NCBI RefSeq assembly: GCF_003312875.1
Contig: NZ_CP015163.1
Span: forward strand, 3,720,001 to 3,784,000
Direction: 5' to 3'
Origin: Amycolatopsis albispora
GTDB lineage: Bacteria; Actinomycetota; Actinomycetes; Mycobacteriales; Pseudonocardiaceae
Length of the DNA stretch: 64,000 bases
Made by a program: the position numbers and the translations under genes. Under the pieces are notes generated by a model that was not told the DNA's origin, did not search any database, and was given only the letters and a program-made list of their open reading frames with translations. Shown in pieces: positions 1 through 64,000 of the stretch (within the stretch, counting starts at the first letter, position 1; every line of letters starts with the position of its first letter).

Positions 1-1350
1 GACAGCCTGGGGTTCAAGATCATCACCGGCAAGGGCGTGCTGGTGATCCCCGGCTTCCAGACCGCGCGGCGGCTGTCGCTGGACACCAGGGGCGCCAACC
101 TGCAGGTCTCGTGCGTGACCAAGCAGGGCCTGCCGGTGACCGTGCGGGCGGTGGTGATCTACAAGGTGGGCGACGACTTCGCCTCGATCGCCAACGCCGC
201 GCGCCGGTTCCTCGACCAGCAGGACGGCATGAACAACACCATCCACGAGCTGTTCGCCGGGCACCTGCGCTCGATCGTCGGCGGGCTGACCATCGAGGAG
301 ATGATCCACAACCGGGACGCGCTCACCGGGGAGATCCGCAGTTCCTCGGCGAACGAGATGATCAAGCTCGGGCTGGTGGTGGACTCGCTGCAGATCCAGG
401 AGATCGACGACGAGTCGGGTTACATCCTGAACCTGGGCAAGCCGCACGCGGCCGCGGTGGCCGCCTCCGCCCGCATCGCCGAGGCGCAGCGCGACCAGGA
501 GGCCACCGAGGCCGAGCAGGTCGCCGCCGCGCAGAAGGCGGGCGCGATCCGCGAGAGCGAGATCAAGCAGGCCGGGTTCCAGGCCGAAGTGGACCAGGCG
601 CGGGCGAAGGCGGGCCAGTCGGGTCCGCTGGCCGAGGCGACCGCCCGCCAGGAGGTCGTGGTGCAGGAGACCAGGGCGGCGGAGCTGGAGGCCGCGCTGG
701 CCGAGCAGCGGCTGCAGTCGGAGGTCCGCAAGCCCGCCGACGCGCGCGCCTACGACACCAGGACCTCCGCGGACGCCGAGCGCGACGCGGCGATCGCCAA
801 GGCGCAGGCCGAGGCCAAGGAGACCGAGCTGCGGGCGGCGGCCGACGCGACCAAGGTGAAGACCGCCGCCGAGGCCGAAGCGCAGGCCACCAAGGCACGC
901 GGTGAAGCGAGCGCCGCGGCGACGAGGGCAACCGGTGACGCCCAGGCGCACGCGGCGAAGGCACAGGGCCTGGCCGAGGCCGAAGCCGCCAGGGCGAAGG
1001 GTCTCGCCGACGCCGAGGCGGCCAAGGCGAAGGGCCTCGCCGAGGCGGACGCCATCAAGGCGCGGGCCGCGGCGCTGGCGGAGAACCAGGAAGCCGTGGT
1101 GGCGCAGCAGCTGGCCGAACGCTGGCCGGAGATCGTCGAAGCCGGGGCGAAGGCCTTCGGCAGCGTGGACCACATGGTGGTGCTCAACGGCGCCGACGGT
1201 GTGTCCGACATGTTCAGCAAGGCGCTCTCGCTGGGCGGCACCGGACTCGGCCTGGCCCGCCAGCTGATGGAGGCGATGGGCCAGACCAGCAAGCCGGTGG
1301 AGCCGGAGGCCAACGGCTCGGTGGTGCCCACCACCACCGACCTGCGCTGA
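1..1350 (+). CDS. Flotillin-like SPFH/band 7 protein, 5' truncated by the window edge
   Basis: The frame is open from base 1, so the true start lies outside the window; 449 codons are visible. The first ~140 residues resemble an SPFH/band 7 domain (region around TRGANLQVSCVTKQGLPVTV). Residues ~145-370 are a long Ala/Glu/Lys/Arg-rich coiled coil with near-repeats of the type AKGLAEAEAAKAKGLAEAD (nt ~950-1060). A C-terminal tail follows that in flotillins mediates oligomerisation. Flotillins sit on the inner face of the membrane as scaffolds of ordered lipid domains. No partner (such as an NfeD protein) is visible because the upstream side is cut. Family call is confident; cellular role is inferred. 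Confidence 0.85.
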   Translation, partial: DSLGFKIITGKGVLVIPGFQTARRLSLDTRGANLQVSCVTKQGLPVTVRAVVIYKVGDDFASIANAARRFLDQQDGMNNTIHELFAGHLRSIVGGLTIEEMIHNRDALTGEIRSSSANEMIKLGLVVDSLQIQEIDDESGYILNLGKPHAAAVAASARIAEAQRDQEATEAEQVAAAQKAGAIRESEIKQAGFQAEVDQARAKAGQSGPLAEATARQEVVVQETRAAELEAALAEQRLQSEVRKPADARAYDTRTSADAERDAAIAKAQAEAKETELRAAADATKVKTAAEAEAQATKARGEASAAATRATGDAQAHAAKAQGLAEAEAARAKGLADAEAAKAKGLAEADAIKARAAALAENQEAVVAQQLAERWPEIVEAGAKAFGSVDHMVVLNGADGVSDMFSKALSLGGTGLGLARQLMEAMGQTSKPVEPEANGSVVPTTTDLR

Positions 1351-1471
1351 ACCGATCGCGGGCTGGACACGTATTTCCCGCCGACCGATGAGTTCGCCGC
1401 CCGCGTCCGGTCAATACCGCTGACGGAGCCATCTGGGCGGCCTAGGATTCGGCAAGGCGGGAGGAAAGGTC

Positions 1472-2491
<1,020 letters not shown>

Positions 2492-2500
2492 GCCACCGCC

Positions 2501-3106
2501 GTGTCCCCCATGCCGCCCGCGCTGGCCGGCGGGGTCGCCCTGCTGGAGCGCGCCGTCGGTTACACGCTGGGCTGCCTGCGGCTGGTCACCGACGAGTCGA
2601 TGGGCAACGCCACCCCGTGCCGGGACTGGGACCTGCGTGCACTGCTGGCGCATTTGGACGACGCGCTCATCGCGCTGGCCGAAGCTGCCAACCTCGGCCG
2701 CGTCGGCCTCGACCCGGTGGCGCCGGTGCCGGGTGATCCGGCGGCTGCCGTGCGGGCACGGGCGGGTGAACTTCTCGGCGCCTGGATGGGTGAACCGGCG
2801 GCGGGTCCGGTCTCGGTGGCGGGGGCGCCGATGACCGCGGTCGTGGTTGCCGGTGCCGGGGCGCTGGAGATCGCGGTGCACGGCTGGGACGTCGCGCGCG
2901 CCTGCGGGCACGACCGTCCACTACCGCCCGCGCTCGCCGCGGAAATGCTCGAGCTTTCCGCACTGTTCGTCACCGCCGCCGACCGTCCGGAGCGATTCGC
3001 CGCACCGATCGCAGTACCCGCCGGGGCGTCCGCCGGTGACCGCCTGCTCGCTTTTCTGGGCCGGAGAGCTTGCTCACACTCGCCCGGGCTAGTCAGCCGA
3101 GATTAG
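2501..3106 (+). CDS. TIGR03086/DinB-like maleylpyruvate-isomerase-fold protein
   Basis: 201 residues resembling the TIGR03086 / mycothiol-dependent maleylpyruvate isomerase N-terminal fold: NATPCRDWDLRALLAHLDD near residues 36-54 and EIAVHGWDVARACG near 121-135. In the related DinB-like fold, His side chains of the helical bundle bind a metal. The substrate is unknown. The GTG start lies 10 bp after the sigma-factor stop, indicating co-transcription. These proteins often accompany SnoaL-tailed ECF sigma factors, so this could be a regulon partner or modulator, which is inference. The C-terminus is short and Arg/Ser-rich. Confidence 0.7.
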   Translation: MSPMPPALAGGVALLERAVGYTLGCLRLVTDESMGNATPCRDWDLRALLAHLDDALIALAEAANLGRVGLDPVAPVPGDPAAAVRARAGELLGAWMGEPAAGPVSVAGAPMTAVVVAGAGALEIAVHGWDVARACGHDRPLPPALAAEMLELSALFVTAADRPERFAAPIAVPAGASAGDRLLAFLGRRACSHSPGLVSRD

Positions 3107-3331
3107 TTACCTGGCAACGGTTTCACCGCGTTTAGGGCAAAAGGCGGCTGCCTCCGGCCGGGGATCGGCGGGAAACTCGACAGCGAGGAATCCCCGGAAG
3201 ATCGAATGTCCTCCTTTCGAGTGAACGAGAGGATGCGTTATCCCCGTGGAAACACCCCGACCATTCCCCTGACACGTCATGCTGATGAACTGGTTGCCGA
3301 TTCCACGAACCATTCCAGGGAGGTCTGATCG

Positions 3332-4657
3332 ATGCTCGACGGCCAGCTCAGCGGACTCGATGTGGCCTTCCTCTGCCTGGAGGGCGAACGCACCCCGATG
3401 CACATGGGCGCGGTGGTGACCTTCGACGGGCCGGCCGACACCGCGCACCTCGGCCGGTTGCTCGCCGCTCGCGCGGCGCGGATTCCCAAGCTGCGCAAGC
3501 ACATTCGCCCCACGCTGCTGCCGCCGGGCGGCGCGGCCTGGGCCGAGGACCCCGGCTTCGACCCCGCCGACCACATCCACGTGCACCACGTTTCCTCGCT
3601 GTACGAACCGGAACCGCTCGCCGCCTTCGCTTCACTGTGGATCGCCGAACCGCTCGACATGGACCGCCCGCTGTGGGACCTGTGCCTGGTGACCGGGCTG
3701 CCCGACGGCCGGTTCGCGGTACTGCTCAAGCTGCACCACGCGCTCACCGACGGCGCCGGCGCCTTCTCGATCGGGTCGGGCCTGCTCGACGAACTGCCCG
3801 GCGCCCGCACGCCTCGCGCCACCGCCGCCAAGCCGGTCGCCGCCAAGCCGCCGCGCAGTCCGCTGGGCCTGCTCAAGGACGGCTTCTCCGCCGTCGTCGC
3901 CCAAGCCACCGAAGGCGCGTCGATCGCGTCGTCGGTGCTGCGGGCCGCGCGGCCGTACCCGACCTCACCGATCTCCGCGCCGAACGCCGACGAACGCTGC
4001 CTCGGCTTCGTCCGCCTGGACCTGGCCGATCTCCGCCGGGTGCGCAAGGCACACGGCGGCACCACCAACGACGTGGTGCTGGCCATCGTGGCCGGTGCGC
4101 TGCGCAGCTGGCTGGTCAACCGCGGGCAGCGCGCGGACGATCGCACGCTGCGTGCGCTGATCCCGGTCAGCGTGCGCGCGCGGCAGCAGGGCAGCACCGA
4201 CGGCAACCAGCTCTCGGGTTACCTGTGCGACCTGCCGGTCGGCCTGGACGACCCGGTGGCGCGGCTGCACGCGGTGCGCCGGTCGATGGACCACGCCAAG
4301 GCCAAGGGCACCGCGACCGGGCCGGGTGCCTTCCCGATCCTGGCGAACCGGCTGCCCGCGCCGGTGCACCGCCTGGCCACCAGGGCGGCCGGGCGGGCGG
4401 CGCCGCTGCTGTTCGACACCGTGGTGACGAACGTGCCGATGCCCGGCCGTCCGCTGACCCTGGACGGCGCGCGGCTGCGGGAGATCTACCCGCTGGTGCC
4501 GCTGCCGCCGCACCAGGCGCTGGGCATCGCGGTGTCGATCTACCGCGAGTCGGTGCACATCGGGCTGCAGGCCAACGGCGAGGCCGTCGCCGACCTCGGC
4601 TCCCTGCGGGACGCCTTCGACAAGTCCACCGCGAAGCTGGTCGCCACCTGCATGTGA
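3332..4657 (+). CDS. Wax ester synthase / diacylglycerol acyltransferase (WS/DGAT)
   Basis: 441 residues, full length for the actinobacterial WS/DGAT family, which moves an acyl group from acyl-CoA to a fatty alcohol or diacylglycerol for storage lipid. The catalytic HHxxxDG motif is HHALTDG at residues 135-141, preceded by the family's RPLW motif at ~112-115; the NDVVLAIVAGALRSWL segment (~247-262) is also typical. ATG start with AGGGAGG upstream at 3317-3323. It is a single-gene unit with a 225-bp upstream region. It converges on aroG, with a hairpin region between the two stops. WS/DGAT paralogues differ in substrate preference and some have little activity, so the exact acceptor is not predictable. 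Confidence 0.9.
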   Translation: MLDGQLSGLDVAFLCLEGERTPMHMGAVVTFDGPADTAHLGRLLAARAARIPKLRKHIRPTLLPPGGAAWAEDPGFDPADHIHVHHVSSLYEPEPLAAFASLWIAEPLDMDRPLWDLCLVTGLPDGRFAVLLKLHHALTDGAGAFSIGSGLLDELPGARTPRATAAKPVAAKPPRSPLGLLKDGFSAVVAQATEGASIASSVLRAARPYPTSPISAPNADERCLGFVRLDLADLRRVRKAHGGTTNDVVLAIVAGALRSWLVNRGQRADDRTLRALIPVSVRARQQGSTDGNQLSGYLCDLPVGLDDPVARLHAVRRSMDHAKAKGTATGPGAFPILANRLPAPVHRLATRAAGRAAPLLFDTVVTNVPMPGRPLTLDGARLREIYPLVPLPPHQALGIAVSIYRESVHIGLQANGEAVADLGSLRDAFDKSTAKLVATCM

Positions 4658-4671
4658 GCCCGACACCGCCC

Positions 4672-4766
4672 GCGAGGTCGCGCCGGTGACTGGAGCGGGC
4701 TCGGGGCTCGGCCCCCAAGGCCGTGCTCCGAGGTCGCTCCAGTCACCGGCTCAAAAGCGACCTCGC
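4672..4766. terminator. Nested inverted repeats between convergent genes
   Basis: A perfect 15-bp inverted repeat (CCGGTGACTGGAGCG at 4683-4697, complement at 4735-4749) is nested inside a perfect 10-bp pair (GCGAGGTCGC at 4672-4681, GCGACCTCGC at 4757-4766). The structure fills most of the space between the WS/DGAT stop (4657) and the aroG stop (4791). It is best read as a bidirectional, factor-independent-like terminator for the convergent transcripts. There is no long T tract. Confidence 0.55.
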
Positions 4767-4790
4767 CGCCGCGCCGGAGGCGCGGCCAAA

Positions 4791-6185
<1,395 letters not shown>

Positions 6186-6277
6186 TCAAGAATATGGGGT
6201 GACCCCCGTCTCCCGGTCGCCGGGACGCCAGTCCCATGCAGTGAACACCGCGAACTCGTTCACCTTTCATCCCGCGG

Positions 6278-7165
6278 TCATGCGGCCTGCGCCTCGTTGT
6301 AGAGCGCCTGCGCCTCGGCGCCGAAGTACGGGCCGAACATCACGCCGGGCAGGAAGACGTAGCCGAAGCTGTTCACCGAAGCCTGCACCCCGCGGCCGGT
6401 CTGCTCGTCGAACTGCAGGAACCACGGCCCGCCGCTGGACCCGCCGGTCATGTCGCAGCTCATCCCGTGGTCCCTGGTGAGCAGGAAGTCGGTGAACGTG
6501 CTGCCGCTGCAGTGGATCAGCGTGGTGCCGTCGTAGGGATCGGCCGCCGGGTAACCGAAGGTGTACATGTTCTGGTTGCGCGGCTGGTTGAACGCGATGC
6601 CCTGCGAGCCGACCACGTCGGTCAGCGACTGTCCGCCGACCTGGTCCACCACGGCCGCGCCGATGTCGTAGTTCATGTCCTCGCCGGCTTCCCACTGCGG
6701 CGTGGTCAGCGTGCTGGTGGCGGGCCATTCACCGTAGGGCGCGTTCCCGTTGTCGTAGCCGGGCACGAAGATCCAGTTGGTGTGGAAGGCGCCCTGGTAC
6801 TTCACGCAGTGCCCGGCGGTGATCACCGTGCTCTTGTTGGCGCTGGTCACCGCGTTGCCGCTGCACGAGGCGTTCTGGCCGCCCATGGTGAAGAAGACCC
6901 GGCCCGCGGTCTTGACCACGTCACCGCCGCCCTCCCACGGCCCGCCGGTGCTCGGGAAGGCGGCGGGAATGATCTCCGGCAGCCCGGCGAGCACATCGCC
7001 GACCCCGGCCTGCGGTGCGGTGAGCAGCTTCTCCACCGGCACCGCGGAGCGCATCTTCTCCGGGGTCCAGTAGTCGGTGGCGGCCTGCGCCTGCCCGGTG
7101 GCGGGAGCGGTCAGCAGCGCGCCGAGCACCAGTCCGATCGCGGTCAATATCGAAGCTCGCCTCAT
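6278..7165 (-). CDS. Secreted trypsin-like (S1-fold) serine peptidase
   Basis: 295 residues with a Sec signal peptide (RRASILTAIGLVLGALL, cleavage near AQA at ~26-28). The triad is visible: His119 in VITAGHC, Asp167 in MNYDIGAAVV, and Ser244 in MTGGSSGGPW. The layout resembles the glutamyl-endopeptidase/V8-like branch of secreted S1 peptidases. Residues ~29-85 form a likely propeptide. The ATG at 7165 is chosen over an upstream in-frame start because GAGGTGG sits about 5 bases before it and the signal peptide begins there. Substrate unknown; an extracellular protein-degrading role is likely. A second secreted hydrolase lies just upstream on the same strand. Confidence 0.85.
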   Translation of the reverse strand: MRRASILTAIGLVLGALLTAPATGQAQAATDYWTPEKMRSAVPVEKLLTAPQAGVGDVLAGLPEIIPAAFPSTGGPWEGGGDVVKTAGRVFFTMGGQNASCSGNAVTSANKSTVITAGHCVKYQGAFHTNWIFVPGYDNGNAPYGEWPATSTLTTPQWEAGEDMNYDIGAAVVDQVGGQSLTDVVGSQGIAFNQPRNQNMYTFGYPAADPYDGTTLIHCSGSTFTDFLLTRDHGMSCDMTGGSSGGPWFLQFDEQTGRGVQASVNSFGYVFLPGVMFGPYFGAEAQALYNEAQAA

Positions 7166-7287
7166 CGCGCCACCTCTTCGTCGCCTTCGCACCCGACGGT
7201 TTCTTGCCGCCCGAACGAATTGACGGTAATCAGGCAACTACACAGCGGCAATACGCCATCTGCCCCGCTCAAGACGAAAGTTGTGCG

Positions 7288-7337
7288 CCGAATGCCGGAA
7301 TCAGTACGCCGTTCAACGCACAGATTCCGGCATTCGG
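7288..7337. terminator. Long hairpin downstream of the M15-like gene
   Basis: Perfect 15-bp inverted repeat CCGAATGCCGGAATC (7288-7302) and complement (7323-7337), separated by 20 bp. It begins 5 bp beyond the stop of the minus-strand gene at 7343. It may act as a terminator or 3' stabilising stem for that gene. The tract of five A lies on the other side, so it is not a textbook intrinsic terminator for the minus strand. Confidence 0.5.
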
Positions 7338-7342
7338 AAAAA

Positions 7343-7879
7343 TCAGCAGCCGCCGCAGTTGTAGAAGGTGACGTCCCAGTGGTTGGACTCGAGGTAGTAG
7401 ATGTTGCCGGAGCCCGCCTTCCACTTGTTGCCGCCGATGGCGCTGAAGTTGCCCTTGATGTAGTTGGTCAGGCAGCTGCTCAGCGAGAAGTCGAGCTTGT
7501 AGCCGTTCCAGTGGCTGTAGGTGCCGCTGGCGTGGCCGGTCTCGGTGCCGCCGGTGACGTTCAGGCCGCAGCCCGAGGCCGACTTCAGCGTCTGGGCCCC
7601 CTGGATGGTGGCCAGGTTGACCTGCTCGAACGACGTGCAGTTGGGCCGGTTGCGGTCGCTGCAGCCACCGCTGGACGACCAGGTGATGCCGGACGAGCGC
7701 AGCCGCGAGGTGGCCTGGCTGTGGGTCAGCTTGGTCACCATGGCGCCCACTTCCGCGCCCGGCTGGTCGAACACCGGATCGGCGCCGTCGGCCGAAGCCG
7801 AGGCCACACCGGCGCTCGCCAGCACACCGAGTGACGCGATCGCACCCGCCACGAACGAGCGCACCAGGAATTTGCGCAT
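7343..7879 (-). CDS. Small secreted protein with M15-like DD-peptidase zinc-site pattern
   Basis: 178 residues with a signal peptide (RKFLVRSFVAGAIASLGVLA, cleavage near ASA at ~28-30). The mature protein has six Cys, which fits an exported disulfide-bonded fold. Near the C-terminus it carries SHWNGYKLDF (His123, Asp130) and YLESNHWDV (Glu164, His167), the H-x6-D ... E-x2-H spacing of M15/DD-carboxypeptidase zinc sites. I infer a peptidoglycan D-Ala-D-Ala-type peptidase or a related hydrolase; the active product is unproven. The ATG at 7879 is chosen because GGAGGGAAA precedes it directly and the signal peptide starts there. Confidence 0.6.
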   Translation of the reverse strand: MRKFLVRSFVAGAIASLGVLASAGVASASADGADPVFDQPGAEVGAMVTKLTHSQATSRLRSSGITWSSSGGCSDRNRPNCTSFEQVNLATIQGAQTLKSASGCGLNVTGGTETGHASGTYSHWNGYKLDFSLSSCLTNYIKGNFSAIGGNKWKAGSGNIYYLESNHWDVTFYNCGGC

Positions 7880-7979
7880 TTTCCCTCCAGAACGGTTTCG
7901 CATTACTGCCGCAGGGTCGAACCGGACGGGAGCGTAATAATCTTTCACGGGAACGTACAGGGCACGGGGAGAAATTTTC

Positions 7980-8858
7980 TCAAAATTCCTGGAAGGCTCG
8001 GGCGGCCAGCAACTCGCCGAACGCCTCGGCCACCGGATCCGGCGTGCCCCGGGTGTAGGCGGTCAATTCCCGGCGCACCGGCGGATCGGGCAGGCGCACC
8101 GCGCCCGCGAAGTCGTCGGGCAGGACGTTCGACGGGACCAGCGCGGGGCCGAGCCCGGCGGCGGCGAGCAGTGGGACCGCCGCGGTCTGTGCCGCGCGGA
8201 TCGCCGCGCGCGGGGTGAACCCGGCCGCCGCACACGCCTGGTCGAGCACCTCGGCGAGCCCGTTCTCCGGCGCGTAGTGCACCCAGCCGCGGTCGGCGAG
8301 GTCCGCGAGGCGCACCGATTTCCCTTGTGCCGCCGGGTCGTTCGCGGCGAGCACCACCACGAAGTCCTCCTCCCCCAGCGTGCGCACCGGGCCCTCCCAG
8401 CCGTCCGGACGCGGCCCGACGGCGAGATCGGCCTGCCCCGCGAGCATCGCTTCGCGGAGTTCGCCGGTGTGCCGGTGCTCAAAAAGCGTGATCGCGACAC
8501 CGGGGTGCCGCCGGCTCCACTCCCGCAGCACCGGCGGCAGCACGCCCAGGCTCACCGAGTACACCGTGGCCACGCGCAGTTCCGCGGCCTCCAGCCCGGC
8601 GGCCTGCCGGGCGGCGCAGACCGCGCGCTCGGCGTCGGCGAGCGCGGCCCTGGCGTGCGGCAGCATCGCGCGGCCCATCGCGGTCAGCCGAACCGCACGC
8701 GGCAGCCGTTCCAGCAGGGCACCGCCCGCGTCGTGTTCCAGCGCGCGGATCTGGTGGGACAACGCGGGCTGCGTGACGTGCAGCCGTTCGGCGGCCCTGG
8801 TGAAGGACCCCTCGTCCACCACGGCGACCAGGTACTCGAAGCGGCGCAGCGTGCTCAT
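7980..8858 (-). CDS. LysR-family transcriptional regulator
   Basis: 292 residues. N-terminal winged HTH at ~1-60 (STLRRFEYLVAVVDEGSFTR, then AAERLHVTQPALSHQIRALE), followed by a periplasmic-binding-protein-like effector domain (ELRVATVYSVSLGVLPPVLR onward). It is divergent from the PRISE-type reductase at 8929, with 70 bp between the starts. This is the classical arrangement in which a LysR protein controls itself and its divergent neighbour. The effector is unknown; a substrate or product of the reductase is the natural guess. Start taken at ATG 8858; an in-frame ATG two codons upstream (8864) is also possible. Confidence 0.88.
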   Translation of the reverse strand: MSTLRRFEYLVAVVDEGSFTRAAERLHVTQPALSHQIRALEHDAGGALLERLPRAVRLTAMGRAMLPHARAALADAERAVCAARQAAGLEAAELRVATVYSVSLGVLPPVLREWSRRHPGVAITLFEHRHTGELREAMLAGQADLAVGPRPDGWEGPVRTLGEEDFVVVLAANDPAAQGKSVRLADLADRGWVHYAPENGLAEVLDQACAAAGFTPRAAIRAAQTAAVPLLAAAGLGPALVPSNVLPDDFAGAVRLPDPPVRRELTAYTRGTPDPVAEAFGELLAARAFQEF

Positions 8859-8928
8859 GAACAAAGCTTATCGGCCGCATGCGAAACAAGACTTGGACTT
8901 ATGTTCTACGGCCGCCGAACATCGAGGC
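8859..8928. promoter_or_regulatory. Divergent promoter/operator region for the LysR and PRISE genes
   Basis: 70-bp space between two divergent starts, AT-richer than its surroundings. It must carry both promoters and, by analogy with LysR systems, the regulator's T-N11-A site. I do not see one unambiguous palindrome to call as the operator. Confidence 0.5.
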
Positions 8929-9981
8929 ATGAGCAACAAGGTCGCCCTGGTCGTGGGCGCACACGGAATCATCGGCAGCAACCTGGTGGCACACCTCGTC
9001 GGGCTCGGCGACTGGACGGTCATCGGCCTGTCCCGGCGCGGCGGTGAGCCGGCCGAGCGCGTGCGGCACGTCGCCGTCGATCTGCTGGACGCCGAGGACT
9101 GCCACGCGAAACTCGGCGAGCTGACCGACGTGACGCACATCTTCTACGCCGCGTACCAGGATCGCCCGACCTGGGCCGAGCTGGTGCCGCCGAACCTGGC
9201 GATGCTGGTGAACGTGGTCGACGCGATCGAGCCGGTCGCCGCCGGACTGCGTCACGTCAGCCTCATGCAGGGCTACAAGGTCTACGGCGCGCACCTCGGT
9301 CCATTCAAGACACCCGCCCGCGAGGACGACGCCGGGCATCTGCCGCCCGAGTTCAATGTGGACCAGCAGGAGTTCCTGGAACGGCGGCAGCAGGGGAAAT
9401 CCTGGACCTGGTCGGCGATCCGGCCGTCCGTGGTCGGCGGCACCGCGCTGGGCAACCCGATGAACCTGGCCGTGTCCATCGCGGTGTACGCGACCATCTC
9501 CAAGGAACTCGGCCTGCCGCTGCGCTTCCCCGGGAAACCGGGTGCCTACGACAAGCTGCTGGAGCTGACCGACGCCGGGCTGCTCGCCCGCGCCACCGTC
9601 TGGGCGGCCACCGACGAGCGCTGCGCGAACCAGGCGTTCAACATCAACAACGGCGACCTGTTCCGATGGAGCGAGCTGTGGCCGAAGATCGCGCGGTACT
9701 TCGGCATGGAGACCGCTCCCCCGCTGCCCATGTCGCTGGAGGTGGTGATGGCGGACAAGGAACCGCTGTGGAACCGGATCGTCGCCGAGCACAACCTCGA
9801 ACCCACGCCGTACCAACGGGTTTCGGCCTGGCCGTTCGCCGATTTTGTGCTGTCGTGGGACTACGACATGTTCGCCGACGGCACCAAGGCACGCCGGTTC
9901 GGCTTCGGTGAGTTCGTCGACACCGAGGAGATGATGTGGCGCCTGTTCGACGAGCTGCGCAAGCGCCACATCATCCCGTGA
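8929..9981 (+). CDS. PRISE-type short-chain dehydrogenase/reductase
   Basis: 350 residues of the extended SDR family, closest in pattern to PRISE enzymes (progesterone 5-beta-reductase / iridoid synthase-like enone reductases). The NAD(P) motif VVGAHGIIGSN is at ~8-18. The LMQGYKVYGAHLGPF segment carries the family catalytic Lys, followed by WSAIRPSVVGG and NINNGDLFRWSELW, matching the PRISE 'FNxxNGDxFxWxxLW' block. The family's second catalytic residue, a Tyr in NFYYDxED, is not seen: the corresponding stretch reads EFNVDQQE. Activity may therefore differ. It is divergent from a LysR regulator, suggesting substrate-inducible expression. Confidence 0.8.
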   Translation: MSNKVALVVGAHGIIGSNLVAHLVGLGDWTVIGLSRRGGEPAERVRHVAVDLLDAEDCHAKLGELTDVTHIFYAAYQDRPTWAELVPPNLAMLVNVVDAIEPVAAGLRHVSLMQGYKVYGAHLGPFKTPAREDDAGHLPPEFNVDQQEFLERRQQGKSWTWSAIRPSVVGGTALGNPMNLAVSIAVYATISKELGLPLRFPGKPGAYDKLLELTDAGLLARATVWAATDERCANQAFNINNGDLFRWSELWPKIARYFGMETAPPLPMSLEVVMADKEPLWNRIVAEHNLEPTPYQRVSAWPFADFVLSWDYDMFADGTKARRFGFGEFVDTEEMMWRLFDELRKRHIIP

Positions 9982-9985
9982 TCGG

Positions 9986-10501
9986 TTACACCCCGAACGC
10001 CGCCGGGTAGCGGATCACGCCCGCCGGCGTCGGCCGTGCCGGGTCGAGCGAGAGCGCCATCAACGCCTCATCCGGCACCTCGAACGACGCCCGCACCCCG
10101 AACCCGGAGGCCGGGGTGAAGCCGAACCGCGGGTAGTACTCGGGATGTCCCAGCACCACCACGAGGTTCTCGCCGAGGCGACGCGCGGCGTCGAGACCGG
10201 CGCGGATGGCCGCGGAACCGGCACCCGTGCGCTGGTGATCGGGCCGCACCGCACACGGTGCCAGCGCGAGCGCCGGTTCCCCGCCCACCTGGCAGCGGGT
10301 GAGCAGGGCGTAGCCGACGATCTCGCCGTCCGCGGTCTCGGCCACCATCGACAGCCCGTCGATCCAGGCCTCCGGATCGGCGCGCAGGGCGTCGACCAGG
10401 TCGGCCTCTTCGGCGGTCGGGAAGGCGGCGGCGTTGACCGCGTGAATCGCGGCGCGATCTTCCGGAGTTTCCGGTCGGGTTTTCCACAACGGAGAATGCA
10501 T
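9986..10501 (-). CDS. GNAT-family N-acetyltransferase
   Basis: 171 residues. The acetyl-CoA pyrophosphate-binding motif is HQRTGAGSAAI (Q/RxxGxG/A type), in the order beta-4 (ALAPCAVRPD), motif A, then YYPRFGFTPAS typical of YhbS-type GNATs. Substrate unknown. The start at 10501 (ATG) is the first Met giving a normal GNAT N-terminus (KTRPETPEDRAAIHAV); no strong Shine-Dalgarno. The gene converges with the PRISE gene (4 bp between the stops), and an inverted repeat lies directly upstream of its start. Confidence 0.82.
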   Translation of the reverse strand: MHSPLWKTRPETPEDRAAIHAVNAAAFPTAEEADLVDALRADPEAWIDGLSMVAETADGEIVGYALLTRCQVGGEPALALAPCAVRPDHQRTGAGSAAIRAGLDAARRLGENLVVVLGHPEYYPRFGFTPASGFGVRASFEVPDEALMALSLDPARPTPAGVIRYPAAFGV

Positions 10502-10509
10502 TGTCCAGC

Positions 10510-10653
10510 TTTCGAAGGTGTGGGGACTCCGCGCCTTCGAAACCGAGCCGGTTCGGCGTCGGCTAGGCGGGAGTCCGGACGGTGAGCACGGTCCGGGTGC
10601 CACTGCGGAACGCAGCGGCCTGCGCGGCGGGCATCAACTCACGTCCTTCGAAA
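10510..10653. repeat. Three CCTTCGAAA motifs upstream of the GNAT gene
   Basis: TTTCGAAGG (10510-10518) and CCTTCGAAA (10534-10542) form a 9-bp inverted repeat 9 bp from the GNAT start, and a third CCTTCGAAA lies at 10645-10653. They could be operator half-sites for the acetyltransferase gene; the third copy sits next to the gltD terminator. Confidence 0.35.
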
Positions 10654-10690
10654 AAGCTCAGGGGGCCGGACACCACGTCCGGCCCCCTGA
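10651..10690 (-). terminator. Intrinsic terminator of the gltBD operon
   Basis: On the minus strand, 10 bp after the gltD stop, a perfect 14-bp GC-rich stem (TCAGGGGGCCGGAC at 10658-10671 paired with 10677-10690, 5-base loop) is followed by GCTTTTT. This is a textbook rho-independent terminator. Confidence 0.92.
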
Positions 10691-10700
10691 CCATAGCAGC

Positions 10701-12209
10701 TCAGACCACGGCGAGCGGCAGCGCCGTCGGGTGCACCGGGGCGGGCAGGTCCGACGCACCGGTGAGGTAGGCGTCCACCGCGTTCGCCACCGAGCGGCCT
10801 TCCGCGATCGCCCACACCACCAGCGACGCGCCGCGATGCGCGTCACCGCAGACAAAAACGCCCGGCGCGGAGGTCTGCCAGTCCGCCCCGCACGACAGCG
10901 TGCCGCGCTTGGTCAGCGAGAGGCCAAGCCCGTCGAGCAGCGCCATGTGCTCCACACCCTCGAAGCCGATCGCCAGCAGCACCAGGTCCGCGGGCAGCAC
11001 CTCGACCTCGTCGCTGGTCGGCACCACCTCGCGCCGCCCGGTCTCCGGGTCCTTGGTCACCTTCACGTGCTGCAGCTCGACCGCGCGCACGTGGCCGTTC
11101 TCGTCACCGACGAACCGCTTCACCGCCACCGCGAACTTGCGCTCACCGGCCTCCTCGTGCGCCGGGTAGGTGCGCAGGATGTACGGCCAGGTCGGCCACG
11201 GCGACCGGTCGTCGTCCCTTGTGGACGGCGGCTCCGGGTACTGGTCCAGCTGGGTCACCGAAAGCGCGCCCTGGCGGGTGGCCGTGCCGTAGCAGTCGGC
11301 GCCGGTGTCGCCACCGCCGATGATCACCACGTGCTTGCCGTTCGCGTCGATCTCCGGCGGCCCGTCACCCTCGACGTACCGGTTCGCGGGCACCAGGTGC
11401 TCCATCGCCAGGTGTACCCCGGCCAGCTCGCGGCCCGGCGTCTCGCGGTCGTCGCGGCCACGCAGCGCGCCGACCGCCAGCACCACCGCGTCGAACCGCT
11501 CGTTCAGCTCGTCCACGGTCAGGTCCACGCCGACCTCGCAGCCGGTGACGAACTTCGTGCCCTCCTTGCGGAGCTGCGCGAGCCGCCGGTCGAGCACCTT
11601 CTTCTCCATCTTGAACTCGGGAATGCCGTACCGCAGCAGCCCGCCGAGCCGGTCGTCCCGCTCGAACACGGTGACCTCGTGGCCCGCCCTGGTCAGCTGC
11701 TGCGCGGCGGCCAGCCCGGCCGGACCGGAGCCGACCACGGCCACCCGCTGCCCCGAGGACACCGCCGACGCCTGGGCCTGCACGTACCCGGCTTCCCACG
11801 ACTGGTCGGCGATGGTCTGCTCGATGCGCTTGATGGTCACCGGCCCGCCGGACAGCGGCGAGATCGAGAGCACGCACCCGGCCTCGCACGGCGCCGGGCA
11901 CAACTTCCCGGTGAACTCCGGGAAGTTGTTGGTGGCGTGCAGGCGGTCGCTGGCCGCTTCCCAGTCGCCCCGGCGCACCAGGTCGTTCCACTCCGGGATC
12001 AGGTTGCCCAGCGGGCAGCCCGCGGTCCCGGAGTGGCAGAACGGGATGCCGCAGTCCATGCAGCGCGTGGCCTGCGTGCGCACCTGCTCGTTGCGCTCGG
12101 CCGGGGTGATGGCCTCGTAGACCTCACGCCAGTCACCGAGGCGCTCGTCGACCGGGCGCTTGGCCGCCTCGGCCCGCTGGTACTTCATGAAACCGTTGGG
12201 GTCAGCCAC
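10701..12209 (-). CDS. gltD: Glutamate synthase (NADPH) small subunit
   Basis: 502 residues. GltD oxidises NADPH through FAD and passes electrons via Fe-S clusters to GltB. The N-terminal Cys-rich cluster region is visible (CMDCGIPFCHSGTAGCPLGN and KLCPAPCEAGC). The FAD-binding motif is VVGSGPAGLAAAQQL and the NADPH motif is IIGGGDTGADC; GVFVCGDAHRGASLVVWAIAEG near the end closes the FAD site. Start GTG at 12209 with AAGGAGG seven bases upstream. Length and motif order are normal. It follows gltB by 65 bp, and its ribosome-binding region is a duplicate of the gltB 3' end. The pair forms one operon ending at the terminator at 10651-10690. Confidence 0.97.
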   Translation of the reverse strand: MADPNGFMKYQRAEAAKRPVDERLGDWREVYEAITPAERNEQVRTQATRCMDCGIPFCHSGTAGCPLGNLIPEWNDLVRRGDWEAASDRLHATNNFPEFTGKLCPAPCEAGCVLSISPLSGGPVTIKRIEQTIADQSWEAGYVQAQASAVSSGQRVAVVGSGPAGLAAAQQLTRAGHEVTVFERDDRLGGLLRYGIPEFKMEKKVLDRRLAQLRKEGTKFVTGCEVGVDLTVDELNERFDAVVLAVGALRGRDDRETPGRELAGVHLAMEHLVPANRYVEGDGPPEIDANGKHVVIIGGGDTGADCYGTATRQGALSVTQLDQYPEPPSTRDDDRSPWPTWPYILRTYPAHEEAGERKFAVAVKRFVGDENGHVRAVELQHVKVTKDPETGRREVVPTSDEVEVLPADLVLLAIGFEGVEHMALLDGLGLSLTKRGTLSCGADWQTSAPGVFVCGDAHRGASLVVWAIAEGRSVANAVDAYLTGASDLPAPVHPTALPLAVV

Positions 12210-12293
12210 GAGCCGCCTCCTTGTCCTGCGGGGCACCCGCACCCGGTCGGCACTCGTGGTGTGCTTCGCGATTGTCAGCCACGAGCCGCCTCC
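12201..12293. repeat. 20-bp direct repeat at the gltB-gltD junction
   Basis: The sequence GGAGGCGGCTCGTGGCTGAC (minus-strand reading) occurs at 12293-12274, where it encodes the last five gltB residues plus stop, and again at 12220-12201, where it supplies the gltD ribosome-binding site and GTG start. The period is 73 bp. Collapsing the repeat would restore an overlapping gltB-stop/gltD-start (GTGGCTGA), so the 73 bp look like a later tandem duplication or insertion. Confidence 0.85.
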
Positions 12294-15200
12294 ATGATCG
12301 CCTCGTCGACATCGCGGCCGGCGGCCTTCGCCGCCTTCGCCGCGTCCAAAACCCGCTTGTAGTCCCGTGGCATCACCTTGGTGAACGCGGCCGAGCGGCG
12401 GGTCCAGTCGCCCAGCAGGGAGGCGGCCACCACCGACCGGGTCAGGTCGTGGTGCCGCTGCACGATTTCCTTGAGCCAGGCCAGATCCTCACCGGCCGGG
12501 GTGCTCAGCTCCACCATCGCCTCGTTGACCTGGGCGCGGTCGAGGTCGAGCACGTAGGCCACGCCGCCGGACATGCCGGCCGCCAGGTTCCGCCCGGTCG
12601 GGCCGAGCACCACCGCGCGGCCGCCGGTCATGTACTCGAAGGCGTGGTCACCGACGCCCTCGGACACCACCAGCGCGCCGGAGTTGCGCACGCAGAACCG
12701 CTCACCGACCTGCCCGCGCAGGAAGATCTCCCCGCTCGTGGCGCCGTAGCCGATGGTGTTGCCCGCGATCACCTGGCGCTCGGCGGCGAAGGTCGCCGAC
12801 GGATCGGGGCGCACCACGATCCGGCCGCCCGACAGGCCCTTGCCCACGTAGTCGTTCGCGTCGCCGACCATCTCCAGCGTGATGCCCGAGGGCAGGAAGG
12901 CGCCGAGCGACTGCCCCGCCGAACCGGTCAGCCGCACGTGGATGGTGTCGTCCGGCAGGCCCTGACCGCCGTAGCGCCGGGTGATCTCCGAACCGAGCAG
13001 CGTGCCGACGGTCCGGTTCACGTTGCGCACCGGCAGTTCCAGGCGCACCGGGTGCGCGTCCTCCAGCGCCGCCTCGGCCAGCTGGATCAGCGTGCGGTCG
13101 AGCGCGAACTCCAGCCCGTGGTCCTGCTCGCGGACCTTGCGCTTCGCGCCGCCGTACGGGGTGTGCGACGGCATTTCGAACACCGGCCCGAGGTCGAGGC
13201 CCTGTGCCTTCCAGTGCTCGAGCGCCTCGTCGGTGTCCAGCACGTCGGTGCGCCCGATCGCCTCGTCCAGGGTGCGGAAACCCAGCTGTGCCAAGGTTTC
13301 CCGCACTTCCTGGGCGACGAACCGGAAGTAGTTCACCACGTGCTCGGCCTGGCCGGTGTAGCGCTTGCGCAGGTCCGGGTTCTGCGTGGCCACGCCCACC
13401 GGGCAGGTGTCGAGGTGGCACACGCGCATCATCACGCAACCGGCCACGATCAGCGGCGCGGTGGCGAAGCCGTACTCCTCGGCACCGAGCAGCGCGGCGA
13501 CCACCACGTCCCGCCCGGTCTTCAGCGCACCGTCCACCTGCACGGTGATCCGGTCGCGCAACCCGTTGAGCAGCAAGGTCTGCTGGGTTTCGGCGAGGCC
13601 GATCTCCCACGGCGTGCCCGCGTGCTTGAGCGAGTTCATCGGCGAGGCACCGGTACCGCCGTCGTGCCCGGAGATGAGCACCACGTCGGCGTGTGCCTTG
13701 GACACCCCGGCCGCGACCGTGCCGACACCGAGCGAGCTGACCAGCTTCACGTGGATGCGGGCCCGCTCGTTGGCGTTCTTGAGGTCGTGGATCAGCTGCG
13801 CCAGGTCCTCGATGGAGTAGATGTCGTGGTGCGGCGGCGGCGAGATCAGCCCGACGCCCGGCGTGGAGTGCCGGGTGCGCGCGATCCACGGGTACACCTT
13901 GTTCGGCGGCAGCTGCCCGCCCTCACCCGGCTTCGCGCCCTGCGCCATCTTGATCTGGATGTCGTCCGCGTTGACCAGGTACTCGCTGGTGACGCCGAAC
14001 CGCCCGCTCGCGACCTGCTTGATCGCGCTGCGGCGCTCCGGGTCGTACAGCCGCTCCGGGTCCTCGCCGCCCTCACCGGTGTTCGACCGCCCGCCGATCC
14101 GGTTCATCGCGATGGCCAGCGTCTGGTGCGCCTCCATCGAGATCGAGCCGTAGGACATGGCGCCGGTGTTGAACCGCTTGCAGATCGACTCGACCGATTC
14201 CACCTCGTCGATCGGCACCGGCTGCCTGCCCTCGGTCTGGAAGGCGAACATGCCGCGCAGCGCACCGCCCTCGCGGTTGAGGCGCTCGACCTCGGCCGAG
14301 TACTGGCGGTACACCTCCTCGCGCCCGGTCTTGCTGGCGTGCTGCAGCAGAAACACCGTCTCCGGGGTGAACAGGTGCAGCTCGCCCTCGCGGCGGTAGG
14401 CGTACTCGCCGCCGGTGTCCAGGCGGCGGTGCACCCGGTCGGTCGGGTTGTCCGGGTACGCGCGGCGGTGGCGCATGGCCACCTCTTCGGCGAGCACGTC
14501 CAGGCCGACCCCGCCGAGCTTCGAGCTGGTGCCGGTGAAGTACTCGTCGAGCAGGTCCTGCGCCAGGCCGAAGGATTCGAAGACCTGCGCCGCGGTGTAG
14601 GCACCGACGGTCGAGATGCCCATTTTGGACATGATCTTCAGCACGCCCTTGACCAGCGCCTGCACGTAGTTGCGAATGGCCACGGCCGGCTCGATGCCGG
14701 TGATCGCGCCCTGCCCGATCAGGTCCTCGATGGTCTCGAAGGCCAGGTACGGGTTGACCGCGGCGGCGCCGTAACCGAGCAGCAGCGCGACGTGGTGCAC
14801 CTCGCGCGCGTCCCCGCTCTCCACCACCAGCGCCACGCGCAGGCGCTCCTTGGTGCGCACCAGGTGGTGGTGCACCGCGGAGACCAGCAGCAGCGACGGG
14901 ATCGGCGCCATCCGGTGGTCGGAGTCGCGGTCGGAGAGCACCAGCGTGCGCGCCCCGGCGGCGATCGCCTCGGAGGCCTCGCGGCGCACCCGCTCGACGG
15001 CCTCGGCCAGCGCCGCCGCCCCACCGTCCACTTCGTACAGTCCGGAGAGGACGGTGCAGGCGAAGCCGGGCAGGTCGCCGTCGTCGTTGATGTGGATGAG
15101 CTTGGCCAGCTCGTCGTTGTCGATCACCGGGTACGGCAATTGCACGTGACGGCAGGAGGCGGGACCCGGCTCGAGCAGGTTCTGCTCGGGGCCCATGATC

Positions 15201-16843
15201 CGCGCCATCGAGGTGACCAGCTCCTCGCGGATGGCGTCCAGCGGCGGATTGGTCACCTGCGCGAAGTTCTGCTTGAAGTAGTCGTAGAGCAGGCGCGAGC
15301 GCTGGGACAGCACGGCGGGCGGGGTGTCGGTGCCCATCGAGCCGATCGGCTCGGCCCCGGTGGTGCCCATCGGGGTGAGCAGGATCTTCAGCTCCTCCTC
15401 GGTGTAGCCGAAGGAGAGCTGGCGCCGCAGCACCGAATCGTGGCTCTGCACGATGTGGTCGCGGTCGGGCAGCTCGGCGATCTGCAGCAGCCCGGCGTGC
15501 AGCCAGTCCTCATAGGGCAGCTGGCTGGCGAGCTCCGACTTGACCTCGCGGTCGTCGACGATCCGGCCGGCCGCGGTGTCCACCAGGAACATCCGGCCCG
15601 GCTTGAGCCTGCCCTTGGCCACCACCTGGTCCGGCGGCACGTCCAGCACCCCGGCCTCGCTGGCCAGCACCACGCGGTCGTCGGCGGTGCGCCACCAGCG
15701 CGCCGGGCGCAGGCCGTTGCGGTCGAGCACCGCGCCGACCAGCGTGCCGTCGGTGAAGGTGACGCAGGCCGGACCGTCCCACGGCTCCATCAGGCTGGCG
15801 TGGAACTGGTAGAACGCGCGGCGCTGCGCGTCCATGGTGGCGTGGTTCTCCCAGGCCTCCGGAATCATCATCAGCACCGCGTGCGGCAGGCTGCGCCCGC
15901 CGAGGTGCAGCAGCTCCAGCACCTCGTCGAAGGAGGCGGAGTCCGAGGCGTCCGGCGAGCAGATCGGGTACAGCCTGCTCAGGTCGCCCGGCAGCAGGTC
16001 CGACTCGAGCAGCGCCTCCCTGGCCCGCATGCGGTTGCGGTTGCCGCGGATGGTGTTGATCTCGCCGTTGTGCGCGACGAACCGGAACGGGTGCGCCAGC
16101 GGCCACGACGGGAAGGTGTTCGTGGAGAACCGGCTGTGCACCACGGCGATCGCGCTGGCCAGCCGCTCGTCGGTGAGGTCGCTGAAGAACGCGGGCAGCT
16201 GCTCGGTGGTGAGCATTCCCTTGTAGACCAGCGTGCGCGCGGACAGCGACGGGAAGTAGGTGCCGCAGCCGGCCACCTCCGACTCGTGCTCGGCGCGCTT
16301 GCGCAGGCAGAAGGCCAGCCGGTCGAGTTCGATCCCGCTGGGCGTGTGGCCGTCGGCGGCGGGCTTGCCCGCCACCAGCAGCATGGCGAAGTGCGGCATC
16401 ACCGACCGCGCGGTCGGGCCGACCTCGGCGGTGTCCGGGGTGACCGGCACGTCGCGCCAGCCGAGCACCACCAGGTTCTCCTCGTCGGCGATGCGCTCGA
16501 TCAGCTCGACCGCCTTGATCCGGCGGTCCTCCTCGACCGGCAGGAAGGCGATGCCCGCCGCGTAGGAGTGCCCGTGCTCGCCCGGCTCCGGCAGCGCGAA
16601 GTCCACTTCGGCCCGGAGCAGCTCGTCCGGCAGCTGGAGCAGGATGCCCGCCCCGTCGCCACTGGTCGGCTCGGCCCCGGCGGCCCCGCGGTGCTCCAGG
16701 TTCGCCAGCGCGGTCAGGCCGTCGGTGACGATGCCGTGCGAGCGCCGCCCGCGGATGTCGGCCACCATGGCGACGCCGCAGGAATCCTGCTCGGTGGTGG
16801 GGTCGTACAGACCACTGGGACCGGGATTGGCGGAGAAGATCAT
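12275..16843 (-). CDS. gltB: Glutamate synthase large subunit
   Basis: 1522 residues, normal for the large subunit, which converts glutamine + 2-oxoglutarate to two glutamates. It begins with a ~21-residue propeptide before the catalytic N-terminal Cys22 ([13 protein letters not shown]), the class II glutaminase nucleophile. The central and FMN-binding synthase domains follow ([36 protein letters not shown]). Then come the 3Fe-4S Cys cluster ([16 protein letters not shown]) and the C-terminal beta-helix GXGXG domain ([30 protein letters not shown]). The ATG at 16843 is preferred to the TTG one codon upstream because GGGAGG sits seven bases before it. First gene of the gltBD operon; ammonia assimilation together with glutamine synthetase. 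Confidence 0.97.
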
Positions 16844-17174
16844 CAAGGGACCTCCCTCGTCGTTTCGTGCTCAGTTCGGGAAAAATCCCTGGTTGACGCT
16901 GCGCACGGGACGACGATGGCCCGTTCGTTGACGCGACCTTAACATCCTGGAAACCGGGGGGCACCTGTCGAAGGCGTGTTTCCGGTCATTCGACCGTAAC
17001 GATCTGGACGGCCAGAACGACGTCGTTCTTGATGGGATGCGAATGGTTCGGTCCGCCAACTGTCCGCTTACTACAGTCCGGCGCAGACGCACCATCTTAG
17101 CCCGGTTGGCCGCGCGAGGCAGCTCCGGTGGCGTGCGTACTTCGAGCTGATCGCCCTGACCTGGGCCTTTTGCC
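16844..17174. promoter_or_regulatory. gltB upstream region with a perfect 16-bp palindrome
   Basis: 331 bp between the lgt stop and the gltB start, no gene seen. It holds a perfect palindrome AGAACGACGTCGTTCT at 17014-17029, about 170 bp before the gltB ATG, and GTTAC/GAAAC-like words on the minus strand (~16979-17000). The latter do not have the regular spacing of a GlnR box. The region presumably carries the gltB promoter; nitrogen control is plausible but unproven. Confidence 0.45.
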
Positions 17175-18203
17175 CTACTTGTCCTTGCCGTCCGGCTTCT
17201 CGGCGGGCTCGTCGGCCCGGCTCTCCCCGCCGTTGCCGTTCGACACCACCGCGGTCTCGTCCGCGTCGGTGTTCTTCACGTCGGTGACGTCGTCGAGTTC
17301 CTCGTCCGGCAGGTCGCCGTCCTTGCCCTTGAGCAGCGCCGGCGCCTCGCGCTCGCCCCGGCTCTTGGCGGCGACGAAGTAGACCACCGCACCGGCGAAC
17401 ACCAGGATCGACACCCAGACGTTGACCCGGACCCCGAAGACCAGCGTGGCCGCGTCGGTGCGCATCAGCTCGATCCAGGTCCGGCCCAGCGTGTACCCGG
17501 CGACGTACAGCGCGAACGCGCGGCCGTGGCCGAGGCGCAGCTTCCGGTCCGCCCAGATGACCAGCAGCGCGACGCCGAGGTTCCACAGCAGCTCGTAGAG
17601 GAACGTCGGGTGCACGGTGTCGATCGGGATGTTGTTCAGCGCGACGCCGTTGAGGGTGTCCTCGATCCGGGGGTCGTCCGGGCTGACCCGCGCGTAGATC
17701 TCCAGCGCCCACGGCAGGTCGGTGTGACCGCCGTAGAGCTCCTGGTTGAAGTAGTTGCCGAGGCGGCCGACGCCCTGCGCGATGACGATGCCCGGCGCGA
17801 TGGCGTCCGCGATCGCGGGCAGCGGGATGCCCTTGCGGCGCGCGCCGATCCACGCGCCGACCCCGCCGAGCGCGATGGCACCCCAGATGCCGAGGCCGCC
17901 GTTGACGATGTTCAGCGCCTGGATCGGGTCCTTGCCCTCACCGAAGTACCGGTGCCAGTCGGTGATCACGTGGTAGAGCCGGCCGCCGACCAGGCCGAAC
18001 GGCACCGCGTACACCGCGATGTCGAGGATCGTGCCCTTGGTGCCGCCGCGCGCCACCCAGCGGCGTTCGCCCAGCCAGATGGCCACCACGATGCCCGCGA
18101 TGATGCACAGGGCGTAGGCGCGGATCGGGATGGGCCCGATGTGCCACACCCCGCGATCGGGGCTGGGGATGCTGGCCAGGAACGACGCCGCGGCGGTATT
18201 CAC
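17175..18203 (-). CDS. lgt: Phosphatidylglycerol-prolipoprotein diacylglyceryl transferase
   Basis: 342 residues, a polytopic membrane enzyme that transfers diacylglyceryl from phosphatidylglycerol to the lipobox Cys of prolipoproteins. The Lgt signature GVGRLGNYFNQELYG is near 144-158. Other conserved blocks are GGLYHVITDW-like (GGRLYHVITDWHRYFG), GGLGIWGAIALGG and VHPTFLYELLWN, plus about seven hydrophobic segments. The last ~60 residues are an acidic, Asp/Glu/Gly-rich cytoplasmic tail common in actinobacterial Lgt. GTG start at 18203. In many actinobacteria lgt directly follows trpA; here a 12.8-kb accessory block separates them. Confidence 0.96.
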   Translation of the reverse strand: MNTAAASFLASIPSPDRGVWHIGPIPIRAYALCIIAGIVVAIWLGERRWVARGGTKGTILDIAVYAVPFGLVGGRLYHVITDWHRYFGEGKDPIQALNIVNGGLGIWGAIALGGVGAWIGARRKGIPLPAIADAIAPGIVIAQGVGRLGNYFNQELYGGHTDLPWALEIYARVSPDDPRIEDTLNGVALNNIPIDTVHPTFLYELLWNLGVALLVIWADRKLRLGHGRAFALYVAGYTLGRTWIELMRTDAATLVFGVRVNVWVSILVFAGAVVYFVAAKSRGEREAPALLKGKDGDLPDEELDDVTDVKNTDADETAVVSNGNGGESRADEPAEKPDGKDK

Positions 18204-18221
18204 CGGGCCACCGTAGCCAAT

Positions 18222-18986
18222 TCAGCTCCCGGCGTCTGCCCTGCCCCCGATGAGGACCTCGATCCCGTCGAGAAGCCGGGCCAGGCCGAACTCGAAGGCG
18301 TGCTCCGGGCTGTACGCGGCGTGGTGCGCTTCGCCCGCCGCGGCGCCGACCCGCGAGGCCACCGGGAAGCGGCTGTAGTCGATCACCTGGTCGAGCAACG
18401 GCGCGTGCTGCGTCCACCACTGCTCCTCGGTCAGCCCCGAGTTGCGCTCCACCCTGGACATCTCCGCGCGCCCGCGTGCCGAGACCTGCGCCTGGCCGAT
18501 GAGCAGCGTGAGCACCGAGTCCATTTCGATCTCGGTCAGCCCGATCCCTTCCAGGGCACGGAGTTCGTACTCGTACTTCTCGATCACGTTGGGCCCGAGC
18601 ACGGTGCGGTGCGAGGCCTGCAGCAGCCACGGGTGCCGCTGGTAGAGCGCCAGGTTCTCGCGCGCGATCAGCTCGAGCTTGGCGCGCCAGTCATCGCCAC
18701 CCTCTTGAGGACGCGCGGTTTCGGCCTGCACGAGATCGACCATCACGTCGACGAGCTCGGCCTTGCCGGGCACGTAGGTGTACAGCGACATGGTGCCGAC
18801 GCCCAGCTTCTCGGCGACCTTGCGCATGGACAGCGCGTCGAGGCCGTCCACGTCGGCCAGCTCGATCGCCACGCGGGCGATGCGGTCCACGCTCAGCTCG
18901 GGCTTGCCCTTGCGGCTGGACACCTCGCGGGTGCGCCAGAGGATCGCCAGGCTGCGGGCGGGGTCGGAGCCGTTGTCTGTCGCCAT
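18222..18986 (-). CDS. TetR-family repressor with TetR_C-type ligand domain
   Basis: 254 residues. N-terminal HTH ~30-75 (LSVDRIARVAIELADVDGLD, then ALSMRKVAEKLGVGTMSLYTYV), followed by a TetR_C-like tetracycline-repressor domain. It is divergent from the deazaflavin-dependent oxidoreductase at 19061, and a perfect 8-5-8 inverted repeat (19011-19031) lies between them, the expected position for an operator controlling both. The ligand is unknown. The lgt start is only 18 bp beyond its stop, so read-through into lgt is possible. Confidence 0.9.
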   Translation of the reverse strand: MATDNGSDPARSLAILWRTREVSSRKGKPELSVDRIARVAIELADVDGLDALSMRKVAEKLGVGTMSLYTYVPGKAELVDVMVDLVQAETARPQEGGDDWRAKLELIARENLALYQRHPWLLQASHRTVLGPNVIEKYEYELRALEGIGLTEIEMDSVLTLLIGQAQVSARGRAEMSRVERNSGLTEEQWWTQHAPLLDQVIDYSRFPVASRVGAAAGEAHHAAYSPEHAFEFGLARLLDGIEVLIGGRADAGS

Positions 18987-19010
18987 GATCAGCCCATCCT
19001 AGACAAAGTC

Positions 19011-19031
19011 GTACCGTATGCTGTACGGTAC
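19011..19031. promoter_or_regulatory. Perfect TetR-type operator
   Basis: GTACCGTA-TGCTG-TACGGTAC: 8-bp arms, 5-bp spacer, centred between the divergent starts at 18986 and 19061. A further half-site TACCGT follows at 19037-19042. Confidence 0.75.
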
Positions 19032-19060
19032 ACTCTACCGTCAAAGGTTGGAGGTCGGAT

Positions 19061-19504
19061 TTGCCCACGAAGGTCACTCCCCCGCGCTGGCTCAAGCCGA
19101 TGAACCGGGTGTTCATCGGGCTGCAGCGGACCGGCTTGAAGCTCGGCGGGATGTACCTGCTGACCGTGCCCGGCCGGAAGTCCGGGAAGCCGCGCACCAC
19201 GCCCATCTCGCTGATGGAGCTGGACGGGGCCCGGTACGTCGTCGGCGGGTTCCCCGGCGCGGACTGGGTGCGCAACGCGAGCGCCGCCGGGGCGGGCACG
19301 CTCAGCTGCGGCCGTCGTCACGAGTCCGTGCGGCTGGTCGAGCTGCCCGTCGAAGAGGCTCGCCCGGTGCTGCGGGCGTTCCCGGCGAAAGTGCCGTCCG
19401 GGGTGTCGATGATGACCAGCGCGGGCATCGTCGAAAGCGACTCCCCGGACGAGTTCGAAGCCCTCGCCGGACGCTGCGCAGTCTTCCGCATCGAGAAAAT
19501 CTAA
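19061..19504 (+). CDS. Deazaflavin (F420)-dependent nitroreductase-family (Ddn-like) oxidoreductase
   Basis: 147 residues. Family motifs: LLTVPGRKSGKPRTTPISLM (Ddn-type binding of the F420 phosphate chain), GARYVVGGFPGADWVRNASA, and a C-terminal FRIEKI. Members use reduced F420 to reduce quinones, nitro-aromatics or polyketide-type substrates. Start is TTG at 19061 with GGAGG six bases upstream; no ATG/GTG fits. Controlled by the divergent TetR repressor through the operator at 19011-19031 (inference). Its stop overlaps the stop of the convergent MFS gene by 3 bases. Confidence 0.85.
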   Translation: MPTKVTPPRWLKPMNRVFIGLQRTGLKLGGMYLLTVPGRKSGKPRTTPISLMELDGARYVVGGFPGADWVRNASAAGAGTLSCGRRHESVRLVELPVEEARPVLRAFPAKVPSGVSMMTSAGIVESDSPDEFEALAGRCAVFRIEKI

Positions 19505-20691
19505 GGCGGGGGCCGTACCGCATGTGCGGGCAGGCGGGCGGACAGCCCGCTCAGCCCGAACACCGCCAGTACCGCGCACACCGCCACCACCACCCACGGC
19601 AGCCACACCGCCACCGAGAACAGGGCGACCACGGCCGGCGCGACCACCTGGGCGGTGGTGAAGGCGTACTGGAAGGCGGCGAGGTAGCGGCCCCGCGCGG
19701 CACGCGGGGCCGCCGCCTCGGCCAGTGCGTTGGCCCGCGGGCCGAACACCAGGTTCGCGGTGGCGATGATCAGCGTGACGGCGAGCAGGTAACCCGGCTG
19801 CGCCGCCCGCGGCACCAGCAGCGCGCCGAGGCAACCCAGCCACCACAGCGCGTAGAGCATCGACCCGAAGCGCATCGCGTCGATCCGGCTGAGGCGGTGG
19901 GTCAGGCGGAGCGCGAGCGTGCCGCCGACGCTGGTGCACAGGGTGAGCAGCGCGATGATCGCGCCCGGCAGCCACGACGGGCCGTGCAGCTGCTCCAGCA
20001 CGAAAACCGGGACGCCGATCAGGAAAACGTCCAGAGACAGGCCGAACAGCCCGCTGATCAGGATCAGCTTCAGGTACGGCCGGTCACGCAGCGGCCCGGC
20101 GGCGAGGCAGCGGGGCGGCGGCAGGAAGCGGGTGGTCCGCGTGCGCAGGCCGAGCAGCAGCACCAGCGCGGCGAGCAGGTAGGTGACCGCGTTCGCGGCG
20201 AGCGCCACCCGGAAACCGGTGGTGCCGAACCCGGTCAGCAGCACCGCCGCGACCAGCCCGCCCGCGCCGAACGACGCCGCGCGAACCATGCCGACCACCG
20301 CGAACGGCCGGTCCTTCGGCACGTCCCCGGCGACGTCGGCGACCAGTGCATAGAGCGCGCAGTAGAACAGCTGCTGCCCCGCGGCCACCAGCACGGCGGC
20401 GACGGCCACCGTGACCACCGAGCCCGCCAGCAGGTACGCGAGCACACCGGCGGCCTGCACCAGCTGCGCGGTGATCACCACCAGCCGCGCGCCGACGCGG
20501 TCGGTCAGCCGCCCGGCCAGCGGCGGCACCAGCAGGCCAGCCACCGTGCCGAGCGGGACGACGGTGCCCGCGATCGCCAGCGGCAGCCCCACCACCCGGC
20601 TGAGGTAGACCAGGGTCAGCGGGAGGAAGAGGCCGGTGCCGAAGTTGTCGATCGCGAGCGCCACCAGCAAGGCCGCCCTGGCGCGGTTCAC
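19501..20691 (-). CDS. MFS transporter (12-TM drug efflux type)
   Basis: 396 residues, almost wholly hydrophobic with ~12 membrane segments. The N-terminal half has the MFS motif A area (PPLAGRLTDRVGARLVVI, loop 2-3) and a second-half PRG-type loop (GPRANALAEAAAPRAARGRY). Start is GTG at 20691 (NRARAALLVALAIDNFGTG). Probable export of a small organic compound; substrate not predictable. It is convergent with the Ddn-like gene and separated by ~600 bp from the next MFS gene, so I do not place it in the metallophore operon. Confidence 0.8.
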   Translation of the reverse strand: MNRARAALLVALAIDNFGTGLFLPLTLVYLSRVVGLPLAIAGTVVPLGTVAGLLVPPLAGRLTDRVGARLVVITAQLVQAAGVLAYLLAGSVVTVAVAAVLVAAGQQLFYCALYALVADVAGDVPKDRPFAVVGMVRAASFGAGGLVAAVLLTGFGTTGFRVALAANAVTYLLAALVLLLGLRTRTTRFLPPPRCLAAGPLRDRPYLKLILISGLFGLSLDVFLIGVPVFVLEQLHGPSWLPGAIIALLTLCTSVGGTLALRLTHRLSRIDAMRFGSMLYALWWLGCLGALLVPRAAQPGYLLAVTLIIATANLVFGPRANALAEAAAPRAARGRYLAAFQYAFTTAQVVAPAVVALFSVAVWLPWVVVAVCAVLAVFGLSGLSARLPAHAVRPPP

Positions 20692-20912
20692 CGCCGGCTC
20701 ATCCCAGCCCCGCAGTTCCGCCGGTCGATCCCGGCCCGATGCCCGTCACGCGGCGATTCTGCCCAGCCGCCACCGGGTTTCGTACCTCGCTTCACCCTGG
20801 CAGCGCAGCGGGATCACCCCGCAGCGGTCCCCCACCCCCGCGCACACCCACCGGCACCACGCCGCCGTTCCCCCACTCCTGCCCCCAACCCCACAATCGC
20901 AGCCCGCCATTC

Positions 20913-20950
20913 GGCGCATTCACCAATGCGCCATTTCCTGAATGGGAAAT
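20913..20950 (-). terminator. Two adjacent hairpins after the Uma2 remnant
   Basis: GGCGCATT-CACC-AATGCGCC (20913-20932) is followed directly by ATTTCC-TGAATG-GGAAAT (20933-20950). Position just beyond the Uma2-like stop (20968) suggests the relic gene's terminator. Confidence 0.5.
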
Positions 20951-20967
20951 GCGGGAAACCGGGGTGT

Positions 20968-21144
20968 TCAGCCGCCCAGCGCGAGCACCACCGGGAACGG
21001 GCGCTGGAGGCGCAGTACGCCTCCTTCACTCTTCGCCGCCAGGTGGTATTCACCGTCGTGCCATTCGTGGAGCACCGCGTCGAATTCCTCGACCACCAGG
21101 TAGTACGGCACCCGGGCCTGCGCGTAGAGGGACCGCGGGGACCG
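20968..21144 (-). pseudogene. C-terminal remnant of a Uma2-family (DUF820) nuclease
   Basis: Minus-strand frame of ~58 codons reading RSLYAQARVPYYLVVEEFDA, then VLHEWHDGEYHLAAKSEGGV and LRLQRPFPVVLALGG, ending at TGA (20970-20968). This matches the C-terminal third of Uma2-fold endonuclease-like proteins (PD-(D/E)xK superfamily), including the Y-A...VPYYLVV block. An in-frame TGA precedes the segment at ~21147 and the N-terminal two thirds, including the start and most catalytic residues, are absent. Upstream it runs into palindromic element copy 1. A decayed gene is the simplest reading. Confidence 0.7.
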
Positions 21145-21212
21145 TCACTGATCAGCAGGTCGGAGGATGAGCATGCGGTCACCGAGCCCGCCCAGCGTGA
21201 GCCCGGCCCGAT

Positions 21213-21265
21213 GTCACGAATGTGGCTTTCGAGACGTCTGGCGTCTCGAATGTGGCTTTCGTGAC
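21213..21265. repeat. Dispersed palindromic element, copy 1 (rearranged arm)
   Basis: Starts GTCACGAATGTGGCTTTCGA and ends TCGAATGTGGCTTTCGTGAC. Compared with the other copies, the right arm has its inner 9 bp (AAGCCACAT) inverted to ATGTGGCTT, so both arms carry the core in the same orientation. Lies 40 bp beyond the stop of the MFS exporter gene (21306). Confidence 0.85.
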
Positions 21266-21305
21266 GCCGCACCGGGCAGGTGCTCCAGCCGCCTCGGCTG
21301 GTGGG

Positions 21306-22529
21306 TCACGCTTCTGCGCCGGGGCGGACGAAGAGGGAGGCGGCCAACGCCAGCAGCGTGATGCCCCCGAACGCGATCGCGGTGCCCGGGTAGCCGGCCA
21401 GGCCGAGGCCGACCCCGCCGATCGCGGCGCCGGCGAAGGTGCCCAGGCTCATGCCCGCCGCGTTCACGCCCAGTGCCGAGCCCCGCAGCGGGCCGCACCG
21501 GCGGACCAGCAGGGTCACCACGCACGCGGCCACGGTGGCGTGCGACGCCCCGAGCACCGCGGTCAGCACCAGCGCCAGCACCAGGTTCGTGGCGAAGTAG
21601 AACCCGGCCACCGCACCGAGCGCCACCAGCAGGCTCGCGGTCAGCATGTGCTCGGGCCGGATCCACGGCCGCTCCGCGCTGGTGTACCGCCCGGCCAGCA
21701 GGTTCCCGACGAAGAACGCCGCCCCGCTGAGCGTCCACACCAGGGCGAACAGCTCCGGGTCCAGTTCGAACCGCGAATCGTAGAACGCCGCCAGGTACGA
21801 CAGGTAGCCCATGAACGCCGCCGTCCGCAGCAGCGCGACCACCAGCAGCGGCACCGCGCCCGGCACCCCGGCCAGCGCGCGGAACGAGGCCAGGTAGCCC
21901 AGCCGCGGCCCGTCGTCCGAGGCGGCCACCGGTGCCGGGCGGCGGCGGAAGAACACCACCGACAGCGCCACCGAGATCACCGCCACCGCCAGCAGGTTCC
22001 CCCGCCACCCCCACAGCAGCGCGGGCAGCGCCACCAGCGGCGCGGCCAGCATCGCGGTCAGCGACTGGGTGGCGGTGACCAGCGTGGCCGCCCGCCCGGC
22101 CGCCGCGCCCGAGCCGAACCGGTCGGCCGCGTCGGCGGCCAGCGCCGGGTTCAGCACCGAGGTCGCCGCACCGACCAGCAGGCAGAACGCGGCCAGCGCG
22201 AGGAACTGCCCCGCCGCGCCCAGCACCGCGGACAGGCCGAGCAGCACCAGCCCGCCCCCGGCGGTGTACTGCTTGGGCACCCGGTCGAGCAGCGGGGCCA
22301 CCGCCGCGCCCACGCCCAGCGCCGCCAGCCCGCCGAGCCCGCGCAGCCCGCCCATGGCGGCCACGCTGGTTCCGGCGTCCGCCGAGATCGGCACCAGGAA
22401 GGTGCTGAACACGGTGAACGGCAACAGGCTCACCGCCGAGGCCAGCAGGACCGGGCCCAGCAGCCTGGCCATGCGCAGGTCGCTCGGCACCGGCAGCTCC
22501 CCCACCGGCTTCACGGTTTCCGCACTCAC
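21306..22529 (-). CDS. MFS transporter, probable metallophore exporter
   Basis: 407 residues, ~12 membrane segments of the CynX/YfcJ-like MFS type (LASAVSLLPFTVFSTFLVPI; AGTSVAAMGGLRGLGGLAAL; APLLDRVPKQYTAGGGLVLL). Start GTG at 22529, 43 bp after the stop of the DUF364 gene, so it is the likely last gene of the operon. In staphylopine-type systems an MFS pump (CntE) exports the chelator, and I infer the same job here. Palindromic element copy 1 lies just after its stop and may end transcription. The substrate is inferred from context only. Confidence 0.75.
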   Translation of the reverse strand: MSAETVKPVGELPVPSDLRMARLLGPVLLASAVSLLPFTVFSTFLVPISADAGTSVAAMGGLRGLGGLAALGVGAAVAPLLDRVPKQYTAGGGLVLLGLSAVLGAAGQFLALAAFCLLVGAATSVLNPALAADAADRFGSGAAAGRAATLVTATQSLTAMLAAPLVALPALLWGWRGNLLAVAVISVALSVVFFRRRPAPVAASDDGPRLGYLASFRALAGVPGAVPLLVVALLRTAAFMGYLSYLAAFYDSRFELDPELFALVWTLSGAAFFVGNLLAGRYTSAERPWIRPEHMLTASLLVALGAVAGFYFATNLVLALVLTAVLGASHATVAACVVTLLVRRCGPLRGSALGVNAAGMSLGTFAGAAIGGVGLGLAGYPGTAIAFGGITLLALAASLFVRPGAEA

Positions 22530-22572
22530 TTATCGCACTCTTTTCTTCGTGTTCCGCCCCTGGGGGCACAAT

Positions 22573-23403
22573 TTAACCGGCACGCCCGACGGGCGCCCGA
22601 TAGCGGTAGACGGTGCTCGGTTCCGCGCTGAATTGCGAAAACGGGAACGGTTCCGCCGAAACGGCGGTCACCCCGTGCCCGAGGAACGCCCTGGCCACCG
22701 CGCTGCCCGTCTGCGCGTAGATCACCAGCGGCAGGCCGCGGTCCCGGCTGCGCGCGAGCAACCGGTCGAAACTGCCGTTGCCCAGCGTCATCCCGGTGGC
22801 CACCACGGCGTCGGCGGCGTCGAGCACCTCGTCCATTTCGCGGCTGACCGGCTGCCCCCACTGGGTGGTGCGCAGGTTCAGGTCGCACGGCAGGCATGCA
22901 CCGCCGCGCTCGGTGATCGCCGCGACCAGCGGGTTCACCACGCCGATCAGGGCGACGCGCGCACCCGGCCGGATGTCCAGCAGCCCGGCGATCGCCTCGT
23001 CCCTGGCCCGCGCCCGGACCTCCGGCGTGCCGACGGGCAGCACCACCGGCTCGGCACCGGCTTCGCGGTGCGGTCGCGTGTCGGCGAGGTAGGCGTCCAG
23101 TGCCGCGATCCGGACCGGCAACCGGTCGTGCCGGATCAGCGCGTCCAGCGGTTCACCCGAAGCGGTGGCGCAGAAATCGGCGTCCAGTTCGCCTTCTTCG
23201 AACGAGCAGGCACCGAACGCGCTGCCGACGCGCAGCAGCAGGTAGTGGTTGCGGTAGGTGACCCCGCCACCGGCCAGCCGGGTGGTGTGGTGCAGCCAGA
23301 ACGCGCTCGTCACGGTGCGTTCGCCGGGTGGCGGGCCCAGTTCCCCGGCGAGCACGGCTTCGGTCAGCGCGGGCACACTTTCCATTTCCACTTTCCCTTT
23401 CAT
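22573..23403 (-). CDS. DUF364-type (putative heavy-metal chelation domain) protein
   Basis: 276 residues. The C-terminal half (from ~140, IRPGARVALIGVVNPLVAAI, then VVATGMTLGNGSFDRLLARS) matches the Rossmann-like DUF364 fold whose Pfam label is 'putative heavy-metal chelation'. A CLPC pair (Cys170, Cys173) lies in the loop after the first strand, and Cys66 and Cys78 are in the N-terminal part. The ATG at 23403 overlaps the PhyH stop (ATGA), indicating translational coupling; an in-frame ATG at 23385 is an alternative. It is probably a metal-handling or enzymatic partner in the biosynthesis or use of the predicted chelator; no reaction is known for the family. Confidence 0.7.
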   Translation of the reverse strand: MKGKVEMESVPALTEAVLAGELGPPPGERTVTSAFWLHHTTRLAGGGVTYRNHYLLLRVGSAFGACSFEEGELDADFCATASGEPLDALIRHDRLPVRIAALDAYLADTRPHREAGAEPVVLPVGTPEVRARARDEAIAGLLDIRPGARVALIGVVNPLVAAITERGGACLPCDLNLRTTQWGQPVSREMDEVLDAADAVVATGMTLGNGSFDRLLARSRDRGLPLVIYAQTGSAVARAFLGHGVTAVSAEPFPFSQFSAEPSTVYRYRAPVGRAG

Positions 23404-24161
23404 GGCAGGTCCGCCAGCAGTTCCCGCCGGTAACGCAACTCGGCCAGCTGCGGGCGGCCCGCGGGCTGGAAGCAGAACAACAGCGTGCGCCGGTCGCGAT
23501 CGCTGCGGTTGGGCGCCGACCGGTGCACCAGCGTGCCGGGGAACATCAGCACCGAACCGGCAGGCAGCTCGAGCACCCGCTCGCGTGACGCGTCCACTTT
23601 GGACGCATCGACCAGCAGCCCGGTGGGCTCGGCCCGGTCCCGCGGTGCCGGGCCGTCGCGGTGGCTGCCCGGGATGACGCTCAGCGCGCCGTTGCCGGCA
23701 CCCGCGTCGTCCAGGTAGATCATCGCGGTGGCGATGTCCGCCGCGGCCGGTCCGGCGCAGCAGTACCAGAACGGGAAGTCCTGGTGCCAGGCGAACTCCG
23801 AGCCGACCCCGGCCCGCTTGAAGTTCAGCTTGGACACGAACGGCCCCGGTTCGGCCACACCCAGCAGGTCCGCCATCGGCCCGGTGAGCCGCGGGTCCGT
23901 CCACAGTGCATCGAATGCCGGGTGCAGGTGCGAGACCGGCGCGAGGCTGCGGATCGTGCCGGTTGCTTCCGGCTCCCAGTGCAGCTTCGTGCCGTCCACG
24001 CTTTCCAGCCGGTGGCCGTCCGGCCAGACCTCGACGGAGGTCCGGCCGGACGCGGCCTTGGCCAGCACGTCGCGCTGCACCGACTCGGCGGCCTCGGCCA
24101 GCCGCGCGAGTTCGGCACCGCCGAACAGGCCGTGGAGGATTCGGTATCCGGGCTCGTTCAC
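23400..24161 (-). CDS. PhyH-family Fe(II)/2-oxoglutarate-dependent oxygenase
   Basis: 253 residues. The 2-His-1-carboxylate iron site is complete: His126-x-Asp128 in FAWHQDFPFWY and His213 in FPGTLVHRSAPN, with a following Arg (~R219-R225) suited to 2-oxoglutarate. GALSVIPGSHRDG (~158-170) is the family's conserved block. Most PhyH relatives in biosynthetic loci hydroxylate a free or carrier-bound amino acid or lipid. GTG start at 24161 overlaps the preceding stop (GTGA). Lying between the PLP enzyme and the DUF364 gene, it probably tailors the chelator, for instance by adding a metal-binding hydroxyl group (inference). Confidence 0.85.
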   Translation of the reverse strand: MNEPGYRILHGLFGGAELARLAEAAESVQRDVLAKAASGRTSVEVWPDGHRLESVDGTKLHWEPEATGTIRSLAPVSHLHPAFDALWTDPRLTGPMADLLGVAEPGPFVSKLNFKRAGVGSEFAWHQDFPFWYCCAGPAAADIATAMIYLDDAGAGNGALSVIPGSHRDGPAPRDRAEPTGLLVDASKVDASRERVLELPAGSVLMFPGTLVHRSAPNRSDRDRRTLLFCFQPAGRPQLAELRYRRELLADLP

Positions 24162-25183
24162 GCCACTCCCAGCACGTCGTGGCCCCGCGCGCAGGCGGGC
24201 CGCCGCGCCCAGTCCATCGCCGACCACGGGCAGGCCAGTTCGCTGAGCACGCCAACCTCGCGCGGGCGCATCCGGTCCAGGTCGTGTGCCTCGCGATGCC
24301 TGCTGTAGGCCGATTCGGCGTACCGGTGCCCGGTGTCCGCGGCGAGGAACACGTGCCGCCGCCCCGGCTCGCGCTCGTGTTCCCAGTGCGCCGCCAGATA
24401 GGCCGCACCGGCCGACAGCCCGGCGAAGATCCCGCTGGAGCGCAACAGGTCCACCGCCGCCGACATGGCGTATTCGAAGCAGATCCAGTGGATCCGGTCG
24501 TACAGCTCGTGCCGCACGTTCTCGAACTCGATCGAGCTGCCGATGCCCGCGATGATCATCTCCGGGTCGGCGACGTGCTCGGCGCCGAAGGTGACGCTGC
24601 CGAAGGGCTGCACGCCGATCAGCGTCACGTCCCGCCCCAGCTCACCGAGGTAGGAGGCGATCGCGCCGGTGGACGCGCCGGTGCCGACACCGCCGGACAG
24701 GCCGAGCGGGCCGGACGGCACCGCCCGGTCGATCTGCTCGGCCACCTCGCGGTAACCGAGGTAGTGGATCTCGTCGTGGTACTGGCGCATCCAGTGGTAC
24801 GACGGGTTTTCCCGCAGGATCTCGGTGATCCGCCGGACCCGCAGGCTCTGGTCGAGCTTGAGGCTGCGCGACGGCTGCACCTGCTCGAGCGTGGCGCCGA
24901 GGATTTCCAGCTGCACCTTCAGCGTGGCGTCGATCGTGGTGGACCCGACGATGTGGCAGTGCAGGCCGTACCGGTTGCAGGCCAGCGCCAGCGCGTGGGC
25001 GTAGATCCCGCTGGAGCTGTCGATCAGGGTGTCGCCCGGCCGCACCACGCCGGTGTCGAGCAGGCGCCGCACCGCACCCAGCGCCGAATAGATCTTCATC
25101 GTTTCGAAGCGCACGCAGAGCAGGTCGTCCCGGACCCGGATCAGGTCCGGTTCCTTGACCGCCTCGGCGAAGTGGTCGTGCAT
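24158..25183 (-). CDS. PLP-dependent cysteine-synthase/SbnA-like enzyme
   Basis: 341 residues of fold type II PLP enzymes. The Schiff-base Lys is probably Lys30 (RFETMKIYSALG), the substrate loop is SSSGIYAHALA (56-66), the phosphate-binding loop GGVGTGASTG (164-173), and DTGHRYAES near 280 resembles the cysteine-synthase C-terminal PLP contact. In cysteine synthases and in SbnA (staphyloferrin B) such enzymes replace a leaving group on serine by S or N nucleophiles. A C-N-forming beta-replacement building an aminoalanine-type chelator is therefore the leading idea. There is no SbnB partner next to it. ATG 25183 shares one base with the preceding stop. Confidence 0.85.
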   Translation of the reverse strand: MHDHFAEAVKEPDLIRVRDDLLCVRFETMKIYSALGAVRRLLDTGVVRPGDTLIDSSSGIYAHALALACNRYGLHCHIVGSTTIDATLKVQLEILGATLEQVQPSRSLKLDQSLRVRRITEILRENPSYHWMRQYHDEIHYLGYREVAEQIDRAVPSGPLGLSGGVGTGASTGAIASYLGELGRDVTLIGVQPFGSVTFGAEHVADPEMIIAGIGSSIEFENVRHELYDRIHWICFEYAMSAAVDLLRSSGIFAGLSAGAAYLAAHWEHEREPGRRHVFLAADTGHRYAESAYSRHREAHDLDRMRPREVGVLSELACPWSAMDWARRPACARGHDVLGVA

Positions 25184-25914
25184 CAGGCCGCGTCTCCCTT
25201 GGCGCGCAGGCGGAACAGGTAGGTCTGCACGTCGTCGTCCGGCCAGGTCCGGCGTTCGCGCACCTCGGGCACGAACCCGCTTTCGATGGCGTGCGCGATG
25301 ATGCCGCGCAGGTCCGCGGTGTTGGACACGATCAGGTGGATCTCGCCGCCGGGAGCCAGCAGACCGCGCGCGAGCACCTGGTCGAAGAACCGCGCGGTGA
25401 TCCCGGCGCCGACGCAGACGTTGCGCACCACGTCCGGGTCCTCGCTGGTCTTCAGCGCGACCGCGGGCGGGTTGAAGGTGATCACGTCGGCCTGCGCCTT
25501 GTCCGGGAAGGCGGTGAACAGGTCGGAGACGATCGCGTGCAGCGGCGGCGTGTCCCCGACGAACCGCCGGTAGTGCTGCTCGGTCGCGGCCACGCTGGCC
25601 GGGTGCACGTCGAGCGCGTAGATCTCGGCCGCGCCCGCGGTCCCGGCTGCCACCGCCTCCACGCCGAGCCCGGACCCCATGGCCACGTAGGTCCTGCCCG
25701 CCACCGGGATCCGGCCGTCGAGCAGCCGGTCGTGGATCATCTTGCTGGTCTCGCCCGGCCGGAAGACCCCGGGTGGCAGCTCGAATTCCCAGTCCCGGTA
25801 GGTGTGGGACCGCACCGTGTGCAGATCGTTCCTCGGCGGGTTCACCTCGAGGATCTCGGCGGTGGACAGCGTGGGCGGCAGGCTCGCGTGCAGTGCCCAG
25901 GATTCTTCGCTCAT
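25183..25914 (-). CDS. Class I SAM-dependent methyltransferase (NPP-motif type)
   Basis: 243 residues. SAM motif I is VAMGSGLGVEAVA (~77-89), the acidic ribose-binding residue is Asp102 (YALDVHPASV), and motif IV is FNPPAV (147-152). The (N/D)PPx motif is typical of enzymes modifying an exocyclic or amide nitrogen (PrmC/HemK-like). In the staphylopine pathway the SAM-using enzyme CntL transfers an aminobutyrate group instead of methyl, so either chemistry must be considered. ATG 25914 overlaps the ATPase stop (ATGA). It sits between the transporter and biosynthetic genes, so it is translationally linked to both. Confidence 0.8.
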   Translation of the reverse strand: MSEESWALHASLPPTLSTAEILEVNPPRNDLHTVRSHTYRDWEFELPPGVFRPGETSKMIHDRLLDGRIPVAGRTYVAMGSGLGVEAVAAGTAGAAEIYALDVHPASVAATEQHYRRFVGDTPPLHAIVSDLFTAFPDKAQADVITFNPPAVALKTSEDPDVVRNVCVGAGITARFFDQVLARGLLAPGGEIHLIVSNTADLRGIIAHAIESGFVPEVRERRTWPDDDVQTYLFRLRAKGDAA

Positions 25915-27377
25915 ACCGATTCCTTCCTGTCGAGCACCGGAGCGGAGCGGGGCTGCCCCAGTCCGGTGGCCATCCCGTCGTCGAGGACCAGCACCTCGCT
26001 GGTCACCGCGGCGATGAGCCCGAGGTCGTGGCTGATCCACAGCAGCGCGGTGGCCCGCTGCTCGTTCAGCCGCGCGAGCAGGGTGGTCACCCGGCGCGCG
26101 GTGCCGGGGTCGAGCGCGGTGGTGATCTCGTCGCACACCAGCACGTCCGGCTCGGCGAGCAGGGCACGCACGAGCGCGGCCCGCTGCAGTTCGCCGCCGG
26201 ACAGTTCACCGGGGTGCCTGGCCGCGATTTCCGCGCTGACGCCCAGTTCCGCCAGCAGTTCGACGGCTTCGCCACGCGCCGCCGTGGCGTCCAGGCCCCG
26301 CAGGCGGACCGCGGTGCGGGCCACCTGGTCGAGCACCGGCCGCCGGTCGTCGAACGAGCCGCGGACCTCCTGCCAGACGTACTGCACGCGGCGCCGGAGT
26401 TCGCGGCCGCGCTTGCGCAGCACCGGCAGCGGCCGCCCGTCGAGGCGCAGTTCGCCGGTGTACCGCTCGTGCAGCCCGGCGATGCACCTGGCGAGCGTGG
26501 TTTTCCCGCTGCCGGACGGGCCGACCACGCCGATCCGGCCGCCCGGCGGCAGCGCGAGATCGATGTCGTGCAGGATCGGCTGCCGTCCGCGTGGCCGCAC
26601 CGACGCCGACAGCCCGCGCAGTTCGAGCAGCGCGTCGGCCGGGCCGGGCGCCGCCCAGTCGTGTGCCGGTGGCACCACCTCGCCGAGCACCTCGTCCGGC
26701 GTGCCCGTGGCCACCACCCGGCCGTGGTCCAGCAGCACCACGTGGTCGGCCAGCGCCCGCACCAGATCGTGCTGGTGGCTCAGCAGCAGGATGGCCAGCC
26801 CGGTCGCAGCGAGTTCGGCCAGCTCACCGGCCAGGCGCAGCCGGGTGACCGTGTCGAGGCCGGTGCTCGGTTCGTCGAGCACCAGCACCCGCGGCCCGCA
26901 GACCAGCGCCTGCGCCAGCGCGACCCGCTGCCGCTGACCGCCGGAGAACTGGTGCGGGAACCGCCGCCGGACGTCACCGGGCAGTTGCGCCGCGCGCAGC
27001 GCTTCGGCGACAACGTCCTCTGTGGACTCGTTGGGGCGGTGCAGTTTCGCCAGTTCCCGCAGGGTGGTGCCGATCCGGCGGGCGGGGTTGAGCGCGCTGC
27101 CGGGGTGCTGCGGCAGGTATGACACCACTCCCCCGCGCAGTCCGGGCGGCGGTTCCCCGGCCAGCACGGCGGATCCGGCGACGGTCACCGATCCGGTCAG
27201 CCGCACCCCGGGCGCGGACTCGCCGAGCAGCGCCAGCGCCGCCGTGGTCTTCCCGCTGCCCGACGGCCCGACGAGCGCGGCCACCTTGCCGGGCCACAAC
27301 CGGAAACCGATGTCCCGCACCAGGAACTCGTCTCCGGCGCGGGCGGTCAGACCGTCCACTTCGACCAGTGCGCTCAT
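25911..27377 (-). CDS. Fused double ABC ATPase of the Opp/Nik (Cnt)-type importer
   Basis: 488 residues with two complete ABC cassettes. N-terminal: Walker A VGPSGSGKTTAALAL, signature FSGGQRQRVALAQAL, Walker B VLVLDEPSTGLD. C-terminal (from ~255): Walker A VGPSGSGKTTLARCI, signature LSGGELQRAALVRAL, Walker B VLVCDEITTALD, where the usual Pro after DE is Ile. In Opp/Dpp/Nik systems the two ATPases are normally separate (OppD/OppF, CntD/CntF). The fusion powers uptake through the two permeases encoded just upstream. ATG 27377 overlaps the permease stop (ATGA). Confidence 0.93.
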   Translation of the reverse strand: MSALVEVDGLTARAGDEFLVRDIGFRLWPGKVAALVGPSGSGKTTAALALLGESAPGVRLTGSVTVAGSAVLAGEPPPGLRGGVVSYLPQHPGSALNPARRIGTTLRELAKLHRPNESTEDVVAEALRAAQLPGDVRRRFPHQFSGGQRQRVALAQALVCGPRVLVLDEPSTGLDTVTRLRLAGELAELAATGLAILLLSHQHDLVRALADHVVLLDHGRVVATGTPDEVLGEVVPPAHDWAAPGPADALLELRGLSASVRPRGRQPILHDIDLALPPGGRIGVVGPSGSGKTTLARCIAGLHERYTGELRLDGRPLPVLRKRGRELRRRVQYVWQEVRGSFDDRRPVLDQVARTAVRLRGLDATAARGEAVELLAELGVSAEIAARHPGELSGGELQRAALVRALLAEPDVLVCDEITTALDPGTARRVTTLLARLNEQRATALLWISHDLGLIAAVTSEVLVLDDGMATGLGQPRSAPVLDRKESV

Positions 27378-28168
27378 GCCGCGACCACCTCCCGGCGACG
27401 GCCGAGCAACCGGTCGGCGAGCAGGTTCAGCCCGAGCGTGAAGGCCACGATCATGGCCGCCGGCGCGAGCACCGACCACGGTTGCAGCAGCAGGCCCTCC
27501 CGGTTGCGCGAAACCGTCACCGCCCAGTCCGGCGAGGTCGGGTTCAGCCCGAGCCCGAGGAAGTTCGCCGAAGCCACGATGAACACCGCGAGCGTGATGC
27601 GGGTACCGATGTCGGCGAGCACCGGCGGCAACGCCGACCGCGCGACCAAGCCGAACTGGATGCGTGCCCACGACTCGCCCTGCATGCGCATCGCCTCCAC
27701 CGCGGGCCCGCTCGCCGCGTCCAGCGCGGCCGCGCGCACCAGCCTGGCCACGGTCGGCACGTTCACCGCGCCGACCACCAGCGCGATCGCCAGCGGGTCC
27801 CCGCGCCAGCCGACCGCGACCACGCTGATCACCAGCAGCGAAGGCAGGGGCAGCAGGATGTCCAGCGGCCGGATCAGCGCCTCGTCCAGCACCCGGCGGC
27901 GGGTGGACGCGGCCACCAGGCCGATCAGCCCGCCCGCGAGATAGGCGAAAACCACGGCCAGCAGCGCCACGCCCAGCGTAGTGCGCCCGCCGAGCAGCAG
28001 CGTGCCGAACACGTCCCGGCCGAGCCCGTCGGTGCCGAGCAGCCCGCCGCCGCTGTACGGCAGACCGGGCGGGCGCGCGACCGCATCGGCCAGCAGCGGT
28101 CCGAGCAGCGCGACCAGCACCGGCACCGCGAGCAGTGCCACCGAAACCCCGGTGATCAGGCGCTTCAC
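27374..28168 (-). CDS. Opp/Nik-type ABC permease, second subunit (OppC/CntC-like)
   Basis: 264 residues with about six membrane segments. Typical OppC order: LGTDGLGRDVFGTLLLGGRT near the N-terminus and the EAA loop AMRMQGESWARIQFGLVARS contacting the ATPase, then NFLGLGLNPTSPDWAVTVS. GTG at 28168 overlaps the first permease stop (GTGA). Forms the transmembrane channel with the upstream permease. Confidence 0.93.
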   Translation of the reverse strand: MKRLITGVSVALLAVPVLVALLGPLLADAVARPPGLPYSGGGLLGTDGLGRDVFGTLLLGGRTTLGVALLAVVFAYLAGGLIGLVAASTRRRVLDEALIRPLDILLPLPSLLVISVVAVGWRGDPLAIALVVGAVNVPTVARLVRAAALDAASGPAVEAMRMQGESWARIQFGLVARSALPPVLADIGTRITLAVFIVASANFLGLGLNPTSPDWAVTVSRNREGLLLQPWSVLAPAAMIVAFTLGLNLLADRLLGRRREVVAA

Positions 28169-29112
28169 CGCAGCACCTCCGTCCGCGGCACGAGCCGGTT
28201 GCAGACCAGGTCCGCGGCGAGGTTCACCAGCAGCGCGGCGACCGCCAGCACCAGCGTCAGCCCCTGCACCACCGGCACGTCCCGCGCTTCCACCCCGTCG
28301 ATCAACGCGGTGGCGAACCCGGGAATGGCGAAGATCGCCTCCACCACCAGCACCCCGCCGAGCAGGTTGTCGCCGACGCGGGCCAGTTCCTGCACGCCGG
28401 GCACCGCCGCGTTGGGCAGCACGTGCCGCAGCAGCAAGGATTTCCGGGGCACGCCGAGCCGGCGCGCCTGCACCACGTACCCGGCGTGCAGCGAGGTGAT
28501 CGTGCCCGCGCGGACCTGCCGCGACAGCGTGCACACCGTGCGCAGGAACAGCACCAGCACCGGAAGCACCAGCAGTTCGGGGCTGGTCAGCAGGTCCTCG
28601 CCGGTGGCGCCAACCCAGGTCGCGGGCAGCCAGCCGAGTTGCAGTGACAGCACCGAAATCAGCAGCAGCGCCAGCACGAAGTCCGGGATCGCGGTGAGCA
28701 CCAGGGTGATCGAGGTGATCGACCGGTCCAGCCTGCCGCCCTCGTACACCCCGGCCAGCGCGCCGAGCAGCGCGGCCAGCGGCACCACCACGGCCAGCGT
28801 GGCCACCGCGAGCACCAGCGTCGCGCCCACCGAGCCGCCGATGATCTCGGTCACCGGCTGCCCGTTGACCAGCGAATGCCCGAGGTCCCCGGTGAGCACC
28901 CCGCCGGCCCAGTCGAAGAACCGCTCCACCGCGGGCCGGTCCAGCCCGAGTTCGGCACGCAGGTTCGCGACCTGCTCCGGGGACGCGCTCTCGTCGAACC
29001 GCACGTCGGCGGCGTCCCCCGGCAGCAGCGCGGTCAACGCGAAGACCAGCACGGAAAGCACCATCAGCTGCACCAGGGCCAGGCCCAGCCGCTGGGCGAC
29101 GTATCCACGCAC
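28165..29112 (-). CDS. Opp/Nik-type ABC permease, first subunit (OppB/CntB-like)
   Basis: 315 residues. Characteristic N-terminus (RLGLALVQLMVLSVLVFALT), a periplasmic loop with RAELGLDRPAVERFFDWAGG and GDLGHSLVNGQPVTEII, and the EAA loop VVQARRLGVPRKSLLLRHVL. About six membrane segments. GTG start at 29112, 4 bp after the binding-protein stop. Together with the next permease and the fused ATPase this makes a complete family-5 importer, used by relatives for peptides, nickel, or metal-opine complexes. Confidence 0.93.
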   Translation of the reverse strand: MRGYVAQRLGLALVQLMVLSVLVFALTALLPGDAADVRFDESASPEQVANLRAELGLDRPAVERFFDWAGGVLTGDLGHSLVNGQPVTEIIGGSVGATLVLAVATLAVVVPLAALLGALAGVYEGGRLDRSITSITLVLTAIPDFVLALLLISVLSLQLGWLPATWVGATGEDLLTSPELLVLPVLVLFLRTVCTLSRQVRAGTITSLHAGYVVQARRLGVPRKSLLLRHVLPNAAVPGVQELARVGDNLLGGVLVVEAIFAIPGFATALIDGVEARDVPVVQGLTLVLAVAALLVNLAADLVCNRLVPRTEVLR

Positions 29113-29116
29113 CGCT

Positions 29117-30652
29117 TCAGCCCAGCCACACCTTGTCGAACCGGGCCCAGTCCACCGTGTTCGGTGGCACCGGCCGGACGCCGTGCACGTTCGCGGCCAC
29201 CGCGGTGATCCAGTCGGGGTGGCCCCAGGCGAGCAGGCCGCCGCGGTCGTGCAGGTCTCGCTGGAGGGCGTGGTACAGCCGGGTCCGCTCTGCTTCGTCC
29301 ACAGTGGACTGTGCCGTGGCGAAGGCGGCGTCGAACTCGGGGCGCTTCCACGCGGTGGCGTTGAACGGGGAAGTGGAGAGCAGGCGCGAGTTGATGTAGT
29401 CGGGGATCGGCGCGGCTCCGGCGCGGTGGCTGCCGAGCACCCCGGTGGTCAGCTGGTCCTTGAAGTAGGTCTCGGCGGCACCGGTGACCACCTCCACCCG
29501 CATGCCCGCCTCACCGGCCTGCTCGGCGAAAAGCGTTGCGGCGTCGACAAAACCAGCGGAAACGGTGGAGGTGAAGAACTGCACGGGCTGGTTGAGCACA
29601 CCCGCCTTGGTCAGCAGCGAACGCGCTTCGGCGACATCACGCGGGCGCTGTGGCAGCGTGCTGTTGTAGTAGCGGTAGCCCTTGCCGAACAGGTCGTTGC
29701 CCGGCACCCCGCGACCGCCGAGCACCACGTCGACCAGCCGCTGGCGGTCGGCCAGCAGCTTGAAGGCCAGCGACACGTCCGGGTTGTCGAACGGCGGCCG
29801 GTCGGTTTTCAGCACGAACGCCTGCGTGGTGCAGCCGGGCGCGGCGACGATCTTCACCGTGCGCCCGGCCTCGGCCGTCCTGGCGAAGGTCGGGGACATC
29901 TCGTGCGCGTACTCGGCCTGCCCGCCCTGCAGCGCGTTCGCGCGCGCGTCCGCGTCAGCCGAGAGGATGTGCAGTTCGTCGAGCAGCGCGGGCCCCTCCC
30001 AGTGCTCGTCGAAGCGCCGGGCCACCAGTGCCCGGCCCGGTTCGAACGAGACGAACCGGAACGGCCCGGTGCCCACCGGGTTCGCCGGATCGGCGTAACC
30101 GTTGCGCACGATCGCCGCACCGGTGGTGGCCAGCAGCGCGGGCAGCTCGGCCGACGGCGTGCTGAGCGCGATCTCCACCGTGCGGGGATCGACCACCCGG
30201 CACCGTCCGATGTCGATGGCCGAAAGGGACTGCCTGGCCAGCCGGTCACCCGCCGCCGGGTCGAGGATCCTGGCCAGGCTGAACAACACGTCGTCGCCGG
30301 TCAGCGGCTGGCCGTCGTGGAAAATCGCCTGGCGCAAGGTGAACCGCCACACGGTGGCGTCCGCAGTGGACTCCCAGCGCTCGGCCAGCCGGGGCACCGG
30401 CGCCAGGTCGTCGCCCAGCTCGGTGAGCTTGTCGAAGATCGCCTTGTGCCTGGCCTGGTCGATGAACAGGTTCTGCGCGTGCGGGTCGAGGGTCTCCCTG
30501 GTCCCGCCCCCGGTGAACAACGCACGCAACCGCCCGCCGCGCTGGGGTTCGCCCGCCTCGCCCGGGCTCTCCGCACCACCGCACCCCCCGAGCACCAGTG
30601 CCGCTCCCGCCGAAAATCCGAGAAAACCCCGCCGCGTCAGGGCGATCGGCAT
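29117..30652 (-). CDS. Tat-exported lipoprotein, family 5 solute-binding protein (CntA/NikA/OppA type)
   Basis: 511 residues. The N-terminus has a twin-arginine motif (TRRGFLGFS) and lipobox LGGC with lipidated Cys24, so it folds before export and is anchored outside the membrane. Family 5 blocks: GGRLRALFTGGG, LAERWESTADATVWRFTLRQ, FHDGQPLTGDDVLFSLARIL, and GTGPFRFVSFEPG. Ligand residues cannot be read off; peptides, nickel chelates or metal-opines are all used in the family. ATG 30652 with GGAGGA nearby. First gene of the operon, 130 bp downstream of the Zur/Fur-like promoter; first-gene position suits a high-level receptor. Confidence 0.92.
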   Translation of the reverse strand: MPIALTRRGFLGFSAGAALVLGGCGGAESPGEAGEPQRGGRLRALFTGGGTRETLDPHAQNLFIDQARHKAIFDKLTELGDDLAPVPRLAERWESTADATVWRFTLRQAIFHDGQPLTGDDVLFSLARILDPAAGDRLARQSLSAIDIGRCRVVDPRTVEIALSTPSAELPALLATTGAAIVRNGYADPANPVGTGPFRFVSFEPGRALVARRFDEHWEGPALLDELHILSADADARANALQGGQAEYAHEMSPTFARTAEAGRTVKIVAAPGCTTQAFVLKTDRPPFDNPDVSLAFKLLADRQRLVDVVLGGRGVPGNDLFGKGYRYYNSTLPQRPRDVAEARSLLTKAGVLNQPVQFFTSTVSAGFVDAATLFAEQAGEAGMRVEVVTGAAETYFKDQLTTGVLGSHRAGAAPIPDYINSRLLSTSPFNATAWKRPEFDAAFATAQSTVDEAERTRLYHALQRDLHDRGGLLAWGHPDWITAVAANVHGVRPVPPNTVDWARFDKVWLG

Positions 30653-30782
30653 GACGGCTCCTCCATTTCCCGCGGCGGGCGCCGCGCCTGCGAAGAATCG
30701 TCGGCGAAAACGCGGAGCGAGGAAAACCCGCCGAACGACTTAACGCATGCACCATTCAGGTGAGATCTCCCCAACTGCGGCA

Positions 30783-30812
30783 ATACTGACAGATAATGGA
30801 AATCATTGTCAA
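30783..30812 (-). promoter_or_regulatory. Promoter with Zur/Fur-type operator for the metallophore operon
   Basis: Minus strand: -35 TTGACA (30812-30807), 18-bp spacer, weak -10 CAGTAT (30788-30783). The spacer contains TGACAATGATTTCCATTATC. The 15-mer TGACAATGATTTCCA (30811-30797) agrees at 13 of 15 positions with the actinobacterial Zur box TGAAAATGATTTTCA as I remember it. On the plus strand GATAATGGAAATCATTGTC (30792-30810) agrees at 16 of 19 with the classic Fur box. AATG...CATT arms are symmetric. A repressor bound here would block the -35/-10 region. Confidence 0.75.
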
Positions 30813-30910
30813 GTACGAAGAATCTAATATGTGCATGCGAGCAGACAAAAAGGGCCGTTCGCGCTTGTCGAAACCGAAAGCGAGCCTCTGCCCGCTCCGC
30901 GCATGGCCTG

Positions 30911-30971
30911 CGATGTCACGAATGTGGCTTTCGAGACGTCAGGCGTCTCGAAAGCCACATTCGTGACATCG
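30911..30971. repeat. Dispersed palindromic element, copy 2
   Basis: A 61-bp near-perfect palindrome: CGATGTCACGAATGTGGCTT plus TCGAGACG, a 5-base loop (TCAGG), then the exact complement. The 28-bp arms are fully paired. Lies between the trpA stop and the metallophore operon promoter. Confidence 0.92.
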
Positions 30972-30997
30972 GGCCACGCGGGAGGCTCAACGCACGA

Positions 30998-31013
30998 ACG
31001 ACCCTTTGGTCGT
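30998..31013 (-). terminator. Short hairpin after trpA
   Basis: Minus strand ACGACC-AAAG-GGTCGT, 14 bp beyond the trpA stop. A perfect 6-bp stem with 4-base loop and no clear T tract; a weak terminator or 3' stem of the trp operon. Confidence 0.4.
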
Positions 31014-31026
31014 GAAATCCCGGATA

Positions 31027-31818
31027 TCAGGCGGGGGTGGGCGCCTTCCGCACACCGGCGGCCAGCTCACCGGAGAGCGCCCGCACCGCGTCGACGCCCT
31101 CGCCGGCGGCGGTGACCAGCGCGGAACCGACGATCACCGCGTCGGCGAACCCGGCCACCTCGGCGGCCTGCGCGCCCGAGCGCACCCCGAGGCCGACGCC
31201 GATCGGCAGGTCCGTGTGCGCCCTGGCGCGGTCGACCAGCTTGGACGCGGCCGCATCCACCGTCTCCCGCGCGCCGGTGACGCCCATCAGCGCGGTGGCG
31301 TAGACAAAACCGGTGCTCGCCTGGACCGTGCGGTGCACCCGCTCCTCGGTCGACGAGGGCGCGATCAGGAAGATCCGGTCCAGCCCGTGGGCCTCGGACG
31401 CGGCAAACCAGTCGTCGGCCTCGTCCGGGATCAGGTCCGGGGTGATCATGCCGAGCCCGCCCGCGGCGGCCAGGTCACGCGCGAACGCGTCCACGCCGTA
31501 GCGGTGCACCGGGTTCCAGTAGGTCATCACCACGGCCTTGCCGCCGCGCGCGGACACCGACTCGACCACCTCGAACAGGTGCTTGAGCCGGAACCCGCCG
31601 GCCAGCGCGGCGTCCGCGGCGGCCTGGATGGTCGGGCCGTCCATCACCGGGTCGGAGTAGGGCACGCCCACCTCGACCAGGTCGGCGCCACCGTCGATGA
31701 TCGCCGACAGCAGGTCCTTCGAGCCGTCCACGGTCGGGTAACCGGCGGGCAGGTAGCCGACCAGCGCGGCGCGGTTCTCCGCCTTGCTCCGGCGGAAGAC
31801 CTCGTCCAGCTCGCTCAC
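31027..31818 (-). CDS. trpA: Tryptophan synthase alpha subunit
   Basis: 263 residues. Cleaves indole-3-glycerol phosphate to indole and glyceraldehyde 3-phosphate. Catalytic acids: Glu in [20 protein letters not shown] (the LVE(V)G(V)P(Y)SDP signature) and Asp in [10 protein letters not shown]; the phosphate-binding end is [15 protein letters not shown] and VIVGSAL. GTG start at 31818 overlaps the trpB stop (GTGA), so it is translationally coupled; the long upstream in-frame extension is antisense-free coding of trpB in another frame and is rejected. Last gene of the trp operon here; lgt, its usual downstream neighbour, is 12.8 kb away. Confidence 0.97.
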
Positions 31819-33059
31819 GACAGCTCCTCCTCGGGCACCAGGCCGAAGAACTTCGCCGCGGTGTCCATGTCCTTGTCGCCGCGCCCGGAGAGGTTCACCA
31901 CGATCAGGCCGTCCTCGCCCAGCTCCTGGCCCAGCTTGATGGCGCCGGCCAGGGCGTGCGCGGACTCCACGGCCGGGATGATGCCCTCGGTCCGCGACAG
32001 CAGCCGCATGGCCTCCATCGCCTCGGCGTCGGTCACCGCGCGGTACTCGGCGCGGCCGGTGTCCTTGAGCCACGAGTGCTCCGGGCCGACGCCCGGGTAG
32101 TCCAGCCCGGCGGAGATCGAGTAGGCCTCGATGGTCTGGCCGTCCTCGTCCTGCAGCAGGTAGGACAGCGCGCCGTGCAGCATGCCCGGGGTGCCCTCGG
32201 TCAGCGTGGCGCCGTGCTCACCGCTGTCCAGGCCCTTGCCGCCCGGCTCCAGGCCGACCAGCCGGACCTCGGGGTCGTCGATGAAGCCGTGGAAGATGCC
32301 GATGGCGTTCGAGCCACCGCCGACGCAGGCGGCGACCACGTCCGGCAGGCGACCGGCCTGCTCCAGGATCTGCCGCCGCGCCTCCTCGCCGATGATCTTG
32401 TGGAAGTTGCGCACCATCACCGGGAACGGGTGCCCGCCGGCGGCGGTGCCCAGCAGGTAGTGCGTGGTGTCGACGTTGGTCACCCAGTCGCGCAGCGCCT
32501 CGTTGATCGCGTCCTTCAGCGTCCGCGAACCGGTCTTGACCGGGATCACCTCGGCGCCGAGCAGCTTCATCCTGGCCACGTTCAGCGCCTGGCGCTGGGT
32601 GTCCACCTCGCCCATGTAGACCACGCAGTCGAGGTCCAGCAGCGCGCAGGCGGTGGCCGTGGCCACCCCGTGCTGCCCGGCCCCGGTCTCCGCGATCACC
32701 CGCTTCTTGCCCATGCGCCGGGTGAGCAGCGCCTGGCCCAGCACGTTGTTGATCTTGTGGGAGCCGGTGTGGTTGAGGTCCTCGCGCTTGAGGAAGATCC
32801 GCGCGCCGCCAGCGTGCCTGGCGAACCGCGGCGCCTCGGTGAGCAGCGAGGGGCGGCCCGCGTAGTCACGCAGCAGGCGGGCGAACTCGCCGGTGAACTC
32901 CGGGTCGAGCCGGGCCTTGTCGTACTCCGCGGACAGCTCGTCCATGGCCGCGATCAGCGCCTCCGGCATGAACCGGCCGCCGTACGGGCCGAAGTGGCCC
33001 TTGGCGTCCGGGTCGTGCTCGGTGCGCTCGTGCTGCTTCGTGGGGTGTTCCTCGCTCAT
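31815..33059 (-). CDS. trpB: Tryptophan synthase beta subunit
   Basis: 414 residues, TrpB1 type. Condenses indole with serine using PLP. The PLP Lys is in [20 protein letters not shown], the phosphate loop is [15 protein letters not shown], and the indole-tunnel/catalytic Glu is in [16 protein letters not shown] 33059 overlaps the trpC stop (ATGA), and its own stop overlaps the trpA start. Normal length with a short charged N-terminal extension ([19 protein letters not shown]). Confidence 0.98.
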
Positions 33060-33865
33060 CGGCTAGGCCTCGGGCACGCGGGGTGCGAACCGGCGGTGAC
33101 CAGCTTCACCAGCGCCGCCTTGGGGTCGTCGGAGGCGACCAGGCCCTCGCCGACCAGCACCGCGTCGGCGCCCTGGCCCGCGTACGACATCAGGTCACCG
33201 GGACCGCGCACACCGGACTCGGCGACCTTGTAGACGTCCATCGGCAGCCCGGGGGCGAGCCTGCTGAACACGTCGCGGTCCACCTCGAGGGTGTGCAGGT
33301 TGCGCGCGTTGACGCCGATCACCGACGCGCCCGCTTCGAGCGCGCGGTCGGCCTCCTCGGCGTTGTGGATCTCCACCAGCGCCGTCATGCCGAGCGACTC
33401 GACCCGGTCCAGCAGGGACACCAGCGCGTTCTGCTCGAGCGCGGCCACGATCAGCAGCACCATGTCCGCGCCGTGCAGGCGCGCCTCGTGCACCTGGTAC
33501 GGGCTGACCACAAAATCCTTGCGCAGGATCGGGACGTCCACCGCGGCGCGCACGGCGTCCAGGTCGGCCAGCGAACCGCCGAAGCGGCGCTGCTCGGTCA
33601 GCACGCTGATCACCCGGGCCCCGGCGTCGGCGTAGTCCTTGGCCAGCGCCGCGGGGTCCGCGATCGACGCCAGCTCACCCTTGGACGGGCTGCGCCGCTT
33701 GACCTCCGCGATCACGCCGATGCCCGACTCCCGCAGGGCGGCCATCACGTCACGCGGGGGCGCGACCTCGGCGGCCCGGCGCTTCAGCTCGTCGAACGGC
33801 AGCTCCGCCTCGCGGGTGGCGAGGTCGGCCCGGACGCCTTCGACGATGTCTTCGAGAACAGTCAC
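33056..33865 (-). CDS. trpC: Indole-3-glycerol phosphate synthase
   Basis: 269 residues, beta/alpha-barrel. Closes the indole ring from CdRP. Catalytic residues lie in [15 protein letters not shown] (Lys/Ser region), [15 protein letters not shown] (Lys general acid), [17 protein letters not shown] (Glu), and [13 protein letters not shown]. The phosphate site is SGVRGPGDL and [10 protein letters not shown]. The GTG at 33865 is chosen because the family starts [10 protein letters not shown]; an upstream in-frame extension lacks similarity. No trpF is present nearby, consistent with PriA (44877-45611) doing that step. Stop overlaps the trpB start. Confidence 0.97.
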
Positions 33866-34003
33866 CGGACGGCCCCGCCTACCGGTGTACACACCGTTTT
33901 CCTCGCAAGCTCGCTCACAAAAACCTTCCCCTTCCCGCCGGAAAGATGCTAACCCGCGCAGTTTGACCGGCCGGTCCCGGGTCCGCCGTGCGTTTGTCAA
34001 CCC

Positions 34004-34531
34004 TCATCGACCGGTCGTGGGATCTTCGCCTTCGGACAGGGCGTCCCAGAGCTCTGTATCGGCGTCGCGCGCGGGCCGTTTCCCGCCGGGTGCGGAGTAC
34101 TTGGCGCCGAGGCGCGGCAGCCGGGCCGCCTCACGCAGCCCCAGCCCGCCGCCGGCGAGCACCAGCAGGCCACCGAGCAGGGCCAGTCCCCAGCCGGTGA
34201 ACCGCATGCCGCCGTCGAGGTTCAGCAGCACGACCAGGCACGCGGCCAGCCCGGTGACGGCCAGCACCAGCGCCACCACCCGGCGCGCCCAGCCGGAGGT
34301 GGCCACCATGCCCGCGACCCCGGCGAGGACCAGCGCGGCCAGCGGCGACAGCGCGGGCAGGTGGGCGCCCCCGGTCACCAGCTGCGGTGGCACGCCGGGC
34401 AGGTCGGAGCGGGGGCGTTCGAGCCAGATCAGCCTGGACGAGGCCCACAGCGCCAGGGCGCCCAGCACGAGCAGCAGCGTGATGATCCACAAAGGACGTT
34501 TGGCGGCGGGCTCAGACACCGGCGGGGTCAC
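34004..34531 (-). CDS. Trp-biosynthesis-associated membrane protein (TIGR02234 type)
   Basis: 175 residues with four predicted membrane segments ([66 protein letters not shown]) and a polar C-terminal tail. Matches the membrane protein found between trpE and trpC throughout actinobacteria (Rv1610 position in M. tuberculosis); function unknown. GTG at 34531 has GAGGAAG five bases before it and overlaps the trpE 3' end by 20 bp; a second in-frame GTG (34519) lacks a ribosome site. Confidence 0.9.
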
Positions 34532-36089
34532 CCGCTTCCTCGATCGCCCCGGCCGGTGCCAGCGTCTGCGCGGCGGCCACCGCGGACAGCACGGTCCGGG
34601 CCTTGTTCAGCGACTCGTTGTCCTCGTAGTCCGGGTCCGAGTCCGCCACCACGCCACCACCGGCCTGCACGTACGCCCGGCCGTCGCGGACCAGCGCGGT
34701 CCGGATGGCGATCGCGGTGTCGGCGTCCCCGGCGAAGTCCAGGTAGCCGACCACACCGCCGTAGAGCGCGCGCCGGGTCGGCTCCAGCTCCTCGATCAGC
34801 TCCATCGCGCGCACCTTCGGCGCGCCCGAGAGCGTGCCGGCCGGGAAGCAGGCGGTGACCGCGTCGAAGGCGGTCTTGCCGTCGGCCAGCTCACCGGTGA
34901 CGGTGGACACGATGTGCATCACGTGGCTGTAGCGCTCGATGGTGAAGAAGTCGACCACGCGCACGGTGCCCGCCTTGCACACCTTGCCCAGGTCGTTGCG
35001 GCCGAGGTCGACCAGCATCAGGTGCTCGGCGCGCTCCTTCTCGTCGGCGAGCAGGTCCTTGGCCAGCTGCGCGTCCTCCTCCGGGTCGGCGCCACGCCAC
35101 CGGGTGCCCGCGATCGGGTGCGTGGTGGCCCGCCCGTCGCGCACGGTCACCAGCGACTCCGGGCTGGAGCCGACGATGTCGAAGCCCTCCATCCGCAGCA
35201 GGTACATGTACGGGCTGGGGTTGGAGGTGCGCAGCACGCGGTAGATGTCGAGCGCGTCGGCGCCGGTCTCGATCTCGAAGCGCTGCGACGGCACCACCTG
35301 GAAGGCCTCGCCAGCCTTGATCGCCTCGACCGCCTTCCGGACCGCGTCGTGGAAGTCGGCCTTGGTGCGGCGGCGGGTGAACTCCGGCGCGGGCCGGTCG
35401 AACACCGCGTTGGTGGCCGGGGCGTGCACCGCGAGCTGGTCGGTCATCGACCGCAGGCGGGCCACGGCGTCGTCGTAGGCGGCGTCCACCCGCTCCGGCG
35501 AGTCGTCCCAGTTGACCGCGTTCGCGATCAGCGTGACCGTGCCCTCGTGGTGGTCGAGCGCGGCGAGGTCGGTGGCCAGCAGCATGGTCAGCTCGGGAAT
35601 GCGCAGGTCGTCCTCGGCCAGCTCGGGCAGCTTCTCCAGCCAGCGGACCGCGTCGTAGCCGATGTAGCCGACCAGGCCGCCGGTCAGCGGGGGCAGGCCG
35701 GGCAGCGCCTCGGTGTGCAGTGCTTCGAGCGTGGCGCGCAGCACGGTCAGCGGGTCGCCGTCGGAGGGCAGGCCGACCGGCGGCGTGCCGGTCCACACGG
35801 CCTCGCCGTCGCGCACGGTCAGCGCGGCCGGGCTGTTCACCCCGACGAACGACCAGCGCGACCAGGAGGCACCGTTCTCCGCCGACTCGAACAGGAAGGT
35901 GCCCGGCCGGTCGGCGGCCAGCTTGCGGTAGACGCCGACCGGGGTCTCCCCGTCGGCGAGCAGGCGGCGGACCACCGGGATGACCCGGCGCGACTCGGCG
36001 AGCGCGCGGAACTCCTCCCGGGTCGGGCTGACCTCACCGAGGCCGGTGGCGACGGAGGAGGACGCGGTGTCGGTGCGCGAGCTGACCAT
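34512..36089 (-). CDS. trpE: Anthranilate synthase component I
   Basis: 525 residues. Converts chorismate to anthranilate with ammonia from the glutaminase subunit (TrpG, not in the window). Visible chorismate-site motifs: [66 protein letters not shown], and [18 protein letters not shown]-terminal feedback-site region: [19 protein letters not shown] (the 'LLES' type Ser-loop). The ATG at 36089 has no Shine-Dalgarno; ATG 36098 is an alternative and the message could be leaderless. The divergent promoter region toward the TetR gene contains overlapping palindromes. Confidence 0.97.
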
Positions 36090-36124
36090 GCGCCACATTG
36101 TGCCGCCGCGCCGCGGCGCGCTCG

Positions 36125-36153
36125 GGTACAGGTGTACCTACACCCGCGTGTAC
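36125..36153. promoter_or_regulatory. Overlapping palindromes between trpE and the TetR gene
   Basis: Three mutually overlapping perfect palindromes: GGTACA-GG-TGTACC (36125-36138), GGTGTA-CC-TACACC (36131-36144) and TACAC-CCGC-GTGTA (36139-36152). They lie in the divergent region between trpE (36089) and the TetR gene (36308). A likely operator, for the TetR protein or a trp-specific factor. Confidence 0.55.
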
Positions 36154-36219
36154 AATTCATTGAACGTTGAACTACTGCTGAGTGGAAGGGCGGAGGCGCC
36201 GGAGCCCAGGCTCTGCCCA

Positions 36220-36274
36220 TGTCACGAATGTGGCTTTCGGGACGCGAAACGTCTCGAAAGCCACATTCGTGACA
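36220..36274. repeat. Dispersed palindromic element, copy 3
   Basis: Starts TGTCACGAATGTGGCTTTCG and ends CGAAAGCCACATTCGTGACA, with a GGGACG/CGTCTC inner stem containing one G-T wobble. It lies between divergent starts (trpE and TetR), so this copy cannot be serving as a terminator for either gene. Confidence 0.9.
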
Positions 36275-36307
36275 CCGCCCACCACCCCACCACCCCGAAG
36301 GATTCCG

Positions 36308-36916
36308 ATGGCAACCACCAAGCGGCGGGGGCGCCGTCCCGCCGGTGAGGACACCCGCGCGGCGATGCTGGCCGCGGCCAGGGAGATGTTCGCCGAACTG
36401 GGTTACGAAGGGGCCACCGTGCGTGCCATCGCCGAGCGCGCCGGGGTGGACGCGGCCATGGTGAACCACTGGTTCGGCGGCAAGCAGGGCCTGTTCGCCC
36501 AGGCCGTGCTGCAACTGCCGTTCGACCCGGTCCAGCTGTTCACCCACATCTTCGAGAGCGGGCCGGTGGAGGAGCTGGGCGAGCGCATCGTGCGCACCTT
36601 CCTCACCCGCTGGGACGAAAGCGGCGGCGGCGCGTTCGCCGCGCTGATCCGGAGCGTGGCCGGGCACGAGCAGGTCGCCGCCGCCCTGCGGCACCTGTTC
36701 CTGGAGCAGATGTTCACCAAGCTCGCCGAACGCGTGAGCAGCGACCAGCTGCAGTTCCGGGCGTCGCTGTGCGCGTCGCAGGTGGTCGGCATGGGCATGG
36801 TGCGGTACGTAGCGAAGTTCGAGCCGCTGGCGTCCGCCGAGCGTGAGGAGGTCGTCGCCGCGGTGGCGCCGACGCTGCAGCGCTACCTCACCGGCGACCT
36901 CGACCCGGCCGGCTAG
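36308..36916 (+). CDS. TetR-family transcriptional regulator
   Basis: 202 residues. N-terminal HTH ~17-62 ([20 protein letters not shown], then [28 protein letters not shown]), with a TetR C-terminal domain of the type ending in a conserved 'GMVRYV' helix. Divergent from trpE, with palindromes in between; it could regulate itself and possibly trpE. Its TAG stop interlocks with the hisI TAG (bases 36913-36916 read CTAG), so the two convergent messages overlap at their ends. Ligand unknown. Confidence 0.88.
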
Positions 36917-37242
36917 AGCAGCCGCCGCTCGTCGGTGTCGAAGCAGGTGCGCGTGCCGGTGTGGCAGGCCGGGCCCTCTTGGACGACCCGCACCAGCAGG
37001 GTGTCGCCGTCGCAGTCGTGCCGGACCTCCTGGACGTGCTGCACGTGACCGGAGGTCTCGCCCTTGACCCACAGCTTGCCGCGGCTGCGGGAGAAGTAGG
37101 TGCCGCGGCGGGTGGTCAGGGTCAGCTCCAGCGCCTCGGCGTTCATCCAGGCGACCATCAGCACGTCGTTGCTCTGGTGGTCGACCACCACCGCGCAGAC
37201 CAGCCCGTCGGCGTTGAACTTGACGCGTTCGACCGGGTTCAC
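36913..37242 (-). CDS. hisI: Phosphoribosyl-AMP cyclohydrolase
   Basis: 109 residues, cyclohydrolase only (no HisE fusion, as in actinobacteria). Third step of histidine synthesis. Motifs: [36 protein letters not shown], and the zinc/Mg region [12 protein letters not shown] followed by [10 protein letters not shown], with three conserved Cys. GTG 37242 overlaps the stop of the upstream membrane-protein gene (GTGA). Coupled with hisF through that gene. Confidence 0.95.
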
Positions 37243-37634
37243 GCCTTCGCACTCCCCACGTGGCGCAGCACCGGGCGGCTGCTCAGCAGCACCCCGGCGT
37301 AGATGTAGCCCGCCGCGGCGAGCCCGAAGAAGATCCGCAGCCACCACAGCGTGCCCGCCAGCATGCCGAACGCGTGCTGCAGCGCCATGATCGCGATCAC
37401 CGCGTACCCGATGTACCGCGCGAACCTGGCGAACCGCGGCAGCCGGTCGGGCACCGCCAGCCCGCCCGCCACGATCGCCCCGAGCAGCAGGGCGGTCACC
37501 GGCACGAACAACACCCGGCCGGTGGAGCCCGGCGCGGACAGCAGCACCAGCGACAGCAGGATGTGCACCAGCGCGATGCCGAGCAGCAGGCCGGTGATCA
37601 CCTTGATCTCCAGCGGCGCGCTCCACCGGCTCAT
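37239..37634 (-). CDS. Small four-TM membrane protein between hisF and hisI
   Basis: 131 residues with four hydrophobic segments ([77 protein letters not shown]) and charged ends. I do not recognise the family. It overlaps hisF upstream (ATGA) and hisI downstream (GTGA), so it is translationally locked into the histidine operon. It could be a transporter-like or regulatory membrane subunit. No enzymatic motif seen. Confidence 0.75.
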
Positions 37635-38392
37635 CGGACCTCCACCCCGCCCGCGCGCAGCGCGGTCTTCACCTCACCGATGGTGAACTGTCCGAAGTGG
37701 AACACGCTGGCCGCGAGCACCGCGTCCGCCCCGGTCCGCACCGCGGGCAGGAAGTGCTCCAGCGCACCCGCCCCGCCGCTGGCGATCACCGGCACCCGGA
37801 CCGCCTTGCGCACCAGCCCGATCAGCTCCAGGTCGAAGCCCGCCTTGGTGCCGTCGGCGTCCATCGAGTTGAGCAGGATCTCCCCGACGCCGAGTTCCTC
37901 GCCCCTGGCTGCCCACTCCACCGCGTCGATGCCGGTGCCCTTCCGGCCGCCGTGCGTGGTCACCTCGAAGCCGGATTCGGTGTCCGGCGTGCGGCGCGCG
38001 TCGACCGAGAGCACCACGCACTGGGAGCCGAAGCGGCGCGAGGCCTCGTGCAGGAACTCGGGCCGCGCGATGGCCGCGGTGTTGATGCTCACCTTGTCCG
38101 CGCCGGACCGGAGCAGCTTGTTCACGTCGTCGTTCGTGCGCACGCCACCACCGACGGTGAGCGGGATGAACACCTGCTCGGCGGTGCGGCGCACCACCTC
38201 GAAGGTGGTCTCGCGATCCCCGGAGGAGGCGGTCACGTCCAGGAAGGTCAGCTCGTCCGCGCCTTCGGCGTCGTACCGGCGCGCGAGCTCGACCGGATCC
38301 CCGGCGTCGCGCAGATCCGCGAAGTTGACACCCTTGACCACCCGTCCCGCGTCCACGTCGAGACACGGGATCACCCTCACCGCTACGGACAT
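37631..38392 (-). CDS. hisF: Imidazole glycerol phosphate synthase cyclase subunit
   Basis: 253 residues, beta/alpha-barrel partner of HisH. Converts PRFAR + ammonia to IGP and AICAR. Catalytic Asp in [19 protein letters not shown] and Asp in [19 protein letters not shown]; phosphate loops [11 protein letters not shown] and [11 protein letters not shown]. Start at 38392 ([11 protein letters not shown]). Its partner hisH is 7.4 kb away at 45789, with an accessory block between. Confidence 0.97.
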
Positions 38393-38447
38393 GGCGCTCA
38401 GGGTACGTGTTCACCCACCGGTTACCCCGCGAGCCTAACGTCCGTCC

Positions 38448-39635
38448 GTGCGCATCACACCGCTCATCCTCATCGTCCCCCTCCTCCTCGGCGGCACCCC
38501 GGCGGCGCAGGCGAGCCAGTTCCCCCGCCCGGTGCTGCAAACGCGGGCGTTCGTCGACGACCCGGCGGCCACCCCGGCCAACGCCGACGCCGACGACCCG
38601 GCGATCTGGGTCAACCGCGCCGATCCCGCGCGCAGCCTGGTGCTCGGCACGCTCAAGGAAGGCGGGCTGGCCGCCTTCGACCTGGGCGGGCGCGAGCTGG
38701 CCACGCTGCCCGCACCGGCGCCGCCGTCACCGGGTGCCGCACCCGGCCGGTTCAACAACGTGGACGTGGTCGACGACCTCGCGGTGGTCAGCGACCGCGG
38801 CCGCGACCGGATCCGCGTGTACCGCATCGGCGGTGACCGGTCCCTCACCGACGTCACCGATCCGGCCGCACCGCCGGTGTTCTCCGCCAGCGAGTCCGAA
38901 GTGGACGAACAGCGCACGGCGTACGGGCTGGCGGTGGCCGAGCTCGGCGGTCGGCGGGTGGTCGCGGTGAGCAGGCGGCACGAGACCCGGATCGCGTTGC
39001 TGGAGCTGACCGACCTGCCCGGCGGCCACGTCGGCACCCAGCCACTGACCACAGTGGACCTGCCGGAGCGGTTCGGGCTGCCGGACGGCACCACCTGGAC
39101 GCCCTGCGGCGACCCCGGGGAACGGCCGCAGATCGAGGGCATGGTGCTCGACGCCACGCACCGGGTGCTCTACGCCGCGCAGGAGGACGTCGGCATCTGG
39201 CGCATCCCGCTCGGCGGGGCACCGGAGCTGATGGACAAGGTCCGCTCCTTCGGCGCCCCGGCCCGCTACGACGAGGAAACCGAGGAGTGCGTGCCCGACG
39301 GCCCCGACCCCGGCTTCGGCGGCACCCGGCTGACCGCCGACGCCGAGGGGCTGACCATCGCCGAAGGCCCGCGCGGGTCCGGGCAGCTCTACGCCTCCAG
39401 CCAGGGTGACTCGCGCTTTGTCGTCTACGACCGCACCGGCGGCAACAAGCCGCTGTACGAGTTCACCGTCGGCAGCACCGCGCGGACCGACTCGGTCGAG
39501 CACTCCGACGGCGCCGCGGTCACCACCACGCCGCTCGGCCGGGACTTCCCGCGCGGGCTGCTCGTGCTGCACGACGGCGAACGGCGCCCGGAACAGGGCG
39601 GGCCGACCACCGGGTTCGTCTACCTGCGGCGGTAG
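38448..39635 (+). CDS. Secreted beta-propeller phytase
   Basis: 395 residues with a signal peptide (RITPLILIVPLLLGG, cleavage near AQA at ~20-22). Matches the alkaline, Ca-dependent beta-propeller phytase family (BPP), which removes phosphate from phytate. The family signature DADDPAIWVN is at ~41-50, followed by RFNNVDVVDDLAVVSDRGRD, QIEGMVLDATHRVLYAAQED (acidic Ca-site strand) and ADAEGLTIAEG. Single-gene unit divergent from hisF. The GTG start at 38448 has no ribosome site, but TAACGT about 10 bases upstream could be a -10, so the transcript may be leaderless. Confidence 0.9.
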   Translation: MRITPLILIVPLLLGGTPAAQASQFPRPVLQTRAFVDDPAATPANADADDPAIWVNRADPARSLVLGTLKEGGLAAFDLGGRELATLPAPAPPSPGAAPGRFNNVDVVDDLAVVSDRGRDRIRVYRIGGDRSLTDVTDPAAPPVFSASESEVDEQRTAYGLAVAELGGRRVVAVSRRHETRIALLELTDLPGGHVGTQPLTTVDLPERFGLPDGTTWTPCGDPGERPQIEGMVLDATHRVLYAAQEDVGIWRIPLGGAPELMDKVRSFGAPARYDEETEECVPDGPDPGFGGTRLTADAEGLTIAEGPRGSGQLYASSQGDSRFVVYDRTGGNKPLYEFTVGSTARTDSVEHSDGAAVTTTPLGRDFPRGLLVLHDGERRPEQGGPTTGFVYLRR

Positions 39636-39638
39636 GCG

Positions 39639-40835
39639 TCACGGCAGGTTCAGTTCCTTCGGCTGCCACTTCGGTTGCGGTCCGGTGGACGGGTTCGGGT
39701 CGCGCTCGTCGTTCGGGTTGTTCGCGGGCGGCGTGCGTTCGGCATTGGCCGCCAGACCGGTGGGGATGCCGCCGTCGTCGGTGTTCCGGTGCTGCGGTGA
39801 GCCTTCCCCGAGCCGGTATTCACCGCCCTGACCGCCGAAGAAGGTCTCGTTCAGCGCACCGTGGCGGGTGCCGACGCCCTGGGGCGCGCCGTTGGCCGCG
39901 CCCCCGGCGGCACCCGCCACCGCGCTTTCGGCCATCTTCTTCGGATCCCAGCCGGTGTTGACGCCGGTGTTGACCGAGTTGCCGATGGACCCGCCGATCG
40001 CCCCGCTGGCGGCGCCCTTTCCCGCGGCTCCGGCGAAACCCGAGGAGTTCACCCCGATCACGGCGTCCGTGGCACGGGCGATCGGCCGGGACGCGGTGTT
40101 CTCCACCAGCTCCCCCGCTTCGTTCGTCACCATGGAGGTGCCGTACCTGCCACCGGCCGCGCCCGCGGCCCTGGCACTCGCGACCGCACCGCCGCCCGCG
40201 ACGGCGCCGCCCGCCACGCCCGCGATGACCCCGGCCTGCAGCGCCTTCCCGGTTTTGCCCCAGTCCCAGGACTCCCGGTTGCCGGTACCCAGCTGAACGC
40301 CCTGGATGACACCGTCGACGGCCAGGTTCAGCGTGACGTTGAAGATGATCTGCTCGACCAGCTTCCGGAGGAAGGTCATCAGCAGCGTGCGCCCGGCGGC
40401 CAGTGCCACCGGGATGCCCGCCGTGCTGGTCCCGAAGCTGCCCGCCGCCGCGGCGAGCAACGCGATGATCTGCGCGGCCAGGATGGCGAGCGCGGCGATG
40501 ATGCTCCACTTCGTGTACTCGATGCTGGTGGCACTTGCCCGGCACGCCTTCGCGATCTTCTCGCAGAGTTCCTCCAGATCGGGGAAGCCCGCCTCCTTCC
40601 CGCTGGTGAACTGCTTCCAGTGCTGGTCGAAGGCCTCCCCCGCGTTGCGCTTCATGCCCGCCAGCACGGCCTTGGACGCGGCGTCACCGTCCCCGCGGAG
40701 CCGTTCCAGCTCCTTCGCCGCGTCCTCCCAGTAGTCGGCCAGCCGGCGCAACGCCGTCTCGTCGCCCTTCGGCCATTCGGCGCCGCCGACCCACTTGGCG
40801 ATCCACTGCAGCTCGCCGGGCAGTTCGATCCCCAT
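39639..40835 (-). CDS. WXG100/CpnT N-domain-like type VII-associated protein lacking a toxin domain
   Basis: 398 residues. Residues ~1-110 are a helical WXG-type head (EWPKGDETALRRLADYWEDA, 'W...G' spacing). Then come two or three hydrophobic segments (~113-165; WSIIAALAILAAQIIALLAA) and a Gly/Ala-rich middle with GKTGKALQAGVIAGVAGGAV. The head resembles the channel-forming half of CpnT and related T7SS effector carriers, in which a C-terminal toxin follows. Here the C-terminal ~110 residues are low-complexity, ending KWQPKELNLP, with no recognised toxin. It overlaps the WXG100-like gene by one base; the three genes 41667-39639 form a unit. Confidence 0.7.
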   Translation of the reverse strand: MGIELPGELQWIAKWVGGAEWPKGDETALRRLADYWEDAAKELERLRGDGDAASKAVLAGMKRNAGEAFDQHWKQFTSGKEAGFPDLEELCEKIAKACRASATSIEYTKWSIIAALAILAAQIIALLAAAAGSFGTSTAGIPVALAAGRTLLMTFLRKLVEQIIFNVTLNLAVDGVIQGVQLGTGNRESWDWGKTGKALQAGVIAGVAGGAVAGGGAVASARAAGAAGGRYGTSMVTNEAGELVENTASRPIARATDAVIGVNSSGFAGAAGKGAASGAIGGSIGNSVNTGVNTGWDPKKMAESAVAGAAGGAANGAPQGVGTRHGALNETFFGGQGGEYRLGEGSPQHRNTDDGGIPTGLAANAERTPPANNPNDERDPNPSTGPQPKWQPKELNLP

Positions 40836-41155
40836 CAGTTCTGCCCGCCCATCTTGCCGAGGCCGCGCTTGACGCCCTGGTCGGTGCCCTCGTACCGGTC
40901 GGCGGCCGTGTCGAGCGCCTTCCTGGTGTCCTCGATCGCCTTCGCCAGTTGGAAGAACTTCGTCTCCGCCAGCTTCACCGCGGGGAGGTAGCCCTTCGCG
41001 AACTCCTCGCCCGCTTCGTCGTCACCCCAGGGCGCGCCCTCGCCCTGGCCCTTGGCCCACAGATCGTTCTTGGCCTTGGTGACCCCGTCCGAAACCGCGG
41101 AGAACTTCGGTGCGGCGGCGCGGACCACGTCCGGTTCGACGTCGATGTCGGCCAT
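40835..41155 (-). CDS. WXG100-like small helical protein
   Basis: 106 residues, all alpha by composition, with the hairpin pattern of ESAT-6/WXG100 relatives: AKNDLWAKGQGEGAPWGDDE, GEEFAKGYLPAVKLAETKFF, DTAADRYEGTDQG. A W-x-G occurs (APWGDDEAG) though the exact WXG turn is shifted. Such proteins are exported by or pair with substrates of type VII secretion. Start ATG 41155; stop shares a base with the next start. No secretion ATPase (EccC) is in the window. Confidence 0.75.
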   Translation of the reverse strand: MADIDVEPDVVRAAAPKFSAVSDGVTKAKNDLWAKGQGEGAPWGDDEAGEEFAKGYLPAVKLAETKFFQLAKAIEDTRKALDTAADRYEGTDQGVKRGLGKMGGQN

Positions 41156-41157
41156 GG

Positions 41158-41667
41158 TCACCGCCTCCTCATGATGTCGCCGATGGGCTCGTCTTCGACT
41201 TCCTCGGCCACCGGGCGGCGGCGCGCGCGAGGGGGCTGAGCTGGTGGCGGTGGTGGCGGAGGTGCCGCCATCGGGCTCGGCGCGGGCGGCGTGGTCAGCT
41301 CCCGCAGCGAAGGCGCGTCCTCGAACAGGTCCGGCAGGTCGGGCAGGCCCGCCTTCAACGGCAGCAGCACCTCCTCGGTCTTGCGCTTCGCGTCGGCGGC
41401 CGCGGCCTGGATGGTGTGCACCAGCACCGGTGAAAGGTGGTCCGGGGTGTTCCGCACGAACGCCGACGGCGCGAAGCGGACGCCGGTGACCACGCCCTGC
41501 GCGTCGGTGGTCACGCTGACCTGGCCGTCCGGCGAACTCGCCTGTCCGGTCACCACCGCCGCCCTGGCCTGCAGGTCGGCGGTCTGGCTCACCTGGCGGC
41601 CGAGCGATTCGAGCAGGCCGTCGACCTTCTCGCGCAAGGCCACCGTTTTGGCTTCCATCTCGTCCAT
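41158..41667 (-). CDS. YbaB/EbfC-family protein with Pro-rich tail
   Basis: 169 residues. Residues 1-100 match the YbaB/EbfC nucleoid-associated fold (LREKVDGLLESLGRQVSQTA; GQVSVTTDAQGVVTGVRFAP). The rest is a Pro-rich linker (PMAAPPPPPPPAQPPRARRR) with an acidic/basic end. In many actinobacteria such proteins precede WXG100 and toxin-carrier genes and may be T7SS accessory factors rather than DNA-binding proteins. The start is uncertain: ATG 41667 or 41658, and no Shine-Dalgarno is evident. It ends 2 bp before the WXG100 gene start and is divergent from the SARP gene at 41766. Confidence 0.75.
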   Translation of the reverse strand: MDEMEAKTVALREKVDGLLESLGRQVSQTADLQARAAVVTGQASSPDGQVSVTTDAQGVVTGVRFAPSAFVRNTPDHLSPVLVHTIQAAAADAKRKTEEVLLPLKAGLPDLPDLFEDAPSLRELTTPPAPSPMAAPPPPPPPAQPPRARRRPVAEEVEDEPIGDIMRRR

Positions 41668-41765
41668 GCGGCCCACTGTGCTGGTGCGGGTGCACAGATT
41701 CCGCCCAGGAAGCGCACAGGCGGTGGCTATCATCGTCGGACACCGGACCGCGACGGGAGCTGGTG

Positions 41766-44483
41766 ATGGAGTTTCGGCTGCTGGGGCCACCGGAAGCGCG
41801 AGCGGGCGGCACGCCGGTCGCACTGGGCGGGCCGCGGCAGCAACTCGTGCTCGCGGCGTTGCTGCTGCATGCCAACGAATCCGTGAGCGGTGGTTTCCTC
41901 GCCGAGGCGGTCTGGGAGCAGGCGCCCGCTTCGCCGGACAGCAATCTCCGCACCTACGTGGCCGGCCTGCGCCGGGCGCTGACGGCCGCGGGCGACGACG
42001 GTTCGCGGCTGGAGACCCGCCGCGACGGCTACCTGATCCGGGTCGGGCCAGGCGAATTCGACGTCCACGAGTTCGAACGGCTTGCCGGGCAAGGGGAACT
42101 GGCGCAGCAGGCGCAGGATCCGCTGGCCGCGCTGGAACACTACGACCACGCGCTCGCGTTGTGGCGTGGTGAACCGCTCGGCAGGCTGTCGCCCGGCCCC
42201 GCGTTGCGCGGCGAACTCGTCAAGCTGGCCGAGCAGCGGCTCACCGTCGTCGAACGGCGGGCGCGAGCCCAGCTCGACGTCGGTGAGGCGGCCACCGCGG
42301 TCGGCGAGCTTCGCGCGCTGGTCGAGCAGCACCCGTTGCGCGAGCACCTGTGGGCGTTGCTGATGCGTGCGCTGGACCGGTGTGGCCGCCGGGCGGAAGC
42401 GTTGCAGGTCTTCGAAAACGCGCGCACGGTGATCGCCGCGGAACTGGGCGCCGACCCCGGCGCCGAGCTGACCGCGCTGCACCGGGAACTGCTGCGCGGC
42501 GGCGAACCGGCCGACACCCGTCCGGTGCCGCGGCAGCTTCCGCCCGCCCCCAGGCTCTTTGCCGGCCGGAGCGGCGAACTCGACCGGCTGACCAGCGCGG
42601 CGCCGGTGTGCGTGATCAGCGGCCCCGGCGGCATGGGCAAAACCTGGCTCGCCCTGCACTGGGCACACCGGCACGCGCGCGACTTCACGGACGGGCAGCT
42701 CTACGTCAACCTGCACGGGTTCGGGCCCGGCGACACGCCGACCCCGGCAACCGTTGCGCTGCAAGGCTTTCTCACCGCGCTCGGGGTACCGCCGAACGCG
42801 CTCCCGGCCACCGAGGACCCGCTCGCCGCGTTGTACCGCAGCCTGCTCGCCGACCGCCGGATGCTGATCGTGCTCGACAACGCGCACAGCAGCGAGCAGG
42901 TCGCGCCGCTGCTGCCCGGCTCGGCGGGCTGCACGGTGCTCGTCACCAGCCGCCACCGGCTGCTCGGCCTGGTCACCGGGCACGGCGCGCAACCGGTCGA
43001 CCTGGACGCGCTGCCCGTTCCCGAAGCCCGCGAGATCCTGGTCCAGCACCTCGGCGGTGCCCGGCTCGCCGCCGAACCGGAGGCCGTCACCGCCCTGCTC
43101 GACCAGTGCGCCGGGCTCCCGCTGGCGCTCGGCATTCTCGCCGCGCGAGCCCGCAGCCACCCCGGGTTCCCGTTGCGCGCGCTGGCCGACGAACTCGGCG
43201 AGTCGGCCAGCCGCCTGGACCTGCTGGACAGCGGTGACCTCAGCGCGAGCGTCCGCTCGGTGCTGTCGTGGTCGTACCACGCACTGGACGACGAAGCCGC
43301 GCGGTTGTTCCGGTTGTTCGGGCTACTCCCGCACCCGGAAACCAGCCTCGAAGCCGTCGCCTCGCTCGCCGCCCTGCCGCGCGCCCGCACCCGGTCGATC
43401 CTGCAGCGGCTCGAAGCCGCGTCGCTGGTGGTGCAGCACCTCCCGCACCGCTACCGCATGCACGACCTGATCCGCGACTACGCCGCCGAGCTGGCCCCGG
43501 ACGACGAGCCCGCGCTGCACCGGCTGGCCGCGTTCTACGTGCACAGCGCCGCGGCCGCCGAGCGCCAGCTCGCCCCGCACCGGCCGGCGCTGGCGTTCGC
43601 CCCGCTGCCGGAGGGCTGCTGCCCTGTTTCACCGTCCAGTGAAGACGACGCGCTGGCCTGGTTCGACGCCGAAATCACCCCGATATTCGGCCTGCACCGG
43701 CTGGCCGCGGCCAAGGGCTGGCACCGCACGGTGTGGGAACTGTCGTGGCCGCTGGTCAACTACCTGTTCCGGCGGGGCCGCACGCAGGACGACCTGATGG
43801 TCTGGCAGGCCGCGGTGGTGGCCACGCGGCACCTGCCCGACCTCGAGCACCGCGCCCAGGCCCACCGGTTCCTCGGCCACGTCCAGGCGCAATTGGGCAA
43901 GCTCGACGAAGCCCGCGAAAGCCTGGAACTCGCGCTCGGCTTCTCCCGCGAAGCCGCCGACATCCGCAGCGAAGCCCACTGCCGCCTCGCCTACGTGTTC
44001 GCCTGCTCGATCCACGGCGAGTACCAGGAGGCGGTCGAACACGGGCAACGCGCGCTGGAACTGTTCCGGGAACTCGGCGAGCCGGTCTGGCAGGCCGAAG
44101 CCCTCAATTCCCTCGGCACCAACCGCGCGAGCCTCGGCGCGACCGGCGAAGCGCGCGCCTGCCTGGAATCGGCGCTCGAACTGTTCCGGGCCCACGGGTA
44201 CGTGCACGGTGAGGCGGTGAGCCTGCACGGGCTCGGCGACCTGGCCAGGCGCACCGGGAACCCGGCCGAAGCGCTGGAGCACCTCGGCCGCGCGCTCGAG
44301 CTGAACGGGCGGAACTCGTTCATGGCGGCCAACATTCTCGAAGCGACCGGCCAGGCCCATGCCGACCTCGGCCGCCTCGACGACGCGCGCCGCGACTGGA
44401 CGCAGGCCGCCGAGCTGTGCCGTGGCCAGTTCCGCCACACCGACCTCGCCCGCGTCGAAGAGCGGCTCGCGCGGGTACGGTGA
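41766..44483 (+). CDS. AfsR/SARP-family regulator: OmpR-like HTH, BTAD, NB-ARC, TPR
   Basis: 905 residues. Domains: winged HTH ~1-95 (FRLLGPPEARAGG; LLHANESVSGGFLAEAVW), BTAD ~98-245, NB-ARC ATPase ~250-560 with Walker A ISGPGGMGKTWLAL and Walker B MLIVLDNAHSSEQV, winged-helix ~480-560, and C-terminal TPRs ~680-880 (AHRFLGHVQAQLGKLDEARE; YQEAVEHGQRALELFRELGE). Large SARPs of this type activate secondary-metabolite or stress genes in response to signals sensed by the TPR/NB-ARC part. Start taken at ATG 41766 with GGGAGC upstream; GTG 41763 is possible. Divergent from the T7SS-like unit, which it might control. No biosynthetic cluster adjoins it. Confidence 0.92.
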   Translation: MEFRLLGPPEARAGGTPVALGGPRQQLVLAALLLHANESVSGGFLAEAVWEQAPASPDSNLRTYVAGLRRALTAAGDDGSRLETRRDGYLIRVGPGEFDVHEFERLAGQGELAQQAQDPLAALEHYDHALALWRGEPLGRLSPGPALRGELVKLAEQRLTVVERRARAQLDVGEAATAVGELRALVEQHPLREHLWALLMRALDRCGRRAEALQVFENARTVIAAELGADPGAELTALHRELLRGGEPADTRPVPRQLPPAPRLFAGRSGELDRLTSAAPVCVISGPGGMGKTWLALHWAHRHARDFTDGQLYVNLHGFGPGDTPTPATVALQGFLTALGVPPNALPATEDPLAALYRSLLADRRMLIVLDNAHSSEQVAPLLPGSAGCTVLVTSRHRLLGLVTGHGAQPVDLDALPVPEAREILVQHLGGARLAAEPEAVTALLDQCAGLPLALGILAARARSHPGFPLRALADELGESASRLDLLDSGDLSASVRSVLSWSYHALDDEAARLFRLFGLLPHPETSLEAVASLAALPRARTRSILQRLEAASLVVQHLPHRYRMHDLIRDYAAELAPDDEPALHRLAAFYVHSAAAAERQLAPHRPALAFAPLPEGCCPVSPSSEDDALAWFDAEITPIFGLHRLAAAKGWHRTVWELSWPLVNYLFRRGRTQDDLMVWQAAVVATRHLPDLEHRAQAHRFLGHVQAQLGKLDEARESLELALGFSREAADIRSEAHCRLAYVFACSIHGEYQEAVEHGQRALELFRELGEPVWQAEALNSLGTNRASLGATGEARACLESALELFRAHGYVHGEAVSLHGLGDLARRTGNPAEALEHLGRALELNGRNSFMAANILEATGQAHADLGRLDDARRDWTQAAELCRGQFRHTDLARVEERLARVR

Positions 44484-44488
44484 CCACC

Positions 44489-44872
44489 ATGGCATCCGAG
44501 CTGGACCGGCTGGCCGCGGAGAAGTACGTCGTGGTCACCACCTTCCGCAAGAACGGCACCCCGGTGCCCACGCCGGTGTGGATCGCGCGCCGGGGTGACG
44601 AGCTGGTGCTCTGGAGCGACGCACAGGCCGGCAAGGTCAAGCGGCTGCGCAACGACGCCAGGGTGGCCGTGCAGGCCAGCGACTTCGGCGGCAAGAAAAC
44701 CCACGGTGACAAGGTTTCCGGGCAGGCACGGCTGCTCGACGGCGACGAGACCGAGCGCGTGCGCAGCACGATCGCGCGCAAGTACGGGATCGTGGGTCAG
44801 GTCACCATGTTCTTCAGCAGGCTGCGCGGGCGTCAGCGCACCATCGGCATCGCCGTCACACTCGACGAGTGA
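44489..44872 (+). CDS. PPOX-class F420-dependent oxidoreductase
   Basis: 127 residues, split beta-barrel. Motifs: VVTTFRKNGTPVPTPVWIAR, then LVLWSDAQAGKVKRLRNDAR (KxxRLRxxxxV) and KVSGQARLLDGDET. The Rv1155/FDOR-like family uses F420 or a flavin; substrates are mostly unknown. GTG at 44480 would overlap the SARP stop (GTGA) and is an alternative start to ATG 44489. Same strand as the SARP gene and close to it, so co-transcription is likely; its stop is 4 bp from the convergent priA stop. Confidence 0.85.
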   Translation: MASELDRLAAEKYVVVTTFRKNGTPVPTPVWIARRGDELVLWSDAQAGKVKRLRNDARVAVQASDFGGKKTHGDKVSGQARLLDGDETERVRSTIARKYGIVGQVTMFFSRLRGRQRTIGIAVTLDE

Positions 44873-44876
44873 CGGT

Positions 44877-45611
44877 TCAGGAGCGCACCGCGGCCAGCGC
44901 GTCCGGCAGGGTGAACGCCCCGGCGTAGAGCGCCTTGCCGACGATCGCGCCCTCGACCCCGTCGCGCTCCAGCCGCGCCAGCGCCCGCAGATCGTCCAAA
45001 CTGGACACCCCGCCGGAGGCGATCACCGCGGCGTCGGTGCGGGCGGTGACCTCGCGCAGCAGCTCCACGTTCGGGCCGGACAGCATGCCGTCCTTGCTCA
45101 CGTCGGTGACCACGTAGCGCTGCGCGCCGTCGCGGTCGAGGCGCTCGAGCACCTCCCAGAAGTCGCCGCCGTCCTTGGTCCAGCCGCGCGCGGCGAGCCG
45201 GTGGCCCGCCTCGGTGATCCGCACGTCCAGCCCGATCGCCACGCGGTCGCCGTGGGTGGCGACCACCTTGGCGGTCCACTCCGGATCCTCCAGCGCCGCG
45301 GTGCCAAGATTGACGCGACGGCAGCCGGTGGCCAGCGCGGCCTCCAGTGACGCGTCGTCGCGGATGCCGCCGGACAGCTCGACCTGCACGTCCAGCTCAC
45401 CGACCACGCGGGCGAGCAGCTCGCGGTTGGACCCCTTGCCGAAGGCGGCGTCGAGGTCGACCAGGTGCACCCACTCGGCCCCGTCCCGCTGCCAGGCCAG
45501 CGCGGCCTCGAGCGGGTCGCCGTAGGAGGTCTCGGTACCGGCCTCGCCCTGGACCAGGCGCACGGCCTGGCCGTCGGCGACGTCAACGGCGGGAAGGAGC
45601 TGGAAAGTCAC
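44877..45611 (-). CDS. priA: Bifunctional phosphoribosyl isomerase (HisA/TrpF)
   Basis: 244 residues, beta/alpha-barrel acting on both ProFAR (histidine) and PRA (tryptophan). Catalytic Asp in [15 protein letters not shown] and Asp in [16 protein letters not shown]; phosphate loops SGGIRDDAS and [31 protein letters not shown] is typical of PriA. The window's trp operon has no trpF, which supports the dual function. GTG start at 45611. Separated from hisH by 177 bp holding palindromic element copy 4; its usual neighbour hisF is 6.5 kb off. Confidence 0.95.
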
Positions 45612-45703
45612 GCGGGCAACTATAGAGCCCGGTCCACGACCTCCCGAGAGCCCCCGGAACCGAGCGCCCGCGGCCCAGGACCAGGCGTGGCCAGCGCCCT
45701 TGG

Positions 45704-45754
45704 ACACGAATGTGGCTTTCGGGGCGGATTTCGCCCCGAAAGCCACATTCGTGT
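45704..45754. repeat. Dispersed palindromic element, copy 4 (compensatory changes)
   Basis: Arms ACACGAATGTGGCTTTCG and complement around an inner stem GGGGCG-GATTT-CGCCCC (outer ends 45704 and 45754). Relative to copies 2 and 5 (GAGACG...CGTCTC) both sides of the inner stem have changed so that pairing is kept. Between priA and hisH, both on the minus strand. Confidence 0.92.
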
Positions 45755-45788
45755 TCTCGTCGAGAGGGCACCGCGTACCGTGCCCGGG

Positions 45789-46418
45789 TCAGAGGGTGCC
45801 GAGCCAGTTTTCCAGGAGGGTGGCACCGGCGTCCCCGGACTTCTCCGGGTGGAACTGGGTGGCCGACAGCGCGCCGTTCTCGACCGCGGCGACGAAGTCC
45901 TCGCCGTGGTGGGCCCAGGTGACCAGGGGCTGCTGCCCGGCCAGGCCCGAGTCCAGGTCCCACGACCGCGCCGCGTACGAGTGCACGAAGTAGAACCGGG
46001 TCGACGCGTCCAGCCCGGCGAACAACCGCGACTCGGCGGGCGCGCGCACCGTGTTCCACCCCATGTGCGGCAGCACCGGCGCGTTCAGCTGGTCGACCGT
46101 GCCGGGCCACTCGCCGGCGCCCTCGGTCTCCTCGCCGTGCTCGACGCCACGTTCGAACAGGATCTGCATGCCGACGCAGATGCCGAGCACCGGCCGCCCA
46201 CCGGCGAGCCGCTTGCCGACGATCCGCTCACCATGGACCTCGCGCAGCCCCGCCATGCACGCGGAGAACGCACCGACGCCCGGCACCACCAGGCCGTCGG
46301 CGGCGAGCGCCGCTTCGGCGTCGGCGGTCACTTCGACATCGGCCCCGACGCGCCGCACGGCGCGTTCGGCGGACCGGAGATTGCCCGAACCGTAGTCCAG
46401 GATCACGACACGAGGCAC
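45789..46418 (-). CDS. hisH: Imidazole glycerol phosphate synthase glutaminase subunit
   Basis: 209 residues, class I glutamine amidotransferase. The nucleophile is the Cys in [14 protein letters not shown], the His/Glu pair is in [13 protein letters not shown], and the oxyanion strand is in [13 protein letters not shown]. Hands ammonia to HisF. GTG start at 46418 ([20 protein letters not shown]). The MFS gene ends 10 bp upstream, so read-through from the ABC/MFS operon is possible. hisB, its common upstream neighbour, is absent. Confidence 0.96.
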
Positions 46419-46427
46419 CCCACCAGG

Positions 46428-47567
46428 CTAGCCGGTGACCCGCGCCCGCCGTGCGACGGGCAGCAGGACCAGCGCGAACCCGGCCAGCACACCGAACCCG
46501 CCGACCGGCCCGATCCCGGCGAGCAGCGCACCCACCAGCACCGCGCCCGCGCCCTGCCCGGCGTCGAAGGCGAGGTTCCAGACCACCCCGGCCGCGCCCG
46601 GCGGCACCCGCGCGAACATCACCACCAGCGCGTCGTTCTGCACCACGCCGAACCCGGCGCCGAACACCGCGCCACCGGCGATCGCCGCAGCCAGCGCCCA
46701 CGCCCCGCCGATCGGCCCGGTCACCGCGAACACCGCCATGCCCAGCCCGAGCACCACGGTCGCCACCCCGAGCATGCCGCCGGACCCGCTGATCCGGTGC
46801 GCGAACAGGCCCGCCGACCAGCGGCCGAGCAAGGCCGCCCCGGTCACCACGAACAGCATCGCCGACACCGCCGCGGCCGGGCCGTTGAGCACGAGGGGCA
46901 CGAAGGTGGCCATCGCGCCGAGCCCGACGGCACCGCTGAACAACACCAGCCCCGGCCGCCAGGTCCGCGTGCCGACCTCGGTCCAGCGCACCACCGGACC
47001 GCTGTCGCCGGGCAGCAGCTTCGGCAGCAGCAACAACGGCAGCACCCCGGCCAGTGGCAACGCCGTTGCCACCAGGAACACCTCGGTGAAGCCCCAGGTA
47101 CCGGCCGCCCAGGTCCCCGCGGCCAGGCCGAGCAGCTGCGGCAACCCGGTCGCCAGCCCGTACCAGCCGGACCCGCGAGCCGCCGACGAAGCGGGCAGCA
47201 GCTCGCCGATCAGCGCGCTGCCGCACACCGACACCAGCCCGAACCCGAGCCCCCGCACCAGGGAAACGCCGAGAATGCCCGGCCAGTCGGTGGTCAGGAC
47301 CAGCAGTGGCGCCGGCACGCCGAGCAGCAGCCCGCCCGCCGCGGTCACCAGCCGGTAGCCGAAGCGCGCGGCCAGCGCGGGCACCACGCACTGGGCGGCG
47401 ACCGTGGCACCCATGAACACCCCGGTCGCCGCGCCCGCGGCGAACTCACCGGAACCCCGGTGCACCACCCACAGCGGGACCACCGACAACAGCAGCGCGT
47501 ACCCGGAGAACAGCAGCGCGGTGCTCAGCAGCACCAGGCGGAAATCGCGGTGGCGAAGGGGACTCAG
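46428..47567 (-). CDS. MFS transporter (probable CTG start)
   Basis: 379 residues with about 12 membrane segments: LLLSTALLFSGYALLLSVVP and GVFMGATVAAQCVVPALAAR in the N-half, LGMAVFAVTGPIGGAW in the C-half. The earliest ATG/GTG (GTG 47534) would lack the usual first residues. An in-frame CTG at 47567, overlapping the ATPase stop as CTGA and with AAGGA six bases before it, restores SPLRHRDFRLVLLSTALLFS, a typical MFS beginning, so I use it. Co-transcribed with the ABC importer genes; substrate unknown. Confidence 0.75.
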   Translation of the reverse strand: MSPLRHRDFRLVLLSTALLFSGYALLLSVVPLWVVHRGSGEFAAGAATGVFMGATVAAQCVVPALAARFGYRLVTAAGGLLLGVPAPLLVLTTDWPGILGVSLVRGLGFGLVSVCGSALIGELLPASSAARGSGWYGLATGLPQLLGLAAGTWAAGTWGFTEVFLVATALPLAGVLPLLLLPKLLPGDSGPVVRWTEVGTRTWRPGLVLFSGAVGLGAMATFVPLVLNGPAAAVSAMLFVVTGAALLGRWSAGLFAHRISGSGGMLGVATVVLGLGMAVFAVTGPIGGAWALAAAIAGGAVFGAGFGVVQNDALVVMFARVPPGAAGVVWNLAFDAGQGAGAVLVGALLAGIGPVGGFGVLAGFALVLLPVARRARVTG

Positions 47568-48436
47568 AGAGTTTCCTTCGACCGGGTGTCGGCCAGTTGC
47601 TCGGCCGCGTCGGCCTCGGCGAGGTCCGCCGCCGCCAGCTTCTCGGCGTCCGTCGCCGGCTGACCGCCGTGCAGCAGCCGCGCCACCTCACCGCGCAGCG
47701 AGACGAACTCCGCCGACTCGCGCGTGGTGATCTGGTCGCGTTCCGCCGGCAGGCCCACCCGCAGGTCGGCGACGATCTTCGCGGGCGACTTCGACAGCAC
47801 CAGCACCCGGTCGCTCAGGTACACGCTCTCGTCGATGTCGTGCGTGACCAGCAGCACCGTGCTGCCGCGTTCGCGCTGCACCCGCCGCAGCAGGTCCTCC
47901 AGCTCGAACCGGGTCTGCGCGTCCACCGACGCGAACGGCTCGTCCATCAGCAGCAGCGCGGGCTCCGACGCCAGCGCCCTGGCGATGGACACCCGCTGCT
48001 GCATGCCGCCGGACAGCTGCGACGGGTACTTGCCGCCGATGTCGGGCAGGTTGACCGAGGCCAGCGCCTCGTCGGCGCGCCGGTGCCGCTCGGCCTTGCT
48101 CAGGCCGCGCCAGCGCAGCGGGAACTCCACGTTCGCGCGCACGCTCAGCCACGGGAACAGCGAGCGGCTGTAGTCCTGGAACACCACGGCCAGGTCGTCC
48201 GGCACGCCGTCGATCAGGTCGCCGTGCAGCCGGACCTCGCCGGCGGACGGCTTGATCAGCCCGGCCACGCAGCGCAGCAGGGTGGACTTGCCGCAGCCGG
48301 ACGGGCCGACGATGCAGGCCAGCTCCCCGGCCTCCACGGTGAAGGCCAGGTCGTCGACCACGGTGTGCGTCTGGTCACCGCCGCCGTATCGGTGGCTGAG
48401 ACCGGCGACGTCGAGCATGGTTGGCACAGGGCTCAT
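47564..48436 (-). CDS. NitT/TauT-family ABC ATPase (SsuB/TauB-like)
   Basis: 290 residues. Walker A VGPSGCGKSTLLRCVAGL, Q-loop VFQDYSRSLFPWLSVRANV, signature LSGGMQQRVSIARAL, Walker B LLLMDEPFASVDAQT, H-loop LVTHDIDESVYLSD. The ~30-residue C-terminal extension is Ala-rich. The SFLFPWLTV-like Q-loop is typical of nitrate/sulfonate/taurine importers. ATG 48436 overlaps the permease stop (ATGA), but GGAGG is only one base before it; GTG 48427 or ATG 48418 could be the real start. Confidence 0.92.
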   Translation of the reverse strand: MSPVPTMLDVAGLSHRYGGGDQTHTVVDDLAFTVEAGELACIVGPSGCGKSTLLRCVAGLIKPSAGEVRLHGDLIDGVPDDLAVVFQDYSRSLFPWLSVRANVEFPLRWRGLSKAERHRRADEALASVNLPDIGGKYPSQLSGGMQQRVSIARALASEPALLLMDEPFASVDAQTRFELEDLLRRVQRERGSTVLLVTHDIDESVYLSDRVLVLSKSPAKIVADLRVGLPAERDQITTRESAEFVSLRGEVARLLHGGQPATDAEKLAAADLAEADAAEQLADTRSKETL

Positions 48437-49266
48437 CCTCCGAGATTGGCGTCTTGCTGGGCACGGGACGGCTGCCAGCGCAGCACCCGGCGCTCCACCG
48501 CGAGCAGCGCGGTGTTGAACCCGTAGCCGAGGATGCCGAGCAGCACGATCCACGCCCACATGCCGGGGAAGTCGAAGATCTGGCGTGAGGAGTTCAGCGC
48601 GTAGCCGATGCCGTCGAAGGCACCGATCAGCTCCGAGACCACCATCAGGATCATCGAGATGGACAGGCTCAGCCGCAACCCGGCGAAGATCTTCGGCGAC
48701 GCCGCGGGCAGCACCACCAGCAGCAGCCAGTACCGGCGCGGGCTGCGGAACGAGCGCGCGGTGTCCACCTTGACCGCGTCCACCGAGCGCACCCCGTCCA
48801 CGGTGTTCAGCAGGATCGGGAACAACGCGCCGAAGATGATGGTGGCCAGCTGCATGCCCGGCCCGATGCCGAACAGCACCAGGAACACCGGCGCCAGCGT
48901 GGGCGGCGGAATGGACCGGCCGAAGGAGAACAGCGGACCGGCGTAGTCCATCCCGGTGCGCGTGCGGCCGAGCGCGACGCCGATGCCGACCCCGAGCACC
49001 ACGGCGATCAGCCAGCCGCCGAGCATCCGGCCGATGCTGGGCAGGATGTGCTCGGTCAGGTTCTCGCTGAACCACAACCGGCCCGCGGCGGACAGGATCT
49101 CCGACGGCGGCGGGAAGAACGGGTCCTGCGCCACCCTGGTGGCCAGTTCCCACAGCACCACCAGGCCGATGAACAGCAGCCAGTTGCGCAGGAAACCGGA
49201 GACGCCCGCCTTGGTGCGGCCGCGCAGTCCGGCGCCCGCCTTGCGCTCGGGCAGGGTCGCGGTCAC
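48433..49266 (-). CDS. NitT/TauT-family ABC permease, second subunit
   Basis: 277 residues, about six membrane segments. EAA-type loop SFRSPRRYWLLLVVLPAASP with KIFAGLRLSLSISMILMVVS following. N-terminal GFLRNWLLFIGLVVLWELAT. GTG at 49266 overlaps the upstream permease stop (GTGA); the longer open frame beyond it is the neighbour's antisense-like shadow. Two permeases form a heterodimer, less usual than the single SsuC homodimer. Confidence 0.9.
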   Translation of the reverse strand: MTATLPERKAGAGLRGRTKAGVSGFLRNWLLFIGLVVLWELATRVAQDPFFPPPSEILSAAGRLWFSENLTEHILPSIGRMLGGWLIAVVLGVGIGVALGRTRTGMDYAGPLFSFGRSIPPPTLAPVFLVLFGIGPGMQLATIIFGALFPILLNTVDGVRSVDAVKVDTARSFRSPRRYWLLLVVLPAASPKIFAGLRLSLSISMILMVVSELIGAFDGIGYALNSSRQIFDFPGMWAWIVLLGILGYGFNTALLAVERRVLRWQPSRAQQDANLGG

Positions 49267-50033
49267 TTGACCACCTCCGTGCGGACCTCGCTCCAGGCGA
49301 ACAGGCGGCGCCCGGTCCGCTCCAGGCCCTCGTTGATCAGGTAGCCGATGATCCCGGCCACCACCGTGCCGGCCAGCACCAGGTCGCGGCGGCCGCCGCC
49401 CTCGCTGGCTTCGAGCACGAAGTTGCCGATGCCGCGGCTGGCGCCGGCGACGAACTCGGTGCTGACGATCACGATCAGCGCGATCGCCGCGGACATCCGG
49501 ATGCCGGTGAAGACGAACGGTGCCGCGTGCGGCAGCGCCACCGAGGTGAGCATGCGGGACTTCGAGGTGCCGAACGACTTCGCGGTCTCGGTGAGCACCG
49601 GGTCGATCTCGGCCATCGCGTAGACGGTGTTGAACAGGATCGGCCACACCGAGGCGTAGACCGCGAGGGTGATCTTCGCCTCCGGGCCGCCGCCGACGAT
49701 CAGGATCACCAGCGGGATCAGCGCCACCGGCGGGATCGGGCGGAGGAACTCGACGATCGCGCGGGTGGCCACCTGCAGCGGCGGGATGCTGCCGAGCAGC
49801 AGCCCGGCCGGGATGGCCACCACCACCGCGATGCCCAGCGCGATCAGCCAGGCGAGCATGGTGGCGATCACGTCGCGGAGGAAGGAGACGTCGCCGAGCA
49901 GTTCGGCGAGGCTGGACAGGACGACCGAAGGCGGCGGGATGAACTCCCGCCGCACCAGGCCGGTCTGGACGGCCCCTTCCCACAGCAGGAAGAAGCCGGC
50001 CAGACCGATCAGGTTTCGCAGCAGACGAGGCAC
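49263..50033 (-). CDS. NitT/TauT-family ABC permease, first subunit
   Basis: 256 residues, about six membrane segments (LRNLIGLAGFFLLWEGAVQT start; PPVALIPLVILIVGGGPEAK; ALIVIVSTEFVAGASRGIGN). EAA loop SFGTSKSRMLTSVALPHAAP. GTG start at 50033, 10 bp after the binding-protein stop. Pairs with the next permease. Confidence 0.9.
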   Translation of the reverse strand: MPRLLRNLIGLAGFFLLWEGAVQTGLVRREFIPPPSVVLSSLAELLGDVSFLRDVIATMLAWLIALGIAVVVAIPAGLLLGSIPPLQVATRAIVEFLRPIPPVALIPLVILIVGGGPEAKITLAVYASVWPILFNTVYAMAEIDPVLTETAKSFGTSKSRMLTSVALPHAAPFVFTGIRMSAAIALIVIVSTEFVAGASRGIGNFVLEASEGGGRRDLVLAGTVVAGIIGYLINEGLERTGRRLFAWSEVRTEVVK

Positions 50034-50043
50034 GTTGAGCGGG

Positions 50044-51069
50044 TCAGTCCTGCGGCTGCTTCGCGATCATCGCCGCCGCGTCGACCTTCTGCGTGATGAT
50101 GCCGAACTCCAGCATCAGGTCGGGCACCCGCTGCAACCGCGCCGGGTCCAGTTTGGACTCGAACTTGGTCAGCGAGGCCAGCGCCGCGGTGTCGGCGTCG
50201 ATCTTGGCGAACTCGACCAGCAGTGGTTCGACCACCTTGCGGTCGGCTTCGGCCTCCTTGGTGGCACGGGCCATCGCGCGCTGGAAGGCCTCCACCGTCT
50301 TCGGGTTCTCGTTGACGAACTTCGCGGTGGCGCCGTAGGCCGAGATCGGGAAGTCCTGCGTCGGGCCGGACGAGGCGTCGACCACCGGCACGGTGCCCAC
50401 GCTCTTGCTGGCCTGGGTGATGAACGGCTCGACCAGGAAGCCGGCGTCCACGTCACCGCGCGAGATCGCGCCGGCGATCTCCGGGAACGGCAGGGTCACC
50501 CAGGTGACCTTGCTGAAGTCGACGTTGTTGGCCTTCATCACGGACTTGGTCAGGGTGTCGGACACACCCTTCTCACCGTTGATCGCGATCTTCTTGCCCG
50601 CCAGGTCCTGCACGTTCTTCACCGGCGAGGTGGGCACGGTGAGGATCATCATGGTGTTCGGCTTGCCGGAGGAGGACTCGGCGACGAACTTGATGTCCGC
50701 GCTGCCGGTGGCGTTGGCCATCACGAACGGGATGTCACCGCCGTAGCTGATGTCGACGTCGCCGGCGATCAGCTTGGTCAGGCCGGCCTGCCCGCTGGGC
50801 GAGTTGACCGTCTCGACCTCCAGGCCCTCTTCCTTGAAGTACCCCTTCTTGTTCGCGAGGTGGAAGGGCGCCACGTCGATCAGCGGCATCACGGACACCT
50901 TGATCTTCGCCTTCTCCACCTGCCCGTTCCCCTGGGCGGCGCTGTCGCCCTCGTCACCGCCGAGCAGCCCGCAGCCGCTGGTCGAGGCGAGCAGGACGAG
51001 GCTGCTCAGCAGCACGCCCACCCGGGTGCGGCGCCCAGGGCGCCGGAAACTGTTGCCGGTACGTAGCAA
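50044..51069 (-). CDS. NitT/TauT-family substrate-binding lipoprotein
   Basis: 341 residues. Signal peptide RVGVLLSSLVLLASTSGC with lipidated Cys, then a SsuA/THI5-like binding fold: LIDVAPFHLANKKGYFKEEG, LTKLIAGDVDISYGGDIPFV, DLAGKKIAINGEKGVSDTLT, AGAISRGDVDAGFLVEPFIT. The start is TTG at 51069 with AGGAG six bases upstream; no ATG or GTG upstream fits. Ligands in the family include sulfonates, taurine, nitrate, pyrimidine precursors and aromatic acids; none can be chosen here. First gene of a five-gene operon (binding protein, two permeases, ATPase, MFS). Confidence 0.9.
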   Translation of the reverse strand: MLRTGNSFRRPGRRTRVGVLLSSLVLLASTSGCGLLGGDEGDSAAQGNGQVEKAKIKVSVMPLIDVAPFHLANKKGYFKEEGLEVETVNSPSGQAGLTKLIAGDVDISYGGDIPFVMANATGSADIKFVAESSSGKPNTMMILTVPTSPVKNVQDLAGKKIAINGEKGVSDTLTKSVMKANNVDFSKVTWVTLPFPEIAGAISRGDVDAGFLVEPFITQASKSVGTVPVVDASSGPTQDFPISAYGATAKFVNENPKTVEAFQRAMARATKEAEADRKVVEPLLVEFAKIDADTAALASLTKFESKLDPARLQRVPDLMLEFGIITQKVDAAAMIAKQPQD

Positions 51070-51632
51070 GGCCAACTCCTGGTGTGAAGAGTAGGTGCGC
51101 CTGGGGTGCGACCAGGCGATAGCGCGCGACAACCGAAGCCCGCCCCGAGACCGCGGTGCGTCCGCACCCGACACTGTAAGAGATCACTAGATGTCGTCAC
51201 AATCGGTGCCGAGATCGCCACCTGCCTGCGGGCTGGCTCACCTGACCAGGCGACAAAATTCCCCAGAAAGGGACACTCAGACGAGTCGGCCAGACACGGC
51301 ATGCCATAGTTGTCCCGGCCGAGGATCCCCCCGGAAGGGTTACATCCTCGCAGCGTATTCGCTACCTTCTGCTTCGCGGCGCTGGGTAGCGCGCGTCAGT
51401 TTCAGTCACAGCAGGTCACGCCGACCCCGGCAGGTGAGGAGCGAGCGAGACGGATGTCCGTGCGGACGCGAGTCCACCCGGAGCCCCACCCCAGGGCGCC
51501 GCGGCACACGGGGCGGCGAGTGCTGAACACGGAAACCGCGGTGGAAGTCATTCGTTACAAATCGGTAAATGTCCGTTCGAGCTGGACTCCGCGAAGCGAG
51601 CTGCTGGCTCAAGTACAAGGGATGTGCTCGTA
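51070..51632. other. 563-bp divergent intergenic region without a gene
   Basis: Lies between the ABC binding-protein gene (minus) and the conservon sensor gene (plus), so it must hold both promoters. I see no convincing coding frame, tRNA or strong palindrome. The stretch at ~51160-51400 is AT-richer, as expected for promoters, and the conservon message would have a long leader if it starts there. Confidence 0.5.
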
Positions 51633-54600
51633 GTGCGGGTCCAAGACCCTGGGGCCTCTGACGGCCGGGGAAACATTGGTGGCGGGTCGGCACCGGACGC
51701 GCGGGCCCTGCCCGATCCGGTGGAGCCGACCACGGCGGACGCCCTCGACACGACTCCGGTCGAGCGCGGCAAGGTCTCCCGCTGGTCACTGCGCAACTGG
51801 CGGCTGCGGAGCAAGCTGGCCGCGGTGATGATCGTGCCGACGGTCACCGCGCTCGCGCTCGGTGGCCTGCTGGCCGCGCAGGAACTGGAGCGCGCCAACG
51901 AGTTCCAGCAGACGGTGGACCAGCTCGACCTGGCCGCCAAGAGCGCGACCGTGCTGCACGAGGTGCAGAACGAGCGCACGCTGGCGGTGGCGAAGATCGC
52001 GTCGGACCGCGCGCCGGACGAGGGCGCGCTGGACGCGCAGATCATCAAGACCGACCGCGCCATCGCCGACATGAAGTCCTTCGCTGGCTCGCTGGGCACC
52101 GACGTGGTTCCCGAGGGCAGCCAGATGGCCCGCACGCTGGACCGCATCGACGCGCTCGGCCCGCTGCGCATCGCGGTCCGGAACACCTCCTACGCCGACC
52201 TGTCCGCGTTGTCGGCCTACACCTCCCTGCTGGACCAGCTGGTCCAGGCCGGTCGTGAGGTCAACACCGGCATCACCGACCGCGACCTGCTCCGCCGCGG
52301 CACCACCGCGCAGGCGCTGAGCGAGGCCAAGGAGTACGTCTCCCGCGAGAACGCCGCGCTGCAGATCGCCGGCCGCCGCGACGGCTTCCCCGCCGAGCTG
52401 CTCAGCCAGACCCGCGCCTACCAGGCCAGTGCGCGCGCGGCGCTGGACACCTTCCGCTCCACCGCCGATCCCGAGCAGGTGCAGCTCTACAACGACAACG
52501 TCAGCGGCGCCGAGGTCGACGACCGCGAGCGCATCAAGGCCTCCGCCTTCGTGTTCGCGGACGCGCGGAGCAGGCCGGCCATCGATGTCAACGCGCTGAC
52601 CAACGACGGAAACTTCGTCGTCGACCGGATGAACAAGGTGGAGGGCCAACTGCTGGCCGACCTCCGGGCCGCGGCCGACGGACTGGCTTCCGACGCGCTG
52701 GTCGCCTTCTGGCAGTTCGCCGCCATCGTGCTCGTCGCGCTGCTGTTCGCGATCGCGCTGATGCTGATCATCGCCCGCTCGCTGCTGCACCCGCTGCGCA
52801 CGCTGCGGACGAACGCGCTCGACGTGGCCTACGCCAAGCTGCCGACCACGGTCCAGGGCATCCTGGACAACCCGAACCCGCTCGAAGCCGCCAAGCGCGC
52901 GGTCGAGCCGGTGCCGGTGCTCACCCGCGAGGAGATCGGTGAAGTCGCCCGGTCCTTCGACGCGGTGCACGCGCAGGCGGTCAAGCTGGCGGCCGAGCAG
53001 GCGCTGCTGCGCGAGAACGTCAACGGCATGTTCGTCAACCTCTCGCGGCGGTCGCAGCGGCTGGTGGAGCGCCAGCTCGGCGTGATCGACCGGCTCGAGG
53101 CCGATGAGCAGGACCCCGACCACCTCGCCAGCCTGTTCGAGCTGGACCACCTCGCCACCCGCCTGCGCCGCAACGGTGAAAGCCTGCTGGTGCTCTCCGG
53201 CGCCGGGCTGACCAAGTCGGTGTCGCGCCCGGTCCCCGCGGTCGAGGTGATCGGTGCCGCGGTCTCGGAGATCGAGCAGTACGCCCGCGTCGAGGTCGGC
53301 CAGGTGCCCGAGGTGTCCGTGCAGGGCCGCGCCATCCAGGACCTGGTGCACCTGCTGGCCGAGTTGCTGGACAACGCCACCTACTTCTCCGAGCCGGAGA
53401 CCAAGGTGACCATGCGGGCCGCGGTGACCCGCAAGCGCTCGCTGGCCATCCAGATCACCGACAAGGGCGTCGGGATGTCCGAAGAGGACATCGAGGAGGC
53501 CAACAAGCGGCTCGCCGACCCGCCCGCGTTCGACGTCTCGGTGACCCGCCGGATGGGCCTGTACGTGGTCGCGCGGCTGGCCAAGCGGCACGGCATCGAG
53601 GTCCGCCTGCGGGACAACGAGGAGATCGACAACGGCATCATCGCGCGGATCGTGGTGCCCGCGGAGTTGCTGGTGGCCACGCCCGCCCCGCAGTCGCTGG
53701 GTGGCCCGCCCTCGCAGCCGCGGCTCCCCGCGCAGCCGTCGACCCCGCCGACGCAGTCTTCGCTGCCGCCGATCACCCCGGTCTACCAGCAGCAGAAGCC
53801 GGAGCGGCCGGCCGAGACCTGGTCGCCGTCCCCGCCACCGCCGACCCCGGCGGAGACCTCGGCCACCAGCAACGGCCTCACCCCGCTGGCGCAGCCGATC
53901 TCGCTGGACGACCTGGTGGCCGGCTCGTCGAACGCGGCCTTCACCAGCAAGCCCACCGACGCGCCGCTGACCAGCTCGTTCCCGGTCCCGCAGCAGCTGC
54001 CGGTGCGGCAGCCAGCGGCGGCGCCGGAACCGGAGCCCGAGCCCCAGCCCGCCGCGCAGGAGGACTTCGGTTTCCCGACCGAGGAACCGGACCAGCCGGC
54101 CACCGACTACAGCGACTACCAGGCGCTGGCCAACCAGCCGGCCGACGACGACCCGGACGCGCCGACCCGCCGCCTGCCGATCTACCAGTCGGTGATGTCG
54201 CGCTGGTTCAGCGAGGTCGAGGACGAGCTCGACGAGCAGCAGTCCCAGGCCCCGGCGTCGTCCGAGTTGGCCGGACCGGCGGCCGACCGGGACCGCACCC
54301 GCGAGGCGGAGCGGCAAGCACAGCCGGAGCCGGCGTCCCAGGCGGCGCCCGAGCCGGAGCCCGAGCAGCCCGCGACCCAGGCGGCTCAGGCGGCTCAGTC
54401 GTCCCCGGCGGTGCCCGAGCAGGCGACCAGCACCCCGGAGCCCGAGTTCACCGAGGGCCCGCCGCCCAAGCCGCGGCCGGTGGTGGCCTCGACCTGGCAG
54501 AGCGCGTCGGACCAGGGCTGGCAGGCCGCGCAGGCGCTGCTGGAGACACGCAGCGAGGAGATCACCGAAGCCGGGCTGCCGAAGCGCGTGCCGAACGCGT

Positions 54601-54839
54601 ACCTGGTGCCCGGTTCGGTGGGCGCGCCAGAGCAGGACGCCTTCCGCGACACCTCCGTCGGCCAGCCGAGCCCGAGCGCGATCTCGCGGTCGGCGGCCGC
54701 GGCCCGCAGCCGGATGGCCAGTTTCCAGCGTGGTTTCACCACCGGCAGGCACGCGCTCGCGGAGAACGCGGGTGAGCCGGGCTCCTACCCGGGAGCGAGC
54801 AGCAGCAGGACAGAGCAAGGCACTAGGGAGTGGCAGTGA
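51633..54839 (+). CDS. Conservon sensor kinase-like protein (CvnA) with nitrate/nitrite-sensor NIT domain
   Basis: 1068 residues. TM1 ~47-70 (LAAVMIVPTVTALALGGLLA), extracytoplasmic NIT domain ~75-355, TM2 ~362-392 (FAAIVLVALLFAIALMLIIA), HAMP, then the CvnA core (GMFVNLSRRSQRLVERQLGV and LASLFELDHLATRLRRNGES) and a HATPase_c domain (LLAELLDNATYFSEPETKV; QITDKGVGMSEEDIEEAN). A very long Pro/Gln/Glu-rich tail (~680-1068) follows. CvnA proteins lack a standard phospho-acceptor His and work with CvnB-D as a G-protein-like complex at the membrane. GTG 51633 preferred (AAGGGA 10 bases before); GTG 51624 possible. Stop overlaps the cvnB-like start. Confidence 0.9.
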   Translation: MRVQDPGASDGRGNIGGGSAPDARALPDPVEPTTADALDTTPVERGKVSRWSLRNWRLRSKLAAVMIVPTVTALALGGLLAAQELERANEFQQTVDQLDLAAKSATVLHEVQNERTLAVAKIASDRAPDEGALDAQIIKTDRAIADMKSFAGSLGTDVVPEGSQMARTLDRIDALGPLRIAVRNTSYADLSALSAYTSLLDQLVQAGREVNTGITDRDLLRRGTTAQALSEAKEYVSRENAALQIAGRRDGFPAELLSQTRAYQASARAALDTFRSTADPEQVQLYNDNVSGAEVDDRERIKASAFVFADARSRPAIDVNALTNDGNFVVDRMNKVEGQLLADLRAAADGLASDALVAFWQFAAIVLVALLFAIALMLIIARSLLHPLRTLRTNALDVAYAKLPTTVQGILDNPNPLEAAKRAVEPVPVLTREEIGEVARSFDAVHAQAVKLAAEQALLRENVNGMFVNLSRRSQRLVERQLGVIDRLEADEQDPDHLASLFELDHLATRLRRNGESLLVLSGAGLTKSVSRPVPAVEVIGAAVSEIEQYARVEVGQVPEVSVQGRAIQDLVHLLAELLDNATYFSEPETKVTMRAAVTRKRSLAIQITDKGVGMSEEDIEEANKRLADPPAFDVSVTRRMGLYVVARLAKRHGIEVRLRDNEEIDNGIIARIVVPAELLVATPAPQSLGGPPSQPRLPAQPSTPPTQSSLPPITPVYQQQKPERPAETWSPSPPPPTPAETSATSNGLTPLAQPISLDDLVAGSSNAAFTSKPTDAPLTSSFPVPQQLPVRQPAAAPEPEPEPQPAAQEDFGFPTEEPDQPATDYSDYQALANQPADDDPDAPTRRLPIYQSVMSRWFSEVEDELDEQQSQAPASSELAGPAADRDRTREAERQAQPEPASQAAPEPEPEQPATQAAQAAQSSPAVPEQATSTPEPEFTEGPPPKPRPVVASTWQSASDQGWQAAQALLETRSEEITEAGLPKRVPNAYLVPGSVGAPEQDAFRDTSVGQPSPSAISRSAAAARSRMASFQRGFTTGRHALAENAGEPGSYPGASSSRTEQGTREWQ

Positions 54840-55303
54840 CAGGGGCGCAGCCGGAAGGCACAAGCCAGCCGAGCACGCTGGCGAACGGTGGGTTCGCCTG
54901 GTTGATCACGGATTTCGTCCGGCGCGTGCCCGGGGCCGCGCACGCGGTGGTGGTCTCCGCGGACGGGCTGATGCTGGCGCACTCCCGCGGGCTGCCCAAG
55001 GACAAGGCCGATCAGCTGGCCGCGGTCGCGTCGGGGCTGACCAGCCTCGCGCGGGGCGCGTCGAAGATCTTCGAGGGCGGCACGGTCGCGCAGACCGTGG
55101 TCGAAATGGCCAACGGGTTCATGTTCCTGATGTCGGTGTCCGACGGTTCGTGCCTGGCCGTGCTGGGCGCGCCGGACAGCGACATCGGGCTGGTGGTCTA
55201 CGAGATGACCCTGCTGGTGGACCGGGTCGGCAAGCAGCTGACCCCGGCCCAGCGCGCCCAGCTGCGTGGCGCGAGCGGCCCCCGGCCGGTCGCTTCCCTG
55301 TAG
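54836..55303 (+). CDS. Roadblock/LC7-domain protein (conservon CvnB type)
   Basis: 155 residues. Roadblock/LC7 fold: FAWLITDFVRRVPGAAHAVV, VSADGLMLAHSRGLPKDKAD, MANGFMFLMSVSDGSCLAVL, GLVVYEMTLLVDRVGKQL. In bacteria these regulate small GTPases (MglB-like). GTG 54836 overlaps the sensor stop (GTGA) with GGGAG five bases before it. The next gene is the GTPase; no DUF742 gene lies between them, unlike typical conservons. Confidence 0.93.
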   Translation: MTGAQPEGTSQPSTLANGGFAWLITDFVRRVPGAAHAVVVSADGLMLAHSRGLPKDKADQLAAVASGLTSLARGASKIFEGGTVAQTVVEMANGFMFLMSVSDGSCLAVLGAPDSDIGLVVYEMTLLVDRVGKQLTPAQRAQLRGASGPRPVASL

Positions 55304-55327
55304 AACCCGGAACAAGGAGAAACCGCG

Positions 55328-55912
55328 GTGAACGCACCACGCCCGTCCAGCGGGCCGACCTCATCGGCGAAGATCGTGGTCGCCGGTGGGTTCGGCTCGG
55401 GCAAGACCACCCTGGTGGGGGCGATCTCCGAGATCGACCCGCTGACCACCGAGGCGTCGATGACCGAGGCAGGCGCCGGGGTGGACGACATCTCGGCCAC
55501 GCCCAACAAGACCACCACCACGGTGGCCATGGACTTCGGCCGGATCACCCTGGACTCGGACATCGTGCTCTACGTGTTCGGCACGCCGGGCCAGCACCGG
55601 TTCTGGTTCATGTGGGACGACCTGGCACTCGGCGCGATCGGCGCGGTCGTGCTGATCGACACGCGGCGGCTCGCCGACGCCTTCCCGTCGATCGACTTCT
55701 TCGAGAACCGGAAGCTGCCGTACGTGGTCGCGATCAACTGCTTCGACCGCCTGCTGCACCACCAGATCGAGGACGTCCGGCACGCGCTGACCATCTCGCC
55801 GTCAGTGCCGATCATGGCCTGTGACGCACGCGACCGGGAGTCGGCCAAGCAGGTGCTGATCTCCGTGGTGCAGCACGCCATCCAGCACGATTCGGCCCGC
55901 CGCGCCGGGTAG
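55328..55912 (+). CDS. Conservon small GTPase (CvnD type)
   Basis: 194 residues. G1/P-loop VVAGGFGSGKTTLVGAISE (GxxGxGKT), switch region TTTVAMDFGRITLDSDIVLY, G3-like VFGTPGQHRFWFMWDDLALG, G4 VAINCFDRL (NxxD-like NCFD), and a G5-like MACDARDRESAKQVL. MglA/Arf-like ATP/GTP-binding protein of conservons, switching a membrane-associated output. GTG 55328 with AAGGAG nine bases upstream, 24 bp after the roadblock gene. Confidence 0.93.
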   Translation: MNAPRPSSGPTSSAKIVVAGGFGSGKTTLVGAISEIDPLTTEASMTEAGAGVDDISATPNKTTTTVAMDFGRITLDSDIVLYVFGTPGQHRFWFMWDDLALGAIGAVVLIDTRRLADAFPSIDFFENRKLPYVVAINCFDRLLHHQIEDVRHALTISPSVPIMACDARDRESAKQVLISVVQHAIQHDSARRAG

Positions 55913-55933
55913 GGCGCGGGTTAGCATGACCCG

Positions 55934-57106
55934 ATGAGCGCTACTCCCGATCCCCGCGACTTCCTCGATCTCGACGCCGAGCTGACCGGTGAGGAGCGGG
56001 ACATCCGCGACGCCGTGCGCGAGTACGCGGCCGAGCAGCTCGCCCCGAACGTGGCCGGCTGGTACGAAACGGGCGCGCTGCCCGCCGCCGAGCTGGCGAA
56101 GGGCTTCGGGCAGCTGGGCCTGCTCGGCATGCACCTGGAGGGCTACGGCTGCGCCGGCACCAGCGCGATGGCCTACGGCATCGCCTGCCGCGAGCTGGAG
56201 GCGGTCGACTCGGGGCTGCGCAGTTTCGTTTCGGTGCAGGGTTCGCTGGCGATGTACGCGATCCACCGCTGGGGCTCCGAGGAGCAGAAGGCGGAGTGGC
56301 TGCCGCGCATGGCCACCGGGGAGGCGCTCGGCTGCTTCGGGCTGACCGAGCCGGACGCGGGCAGCGATCCCGGCAGCATGCGCACGCGCGCGGTGCGCGA
56401 CGGCTCGGACTGGGTGCTCGACGGCACCAAGATGTGGATCACCAACGGCACGGTGGCCGAGGTCGCGGTGGTCTGGGCGCAGACCGAGGACGGCATCCGC
56501 GGGTTCGTGGTGCCGACCTCGACGCCGGGCTTCACCGCGAACGAGGTCAAGCACAAGCTGTCGCTGCGTGCGTCACTCACCGCGGAGCTGGTGCTCGAAG
56601 GCGTGCGCCTGCCGGCGTCGGCCGCGTTCCCCGAGGTGCGCGGCCTCCGCGGCCCGCTGAGCTGCCTGAACGAGGCGCGCTACGGCATCCTGTTCGGTGT
56701 GGTCGGCGCGGCCCGCGCCTGCTACGAGTCGGCGCTGGACTACACCCTGTCCCGCACGCAGTTCGGCAAGCCGCTGGCCGGGTTCCAGCTGACCCAGCGC
56801 AAGCTGGCCGACCTGCTGGTGGAGGTGAACCGGGCCGGGCTGATCGCGATGCGGATCGGCAGGCTCAAGGACGCCGGTTCGCTGCACCACCACCACGTGA
56901 GCTTCGGGAAGCTGTCGAACGTGCGGTCGGCGCTGGAGGTGGCGCGCACCGCCCGGTCGATGCTCGGCGCGAACGGCATTTCGCTGGAGTACCCGGTGAT
57001 GCGGCACATGGCGAACCTGGAGACCGTGCTCACCTACGAGGGCACCGAGGAGATGCACGCGCTCACGCTGGGCCAGTCGGTGACGAAGCTGGCCGCCTTC
57101 CGCTGA
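55934..57106 (+). CDS. Acyl-CoA dehydrogenase, glutaryl-CoA dehydrogenase-like
   Basis: 390 residues. FAD/acyl-CoA motifs: CFGLTEPDAGSDPGSMRTRA, KMWITNGTVAEVAVVWAQTE, and near the end LTYEGTEEMHALTLGQSVTK, whose Glu in the TYEGTE motif is the catalytic base position of the GCDH subfamily. LHHHHVSFGKLSNVRSALEV is also typical of glutaryl-CoA dehydrogenases, which dehydrogenate and decarboxylate glutaryl-CoA to crotonyl-CoA in lysine/tryptophan catabolism. The GCDH assignment is likely but other branched substrates are possible. ATG at 55934, 21 bp after the GTPase stop; possible read-through from the conservon. Confidence 0.88.
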   Translation: MSATPDPRDFLDLDAELTGEERDIRDAVREYAAEQLAPNVAGWYETGALPAAELAKGFGQLGLLGMHLEGYGCAGTSAMAYGIACRELEAVDSGLRSFVSVQGSLAMYAIHRWGSEEQKAEWLPRMATGEALGCFGLTEPDAGSDPGSMRTRAVRDGSDWVLDGTKMWITNGTVAEVAVVWAQTEDGIRGFVVPTSTPGFTANEVKHKLSLRASLTAELVLEGVRLPASAAFPEVRGLRGPLSCLNEARYGILFGVVGAARACYESALDYTLSRTQFGKPLAGFQLTQRKLADLLVEVNRAGLIAMRIGRLKDAGSLHHHHVSFGKLSNVRSALEVARTARSMLGANGISLEYPVMRHMANLETVLTYEGTEEMHALTLGQSVTKLAAFR

Positions 57107-57175
57107 CCGCCGGGAAGCGACGCACGCCACGCTCTCGGCCTGCGAACCGCGCGGAACCGGGGGCAAAATGGAGGT

Positions 57176-58276
57176 ATGCGCACAAGAAACCTGGTCACGG
57201 CGGCGATTGCCGCCGCGGGCGCCGCGGGGCTCGGACTGATCGGGCTGGCTGCCCGCGGGCTGCCCGAGGCCGTCGGCGGACGGCCCGATCCGGAGCAGCT
57301 GAAGCGCTCACCCCAGTTCCGCGACGGCCGGTTCCGGAACGAGGCACCCCGCCGGGTGGTCGAGCAGGGCACGTACCGCAAGGTCCTGCACGACCTGCTT
57401 TTCGGCAACGAGCCGCGGCATCCCGGCGGCCCGGTGCCGGTGGTCGCCACGTCGGAACCCGCCCCGGCCGACGGCCTGCACCTGACCTGGTACGGCCACG
57501 CTTCGACGCTGGTCGAGATCGATGGCGCCCGCGTGCTGCTCGACCCGGTCTGGAGCGAGCGCTGCTCGCCGTCACCGCTGATCGGGCCGAAGCGCATGCA
57601 CGCCCCGCCGATCGCGCTGGAGGACCTGCCGCGGCTCGACGCGGTGGTGATCTCGCACGATCACTACGACCATCTCGATTTGCCGAGCATCCGCACGCTG
57701 GTCGAGCACCAGGACGCGCCCTTTGTGGTGCCGCTCGGGGTCGGCGCGCACCTGCGCCGGTGGCGGGTGCCGGAGGAGCGGATCGTCGAACTGGACTGGC
57801 ACGCCGAGTTCATCGCCGGTGACCTGCGGCTGGTCGCCACGCCGGCGCAGCACTTCTCGGGCCGCTGGCTGGCGAACGACGGCACGCTGTGGGCGTCGTG
57901 GTCGATCATCGGGCCGCGGCACCGGGTGTTCTACACCGGCGACACGGGCTACTTCCCCGGCTTCGCGAAGATCGGGGAGCAGTATGGTCCCTTCGACGCG
58001 ACGCTGGTGCAGATCGGGGCCTACGCGCCGAGCTGGCCGGACATCCACATGACCCCGGAGGAAGGCGTGGCCACCCACCTCGACGTCCGCGGTGGTTTGC
58101 TGGTGCCGGTGCACTGGGCCACGTTCAATCTGGCGATGCACGCTTGGACCGACCCCGCCGACCGCATCTGGCGCGAAGCGAAGGCGAAGGACGTGGCCCT
58201 GGCGGTGCCACGACCGGGGGAACGAGTGGACGTCGCCACCCCACCCCCCGTCGACGGCTGGTGGCAAACCCTGTAA
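57176..58276 (+). CDS. Metallo-beta-lactamase-fold hydrolase (NAPE-PLD/UlaG-like)
   Basis: 366 residues. N-terminal hydrophobic anchor (LVTAAIAAAGAAGLGLIGLA). Zinc motif VVISHDHYDHLDLP (HxHxDH), preceded by LTWYGHASTLVEIDGARVLL (beta-strand with the H of the lipase-like branch) and followed by TPAQHFSGRW, VFYTGDTGYFPGFAKIGEQY and LVPVHWATFNLAMHAWTDPA (third metal His). Resembles NAPE-PLD-like phosphodiesterases, but the substrate is unknown. ATG 57176, with GGAGGT immediately before it, so the spacing is unusually short. Confidence 0.85.
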   Translation: MRTRNLVTAAIAAAGAAGLGLIGLAARGLPEAVGGRPDPEQLKRSPQFRDGRFRNEAPRRVVEQGTYRKVLHDLLFGNEPRHPGGPVPVVATSEPAPADGLHLTWYGHASTLVEIDGARVLLDPVWSERCSPSPLIGPKRMHAPPIALEDLPRLDAVVISHDHYDHLDLPSIRTLVEHQDAPFVVPLGVGAHLRRWRVPEERIVELDWHAEFIAGDLRLVATPAQHFSGRWLANDGTLWASWSIIGPRHRVFYTGDTGYFPGFAKIGEQYGPFDATLVQIGAYAPSWPDIHMTPEEGVATHLDVRGGLLVPVHWATFNLAMHAWTDPADRIWREAKAKDVALAVPRPGERVDVATPPPVDGWWQTL

Positions 58277-58827
58277 CCGCCGACGCTGGCGCGAGCGCGC
58301 CTTCGCCCGAACGGCGGCCTCGGCCCGCTGCGCACACCAGCACGGCGGGCCAGCCACACGACCCCGCACCGGCTGACGCTGGCCCAGCCTCCGCAAGACC
58401 ACGTCACGTCGCCGGTCTCGCCCCCTCCAGCCGCCAGGCCAGCGCAGCCAGCCACACAACACCCGCAGCGGCTCGCGCTGGCCCAACTTCCGCAAGACCC
58501 ATACGTCGCCGGTCTGGCCCCCAGCCGCCAGGCCACCAGCGCGGGCAGCCACACAACACCCGCAGCGGCTCACGCTGGCCCAGCCTCCGCAAGACCCACG
58601 TCACCGCTCTCGCACCAAGCGACCCCAGCCCCGCCAGCCCCAGCGCGGCCAGCCACACCGCACCGCAACAGCGCGCGCTGGCGCTCGCTCGAGTTCGCCT
58701 GGGTGCTACGAGCAGGCCACCGAGCCCGAGCCTCGCAAGACCCGTCGCCGCCCTCGGCCAAGCCCCAGCGCAGCCAGCCACGCGACACCGCACCAGCGCG
58801 CGCTGGCGCTGGCCGGAGTTCGCCGAT
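58277..58827. repeat. Degenerate tandem repeats (~97-125 bp), non-coding
   Basis: The word CAGCCACRC recurs at 58351, 58448, 58546, 58650 and 58775, each followed in register by (CG)GCTSRCGCTGGCCCA...CTCCGCAAGACC-like text. Units 2 and 3 are nearly identical, units 4 and 5 more diverged. Frames on the minus strand give only repetitive Arg/Trp/Gly text, so I read the array as non-coding. It fills the gap between the MBL gene and palindromic element copy 5. Confidence 0.75.
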
Positions 58828-58880
58828 GTCACGAATGTGGCTTTCGAGACGTCTGGCGTCCCGAAAGCCACATTCGTGAC
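58828..58880. repeat. Dispersed palindromic element, copy 5
   Basis: Begins GTCACGAATGTGGCTTTCGA and ends CCGAAAGCCACATTCGTGAC. The inner stem GAGACG/CGTCCC has one A-C mismatch, so this copy is drifting. It abuts the tandem repeats on its left and lies ~100 bp before the alpha/beta hydrolase gene. Confidence 0.9.
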
Positions 58881-58981
58881 GCCAGCCTCGGGCGCGTGGG
58901 CTGCAAGCTCGCCACGAAAGGCGTCACGCTGTGCGCGAAAGGCGCTGCCCAGCCACAGCCAACCGTGGTCTGCTGGCGCGT

Positions 58982-59671
58982 ATGCGAGTCGTTCACGTTC
59001 ACGGGGCCTGCGTACGCGATGCCGACTGGTGGTGGCACCGCATGGTCCAGCCACTGCGTGAACTCGGCGTCACCACCGAGGCGGTCAGCCTGCCCACCTG
59101 CCGCATTCCCGGCGCCACCCTGCACGACAACGCCGACGCGGTCCGCGAAGTGCTGGCCGCCACCGGCGAACCAACCATCCTCAGTGGACACTCGTACGGC
59201 GGCATGGTGATCACCGACGCAGCCACCGGGTTTGGGTCCACTGTGGAGCGCCTGGTCTACCTCGCCGCCGTGGTGCCGGAGGCGGGCCGGTCACTGGCCG
59301 ACATGTCCCCTGAGCCGTCGCCCTGGCTGGACGCGCTCGACGACGGCACGGTCGCCGTCAAGCCCGGCCTCGACCTGCGGGGCATCTTCCTCCAGGACTG
59401 CCCCGACGACCTGGCCGCGGAAGCCGCGACCAGGCTCACGCCCCAGTCCACCGCGGCCTTCGCGCAGGCACCACGCGGCCTGGCATGGCAAACCATCCCG
59501 TCCACCTACGTGGTGCTCACGCGGGACCGCGCCACCCCGCCCGCGCGTCAGCGCGAATGGTCACGGCACGCCCATGAAGTTGTCGAACTCGAAGCCGGGC
59601 ACCACCCTTTCCTTTCCCGACCCGCCGAACTCGCCCGGCTCACAACCCGGCGAGCAGATCCTTCTCGGTGA
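58982..59671 (+). CDS. Alpha/beta-hydrolase-fold protein
   Basis: 229 residues. Oxyanion-strand VVHVHGACVRDADWWW, nucleophile elbow ILSGHSYGGMVI (Ser in GHSYGG), VYLAAVVPEAGRSLADM, and a C-terminal ELEAGHHPFLSRP carrying the catalytic His. The acid is likely the Asp in VVLTRDRATPP. Similar to small esterase/EstC-like hydrolases of unknown substrate. ATG at 58982 with no clear ribosome site; a longer N-terminus (from 58931) has no similarity. Its last 32 bp overlap the convergent PIG-L gene. Confidence 0.82.
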   Translation: MRVVHVHGACVRDADWWWHRMVQPLRELGVTTEAVSLPTCRIPGATLHDNADAVREVLAATGEPTILSGHSYGGMVITDAATGFGSTVERLVYLAAVVPEAGRSLADMSPEPSPWLDALDDGTVAVKPGLDLRGIFLQDCPDDLAAEAATRLTPQSTAAFAQAPRGLAWQTIPSTYVVLTRDRATPPARQREWSRHAHEVVELEAGHHPFLSRPAELARLTTRRADPSR

Positions 59672-60434
59672 TCCCCGGCCCCTGCCCCTCGCGGATGAAC
59701 CACTCCGTGCCGAACTGGAACCGGAACGCCTCCTCCGACTGCGCGAGGAACCACGAGTCCTCGGCGATCTGGCTGGCATGAGCCCGCATCGCCTGCCGCT
59801 TGTGCTCCAGGTACGCGGTGACGTCCACCTTCGCCGTCAGCTCCGCCTCCGGCTTGCCGATCGTGCTGAGGAAATCGAGGTCCTCCCCGAAGTCCGACAT
59901 GTCGGCACCCTCGGCCTTCGCCGCCTCGACCCCGCGCCGGATCTCGTCACGGTTCTGCGTGGCCTGGTAGACCCGCGGTGTGCCGGCCAGCTCGGCGGCC
60001 CGCATCCCGACCCGGTGCACCTGGATGTGGTCGGGATGGCCGTAACCACCGTTGTCGTCGTAGATGGTGAGCACGTCGGCGTTCTCCTCGCGCAGGATTG
60101 CCGCGAGCTTCTCCGCCGCCTCCTCGACCGGCGCCGTCCAGAACGAGCCCTCGGCGTCGTTCTCCGGCTCCCCCATCATCCCGGAATCGGTGTACCCCAG
60201 GAATTCCACCCGTTGCGCGCCGAGAATCCCGGCCGCCGCATGGGTTTCGGCGATGCGCCGCTCACGCAGCGTCTCGCCGTCGGTGAGGAAGCCCTCCTCC
60301 ACCTCGCCGTGCTCGCCCTGGGTGGCGACCACGAGCACCACCCGATGCCCCTCTTCGTACGCCTTGCGCATCACGCCGCCGACGGTGATGCACTCGTCGT
60401 CGGGGTGGGCGTGAAAGGTAACCAATGTCGCCAT
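59640..60434 (-). CDS. PIG-L/LmbE-family deacetylase
   Basis: 264 residues. Zinc motif VTFHAHPDDECI (H-P-D-D) and the second metal His in GYGHPDHIQVHRVG, with YTDSGMMG and TLRERRIAETHAAA blocks. The family includes MshB (GlcNAc-Ins deacetylase) and Mca (mycothiol conjugate amidase) of mycothiol metabolism as well as natural-product deacetylases. Length and motifs fit either an MshB/Mca-related paralogue or a general PIG-L enzyme. ATG 60434 chosen since the family starts ATLVTFHAHPDDE. Ends overlapping the alpha/beta hydrolase gene by 32 bp, convergent. Confidence 0.88.
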   Translation of the reverse strand: MATLVTFHAHPDDECITVGGVMRKAYEEGHRVVLVVATQGEHGEVEEGFLTDGETLRERRIAETHAAAGILGAQRVEFLGYTDSGMMGEPENDAEGSFWTAPVEEAAEKLAAILREENADVLTIYDDNGGYGHPDHIQVHRVGMRAAELAGTPRVYQATQNRDEIRRGVEAAKAEGADMSDFGEDLDFLSTIGKPEAELTAKVDVTAYLEHKRQAMRAHASQIAEDSWFLAQSEEAFRFQFGTEWFIREGQGPGITEKDLLAGL

Positions 60435-60477
60435 GCGCTCGAACCTACCCGAGCGCACCGACAGAATCGGCCCGCTT

Positions 60478-61401
60478 TCAGCCGGGCTGCCGCGCGAGCG
60501 CCTGCGCCCGGCGTTCGACGAACCGCGTGGCCTGCTTCTCCAGCCCGGTCAGGAACTCGTGCAGCTCGTCCCGCGCCCGCTCGCCCTCCTCGCCGAGGCC
60601 CTCCAGCTCGAAGACGCGCCAGTGCCGCAGCAGCGGCCAGATCACCTCGTCGTGGTGGATGCGCAGGTCGTAGATCCCGGCCTTGGCGATCTGCGCGGCC
60701 TTGCGCACGAACCCGGGGATGATGCTGCCGGGCATCTGGAAGCCGACCACCTCGTCGGTGATCGCGCGGACCATCGCGTCCGGGGTCACCTCGAGCGCCG
60801 CGGTGACCAGGTTCCGGTAGAAGATCATGTGCAAGTTCTCGTCCATCGAGACCCTGGCCAGCAGCTTGTCCGCGATCGGGTCCTGCGTGTACCGCCCGGT
60901 GTTGCGGTGCGAAAGGCGGGTCGCCAGCTCCTGGAACGACACGTAGGCGAACACGCGCAGCAGCGGCTTGTCCTCGCTGTCGTACCCCGCCTGCATGGTG
61001 GCCATCCGGGCGCGCTCCAGCTCGACCGGGTCGACCGCCCTGGTCACCAGCAGGTAGTCGCGCAGGCAGATGCCGTGGCGGCCCTCCTCGGCGGTCCAGC
61101 GGTGCACCCAGGTGCCCCAGGCGCCGTCCCGGCCGAAGGCGCGCTCGATCTCGCGGTGGTAGCTGGGCAGGTTGTCCTCGGTGAGCAGGTTCACCTCGAG
61201 CGCGGTGCGCGCGATCGCCGGGACCTCGGACTGGCCGGGCTCCCACGGCTCGCCGCCCAGGTCGGCGAAGTTGCGCCCGAGGCTCCACGGCACGTACTCG
61301 TGCGGCATCCACTCCTTGGCCACTTCGAGGTGCCGGTTGAGGTTCGCCTCGGCGACGGGTTCGAGTTCGAGCAGCAGTCGGGTGGTCTCGGAAATCGGCA
61401 T
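60478..61401 (-). CDS. Acyl-[acyl-carrier-protein] desaturase (DesA-like)
   Basis: 307 residues, ferritin-like diiron enzyme introducing a double bond into acyl-ACP. Diiron ligands: Glu in NLLTEDNLPSYHR (E..H type), TAEEGRHGICLRDY (ExxH), and SMDENLHMIFYRNL (ExxH). Start ATG 61401 (PISETTRLLLELEPVAEANL). It is divergent from the RNA helicase gene; two direct repeats in that region suggest specific control. The much longer open frame continuing upstream is antisense to the helicase and is not used. Confidence 0.93.
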   Translation of the reverse strand: MPISETTRLLLELEPVAEANLNRHLEVAKEWMPHEYVPWSLGRNFADLGGEPWEPGQSEVPAIARTALEVNLLTEDNLPSYHREIERAFGRDGAWGTWVHRWTAEEGRHGICLRDYLLVTRAVDPVELERARMATMQAGYDSEDKPLLRVFAYVSFQELATRLSHRNTGRYTQDPIADKLLARVSMDENLHMIFYRNLVTAALEVTPDAMVRAITDEVVGFQMPGSIIPGFVRKAAQIAKAGIYDLRIHHDEVIWPLLRHWRVFELEGLGEEGERARDELHEFLTGLEKQATRFVERRAQALARQPG

Positions 61402-61433
61402 GGGCCAGGCCTTCCGGCAGGAGGAAGTGAACC

Positions 61434-61463
61434 TACGCAACCGTAACCTTCGCCACCGTAACC
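61434..61463. promoter_or_regulatory. Direct repeats CCGTAACC upstream of the desaturase
   Basis: CCGTAACC occurs at 61441-61448 and 61456-61463 (15-bp period), and TACG-CAAC-CGTA (61434-61445) overlaps the first. They sit 33-62 bp upstream of the desaturase ATG, where an operator would be. Confidence 0.45.
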
Positions 61464-61551
61464 AGCAACCGCCGCGAGCCGCCGGAGGCGGCCGAATACA
61501 CTGGAGGCACTGGCGGCGGGCATCGCGGCCCCTTCCACGTTCGGAGCACAC

Positions 61552-63201
61552 ATGTCGGGCCGCCAGCAGGAGTTCGCCGATCTCGGCCTTCCCGCGCCAC
61601 TGATCGCCGCACTCGCCGAGCAGGGCGTGCTCACCCCGTTCCCGATCCAGGCGGCCACGCTGCCGCACTCGCTGTCCGGGCGCGACGTGCTCGGCCGCGG
61701 CCGCACCGGGTCCGGCAAGACCTACGCCTTCGCGCTGCCCGTGCTCGCGCGCCTCGCGGCGAAGCCGGTCAAACGGCGGCCGGGACGCCCGCGCGCGCTG
61801 ATCCTGGCGCCGACGCGGGAACTGGTCACCCAGATCGAGGCGTCGATGGCGCCGCTGGCCAAGGCGCTCTCGCTGCGCACGATGACCGTGTTCGGCGGGG
61901 TCGGCGCGAATCCGCAGATCGCCGCGCTGAAGGCGGGTGTGGACATCGTGATCGCCTGTCCCGGCAGGCTCAACGACCACGTGGCGTCCGGGCACGCGCA
62001 CCTCGACGCGATCGAGACCACCGTGCTCGACGAGGCCGACCACATGGCGGACCTCGGTTTCCTGCCCGCCGTCCGGCGCATTCTCGACGCCACGCCGAGG
62101 GACGGTCAGCGCCTGCTGTTCTCGGCCACCCTGGACGCGGGCGTCGACGTCATCGTCCGGCGCTACCTCACCGATCCGGTGACGCACAGCGTGGATTCGG
62201 CGCAGTCGCCGGTGGCCACGATGACGCACCACGTGCTCCACGTGCACGAGGACGACAGGCTGCCGGTGCTCGTCGACCTGACCTCGGCGCCGGGGCGCAC
62301 CCTGGTGTTCACGCGCACGAAGTACCGGGCCAAGGCGCTCACGCGGAAACTGGTGGCGGCCGGGGTGCCCGCGGTCGAGCTGCACGGCAACCTCGGGCAG
62401 AACGCGCGCACCCGCAACCTGGCCGCGTTCTCCGACGGCACGGCGAAGGCGCTGGTGGCCACCGACATCGCGGCACGCGGCATCCACGTCGACGACGTGA
62501 CGCTGGTGATCCACGCGGATCCGCCGGTGGAGCACAAGGCGTACCTGCACCGCTCGGGCCGCACCGCGCGGGCCGGGGCGTCGGGCACGGTGGTCACGCT
62601 GATGACCGACGAGCAGGTGCCGGATGTGCGCGATCTCACGCGCAAGGCCGGGATCAAGCCGAAAACGACCCGGCTCGACGCGGGGCACCCGCTGCTGGCC
62701 GAGCTGGCGCCGGGTGAGCGGTCGGTGGTGAAACCGGCGGCGAAGGCACCGAAGGCGCCGCCCAAGGCCGCCGCCAAAACCCGCCCGACGGCTCGTACCG
62801 GCGGCCAAGCCCGCTCGGGGGCGCGCTCCGGGGGCCAGGCGCATTCCGGTGCGCAGGCTCGTTCGGGCGGCCAGTCACGTTCCGGGGCAGCGGCACGTTC
62901 CGGTGGGCAGTCGCGCTCGGGTGCGCAGGCTTCTTCCGGTGGGCAGGCACGCTCCAACGGCCAGTCGCGGTCCGGGGCGCAGGCGCGGTCCGGCGGCCAG
63001 TCCCGCTCCGGGGCACCGGCGCAGCAGGGCCGAGCGCAGGCACCAGGCCGGTCGCAACCCAAGGGCCAGCGTGACCAGCAGCCACCAGCCAAGGCGCAGC
63101 CGAAGACGGGCAACCAGCGCCCCCAGCGCTCGGGCGCGCCTGGGGCATCCGGCGCCGCGAAGTTCTCCGCGGGCAGCCGCGCGGGCCGCCGCGTTCGCTG
63201 A
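61552..63201 (+). CDS. DEAD-box RNA helicase (RhlE type) with RSGGQ-repeat tail
   Basis: 549 residues. Q motif (EFADLGLPAPLIAALAEQG, PFPIQ), motif I GRTGSGKTYAF (52-57 core), Ia LAPTRELV, II LDEADHMADLGF, III FSATLD, V TDIAARGIHV, VI HRSGRTARAG. The core ends by ~390. The last ~160 residues are basic and low-complexity, with about ten RSGGQ/RSGAQ-type units and then Pro/Gln. Such tails bind RNA without sequence preference. Unwinds structured RNA, as in ribosome assembly or mRNA turnover, often at low temperature (family knowledge). ATG 61552. Confidence 0.94.
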   Translation: MSGRQQEFADLGLPAPLIAALAEQGVLTPFPIQAATLPHSLSGRDVLGRGRTGSGKTYAFALPVLARLAAKPVKRRPGRPRALILAPTRELVTQIEASMAPLAKALSLRTMTVFGGVGANPQIAALKAGVDIVIACPGRLNDHVASGHAHLDAIETTVLDEADHMADLGFLPAVRRILDATPRDGQRLLFSATLDAGVDVIVRRYLTDPVTHSVDSAQSPVATMTHHVLHVHEDDRLPVLVDLTSAPGRTLVFTRTKYRAKALTRKLVAAGVPAVELHGNLGQNARTRNLAAFSDGTAKALVATDIAARGIHVDDVTLVIHADPPVEHKAYLHRSGRTARAGASGTVVTLMTDEQVPDVRDLTRKAGIKPKTTRLDAGHPLLAELAPGERSVVKPAAKAPKAPPKAAAKTRPTARTGGQARSGARSGGQAHSGAQARSGGQSRSGAAARSGGQSRSGAQASSGGQARSNGQSRSGAQARSGGQSRSGAPAQQGRAQAPGRSQPKGQRDQQPPAKAQPKTGNQRPQRSGAPGASGAAKFSAGSRAGRRVR

Positions 63202-63240
63202 CGTCCCCAAACTGTCGGGGGCGCGTGCGAGAATCCGGGT

Positions 63241-63717
63241 ATGCGAGACCGTGATCCAGAAGGGCGGGCGCGCAACGCGAGGCCGAGGGACGGCCTCGGA
63301 CGCCCGCTGCCCTATGGCTCACCAGGGGTGGAGCGTCAGCCGGAAGGCGTCGAGCGCACCCCGGCGGAGACGCTGGCCGAGGCGCAGCGGCTGCTCGACG
63401 CCGGGATGCCGTTCCACGCGCACGAGGTGTTCGAGGACGCCTGGAAAACCGGTCCCGAGGCGGAGGAGGGGCTGTGGCGCGGCATGGCCCAGCTCGCCGT
63501 CGGGCTGACGCACGCCGCTCGCGGCAACGCGGTCGGCGGCGCTTCCCTGCTGCGCCGCGGCGCCGCGAACATCGAGCCGTACCGCGCGGACGAGCCGTAC
63601 GGCATCGACATCGCGGGGCTGGTTCAGTGGGCGGCCAAGCTGGCCGCGGAGCTGGAGACGCAGCCGGCGGTGGTCGAGCCGGAGCGGGCGGCACCCCGGC
63701 TGGCGCGGACGGCCTGA
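63241..63717 (+). CDS. DUF309-family protein
   Basis: 158 residues. The DUF309 block is clear: AQRLLDAGMPFHAHEVFEDA, WKTGPEAEEGLWRGMAQLAV, GLTHAARGNAVGGASLLRRG. The family is a small helical protein with conserved His/Glu, function unknown. ATG 63241, 39 bp after the helicase stop, so they may be co-transcribed. The last ~94 bp overlap the predicted small antisense gene at 63624-63863. Confidence 0.85.
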   Translation: MRDRDPEGRARNARPRDGLGRPLPYGSPGVERQPEGVERTPAETLAEAQRLLDAGMPFHAHEVFEDAWKTGPEAEEGLWRGMAQLAVGLTHAARGNAVGGASLLRRGAANIEPYRADEPYGIDIAGLVQWAAKLAAELETQPAVVEPERAAPRLARTA

Positions 63718-63863
63718 GCGGCTAGTTCGGTCCGGACCCTGGCGAGGTCGCGGTCCTCGGTGTGCCCGCTGCCGGTGTGGGACGGCCGGGCCTGGCGGCG
63801 GTGGTTGCGTTCGATGGCGTAGGCGGACAGGGCCAGCAGCAGGATCAGCACGACATAACTCAT
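63624..63863 (-). CDS. Small single-TM protein, hypothetical
   Basis: 79 residues: N-terminal hydrophobic anchor SYVVLILLLALSAYAIERNH followed by a charged tail. Only the first ~45 residues look protein-like; the rest is antisense to the DUF309 3' end, so the true stop function or the gene itself is doubtful. ATG 63863, divergent from the GlxA-like gene. Confidence 0.4.
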   Translation of the reverse strand: MSYVVLILLLALSAYAIERNHRRQARPSHTGSGHTEDRDLARVRTELAAQAVRASRGAARSGSTTAGCVSSSAASLAAH

Positions 63864-63870
63864 GGCATGA

Positions 63871-63934
63871 ATTGTTCGCCCGAGCAATTGCTGCCAACAG
63901 TGGCAGATCTGACCTTGTGCGGCAAAATCCTGCC
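63871..63934. promoter_or_regulatory. Inverted repeats upstream of the GlxA-like gene
   Basis: ATTGTTCG-CC-CGAGCAAT (63871-63888, one mismatch), TGCCA-ACAG-TGGCA (63892-63905) and GGCA-AAATCC-TGCC (63921-63934) lie in the 86-bp divergent space. The repeated TGGCA/TGCCA words look like operator half-sites for an AraC-type (GlxA) regulator. Confidence 0.5.
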
Positions 63935-63949
63935 AACTACGCTGCGGGC

Positions 63950-64000
63950 ATGCTGAAGACGGTGGCCGCGCTGGTGATCGACGGGGTCGCGCCGTTCGAG
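63950..64000 (+). CDS. Start of a GlxA-like (DJ-1/PfpI + AraC) regulator, cut by the window end
   Basis: 17 codons visible: LKTVAALVIDGVAPFE, the typical beginning of the DJ-1/PfpI domain of GlxA/AraC-family regulators ('VxxLxxxGVxxFxLGVxxEVF'). ATG 63950; no strong ribosome site, TGCGGGC upstream. TGGCA-type repeats lie upstream. Assignment rests on 17 residues only. Confidence 0.55.
   Translation, partial: MLKTVAALVIDGVAPFE

What the first reader, a model, noticed from the sequence alone, without database searches (positions are those of the whole stretch)
21306..30652. Candidate undescribed metallophore system: make, export and re-import in one coupled operon
Nine genes on one strand, nearly all joined by ATGA/GTGA overlaps: Tat-lipoprotein receptor, two Opp/Nik-type permeases, fused double ATPase, NPP-type methyltransferase, SbnA/cysteine-synthase-like PLP enzyme, PhyH oxygenase, DUF364 'heavy-metal chelation' protein, MFS pump. 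The transport half mirrors staphylopine CntABCDF plus the CntE exporter, but CntK, CntL (by sequence look) and CntM (opine dehydrogenase) are missing and other enzymes stand in. The combination does not match any pathway I know, including EDDS, staphyloferrin B, pseudopaline or coelibactin. Inference: an aminoalanine-type (PLP step), N-modified, hydroxylated small chelator for zinc or a related metal.
Basis: partly seen in the sequence, partly recalled or inferred. Interest (0 to 1): 0.88.

Follow-up and report, generated by a model that had tools for sequence, protein, structure and literature searches.

The report
Zinc-controlled metallophore gene cluster
A soil actinobacterium carries a compact nine-gene unit, apparently switched on by zinc shortage, that looks built to make, release and take back a small metal-grabbing molecule using an enzyme set that does not match the known zinc scavengers I compared it with.

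Summary
"Metallophore, probably zinc" holds and gains evidence. A Zur (zinc uptake regulator) box, TGACAATGATTTCCA, lies at 30797-30811, 145 bp before the first start codon, overlapping a TTGACA hexamer. A tight box of this kind occurs 4 times in the 9.12-Mb genome; two others sit before zinc-starvation genes (AztB/AztD importer; a CobW_C gene with bL36 type B). All 16 close Opp-type operons whose receptor gene is in view carry one 49-145 bp before it. In 80 related loci the constant core is a PLP enzyme plus DUF364 (77 of 80; the other 3 are cut contigs), usually with an MFS exporter (72); the importer in view is Opp/Nik type (11) or FecCD type (59; both in 3, neither in 13). Methyltransferase, PhyH oxygenase and a GHMP kinase are optional. 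No CntL- or CntM-family enzyme is among the nine genes. Best reading: a Zur-repressed zincophore system of a new biosynthetic type with DUF364 as a core enzyme. The product and DUF364's reaction are unproven. I found no description in the open-access library searched.

The parts
30797..30811 (-). Zur-type box TGACAATGATTTCCA (read on the minus strand), 145 bp upstream of the first start codon
   Evidence: 13 of 15 to TGAAAATGATTTTCA; 1 mismatch to TGANAATNATTNTCA, 4 such sites in the whole genome, 0 for the reversed control; spacing; consensus tGaNNatSatNNtCa from PMC5472717 (passage)
30807..30812 (-). TTGACA hexamer (candidate -35) overlapped by the Zur box
   Evidence: TTGACA at this place in 24 of 24 hand-picked aligned operon promoters, window included; the generic promoter scan reported no promoter in the region
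29117..30652 (-). SBP family 5 receptor, Tat-lipoprotein-like (511 aa)
   Evidence: PF00496 E 3.4e-68; best NCBIfam Opp5A_nikA 139 bits, below its 600 cut-off
28165..29112 (-). Opp/Nik-type permease 1 (315 aa)
   Evidence: PF00528, PF19300
27374..28168 (-). Opp/Nik-type permease 2 (264 aa)
   Evidence: PF00528 (scanned as 27374-28534); start
25911..27377 (-). fused double ABC ATPase (488 aa)
   Evidence: two ABC_tran stretches (scanned as 25911-27671)
25183..25914 (-). HemK/N6AMT1-like SAM methyltransferase with NPP motif (243 aa); match in 40 of 80 relatives
24158..25183 (-). PLP beta-replacement-type enzyme, core (341 aa)
   Evidence: PF00291; TIGR03945 SbnA family 126 bits, below its 350 cut-off; Lys30 invariant in 15 aligned
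23400..24161 (-). PhyH 2-oxoglutarate/Fe oxygenase (253 aa); match in 14 of 80 relatives
   Evidence: PF05721 (scanned as 23400-24227); 7e01, 7dzz and leucine hydroxylase 5nch nearest; count
22573..23403 (-). DUF364 protein, core (276 aa)
21306..22529 (-). MFS exporter (407 aa)
   Evidence: PF07690

Best explanation
A Zur-repressed zincophore operon. In zinc-replete cells Zn-bound Zur sits on the -35 region and keeps the operon off (inferred from the box). When zinc runs short, the cell makes the enzymes. The PLP enzyme joins an activated serine- or threonine-type amino acid to an amine, giving a diamino-acid or aminopolycarboxylate core (inferred from its SbnA-like family and from the kinase beside it in relatives). 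DUF364 carries out the second indispensable step, most likely closing or condensing the chelator (inferred from its near-constant linkage to the PLP gene). The methyltransferase and PhyH N-methylate and hydroxylate the product in this lineage (inferred). The MFS pump exports it, and the lipoprotein receptor with its two permeases and fused ATPase brings the metal complex back (inferred from family). Shown here: the genes, their order, the conserved box, and the interchange of Opp-type with FecCD-family importers. Not shown: the molecule, the metal, and any reaction.
For: Zur box: 4 tight sites in 9.12 Mb, reversed control 0. One lies at the 5' end of the AztB frame (362.5 bits over 280), with AztD downstream (502 over 400); another precedes a CobW_C gene and a bL36-type-B frame recognised by eye. 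All 16 close Opp-type loci with the receptor in view carry a tight box 49-145 bp before it. Over 90 distinct loci (94 less 4 repeats shown), 58 have a tight box within 400 bp upstream of a cassette gene, and 62 of 72 tight boxes lie there. Reversed and two scrambled patterns give 0 in 1.52 Mb. Of the loci fetched after the tight pattern was fixed, 11 of 16 carry it, 9 of 12 after removing repeats. DUF364 within 4 kb of the PLP gene in 77 of 80; DUF364 plus exporter 72 of 80; Opp or FecCD importer 67 of 80. A distant lineage pairs a 43-46% DUF364 with a ~30% PLP enzyme and a ~50% Opp importer in 3 of 3 loci; in the one read in full (L123) an MFS is present, and its PLP enzyme has SbnA and CmnB as nearest solved structures. 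Opine zincophore clusters use the same two importer types (PMC7438024 passages).
Against: No experiment. The looser published consensus is not specific alone: 134 sites in this genome against 17 for the control; the tight form was chosen after seeing the sites. 32 of 90 distinct loci lack a tight box within 400 bp of a cassette gene: some are cut contigs, six (L010, L013, L016, L054, L116, L118) have a tight box outside that limit, and others, such as L058, L061 and L078, have none. Of the three distant loci only L123 has a tight box. DtxR/IdeR-like sites (3 mismatches allowed) occur in 5 of 80 loci. The PLP enzyme is below the SbnA cut-off and has SSGI where CmnB and cystathionine beta-synthase have TSGN; no kinase match was found in this genome, without a positive control, so its substrate is open. 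The FecCD-family importer's best NCBIfam models are putative F420-0 transporter subunits, below cut-off, so 'siderophore-type' is inference. DUF364 has no assigned reaction.
Confidence: 0.8

Rival explanations
1. Same architecture, but the chelator serves another metal (nickel, cobalt, iron, copper) and Zur control is incidental or broad.
For: Receptor, both permeases and the ATPase score best against nickel or nickel/cobalt models; known metallophores of this transport type can carry several metals (recalled); DtxR-like sites in 5 of 80 loci.
Against: Nur-type pattern 0 of 80 loci, DtxR/IdeR-like 5 of 80, tight Zur 55 of 80; the nickel models are all below their curated cut-offs.
Confidence: 0.1
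2. Not a scavenger: the operon makes a zinc-sparing metabolite or replaces a zinc enzyme under starvation, the importer being an unrelated peptide permease caught in the same operon.
For: Zur regulons include alternative ribosomal proteins and enzymes (PMC6103462, passages); Opp-type permeases commonly import peptides (recalled).
Against: An exporter and an importer travel with the enzymes, and the Opp importer is replaced by a FecCD-family importer in most relatives.
Confidence: 0.06
3. A chelating antibiotic or competitor-starving toxin rather than a nutrient carrier.
For: An MFS with a weak hit to the Cmx/CmrA efflux family (42 bits, cut-off 400); patchy distribution, 11 of 80 genus genomes, own included.
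Against: Two different importer families accompany the same enzymes, as expected for self-uptake.
Confidence: 0.04

Closest known systems
Staphylopine/pseudopaline-type opine zincophores (Cnt)
   Same: Make-export-reimport layout (recalled for Cnt); SBP_5 receptor with Opp-type permeases and ATPase domains plus an MFS; actinobacterial opine clusters also use FecCD or both importer types (PMC7438024 passages).
   Different: No NAS-type CntL and no opine dehydrogenase among the nine genes; NAS family not found in the genome; chemistry built on PLP enzyme plus DUF364.
Staphyloferrin B SbnA-type and CmnB-type PLP synthases
   Same: The PLP enzyme's best NCBIfam model is SbnA; the distant lineage's PLP enzyme has SbnA and CmnB as nearest solved structures.
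   Different: 126 bits against a 350 cut-off; no further Pfam family of siderophore synthetases among the nine; SSGI instead of the TSGN of CmnB.
Zur-controlled zincophores of actinobacteria (EDDS of A. japonicum, coelibactin)
   Same: Zur-controlled metallophore synthesis in actinomycetes (PMC6103462 passage).
DUF364 protein Dhaf4260 (3l5o)
   Different: 15% identity; here it sits in a defined biosynthesis/transport operon with a Zur box.

Membership tests
Opine-like zincophore (Cnt) system | CntL nicotianamine-synthase-like enzyme | tested here: not met
   No NAS (PF03059) match among the nine or in the whole genome; the control rang in Methanosarcina
Opine-like zincophore (Cnt) system | CntM opine dehydrogenase | tested here: inconclusive
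   No PF10100 match among the nine nor in the genome, but the genome search rang in no control
Opine-like zincophore (Cnt) system | CntA receptor | tested here: not met
   NF047575 CntA 43 bits, cut-off 800
Opine-like zincophore (Cnt) system | Opp-type SBP, two permeases, two ATPase domains and an MFS exporter together | tested here: met
Zur regulon | Zur box in the promoter | tested here: met
   1 mismatch to the tight box; 16 of 16 close Opp-type loci carry one
Zur regulon | Derepression on zinc starvation or zur deletion | not testable with these tools
   needs expression data
SbnA 2,3-diaminopropionate synthase | TIGR03945 score over cut-off | tested here: not met
   126.2 of 349.95 bits
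SbnA 2,3-diaminopropionate synthase | PLP-binding lysine of the fold | tested here: met
   Lys30 is invariant in 15 aligned sequences and aligns with the Lys of SIKGR in CmnB; that this is the PLP lysine is recalled
SbnA 2,3-diaminopropionate synthase | O-phosphoserine as substrate | not testable with these tools
   needs enzyme assay
DUF364 (PF04016) | profile score over cut-off and two-domain fold | tested here: met
   [not shown]
EDDS (aes) pathway | orthologues of the EDDS genes | not tested
   no reference sequences on hand

The most novel reading that the evidence does not exclude
An actinobacterial zincophore class whose minimal biosynthetic core is only two enzymes, an unusual SSGI-loop PLP synthase and DUF364, making DUF364 the first member of its family with a defined job: the metallophore-forming synthase. 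Around this core, kinase, methyltransferase, 2OG-oxygenase, ATP-grasp and importer modules are swapped between lineages, giving a family of related chelators.
Probability: 0.5. Interest if true: 0.82.

Novelty: new variant of a known kind. Interest (0 to 1): 0.72.

Why it matters
Zinc scavenging by small molecules is known from few pathways. This would add a biosynthetic class with members in Streptomyces, Kribbella, Pseudonocardia, Nocardiopsis, Kibdelosporangium and Amycolatopsis (named records, genes), give a function to DUF364, a family with a structure since 2010 and no activity named in the passages and abstracts I saw, and offer a simple gene set to look for new chelators. The Zur box predicts the condition under which to look.

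Tried and rejected

Literature. DUF364 terms: 7 papers, all listed, and 2 for DUF364+chelation. Zincophore+Zur: 42 papers, 30 listed. Zincophore+Streptomyces+gene cluster from 2019: 18, all listed. Also (1; 177, 20 listed; 101, 15 listed; 26, 20 listed; 1; 14). No listed title or abstract opening describes this cluster. Passages only were seen of PMC2954201, PMC4046660, PMC5472717, PMC6103462, PMC12161575, PMC10320115, PMC7438024. Preprints and most subscription papers are not held.
Full report
Observation. The nine genes exist as described, all on the minus strand from 30652 down to 21306, with Pfam support for each. Five proteins (second permease, ATPase, methyltransferase, PhyH, DUF364) were scanned there with longer frames than the starts I adopt. 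Five junctions overlap by 4 nt, one by 1 nt, one has a 4-nt gap and the last a 43-nt gap. The organism is an Amycolatopsis by nearest named proteins (methyltransferase 96% to A. lurida; DUF364 90% to A. magusensis), in a 9.12-Mb single contig. In three close genomes the same nine genes lie between trpBA and the same MFS gene (trp names by eye), so the unit is inherited as a block there; 11 of 80 genus genomes, own included, have the DUF364 gene.

Regulation. Upstream of the receptor the sequence reads TTGACAATGATTTCCATTATC. Bases 2-16 match the actinobacterial Zur box; the S. coelicolor ChIP consensus is tGaNNatSatNNtCa (PMC5472717, passage). I first scanned with TGAAAATGATTTTCA: 174 strand-wise hits at 12 or more of 15 in 1.61 Mb, against 1 in 2.24 Mb of single-base-shuffled sequence. 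The published consensus with one mismatch gives 134 sites in this genome and 17 for the reversed control, so it is weak alone. A tighter form, TGANAATNATTNTCA with one mismatch, chosen after seeing the loci, gives 4 sites in the whole genome and 0 for the control. These are the window operon; the 5' end of the AztB frame (ahead of where the AztB model begins), with AztD downstream, both over their NCBIfam cut-offs; a site before a CobW_C gene (Pfam; its ZigA and MRF scores are below cut-off), followed by a frame I recognise as ribosomal bL36 type B; and one of unclear meaning at 4211054. The genome has four FUR-family genes; which is Zur was not determined.

Conservation of the box. One search examined 94 loci: 80, 13 fetched, and the window. 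One search showed that L115, L117, L119 and L121 repeat L026, L079, L066 and L120. Over the 90 distinct loci, 58 have a tight box within 400 bp upstream of a cassette gene start (60 of 94 as run), and 62 of 72 tight boxes lie there (64 of 74 as run). All 16 close Opp-type loci with the receptor in view have one, 49-145 bp before it. The three distant loci L122-L124 were not in that count; only L123 has a tight box. In the 80 loci the tight Zur pattern is in 55, DtxR/IdeR-like in 5, Nur-like in 0, reversed or scrambled in 0; in the 16 loci fetched afterwards it is in 11 (9 of 12 without repeats). In 24 of 24 promoters picked and aligned by hand the box starts inside TTGACA, the geometry of a simple repressor; a generic promoter scan found no promoter there. 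Against: 32 of 90 distinct loci lack a tight box in place. Some are cut contigs, six have one outside the limit, others (such as L058, L061, L078) have none.

Core and accessories. Of 170 places encoding a relative of the PLP enzyme the best 80 were kept, so this is a sample of close relatives. Within 4 kb of the PLP gene: DUF364 77 of 80, methyltransferase 40, PhyH 14, GHMP kinase 46. Within wider limits: window-type MFS 43, EntS-like MFS (my label) 29, TauD oxygenase 13, Opp importer 11, FecCD importer 59, both importers 3, neither 13, no exporter 8 (thresholds in the script). The three without DUF364 (L034, L036, L075) have the PLP gene at a contig end. Neither the Opp importer nor PhyH occurs with the kinase in this sample. 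The three Kribbella loci show no methyltransferase match. So PLP + DUF364 plus transport is the constant part. The kinase is a GHMP kinase by Pfam in the two examples scanned; that it acts on serine or threonine is inference. No match to it was found in this genome (no positive control). The FecCD permease and receptor examples are PF01032 and PF01497; their best NCBIfam models are putative F420-0 transporter subunits, below cut-off, with siderophore and B12 models next.

Sister systems. The genome holds a second PLP-type operon at 9.087 Mb (63% identity): FecCD, ATPase and receptor matches and the PLP gene, with a SAM methyltransferase and an ATP-grasp-like frame read by eye and no DUF364 (the family's only match is in the window). 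The genus is probably Streptomyces: a contig of a fourth member (L125) has the length of a Streptomyces record. L123 adds MFS and an ATP-grasp-like gene read by eye; its PLP enzyme's nearest solved structures are SbnA and CmnB.

Distribution. In an even sample of the phylum 6 of 396 genomes, own included, have a DUF364 of this kind at E 1e-30, the other five of one genus; only six candidates per genome were scored, so this is a lower bound.

Conclusion. The regulation, the exporter and the two interchangeable importer families point to a zincophore system, 0.8. The same pair of importer types is reported for actinobacterial opine zincophores (PMC7438024, passage). It works like Cnt but is not a member: no NAS-type enzyme was found and the receptor is far below the CntA cut-off. 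What the molecule is, and what DUF364 does, remain open and are directly testable because the inducing condition is now predicted.

Noticed in passing
21213-21260, 30915-30967, 36221-36273, 45703-45755, 58828-58880: A dispersed palindromic repeat (GAAAGCCACATTCGTGAC arms) brackets the operon on both sides; 197 forward and 191 reverse exact arm matches genome-wide, no exact arm in the 20-kb stretches of three close relatives and a fourth genus member.
   Followed up: partly
L091 (own genome 9078000-9097000): Second operon with a 63% PLP paralogue, FecCD importer, SAM methyltransferase and an ATP-grasp-like frame (the last two by eye), near an M14 zinc carboxypeptidase gene; perhaps another metallophore-like pathway without DUF364.
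   Followed up: partly
L122, L123, L124: Distant clusters with DUF364, PLP enzyme and Opp importer; L123 (and by its start L124) also an ATP-grasp-like gene: a divergent variant of the same idea.
   Followed up: partly
L043 7835-8827: Beside the Kibdelosporangium version, divergent genes for a very His-rich small protein and an ArsR-family regulator with a His-rich tail.
   Followed up: no
L120 and L121: One Amycolatopsis contig of 277 kb carries the cassette twice, near both ends and inverted, almost base for base: terminal duplication or assembly artefact.
   Followed up: no
window 61019-61086: Rfam match to ASdes, listed as a TB sRNA, in an Amycolatopsis genome.
   Followed up: no
[not shown]
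   Followed up: no
L094, own genome 4211054: Fourth tight Zur-like site of the genome, shortly before an ORF of unclear function.
   Followed up: no
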